12,871 nt of DNA, from contig JAAUPU010000014.1 in assembly GCA_012032975.1 (NCBI GenBank), forward strand, positions 1 through 12,871. Reading direction: 5' to 3'. The notes under the pieces were generated by a model. It was given only the letters and a program-made list of their open reading frames with translations, had not been told where the DNA came from and did not search any database. This DNA is from Caldilineaceae bacterium (GTDB taxonomy: Bacteria > Chloroflexota > Anaerolineae > Caldilineales > Caldilineaceae). The stretch's first letter is position 1, and each line of letters opens with the position of its first letter. The position numbers and the translations under genes were made by a program. This document shows positions 1 to 12,871 of the stretch, piece after piece.

Positions 1-182
1 GCGTAGAGCAGGCTGGAGTCCACCCCACCCGAGAACGCCACCGCAACGGGAGTCGCGGCCGAGAGCACGGCCGCGAGCCTCGCCTGAAGTTCTCGCATCG
101 AATCCTCGAGTCGCGCGGGGCCGAGCGGTTCGCCCGAGATCGAGGACGGGACCGAGGTGTAAGGAGTTGGAGAGATTGCCAT
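1..182 (-). CDS. PP-loop ATP pyrophosphatase, LarE-like (N-terminal part, runs off the window)
   Basis: The first 60 codons of a minus-strand gene are present, and the rest lies beyond the left edge. Residues 45-61 read TPVAVAFSGGVDSSLLYA, with the SGGVDS P-loop (51-56) of N-type ATP pyrophosphatases. This spacing and context fit LarE, the sacrificial sulfur transferase that matures the nickel-pincer cofactor of lactate racemase. ExsB/QueC-, NadE- or asparagine-synthase-like enzymes share the loop, so the exact family is not settled. The ATG at 182 lies 11 bases after the gpsA stop. A second ATG at 98 (residue 29), preceded by GAGG five bases upstream, would give the short N-terminus usual for LarE. 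G+C is high (about 68-70% in the first 120 bases), unlike the genes right of 720. Confidence 0.6.
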   Translation of the reverse strand, partial: MAISPTPYTSVPSSISGEPLGPARLEDSMRELQARLAAVLSAATPVAVAFSGGVDSSLLY

Positions 183-193
183 GGTGTCTCGAG

Positions 194-720
194 TCACTCG
201 TCCTTGAGGGATCGTTGCAGAAGATCGCGAATTCCCAGCGCCACCGGCTTTCGCTCGTGCACGATCCGATAGACCTCTTCGGCGATCGGCATCTCGACCT
301 CGAGCTGGTTGGCCAACGCGAACACCGCCTTGGCCGTATGGGCACCTTCGACCACGCCGACCGAGCCGGCCAGCACCTGCTCGGGGTCCTCCCCTTGGCC
401 TACCCGCACCCCGAACGCTCGGTTGCGCGAATGCTGACTGAAGCAGGTGACGATCAGATCGCCAATCCCGGAGAGCCCGGCGAAGGTCCGGGCCTGACCT
501 CCCCACGCCTCTCCCAGTCGAGCCATCTCGACCGAGCCGCGGGTCACCAACGCAGCGAGGGAGTTGTCGCCCAAGCCGTGACCCACGGCGATTCCCGCCG
601 CCACCGCGATCACATTCTTGAGCGCACCGCCAAGCTCGACACCGTCACATCGGACGATGAGTAACGCGCAGCGATCGTTGCGAACGCGTGCTGAACCGCG
701 AGCGTTTCGCGCTTGCTTGC
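194..720 (-). pseudogene. gpsA: Glycerol-3-phosphate dehydrogenase [NAD(P)+], C-terminal part only, one frameshift
   Basis: GpsA makes sn-glycerol 3-phosphate from dihydroxyacetone phosphate for phospholipid synthesis in the cytoplasm. Only the C-terminal part is present. It starts near ASKRETLAVQHAF and continues through GVELGGALKNVIAVAAGI (with the conserved active-site Lys), GIGDLIVTC, SRNRAFG and EMPIAEEVYRIV, ending LQRSLKDE, a typical GpsA C-terminus. The N-terminal NAD-binding Rossmann domain is missing; in its place the frame runs into the start of an ABC exporter gene. A single-base deletion at about 642-643 (a GG run on the coding strand that should be GGG) breaks the frame between SSSDV and GVELGG; restoring one base rejoins them. 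The fragment shares the high G+C of the LarE-like gene below it, probably its operon partner. Confidence 0.82.
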
Positions 721-924
721 GCCGGCGACAATGGCGTCGTCGACGATGAGCATGCTCAGATAGGTGAAATAAGATTCCAGAAAGGCCACCACGCCGATCA
801 GGCTCAGAAAGCCAACGACATAGGGCCAATGGGGCTTGGTCTGCGCAAGAATGCGCCTGACCGTCTGCCCATTGAACTGGGTTGTGAACTCTTCTTCCTC
901 GAGTTCGTAATGCTCAGTTGACAC
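721..924 (-). pseudogene. Second half of heterodimeric ABC exporter, first 68 codons only (fused to gpsA)
   Basis: The gene starts at a GTG (924) that overlaps the 3' end of the upstream exporter half by 11 bases. AAGGAG lies seven bases before it, inside the upstream gene, so the two are translationally coupled. The acidic N-terminus (YELEEEEFTTQF) is followed by VRRILAQTKPHWPYVVGF and a first membrane segment ending in the exporter motif LIVDDAIVAG. This is the start of a type IV ABC exporter half, expected to be about 600 residues. After about residue 68 the frame continues as gpsA sequence, so five membrane segments and the whole ATPase domain are lacking. The exact fusion point is uncertain, about 700-740. 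Assembly chimera is the likeliest cause, with a real deletion or recombination as the alternative. Confidence 0.75.
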
Positions 925-2839
925 GGCTCAACTCCTTCTGCAATTCGCTTTCGATGCGAGTTTGAGCGGCATAGATGCGCCGGTAAAGTCCGTCCTGTTC
1001 CATCAATTCGTCGTGGACGCCGCTCTGCACGATGCGGCCCTTGTCCAGCACCAGGATCAGGTCGGCGCTCATGACCGTCTGGATGCGGTGCGCGATGATG
1101 AAAGTCGTGCGATTTTCCATCAACTCTTCCAGCGCACGACGGATCAACGCCTCGGTCTCGGTATCCACCGCCGAGGTGGAGTCGTCGAGGATCAGAATGC
1201 GCGGATTCTTGAGCAAGGTGCGTGCAATAGCGACCCGCTGTTTCTGTCCGCCAGAGAGCGTCGTGCCTCGCTCGCCCACCAATGTATCGTAGCCGTCGGG
1301 CAGTTTGGTCAGGATCACGTCGTGGATCGCGGCCGCGCGGGCAGCCTCTTCCACCTCAGATTGGGGCACATCGCGGCCCACGCCATAGGTGATGTTGTCG
1401 CGCACGGTGCGCGAGAAGAGGAACGGTTCCTGCTCGACGATGCCGACCTGGCTGCGCATGTAATGGCGCGGGTAGTCGGTCAACTCGCGGCCATCCAACA
1501 GGATTCGCCCGTCGGTATAGTCGTAGAAGCGAGGCAACAGATTCACCAGCGAAGTCTTGCCCGCGCCGGTGGAACCCATCACCGCGATCCGTTGACCGGG
1601 CTGGCAGTGGAAGCTGACATCGTGCAACACAGCGGTTGTCAGGTCGGGCTTGCCTTGCGCTTCTGCACCATTCGACTGCCTGCCATTCGATCCCGCGTTA
1701 CTTGGCTCGGCTTGGCTCTGTCCCGCGCTGTCTTGTGCTGCATAGTCAAAGCTCACATGCTCGAAGCTGATTTCGCCGCGCAGATGCTTGGGTGGAACAA
1801 AGCTGTCGTCGTCCAGCACCTCGCGCGTCTCGCGGATCACGGTGGTGACGCGGCCAAACGAGACAAGCCCGCGCGACATATCCACGACCAGCCGACCCAG
1901 GTTGCGGATCGGCCAGATGATCAGCAGCAACATCCCGGCATAGGCCATGTAGGTGCCGACGGTGATCGTGCCGTTGATGGCCATGAGCGCACCCACGGTG
2001 AAGCCAACCAGCATCTGGATCCCGGAAAGCACATCCGAGATAGGCCAGTAGACCGAATGCATCAGCAACAAGCGCTTGCCGCGTTGATATTTTTTCTGAT
2101 TCTCTTCGTCGAACTTGCCCTCCTCGAATTCCTGGCGGGCGAAGGCCTTGACGACACGCACGCCGGTCAGATTCTCTTGCAGCGCGTTGGAAAGCTCGGC
2201 CTCTTGCTGCTGATACTCTTCATACGCCTTGGAGACGCGCTGGAAGAAGAAGATCGACATCGCCGTGATCACCGGGATGATGATGACCGAGATCAGCGCG
2301 AGTTGCCAGTTGATCAGCAGCAGGGCGCCGAAGTTGACCAGAAAGAGAAAGAGAATCCGGCTGGTCGAGATCGCCTCGGCGGCAAAGAAGCGGCGGATCG
2401 CATCCACGTCTGAGGTGACGCGCTGGATCAGTTCGCCCGTCTGGGCCTCGTCGTGATAGGCGAAGGGCAGACGCTGGATATGGTCGAGCAGATAGTTGCG
2501 CAGTCGCAACACGATCCCCTCGGCTGTCTTGGCTGCCAGCGTTCCGCTCAAGAAGGTGAAGCCGCCCTGGATCAGCGCCAGCACGACGAATCCGACAGCT
2601 ATCGTCCACAGCGCCACCGTCCTGACATCCTGGTCCAGATAGCTGTCCACGAAATAGCGCAGCAGCAGCAAGGTGCTTGTCCTGGCAATGGTCGCCAGCC
2701 CCAGGCTCAACGCGGCGACCAGATAGGTCAGACGGTAGCCGGCCATCAGCCGCCACAGGCCGACCAGACGGCTCTCTGTCGCGGTCTCCTTCAGATCGAT
2801 TGATTCCAGTTGTGCATTGGATAATTGTGCAACGGACAT
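914..2839 (-). CDS. ABC exporter half-transporter (membrane plus ATPase domains), degenerate-site subunit of a heterodimer
   Basis: A complete 641-residue exporter half. Six membrane segments occupy roughly residues 30-320 and the ATPase domain about 355-630. Visible motifs are Walker A GSTGAGKTS (422-430), Q-loop Gln470, signature LSGGQKQR (528-535), Walker B ILILDD and H-loop His584. The residue after Walker B is Asp553 instead of catalytic Glu (DDSTSAVD), the hallmark of the degenerate-site subunit of heterodimeric exporters such as TM287, BmrC and LmrC; the partner starts 11 bases before its end. A Ser/Gly/Asn/Gln-rich insertion of about 30 residues (368-400) sits between the A-loop Tyr366 and the next strand. 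The ATG at 2839 is chosen because AAGGAA lies eight bases upstream; a TTG at 2875 would add 12 residues without support. Substrate is unknown; multidrug or lipid export is usual for the family. It is preceded by a leader ORF and two terminators. Confidence 0.93.
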   Translation of the reverse strand: MSVAQLSNAQLESIDLKETATESRLVGLWRLMAGYRLTYLVAALSLGLATIARTSTLLLLRYFVDSYLDQDVRTVALWTIAVGFVVLALIQGGFTFLSGTLAAKTAEGIVLRLRNYLLDHIQRLPFAYHDEAQTGELIQRVTSDVDAIRRFFAAEAISTSRILFLFLVNFGALLLINWQLALISVIIIPVITAMSIFFFQRVSKAYEEYQQQEAELSNALQENLTGVRVVKAFARQEFEEGKFDEENQKKYQRGKRLLLMHSVYWPISDVLSGIQMLVGFTVGALMAINGTITVGTYMAYAGMLLLIIWPIRNLGRLVVDMSRGLVSFGRVTTVIRETREVLDDDSFVPPKHLRGEISFEHVSFDYAAQDSAGQSQAEPSNAGSNGRQSNGAEAQGKPDLTTAVLHDVSFHCQPGQRIAVMGSTGAGKTSLVNLLPRFYDYTDGRILLDGRELTDYPRHYMRSQVGIVEQEPFLFSRTVRDNITYGVGRDVPQSEVEEAARAAAIHDVILTKLPDGYDTLVGERGTTLSGGQKQRVAIARTLLKNPRILILDDSTSAVDTETEALIRRALEELMENRTTFIIAHRIQTVMSADLILVLDKGRIVQSGVHDELMEQDGLYRRIYAAQTRIESELQKELSRVN

Positions 2840-2877
2840 GGTCAAATTCCTTGTTGGCCAATCAGATTCCGCCAATC

Positions 2878-2919
2878 AAAAAGACGTAGGCGGTTGGATT
2901 TCCTCCACTGCCTACGTCT
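2878..2919 (-). terminator. Second intrinsic terminator in the ABC exporter leader
   Basis: On the minus strand AGACGTAGGC (2919-2910) pairs perfectly with GCCTACGTCT (2891-2882), a 10-bp stem with an 18-base loop, followed directly by a T tract (2882-2878). It lies about 40 bases before the exporter ATG and behind the first terminator. The plus strand has no T tract after the hairpin, so it faces only the exporter. The loop holds GGAGG, which could mimic a ribosome binding site. Confidence 0.7.
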
Positions 2920-2956
2920 CGAATGCAGGGTCACCCCAATGGGGATTCCAAGCAAT

Positions 2957-2991
2957 AAAAAAACCGCAGGCATCGGGCCGATGCGCTGCGG
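2957..2991 (-). terminator. Intrinsic terminator (attenuator) after the leader ORF
   Basis: On the minus strand CCGCAG pairs with CTGCGG and, after one bulged C, GCATCG pairs with CGATGC around a GCC loop. This 12-bp stem is followed by seven Ts (2963-2957). It begins 23 bases after the leader ORF stop and lies between the promoter and the exporter gene, so it must be read through for exporter expression. Confidence 0.88.
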
Positions 2992-3014
2992 CTGGTTTCT
3001 ACTGTGTCGTCGTG

Positions 3015-3104
3015 TCAACTAACAGCAGGCGCACTGATCCCTAGAACCAGGTAGTCCATAACTCCAGCAATTCCCGGAGCGAACTCTCTAAACAAGTTGG
3101 ACAT
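3015..3104 (-). CDS. 29-residue leader peptide upstream of the ABC exporter
   Basis: A short ORF opens with ATG at 3104, nine bases after a near-perfect ribosome binding site GAGGAGG (3120-3114), and ends with TGA at 3015. The peptide begins MSNLFREFAPGIAG, has a hydrophobic middle (MDYLVLG) and ends ISAPAVS. It lies about 50 bases downstream of a consensus promoter and 23 bases before a strong intrinsic terminator, and the exporter gene follows. It has no Cys and no recognisable modification or cleavage site, and no RiPP enzyme genes lie nearby. Position and context point to a regulatory leader peptide like BmrB before bmrCD. A small hydrophobic functional peptide is an alternative. I do not recognise the sequence itself. 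Codons 24-28 can pair imperfectly with the 5' arm of the terminator. Confidence 0.68.
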   Translation of the reverse strand: MSNLFREFAPGIAGVMDYLVLGISAPAVS

Positions 3105-3154
3105 CAAGATGCGCCTCCTCATGAAATATCGAGACCGAAAATGTATCAGAGCCA

Positions 3155-3184
3155 ACAATAGCACAAATGGTCGGGCGTTGTCAA
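3155..3184 (-). promoter_or_regulatory. Sigma-70 type promoter of the leader-ABC exporter operon
   Basis: On the minus strand TTGACA (3184-3179, perfect -35) is followed after 18 bases by TATTGT (3160-3155, -10). Transcription would begin near 3148, leaving about 28 bases before the GAGGAGG of the leader ORF. No promoter of similar quality lies closer to the exporter gene. Confidence 0.72.
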
Positions 3185-3262
3185 CCCCAAAATCGAAAAT
3201 ATTTCAAACGCTTTCACCACCACCAAAATGCTCTGCAATCTGCTCTGCCAGCGCAGACATGG

Positions 3263-3268
3263 TAGAAT
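3263..3268 (+). promoter_or_regulatory. Putative extended -10 promoter for the ROK kinase gene
   Basis: TAGAAT at 3263-3268 is preceded by TG at the extended -10 spacing (TGG-TAGAAT), 38 bases before the ROK start codon. No good -35 is visible 17 bases upstream. It diverges from the ABC promoter. Confidence 0.35.
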
Positions 3269-3306
3269 GAAGAGCGTATGAACAGATCGAGCAAAGCGAA
3301 GGAACG

Positions 3307-4278
3307 ATGAGCGAATTAATCGTTGGCGTTGACCTGGGAGGCACGCAAGTCCGCGCAGTTGTGGCCCATGCGGACGGCGAAATCGTGGCCCGCCACGCGA
3401 CGCGCACCAACGCCCAGGAAGGGCCACAAGCCGTCCTGGCCCGCATTGCGCGCGAGATCGGCCACGTGTTGCAGGGCCGAAGCGTGGCCGCGATCGGGGT
3501 CGGAGCGCCCGGACCCACCGACCCCAGCACTGGCCTGGTGCTTGTGGCGCACAATTTGCCAGGCTGGCGCAATGTCAATCTCTGCGATGAACTTGGCGAA
3601 CATTTTGATGCGCCGGTCTTTGTGGGCAACGATGCCAACTTGGCCGCACTGGCGGAACATCGCTACGGCGCTGGCCGCGGTTGCGGGCACATGATCTACC
3701 TGACGGTCAGCACGGGGATCGGCGCCGGCGTGATTGTCGAGAACCGGATGTTGCTAGGCGTTCGCGGGCTGGCCGCGGAACTGGGCCACACGACCATCGA
3801 CGCACAGGCTGAGCAGCACGGTGACAATGTGGTCGGCACATTGGAAGGTCTGACATCAGGCCCCAACATCGCCCGCCGCGCCCAAGAGGCGCTGGCGCTT
3901 GGCGCGAAAAGTCTGGCGCTGGAGGCAGCCGGCGGCCAAATTTCCGCGGTCTCGCCAGAATTGCTCAATCGCGCCGCACATGCTGGAGATACATTTGCGC
4001 GCGAGCAGTTCCGCGAGAGCGGTCGCTATTTGGGCATTGGCATCACCAACATGCTGCATACCTTCAACCCGGAACGCATCGTGATCGGCGGCAGCGTCTG
4101 GCTACATGCCCGCAACCTGATGATCGACAGCGTTTGGGAGACGATTCGCGCCCGCGCCGAGTCGCCCGAATATTGGCAGGAACTTCAGATTTTGGACGCG
4201 GCGTTGGGCGAAGATGTTGGGCTTCTGGGCGCGGTCGCCGTGGCCGCCGACGGATTGCAGCAACGAAACCACAAATAG
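3307..4278 (+). CDS. ROK-family sugar kinase (glucokinase-like) lacking the zinc Cys motif
   Basis: This 323-residue cytoplasmic protein has the sugar-kinase/actin fold. Phosphate-binding motif 1 is DLGGT (9-13), the catalytic Asp is 109 in GNDANLAALAE, and the second glycine loop is STGIGAG (135-141). ELGH (158-161) supplies the sugar-binding Glu and the conserved His. FNPERIVIGGSV (253-264) is also typical. ROK enzymes phosphorylate glucose or related hexoses and amino sugars with ATP; the DNA-binding domain of ROK repressors is absent. The usual CxCGxxGCxE zinc motif is replaced by QHGDNVVGTLE (170-180): the Glu is kept but all three Cys are lost. Start ATG at 3307 follows AAGGA by about four bases. 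A YchF-family gene follows after 12 bases, so the two are probably cotranscribed. Substrate cannot be read from sequence. Confidence 0.87.
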   Translation: MSELIVGVDLGGTQVRAVVAHADGEIVARHATRTNAQEGPQAVLARIAREIGHVLQGRSVAAIGVGAPGPTDPSTGLVLVAHNLPGWRNVNLCDELGEHFDAPVFVGNDANLAALAEHRYGAGRGCGHMIYLTVSTGIGAGVIVENRMLLGVRGLAAELGHTTIDAQAEQHGDNVVGTLEGLTSGPNIARRAQEALALGAKSLALEAAGGQISAVSPELLNRAAHAGDTFAREQFRESGRYLGIGITNMLHTFNPERIVIGGSVWLHARNLMIDSVWETIRARAESPEYWQELQILDAALGEDVGLLGAVAVAADGLQQRNHK

Positions 4279-4290
4279 AGCGAGAGCACG

Positions 4291-5361
4291 ATGGAAATCG
4301 GCATCATCGGTCTGCCCAACAGCGGCAAGACCACAATCTTCAACGCACTCACCCGCAGCGACACCAGCACAGCCGCCTTTTCCAGCGGTCAACTCGAGGT
4401 CCACACCGCGGTCGTGGATGTGCCAGACACGCGCGTGGATCGGCTCTCCGAGATGTACCATCCCAAGCGCACGATCTACGCCCAGGTCACCTACAACGAC
4501 ATCGCCGGCCTCGGCAAAGACGCGGCCAAGAGCGGACTGAGCGGTCCATTGCTCAACGCAATCGCAGCCAACGAGGCGCTGATGCTGGTCGTGCGCGCGT
4601 TCGAGGACGAGAACGTTGCCCACCCGGATAATTCGGTGGACCCGTTGCGCGATCTGGTTGCGATGGAGACCGATCTGATCCTCAACGACATGACGGTGCT
4701 CGACCGGCGCCTGGAGCGGTTGGCCGGTACGAAGAACCGGGGTACGCCTGAAGAGCGCAAGCGGATGGCTGAAGAAGAAGCATTGCTGCAGCGGCTGATG
4801 GCTGAACTGGAAACAGAGGTAGCCCTGCGCGACGTCGAACTCAGCGACGCCGAACTGAAGTCGCTCGGCGGCTTTGGCCTGCTCTCGCTCAAACCGCTCT
4901 TGCGCGTGATCAACGGCGGCGACGAGCAGACGGAAGCGGACTTTGCCGAAACGTTGGACGCCAACACCCTCTTCCTCCGCGGACGTCTGGAAGCCGAGAT
5001 TGCCCAGATGGATCCAGAAGAGGCGACCGAATTTCTGGGGGAATTTGGGATTACAGAGCCTGGTCTCAACCGGGCGATCCGCTACTGTTTTCAGATGCTT
5101 GGTTTGCTCAGCTTCTTCACGGTGGGCGACGACGAAGTGCGTGCGTGGACTGTGCAACGAGGCGCGCTCGCACCTGAAGCAGCGGGCGTCATCCACAGCG
5201 ACCTTCAGAAGGGCTTCATTCGCGCCGAGACGATCGCCTACAATGACCTGATCGAACTGGGCACCATGGCGGAGGCGCGCAAACATGGCAAGCTGCGTCT
5301 CGAAGGCAAGGAATACGCGGTCGCGGATGGCGACATCTTGAACATCCGCTTCAACATCTGA
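4291..5361 (+). CDS. ychF: YchF/OLA1-family P-loop NTPase with C-terminal TGS domain
   Basis: The 356 residues match the family's usual ~360. The P-loop is GLPNSGKTT (7-15; GLPNVGKS is usual) and switch II is DIAGL (70-74). A charged helical (coiled-coil-like) insertion spans about 125-180. The TGS domain starts around 274 and carries the family hallmark AAGVIHSDLQKGFIRAE (297-313). YchF/OLA1 proteins bind ATP in preference to GTP, associate with ribosomes and modulate stress responses. The nucleotide-specificity motif, normally NxxE, reads NGGDE (208-212), with Asp at the usual Glu place, so this is a somewhat divergent member. The start follows the ROK stop by 12 bases with a weak GAG-type site, suggesting one operon. 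No terminator with a T tract is visible after it. Confidence 0.88.
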   Translation: MEIGIIGLPNSGKTTIFNALTRSDTSTAAFSSGQLEVHTAVVDVPDTRVDRLSEMYHPKRTIYAQVTYNDIAGLGKDAAKSGLSGPLLNAIAANEALMLVVRAFEDENVAHPDNSVDPLRDLVAMETDLILNDMTVLDRRLERLAGTKNRGTPEERKRMAEEEALLQRLMAELETEVALRDVELSDAELKSLGGFGLLSLKPLLRVINGGDEQTEADFAETLDANTLFLRGRLEAEIAQMDPEEATEFLGEFGITEPGLNRAIRYCFQMLGLLSFFTVGDDEVRAWTVQRGALAPEAAGVIHSDLQKGFIRAETIAYNDLIELGTMAEARKHGKLRLEGKEYAVADGDILNIRFNI

Positions 5362-5430
5362 GCGCCGTCTGTTGGCGCCGCAAAGACCATCCCCATGCTC
5401 CCTGCATCTGCTCACTGAAGTGGTCAATTG

Positions 5431-5459
5431 TTTGTCGTTTGCCAGTCGATGGGTATAAT
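5431..5459 (+). promoter_or_regulatory. Promoter of the S1-domain protein gene
   Basis: TTGTCG (5432-5437) is followed after 16 bases by a perfect -10 TATAAT (5454-5459); shifting the -35 to TTTGTC gives 17. Start of transcription would be near 5466, giving a leader of about 105 bases. Confidence 0.65.
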
Positions 5460-5465
5460 TATCGA

Positions 5466-5484
5466 GATGTGTGTTTGGCACATC
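5466..5484 (+). promoter_or_regulatory. Hairpin at the predicted 5' end of the S1-protein mRNA
   Basis: GATGTG (5466-5471) and CACATC (5479-5484) form a perfect 6-bp stem with a 7-base loop, exactly at the predicted transcription start. It may protect the 5' end of the message; a regulatory role is speculative. Confidence 0.35.
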
Positions 5485-5571
5485 CAGTGCTTATCTGAGT
5501 TATCCGCATGAACTAATGATTGAGGGGCGCGTTGTCAGGGCTAGTAACGTCGCCAGGTCGGGAGGCTATTC

Positions 5572-6636
5572 ATGAGCGAACAAGTAGAATCTGTGGCAGA
5601 GAATGAAGAGGTCGCGACCTCAGATGGTGCGCTGTCGCCGGAGCGTCCGGCGGGTGCGATTGCGCCAGAACCGGTTGCCAGTCTGAATGACGTTGTGGAC
5701 GCGACGAACGATGATGGTGATCTCACAGCCTCTGACGAACCTGTAGCTTCCGAAGCCGCAGCCATTGAGACAGCGGCCATTGAGACAGCGGCTGCATCCG
5801 TCGAAGAAGTATCTTCAAGCAGCGCCAAGGCAGAGCAAGAGCCTGCCAGCGAAGCAAGTGAGCCGTCTGAAGACGAGAATAGCGACGGCTCGCCCCGTGT
5901 GGTTAAGACGCTCCATGTTGGCCAAGAAGTCACGGGTGTGGTCAAGCGGATTACCGACTTCGGCGCATTCATCGACATCGGCGTTGGCCGCGATGGTCTG
6001 CTCCATGTTTCTGAATTGTCAATCCAGCGCATCGGCAAGGTCACAGATGTCCTGAGCGAAGGCGAAGAGGTCACGGTCTGGATCAAGGAGTTGGACCGCA
6101 AGCGCAACCGCATCAGCCTGACCAAGATTCCACCGGGCACCAAGACCATCCGCGACCTGGAAAAAGGCGAGATCGTCAACGGCACCGTAACGCGCATTCT
6201 GCCATATGGCGCCTTTATCGACATCGGTATCGGCCGCGATGCGCTGTTGCATGTGCGCGAGATGAGCAACGGTTTTGTCGAGAAACCCGAAGACGTGGTG
6301 CAGGTTGGCGAAGAGATTGAAGCGCGCATCGTCGATATCAGCCGTCGCCGTAGCCGTGTAGACCTGAGTCTGAAAGGGTTGCGGCCAGAGGCGGAGCAGG
6401 AAGCACCGTCGAATTCACAGGCGGACAGTTCTGATGAAGCCGACATCGAAGAGGTGGAAGATCAGTTCGAAGATGCAGTCGTGCTGACTGCGATGGAATT
6501 GGCGTTCAAGCGCGCGATGGAGGGCGATGGCGGAAAGCCAGAGGATCAGCTTGATAAGCGGACTGACCGCAAGCGTTCTCAGACAACCTCGACACAGGAT
6601 GAGATCATCGCTCGCACCCTCGAAGCCAGGTCGTAA
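5572..6636 (+). CDS. S1 RNA-binding protein with acidic N-terminal tail and two S1 domains (ribosomal protein S1-like)
   Basis: 354 residues. Residues 1-110 are an acidic Ala/Ser/Glu-rich tail without predicted fold. Two S1 OB-fold domains follow at about 115-187 and 196-270, each with the signature GAFIDIG(V/I)GRDxLLHV (131-146 and 213-228). The C-terminus (271-354) is again acidic, then basic (DKRTDRKR), including a predicted helix VLTAMELAFKRAME. S1 domains bind single-stranded RNA. Bacterial S1 usually carries four to six copies, so this is a short S1-like protein probably acting in translation or RNA metabolism; the precise role is not visible. GGGAGG (5560-5565) six bases before ATG fixes the start. 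The gene has its own promoter and strong terminator, so it is a single-gene unit. Confidence 0.86.
   Translation: MSEQVESVAENEEVATSDGALSPERPAGAIAPEPVASLNDVVDATNDDGDLTASDEPVASEAAAIETAAIETAAASVEEVSSSSAKAEQEPASEASEPSEDENSDGSPRVVKTLHVGQEVTGVVKRITDFGAFIDIGVGRDGLLHVSELSIQRIGKVTDVLSEGEEVTVWIKELDRKRNRISLTKIPPGTKTIRDLEKGEIVNGTVTRILPYGAFIDIGIGRDALLHVREMSNGFVEKPEDVVQVGEEIEARIVDISRRRSRVDLSLKGLRPEAEQEAPSNSQADSSDEADIEEVEDQFEDAVVLTAMELAFKRAMEGDGGKPEDQLDKRTDRKRSQTTSTQDEIIARTLEARS
5761..5790 (+). repeat. Exact 15-bp tandem duplication inside the S1-protein tail
   Basis: GCCATTGAGACAGCG occurs twice in direct succession (5761-5775 and 5776-5790), encoding AIETA twice in the disordered acidic tail. The unit is a multiple of three, so the frame is kept. 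Confidence 0.9.
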
Positions 6637-6666
6637 GCTTCCGCACCACCAATAGCGAAAGAAACA

Positions 6667-6707
6667 CAAAGCGTGGTATGGAGCCTTCCATGCCACGCTT
6701 TGTTTTT
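6667..6707 (+). terminator. Intrinsic terminator after the S1-protein gene
   Basis: The arm at 6667-6682 pairs with 6687-6702 in a 16-bp stem with one U-G wobble and a GCCT loop, followed by five Ts (6703-6707). It lies 30 bases after the stop codon and separates the S1 gene from the SDR gene. Confidence 0.93.
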
Positions 6708-6772
6708 GTCTATATTCGTGATCGCCTCTTTGCAAACAGCCGCCTCACGGTGAGAAGGGTTGTGGGCGCCCT

Positions 6773-7522
6773 ATGAAGATAGAAGGAAAGGTAGCGCTGG
6801 TCACTGGCGGCGCGCACCGCGTGGGCAAAGCGATCACCATGATGTTGGCGGCGGCCGGCGCCCATGTCGTCGTGAACTATCACCGCTCGGCAACCGACGC
6901 GCTTGCGACCATGGCGGAAGCAGAGGCGCTCGGTGTAGACGCGCTGGCGCTCCAGTGTGATGTGGGAGACTGGGATGCAGTCGGCGCCATGGCCAGCGCG
7001 ATCGAGCACCGTTTCGGCGGCGTAGACATCGTGATCAACGGGGCAAGCCTCTTCGAGCGTACGCCATTCCCCCTGGCAGATGTAGCCAGTTGGCAGCGGG
7101 TAACCCGCGTCTCAATTGACGGCGCGTTCTATGTCTGCAATGCGCTCGCGCCAGGTATGTTGGCGCGGGGTGCGGGGCTGATCGTCAACATTGTCGATCT
7201 GTCGGCCTGGGAACCATGGCCCAATTTCATGGCGCACTCGGTGGGCAAGGCGGCTCTGCTGGCGCTCACACGCCAGTTGGCGCTGGAGTTGGCGCCCACC
7301 ATCCGCGTCAACGCGGTCGCACCCGGCCCAGTGTTGGCGCCCCCCAATTACAGCGAAAAACGCTCTGCAGCGACTGCAGCGCGGACGTTGCTGGGTCGAT
7401 GGGGAGAAGCAGACGATGTTGCCAAAGCGGTACGCTATCTGGTTGACGCAGATTATGTCACTGGTGACGTGGTGACCGTGGATGGCGGTGAACGCTGGGG
7501 TCGCTATCGACCTACTCGATAA
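6773..7522 (+). CDS. Short-chain dehydrogenase, pteridine-reductase-like (PTR1/FolM type), catalytic Tyr replaced by His
   Basis: 249 residues with a classical SDR Rossmann fold: cofactor loop TGGAHRVG (11-18), NGAS (89-92) in place of NNAG, and the C-terminal [13 protein letters not shown] and [30 protein letters not shown] and [12 protein letters not shown] resemble the PTR1/FolM branch, which reduces pterins or dihydrofolate with NADPH. In PTR1 the catalytic triad is Asp-Tyr-Lys with 13 residues from Asp to Tyr (D181, Y194, K198 in Leishmania). Here Asp142 and Lys159 are in place, but the Tyr position is His155 (AHSVGKAAL; codon CAC, one base from TAC). Activity may be altered or lost unless this is a sequence error. 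The ribosome binding site is weak (GAAGG about 14 bases upstream). A dGTPase gene follows after 11 bases, so the two are probably cotranscribed. Confidence 0.85.
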
Positions 7523-7533
7523 GGAGCATTGCC

Positions 7534-8695
7534 ATGTACTTGACCCGCGCAACCCTGGAAGCACGCGAAGCACAATTCCTGGCGCCCTATGCCATGCAGA
7601 GCAGCCAAAGCCAGGGCCGTCAATTTTCAGAGGATGAACACCCCTATCGAACCGCGTACCAGCGAGACCGCGACCGCATCATCCATACGACCGCGTTTCG
7701 CCGACTGGAGTACAAGACGCAAGTTTTTGTCTATTCTGAGGGCGACCACTATCGCAACCGGCTGACCCACAGCATTGAGGTCGCCCAGATCGGCCGAACC
7801 TGGCGCGCACATTGGGCGCCAATGAAGACCTGATTGAGGCGATCTGTCTGGCCCACGATCTGGGTCATCCGCCATTTGGCCATGTGGGAGAGGCGACGCT
7901 GCACGATCTGATGCGTGAGTATGGCGGCTATGATCACCAGCGCCAGACCTACCGCATCCTCACCCAGTTGGAACGCCGATATCCCGAACATCCCGGTCTC
8001 AATCTCACCTATGAAGTGCGCGAAGGCGTGGTCAAACACGACACGGACTACGATGTCGTCGACGCCCAGACATACGAACCCGACCTGCGCGGCACGCTTG
8101 AATGTCAGTTGAGCAATCTGGCCGACGAAATCGCCTACAACACCAGCGACTTGGATGACGGTCTGCGCAGCGGGATTTTGGCGCAAAGAGGTGAGTGAGC
8201 TTGCACTTGCCCGCAAAGTCATCGCGAGCCTGGGGGAAGGCGCCAGTTTTGACCTTGGGGAGACCATGAACCGGCATCGCTTCATCCGCAGGCTGGTGAG
8301 CATCGAGGTTTCTAACACGCTGGAGGCCACGGAGTCAGCAATCCAGGATAGCCGGGTGAATACGCTGGACGAACCTGCGCCGACTTCCTCAGAATGTGGT
8401 CGGCTATACGCCCGAGCAACATGCGCTCAATGCCGAGTTAAAACGCTATCTCTTCGCCAACTTCTATCGACACTATCGTGTGGTGCGCATGGCCGCCAAG
8501 GCGAAACGCCTCTTGACCGACCTCTTTCGCGCGTATGTAGAGGAGCCGGATCAACTGCCACCCAATACGCGGCGACAGGTGGAGGTGCAGCCAGAAGGAT
8601 TACATCGGGTAGTCTGCGATTATCTAGCAGGGATGACGGACCGCTACGCGGTCCAGGAACATCGACGACTCTACGACCCAGAAGAACGCGCTTGA
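7534..8695 (+). CDS. dgt: Deoxyguanosinetriphosphate triphosphohydrolase (dGTPase), interrupted by three frameshifts
   Basis: dGTPases hydrolyse dGTP (or other dNTPs) to nucleoside and triphosphate, with an HD-domain metal site. The sequence shows [41 protein letters not shown] (first metal His), [16 protein letters not shown] (HD pair), [19 protein letters not shown], and [22 protein letters not shown] near the C-terminus. These lie in three reading frames. One base is missing at about 7799-7801 (ACC for ACCC, restoring [15 protein letters not shown]). One is extra in 8176-8187 (removing an A restores [13 protein letters not shown]). One is extra at 8374-8375 (removing a C restores [14 protein letters not shown]). 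Corrected length is exactly 387 codons (386 residues), normal for the family. ATG at 7534 follows AAGGAG by eight bases. Sequencing indels seem likelier than a true pseudogene because the protein is otherwise well preserved. Confidence 0.85.
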
Positions 8696-8705
8696 GCAGT
8701 GGGGT

Positions 8706-10286
8706 TCAGCGCACGCTGCGCACGACCATTTCCACGGCCACACTTGCGAAGATGCCGTCGATGTCGCCGCCGCGGACAAAGTCCAACTCGACGATTTTGC
8801 ATGACAACGATAGGCTGCCAACGGGAATCTCAAATTCCAGTCCAAGCTGCGCGCTCATCGGTACAGTCCGGTTCTTTTCCTCGTCAAACACCGACCCCAG
8901 GTCGTTGTAATCAGCATAGCGGCTGAGCAGCACACGGGTCTCGGTGCGGAGCGACTCCTTCTCCATCAGCCACACATCCAGGGCAACAACTTGCTCCGGG
9001 TTGTTCTGCAAGATGCCATTCTTGGCATTCACGCCCATGCCACATTCGCCAATCGAGCGCCTGTCTGGGCCATCCAGGATCGGGTGCAACTCTTCGTATT
9101 CCGAGATGCCAAGCTGATATTTTACGGTGAAACGATCGATGATGCGGCTTCCAGTTGACCGTGAAGGCTTGGGTGCAGGTGCTGCGGCTGTGGCGACGAT
9201 GTCGGGTGCATCATCCAGGTCCGCATCATCCAGGTCAGAGTCGCGATCAAGGGCCTGCGCCGATCCCCAGACCACAACCGATGCTCCGCCAGCTTCATCG
9301 TCTTCGTCTTCGTCATCCCCATCATCAAGATCCTCAAGGTCATCCAGGTCGTCAATGTCGTCATACTCATCGGTATCGACGATGACTACGCCTGTGGCTT
9401 CGTCGTCGAATGAGTCGTCATCGAACATCGCCTCATCGACTTCACGGGCTGGATAGCGGTGGACGAGAGCCGCTGACCGCGCGTCAAGATCGTCCAGCCT
9501 CTCCTCTTGGAAAGGGTAGTCTGGGTCTGGGGTCGCGGGATCAAAGCGGGACACTTGCTCCATCGTCTGTGGCTGCCGGGCAGCGTCGTAGGTGGGCTGA
9601 ACCTGACCGCCCCCCTGGGGGGTCTGTGAAATCGTCGTCGAAACGACCGTCGTCCGGCAGCGACCGCTGCTCATTCAGTCGCCGCAAGAGCCACAGACCG
9701 CCAACAATCAGCGCACCGGCGGCCAGCACGGTAAGCAACCAACTCCACCAGCCTGAGCCTGATTCGTCCGCGCTCTCCTCTGTTTCATCAGATGGGGCCG
9801 AATCCGCCGAAGTGGTCGGCGCGGCAGCCGCGGATTCCTCGGCCCCGCTTTCGCCGCGGCAAGTTCTGTCTCCGTCAACGCCAGGTCGGTTGCAAGGGTG
9901 TTGAGGTTTGCCGCATGGATGCGTGCGTTGGGTTTGAGGTCTGGGTTTTCCTCGTAGTAGGCGATAGCAGCGGCAATCTCGGCCGCGGGATCGTCGAAAC
10001 CTTCCAGTCGTGCGTTGGCCGTTGCTGCTGCATCCGGGCCTCCAGAGTAGACATAGGCTTCGGCGACCATTGCCAGATATTCGGCCTGGAGCTCGGGACT
10101 CAGCTCGTCCAGCGTCGCCGATGTCCATTGCACTGGCGCAATCTGCCACGCATAGAAGAGGCCGATGATCAGTCCGATGACAAGGCCAATGATCACCAGG
10201 CCAAGCGGCGACCGCGCAGCGCTGAGCATCTGATCGGTTGCGCTGGGAGGATTTTGTCCACTCGAAAAGGATTGATTTTGGGTCAT
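8706..10286 (-). CDS. Membrane protein of unknown family: two membrane segments, acidic linker, conserved C-terminal domain (two frameshifts)
   Basis: I do not recognise this family. After correcting two frameshifts it is 526 residues. A first membrane segment (about 26-47, LGLVIIGLVIGLIIGLFYAW) is followed by a helical region containing Ala-rich stretches (55-146). A Ser/Glu/Ala-rich stretch leads to a second segment (about 180-201, WWSWLLTVLAAGALIVGGLW) and then LLRRLNEQ. Next come a Pro/Gln-rich part, a strongly acidic run (DDIDDLDDLEDLDD) and a compact C-terminal domain from about IIDRFTVKYQLGISEYEE to VAVEMVVRSVR. Both ends are probably cytoplasmic, with 48-179 outside. Frameshifts lie at 9843-9846 (CCCC on plus, one base missing) and 9610-9622 (runs of six, one base extra); the corrected length is a whole number of codons. 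Start ATG at 10286 follows AGAGGT. It ends 10 bases from the convergent dgt gene and follows manC by 175 bases. Confidence 0.65.
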
Positions 10287-10461
10287 CGTGCGCTACCTCT
10301 GATCCATATGTGCAGGAATGCCGTGAAACGCTTGCGACGCAACTCTGGCGGCCGCCTGTGAGAGTCGGACGTGACGGCTCAACGCGATCATCACTGCACG
10401 GCGCAACTTCGGTTGCCCGGTAATGGCCAGCCCAGCAGCCCAACAACGGGACATCAGTAAG

Positions 10462-11556
10462 TCAAATGAGCTCGAGACGTCCCTGTTCGCGCAGTTGCTC
10501 GACGATCTCTTTTACGCGCTGCATCTGGCCTTTGTCACCGATCAGCAGTGTGTCCCCGGTATCAACCACGACCAGGTTTTCGACACCGATCAAGGCTACC
10601 ATTGATTTGTCACTGTAGACAATATTCTGGCTGCTGTCGATGGTCAGGATATCTCCCTTGGCCACGTAGTTGCTGGTTGCGTCCTGCTCCAACACATTGG
10701 CCAGGGCATCCCAACTGCCGATGTCGCTCCAACCGGCCAGTAGCGGCGTCACCGCGACCCGTTCGGCGTTTTCCATCACGCCGTGGTCGATGCTCACGCT
10801 GGGCATCTGATCCCACGCCGCAAGAACTCGTTCTAACTGCTGCGCACCCTCCAGTGAGAGCGCCGCCCCAATCGTCATCAATGCGTCATGGACGTCGGGC
10901 AATTGACGTTCGATCTCGCCAAGCATTCGATCGACTCGACTGACAAAGATGCCGCCATTCCAGTAGTAGCCGCCTTCGGCTAGAAACGCCTCTGCCGCGC
11001 TTCGGTTCGGTTTCTCCAGGAACTGGTCGACGCAAAAGAGTTCGACCCCCTTTGCATCCGGTATGGTCACAGGCGCGCCACGTTGGATGTACCCATAGCC
11101 CGTATGGGGAAAAGCGGGTTCGATGCCCAAGGTGACGAGATACCCTTCGCTCGCGGCCGATGCTGCGCCGGTCAGAGCACTCTGAAAGCTGGCCACATCA
11201 AGGATGACATGGTCGGCGGGTAGCACGATCAACACCGCGTCTGGGTCTCGCCGGTGCAGATGAACGCACGCCAAGCCGATCGCGGGCGCAGTGTTACGTC
11301 CGACCGGCTCCACAACGATCTGATCGGGGGGCATCTGGGGGAGCTGCTCGGCAACCAATCCCGCATAGGCCGCGCCCGTCACGACATAAAGCTGGTCATC
11401 GCTGACCATGCCCGTCAGCCGGTCTGCGGTGTCCTGAATCATGGATCTCCCCGAGCCGGTGATATCGCTGAACTGCTTGGGCCGAGTTTCGCGGCTGCGT
11501 GGCCAAAGCCGCGAACCTACACCACCGGCGAGGATGGCTGCGTAGATCGATCTCAT
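10462..11556 (-). CDS. manC: Mannose-1-phosphate guanylyltransferase
   Basis: It makes GDP-mannose from GTP and mannose 1-phosphate, the donor for mannosylated glycans, exopolysaccharides and GDP-deoxysugars. The 364 residues are a complete single-function form without the C-terminal phosphomannose isomerase domain of bifunctional enzymes. The nucleotide-binding motif is AGGVGSRLWPRSR with PKQF (10-29). EPVGRNTAPA (83-92), PADH (113-116), GYGYI (153-157), FLEKP (179-183), YWNGGIF (198-204), SIDHGVME (255-262) and GWSDIGSWDAL (275-285) are all typical of the family. The C-terminal part (about 295-355) shows the left-handed beta-helix style repeats. ATG at 11556 lies nine bases after the dprA stop, so it is transcribed with dprA. 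The ribosome binding site is weak (GGCGG). Confidence 0.94.
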   Translation of the reverse strand: MRSIYAAILAGGVGSRLWPRSRETRPKQFSDITGSGRSMIQDTADRLTGMVSDDQLYVVTGAAYAGLVAEQLPQMPPDQIVVEPVGRNTAPAIGLACVHLHRRDPDAVLIVLPADHVILDVASFQSALTGAASAASEGYLVTLGIEPAFPHTGYGYIQRGAPVTIPDAKGVELFCVDQFLEKPNRSAAEAFLAEGGYYWNGGIFVSRVDRMLGEIERQLPDVHDALMTIGAALSLEGAQQLERVLAAWDQMPSVSIDHGVMENAERVAVTPLLAGWSDIGSWDALANVLEQDATSNYVAKGDILTIDSSQNIVYSDKSMVALIGVENLVVVDTGDTLLIGDKGQMQRVKEIVEQLREQGRLELI

Positions 11557-11565
11557 TTCGGCCGC

Positions 11566-12643
11566 CTATTTCCGCACATAGTTCATTGAGCTGACCTGGC
11601 GTACCAGACCTTTCAGTTCCATCATAGCCAGCAGGCTGCTGACCTCTGGCGACGTCATGTTCACCCGGCGCACGATGTCATCAATGTGACGCGGTTCAAG
11701 GTTCAAATGTTCCAGAACCCGCTGCTCTTTTGGATCGGGCTGGAGCGTTTCTCGCGCTTCGCGCTGTTCGTGGATGCGCGCCAGGTCCAACTGGTCCAGG
11801 ATGTCGTTGACCGAGAGAAGTGGGATCGCGCCATTCTGGATCAGTTGGTTGCAGCCAATGCTGCCCGGGTGCAGAATGCTGCCCGGAACGGCGAACACAT
11901 CGCGCCCTGGTCTGCCGCAAAACGAGCTGTAATCAGAGCACCGCTGCGCTCGCCGGCTTCGATGATCACGACGCCTTTGCTCAACCCGCTGATGTCCGGT
12001 TGCGTGCGGGGAAGTTATTTGCATCTGGGCGTGTGCCCAACGGATACTCGCTGACGACCGCACCATGACCAACCATGGACTGTGCCAGCTTTCGATTTTG
12101 CGGTGGATAGACCTGGTCCAGACCGCTGCCGAGAACGGCAATCGTACGTCCACCCCCTTCGATGGCCGCCTGATGGGCGACCGTGTCCACACCCAGGGCA
12201 AGCCCGCTGACCACAGTGACCCCGGCGCGGGCAAGCTCTTGAGCAAGACGATGGGCGACCTCACGGCCATATGCGCTGGCGCGCCGTGTGCCAACCACGG
12301 CAACCGACCAGTCGTCGGACGGTTCCAGGTGGCCACGCACATAGAGCAGTGGGGGTGGGCCATCCACTTCGCGCAGATTGGCGGGATACTCCTTGTCTGC
12401 CCAAGTGATGACATCAATTCCCGCCCGCTCGACACGCATCAATTCATCTGCGGGGTCGATCTGGGTGCGCGCACGGAGCAGGCTTTCCAGGCTACGTTTG
12501 TCAAGCCCCGCGGACTGGAGTTGCCAGAGTGGCGCGGTCCATGCATCCACGATTGAACCACAGACATCGATCAAGGCAGTCAGCCGAGCAGGGCCGATTC
12601 CAGAGACCTTGTTGAAGGCGATCCAATAGGCTTTTTCGTTCAC
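11566..12643 (-). CDS. dprA: DNA-processing protein DprA (DNA uptake, RecA loading), two frameshifts
   Basis: DprA binds incoming single-stranded DNA in natural transformation and loads RecA. Seen from the GTG at 12643: an N-terminal helix-hairpin-like part (KVSGIGPARL), then the Rossmann-type domain with WSVAVVGTRRASAYG (112-126), VVSGLALGVDTVAH (144-157; usually SGLARGID), GSGLDQVYPPQNR, SEYPLGTRPDANNFPARNR, ISGLSKGVVIIEAGERSGALITA and DVFAVPGSI, and a C-terminal winged helix (EQRVLEHLNLEPRHIDDIV) ending NYVRK. One base is missing at about 11994-11997 (in NRxISGLS) and one at 11905-11907 (CCC for CCCC, restoring AADQGRDVFAVPG). Corrected length is exactly 360 codons (359 residues). The GTG at 12643 is preferred over one at 12787 because a good promoter lies between them. 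Confidence 0.88.
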
Positions 12644-12700
12644 GCTGTTTGCCTGCGCGTCGGGTGGTTGGAGTGAGGGGTGCGGTTGAAACCAGGTGCG

Positions 12701-12730
12701 AGAATACTTCAAGTGAGCAACCGTTGTCAA
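12701..12730 (-). promoter_or_regulatory. Promoter of the dprA-manC operon
   Basis: On the minus strand TTGACA (12730-12725) is followed after 18 bases by TATTCT (12706-12701). Transcription would start near 12694, about 50 bases before the GTG chosen for dprA. It has the same -35, spacer length and first spacer bases (ACG) as the ABC operon promoter. Confidence 0.62.
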
Positions 12731-12796
12731 GGATTGAAGCAACGTCCAACGATGTGGGTCTGGGTTGAGCCGAGTGAGAAATGACACCCACAGGTA

Positions 12797-12871
12797 TCAC
12801 TCGGTGAACGGAAAATCGGCCCCGTTTGCCCCGCTGTGGAAGGATTCCGCAGACGGAAGCAGCCCTTGTAC
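12797..12871 (-). CDS. Possible C-terminus of an upstream gene (runs off the window)
   Basis: One minus-strand frame enters from the right edge and ends at TGA (12799-12797) after 24 codons reading ...GLLPSAESFHSGANGADFPFTE. It stops 67 bases before the dprA promoter, a plausible place for a preceding gene to end. The other frames are also open over this short stretch and no family is recognisable, so this is only a possibility. Confidence 0.2.
   Translation of the reverse strand, partial: VQGLLPSAESFHSGANGADFPFTE

What the first reader, a model, noticed from the sequence alone, without database searches (positions are those of the whole stretch)
2957..3184. Leader peptide plus terminator: likely translation-sensing attenuator of a heterodimeric ABC exporter
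Seen: a consensus promoter, then a 29-codon ORF with GAGGAGG, then 23 bases later a 12-bp GC-rich hairpin with seven Ts, then the exporter gene. The last codons of the ORF (TGCGC at 3033-3029 and CTG at 3025-3023) can pair with GCGCA (2986-2982) and CAG (2994-2992) in and next to the terminator's 5' arm, a possible antiterminator. Known: BmrCD of B. subtilis, a heterodimeric exporter with an Asp Walker B subunit, is switched by ribosome-mediated attenuation through the leader ORF bmrB. Inference: here a ribosome stalled early in the leader would free the antiterminator and turn on the exporter, giving induction by translation-blocking compounds. The peptide sequence is unlike any leader I recognise.
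Basis: partly seen in the sequence, partly recalled or inferred. Interest (0 to 1): 0.8.

Follow-up and report, generated by a model that had tools for sequence, protein, structure and literature searches.

The report
Domino RNA switch before resistance genes
A short leader reading frame followed by two interlocking RNA stop signals sits in front of a drug-pump gene, and relatives of this switch sit in front of many different resistance-like genes in one large group of bacteria, where they probably turn those genes on when something, such as an antibiotic, stalls the ribosome.

Summary
In detail: promoter, Shine-Dalgarno (SD), 29-codon leader ORF, GC-rich terminator T1, then an ABC exporter gene.

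Comparison supports ribosome-mediated attenuation. I analysed 152 related leaders, nearly all from Anaerolineae (Chloroflexota). Segment 1 (SD/start) pairs with 2 (last codons), 2 with 3 (T1 5' arm); 3:4 is T1. In 89, a T2 (5:6) follows and T1's 3' arm (4) is complementary to T2's 5' arm (5). Native 1:2, 2:3 and 4:5 beat all 20,000 cross-locus permutations, also with one locus per cluster. This suggests a domino: OFF = 1:2, 3:4, 5:6; ON = 2:3, 4:5.

A covariance model hits 175 of 396 Anaerolineae genomes at E<=1e-4, 0 of 18 control genomes. Hits precede ABC exporters, DrrA-like pumps, ABC-F ribosome-protection proteins and GNAT acetyltransferases. 24 of 115 leaders carry Arg-X-Arg, a known ketolide/macrolide arrest motif, mostly at a fixed distance from the switch; the window's leader does not.

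No Rfam family matched; my literature searches found no description. The mechanism is inferred, not measured, and 58 of 92 relatives of the exporter were not counted as having it. Verdict: new variant of a known kind.

The parts
3155..3184 (-). promoter-like site TTGACA-18-TATTGT
   Evidence: promoter-like sites precede 118 of 138 related leaders
3114..3120 (-). Shine-Dalgarno GAGGAGG of the leader
   Evidence: SD>=6 plus ATG in 90 of 151 related elements vs 0.2 shuffled
3099..3120 (-). segment 1 (SD/start region) that pairs with segment 2
3015..3104 (-). leader ORF, 29 codons plus stop
3019..3041 (-). segment 2: last codons (..GGG ATC AGT GCG CCT GCT GTT AG..), antiterminator strand
2963..2992 (-). 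terminator T1 (segments 3:4), seven T at 2963-2957
   Evidence: T1 stem 7 of 8 pairs with changes on both sides in 19 relatives
2963..2975 (-). segment 4: T1 3' arm, complementary to segment 5
2881..2920 (-). terminator T2 (segments 5:6), five T at 2882-2878
   Evidence: T2 in 85 of 150 relatives vs 2.8 in shuffles
2904..2920 (-). segment 5: T2 5' arm
914..2839 (-). ABC exporter gene (ABC_membrane + ABC_tran, 641 aa)
   Evidence: 61-63% identity to L001 and L003, 69% to L031
721..924 (-). first ~68 codons of the partner subunit gene; similarity to relatives ends near 721

Best explanation
It is a ribosome-mediated transcription attenuator, a member of a family found mainly in Anaerolineae, here in the double-terminator form. 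When the leader is not read, the start region (1) holds the antiterminator strand (2); when it is read to its stop, the ribosome covers 2. Either way T1 (3:4) forms and ends transcription, and T2 (5:6) catches polymerases that leak through. When a ribosome halts upstream of segment 2, segment 2 is free and pairs with 3; T1 cannot form, its freed 3' arm (4) pairs with T2's 5' arm (5), T2 fails too, and the pump gene is transcribed. Supported by comparison: ORF with SD and promoter, T1, T2, covarying 1:2, 2:3 and 4:5, and resistance-like genes behind the element. Inferred: translation of the leader, the switching itself, its co-transcriptional timing, and ribosome-targeting antibiotics as the signal.
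For: Native partners fit better than exchanged partners, 0 of 20,000 permutations as good: 1:2 z -5.6 and 2:3 z -6.7 in 35 loci; 4:5 z -14.8 in 89 loci; with one locus per cluster 1:2 z -8.1, 2:3 z -11.2 (74 clusters), 4:5 z -10.5 to -12.2 (40-66 clusters). Features outside the search model: SD>=6+ATG 90 of 151 vs 0.2, promoter-like 118 of 138 vs 10.8, T2 85 of 150 vs 2.8. Segment 2 in frame 114 of 130. Before arm 6 is made, arm 5 is mostly paired with arm 4 in 85 of 89 (window 0.58). A modelled ribosome permits 2:3 up to codon -5 from the SAP serine and blocks it from -4 on (115 elements). Genes behind 129 model-found elements: 41 ABC exporters, 35 GNAT, 19 DrrA-like, 9 ABC-F, 2 MFS and others. 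Arg-X-Arg arrest motif in 24 of 115 leaders vs 7.5 shuffled.
Against: No expression data. At equilibrium OFF is 4.1-21.1 kcal/mol better than ON in the 10 elements computed, worst in the window (21.1), so it can only work kinetically. Averaged over 115 elements 2:3 already forms to 0.50 without a ribosome, so a ribosome-free OFF is not firm in many copies (in the window it is: 0.01). Segment 4:5 is weak in one clade with T2 (L086, L092, L104, L108, L114), and 63 of 152 elements have no T2. 58 of 92 relatives of the exporter were not counted as having the element. Codon-level selection on the leader is weak (84 synonymous vs 60.1 expected; 175 nonsynonymous; 42 non-independent pairs). The window's leader has no Arg-X-Arg, and its partner subunit is cut.
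Confidence: 0.8

Rival explanations
1. Attenuator in which only T1 is regulated. T2 is a plain backup terminator whose likeness to T1 comes from duplication, conversion or shared terminator preferences, and the 4:5 complementarity is a by-product.
For: T1 and T2 often share sequence, and 3:6 complementarity is also above permuted (-14.5 vs -11.3). 63 of 152 elements do without T2. In the clade of L086, L092, L104, L108 and L114 4:5 is weak although T2 is there.
Against: 4:5 is stronger than 3:6 in 59 of 89 (sign test p 0.003). In L213, L171, L031 and the window T2 differs from T1 in sequence yet keeps 8-10 contiguous 4:5 pairs. Pair types swap sides (offset 4: 38 C-G, 32 G-C). A backup terminator that could not be disarmed would keep the gene off.
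Confidence: 0.12
2. A small independent gene (a micropeptide or small RNA) with its own terminators that happens to lie before the exporter; the exporter has another promoter.
For: Own promoter and strong terminators; the space between T2 and the exporter start was not searched for promoters beyond the scan, which listed none there.
Against: Segments 1:2, 2:3 and 4:5 covary; the N-terminal peptide sequence is poorly conserved; the element recurs before unrelated genes of a common theme.
Confidence: 0.04
3. The RNA is read by a ligand or an RNA-binding protein rather than by ribosome stalling.
For: Conserved RNA core; in many relatives 2:3 is predicted to form without a ribosome.
Against: No Rfam match in the window at E<=1 and only one chance-level miRNA match in ten relatives; SD and ORF far above chance; motif in frame; Arg-X-Arg at a fixed place.
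Confidence: 0.04

Closest known systems
bmrB leader of bmrCD, Bacillus subtilis (PMC4191407: abstract, outline and one results section seen)
   Same: Leader ORF with alternative stem-loops before a heterodimeric multidrug ABC exporter; there induction by ribosome-targeting antibiotics needs leader translation.
   Different: There the terminator lies inside the 53-aa ORF; here T1 lies 22 nt after the stop, a second terminator follows, and the same element stands before many gene families.
his operon attenuator of enteric bacteria (PMC1183508: passages seen; the A:B, C:D, E:F versus B:C, D:E scheme is recalled)
   Same: An extra hairpin between the first hairpin and the terminator, alternating in series.
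   Different: There the extra hairpin is described as lowering basal read-through, not as a terminator; the signal is histidine shortage. Here both hairpins in series look like terminators and the genes are resistance-like.
ErmDL and other macrolide-sensing leaders (PMC8298421: abstract in a listing and passages seen)
   Same: Drug-stalled leader peptide; Arg-X-Arg is the telithromycin arrest motif and occurs in 24 of 115 leaders of this family.
   Different: The window's leader lacks Arg-X-Arg; the ermD paper's reporter context is a different gene, and control here is by terminators.
uORF-controlled ABC-F genes such as vmlR (PMC9226507, PMC10201436: listings only)
   Same: Attenuation upstream of ABC-F resistance genes.
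   Different: No sequence comparison was made; here one recognisable element serves ABC-F genes and others alike.
WhiB7 regulon of Actinobacteria (recalled; PMC10727445 seen in a listing)
   Same: Many resistance genes answering ribosome-targeting drugs together.
   Different: There through a transcription factor; here apparently through copies of a cis-acting RNA element.

Membership tests
Ribosome-mediated transcription attenuator | Leader ORF with its own SD downstream of a promoter | tested here: met
   Window. Family: SD>=6+ATG 90 of 151 vs 0.2; promoter-like 118 of 138 vs 10.8
Ribosome-mediated transcription attenuator | The leader is translated | tested here: inconclusive
   SD and in-frame motif support it; codon-level selection is weak; no Ribo-seq
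Ribosome-mediated transcription attenuator | Terminator and antiterminator that exclude each other and overlap the ORF end | tested here: met
   3:4 and 2:3 share segment 3; covariation
Ribosome-mediated transcription attenuator | Ribosome stalling raises read-through | not testable with these tools
   Only folding with a masked footprint
bmrB-type attenuator | Terminator inside the leader coding region | tested here: not met
   T1 begins 22 nt after the stop
bmrB-type attenuator | Controls a multidrug ABC exporter | tested here: met
   ABC exporter by family; substrate unknown
his-type attenuator | Serial alternation of three hairpins (1:2, 3:4, 5:6 versus 2:3, 4:5) | tested here: met
   by covariation and folding
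his-type attenuator | Run of His codons in the leader | tested here: not met
   The window's leader has no His
+X+ (ErmDL-like) arrest leader | Arg/Lys-X-Arg/Lys in the leader | tested here: not met
   Absent from the window's leader; Arg-X-Arg in 24 of 115 relatives vs 7.5 shuffled
Known Rfam family (4227 models) | Covariance-model match | tested here: not met
   Window none at E<=1; ten relatives one chance-level match

The most novel reading that the evidence does not exclude
Anaerolineae run an antibiotic-response regulon without a master regulator: one RNA cassette, a leader ORF plus terminators that fall like dominoes, stands before unrelated resistance genes, with the switching part kept and the peptide sensor exchanged to suit the drug (Arg-hydrophobic-Arg before pumps, other sequences before acetyltransferases and ABC-F proteins). 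The coupled double terminator gives a tight OFF and a full ON.
Probability: 0.5. Interest if true: 0.9.

Novelty: new variant of a known kind. Interest (0 to 1): 0.8.

Why it matters
Antibiotic-sensing attenuators are best known from a few model and clinical bacteria (recalled). This points to a resistance-like regulon in a poorly cultured group that is wired in cis by a shared RNA element, and to a design, two terminators disarmed in series by one stalled ribosome, that my searches did not find described. The element is a sequence tag for unknown resistance genes: whatever lies behind it is a candidate. The fixed place of Arg-X-Arg predicts which drug class some copies sense.

Tried and rejected
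A known RNA family was rejected after Rfam. Plain duplication of T1 as the source of T2 is not favoured (4:5 vs 3:6) but not excluded. One arrest peptide shared by all copies was rejected: only the last codons, which pair, and in about a fifth of leaders Arg-X-Arg, recur. The first threshold (E<=0.01, 204 of 396 genomes) was too lax, since 4 of 18 control genomes reach it; 1e-4 is used instead (175 of 396 by my count of the listed rows). Switching at thermodynamic equilibrium was rejected. A search of the protein database with the leader peptide was not possible (peptide below the minimum length). No structure prediction, no homologous-protein search and no search of viral, phage, plasmid or E. 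coli collections was made.

Rows dropped before counts: L237 (script found no U-run) and 12 of 165 collected elements as duplicates; L082 and L108 (no ORF assigned); 9 of 139 elements without a recognisable segment-2 string from the frame test; elements that could not be anchored on the SAP codons, leaving 115 of 152. I analysed 130 of the model hits that one search listed (30 fetched by the tool, 100), from the top of the list down to E about 1.4e-7, so weaker elements are not represented. The model itself was built from 19 ABC-exporter loci, so conservation of the last codons and the share of ABC exporters are partly built in.

Full report
Observation. On the minus strand the window holds a sigma-70-like promoter (3184-3155), GAGGAGG (3120-3114), a 29-codon ORF (3104-3015), a GC-rich hairpin with seven T (2992-2957) and an ABC exporter gene starting at 2839. 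The 279-nt leader folds 4.3 SD below dinucleotide shuffles, and in that fold the SD/start region pairs with the last codons (1:2) and T1 and T2 both form. No Rfam family matches the window at E<=1.

Orthologous loci. No genome is held for the window. One scan of genome contigs gave four close Chloroflexota relatives, L001-L004, whose genomes opened the class of G003 (an Anaerolineales MAG, L003) to the genome search; 279 of 298 genomes there hold some relative of the exporter's membrane half. I looked upstream of 92 of the best-scoring relatives and of the window: 35 loci, the window included, have a leader ORF before a terminator. So 58 of 92 relatives were not counted. Of these, L082 and L108 carry the same terminators but got no ORF, some had little upstream DNA, several showed only what looks like the terminator of an upstream gene, and the model later found copies farther up in three (L212, L255, L258).

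Covariation. Each segment was paired with its own partner and with every other locus's partner. For 35 loci, 1:2 has z -5.6 and 2:3 z -6.7; for 22 loci with T2, the 4:5 sum is -337 against -216 (sd 16); none of 20,000 permutations reached any of these. In an alignment of 19 elements 7 of 8 T1 pairs have changes on both sides.

A family. A 93-position model, R1, of the stretch from the last leader codons to the T1 U-run was searched in 396 genomes of the class: 204 have a match at E<=0.01 and, by my count of the listed rows, 175 at E<=1e-4. In 18 genomes of other phyla, scored with more candidates each, 4 reach 0.01 and none 1e-4. In an even draw of 400 genomes of the phylum 34 match at 1e-4; by handle numbers 345 of the 400 were new to the session, and 2 of these match, weakly. 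The element is thus found mainly in Anaerolineae. Several genomes have many copies (G347 six, G320 five).

Features outside the model confirm it. From 130 of the hits listed and the 35 first loci I kept 153 non-redundant elements and analysed 152. An SD of 6 or more bases plus ATG leads the ORF in 90 of 151 against 0.2 in dinucleotide shuffles; an SD of 4 or more in 138 against 24.6. The AGT GCG CC strand lies in the frame of the SD-chosen start in 114 of 130, against 7 and 9 in the other frames (this strand is in the model, the start is not). A promoter-like site lies upstream in 118 of 138 against 10.8 in letter shuffles. A second terminator follows in 85 of 150 against 2.8 in shuffles.

The relay. 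In 89 elements with T2, arm 4 pairs with arm 5 at -17.2 kcal/mol against -12.2 permuted (z -14.8), and 71% have eight or more contiguous pairs against 35% of exchanged pairs. With one locus per cluster (66, 57 or 40 clusters) z is -12.2, -11.6 and -10.5. Pair types swap sides: at offset 4 from the end of arm 4 there are 38 C-G and 32 G-C pairs. 4:5 is stronger than 3:6 in 59 of 89 (p 0.003), which plain duplication of T1 would not predict, although 3:6 is itself above permuted. In transcripts without arm 6, arm 5 is mostly paired with arm 4 in 85 of 89 (window 0.58). In one clade with T2 (L086, L092, L104, L108, L114) 4:5 is weak, and 63 of 152 elements have no T2. With 74 clusters 1:2 has z -8.1 and 2:3 z -11.2.

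Mechanism. With a masked ribosome footprint, pairing of segment 2 with the T1 5' arm before arm 4 exists averages 0.48-0.72 for P-site positions from -25 to -5 codons before the SAP serine and falls to 0.29 at -4 and 0.12-0.20 after that (115 elements). In the window it is 0.01 without a ribosome, 0.32-0.46 at codons 1-3, 0.28-0.42 at codons 6, 7 and 14, 0.50-0.70 at codons 16-19, at most 0.06 at the other early codons, and near zero from codon 20 on. So a ribosome at the end shuts the switch and one held back can open it. Against: OFF is 4.1-21.1 kcal/mol better than ON at equilibrium in the 10 elements computed, worst in the window, so the order of synthesis must decide, as in attenuators generally (recalled); and without any ribosome the mean over 115 elements is already 0.50, so the ribosome-free OFF is not firm in every copy.

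The sensor peptide. Anchored on the SAP codons, 115 leaders share (P)-(C/S)-R-S-A-P-(V/I/A)-(D)-(R) before the stop; these codons are in the model and pair, so this is expected. Outside the model, Arg-X-Arg occurs in 24 of 115 against 7.5 in shuffles (0 of 2000), Arg-(L/I/V/M/F)-Arg in 21 against 3.1, and in 21 of the 24 the first Arg stands 14 or 15 residues before the serine. Arg-X-Arg is the telithromycin arrest motif of ErmDL, and ribosomes stall there with ketolides in general (PMC8298421, listing and passages). It is commoner before efflux genes (19 of 63) than before GNAT, ABC-F and HAD genes (3 of 50; Fisher p 0.0015, sequences not independent). The window's leader lacks it, so its inducer is not predicted. 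Selection on the remaining codons is weak (84 synonymous single changes against 60.1 expected, 175 nonsynonymous, 42 non-independent pairs), which fits general sensing of slow translation better than one specific arrest peptide.

Genes behind the element. For the 129 elements found by the model, labels by similarity (blastp E<=1e-5) to representatives scanned with HMMs are: 41 ABC exporters, 35 GNAT acetyltransferases, 19 DrrA-like ABC-2 ATPases, 9 ABC-F, 6 HAD hydrolases, 2 MFS, 1 ABC-2 permease, 1 RIO-like kinase and 1 other ABC ATPase; 3 had no gene in the fetched DNA and 11 stay unlabelled. Two ABC-F proteins, L165 and L174, pass NCBIfam's cutoff for ribosomal-protection ABC-F (413.7 and 441.1 vs 380 bits). 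The MFS L156 is nearest TetA(P) (294 bits) and the DrrA-like proteins nearest drrA (about 250-260 bits), both below the curated cutoffs. Since the model was built from ABC-exporter loci, the other classes are the independent evidence. Resistance is predicted from families, not measured.

Comparison and novelty. BmrCD of B. subtilis is the functional precedent: a multidrug ABC exporter whose induction by ribosome-targeting antibiotics needs leader translation (PMC4191407: abstract, outline, one section), but with the terminator inside the ORF. The his attenuator has an extra hairpin that lowers basal read-through (PMC1183508, passages); it is not described there as a terminator. Searches for a description of this element (and passages of PMC2965389, PMC2864571 and PMC11109978) found none; the library lacks most subscription papers and preprints. 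I file it as a new variant of ribosome-mediated attenuation: a cis-wired family in Anaerolineae, in its fuller form with two coupled terminators.

Noticed in passing
window 613-924 (minus), junction near 720: Similarity of the second ABC subunit to those of L001 and L003 stops after about 68 codons, and the DNA goes on as the C-terminal part of gpsA (NAD_Gly3P_dh_C) in another frame: a deletion or an assembly chimera.
   Followed up: partly
window 7534-8695 (plus) and 11569-12787 (minus): An HD-type phosphohydrolase gene (probably dgt) is spread over several frames, and DprA core and winged-helix parts lie in two frames: frameshifts in the sequence or pseudogenes.
   Followed up: partly
related elements: T2 is commoner with GNAT (28 of 33) and DrrA-like genes (14 of 19) than with ABC exporters (9 of 41), and Arg-X-Arg with DrrA-like genes (11 of 19) than with GNAT (2 of 35) or ABC-F (0 of 9).
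   Followed up: partly
L246:451-1413 and L245:361-1188: RsgA-type ribosome-assembly GTPase genes lie downstream of two elements (in L245 517 nt downstream), suggesting the set may reach beyond resistance.
   Followed up: no
codon -3 from the SAP serine, 115 elements: Pro is encoded by CCT in 75 of 89 cases, followed by TGT or TCT, though these bases lie outside the pairings I tested; the reason is unknown.
   Followed up: no
window 6666-6703 (plus): A 17-pair terminator-like hairpin follows the gene with S1 domains.
   Followed up: no
L031 and L034, between T1 and T2: A further GC-rich inverted repeat seems to lie between T1 and T2 in these two loci (by eye).
   Followed up: no
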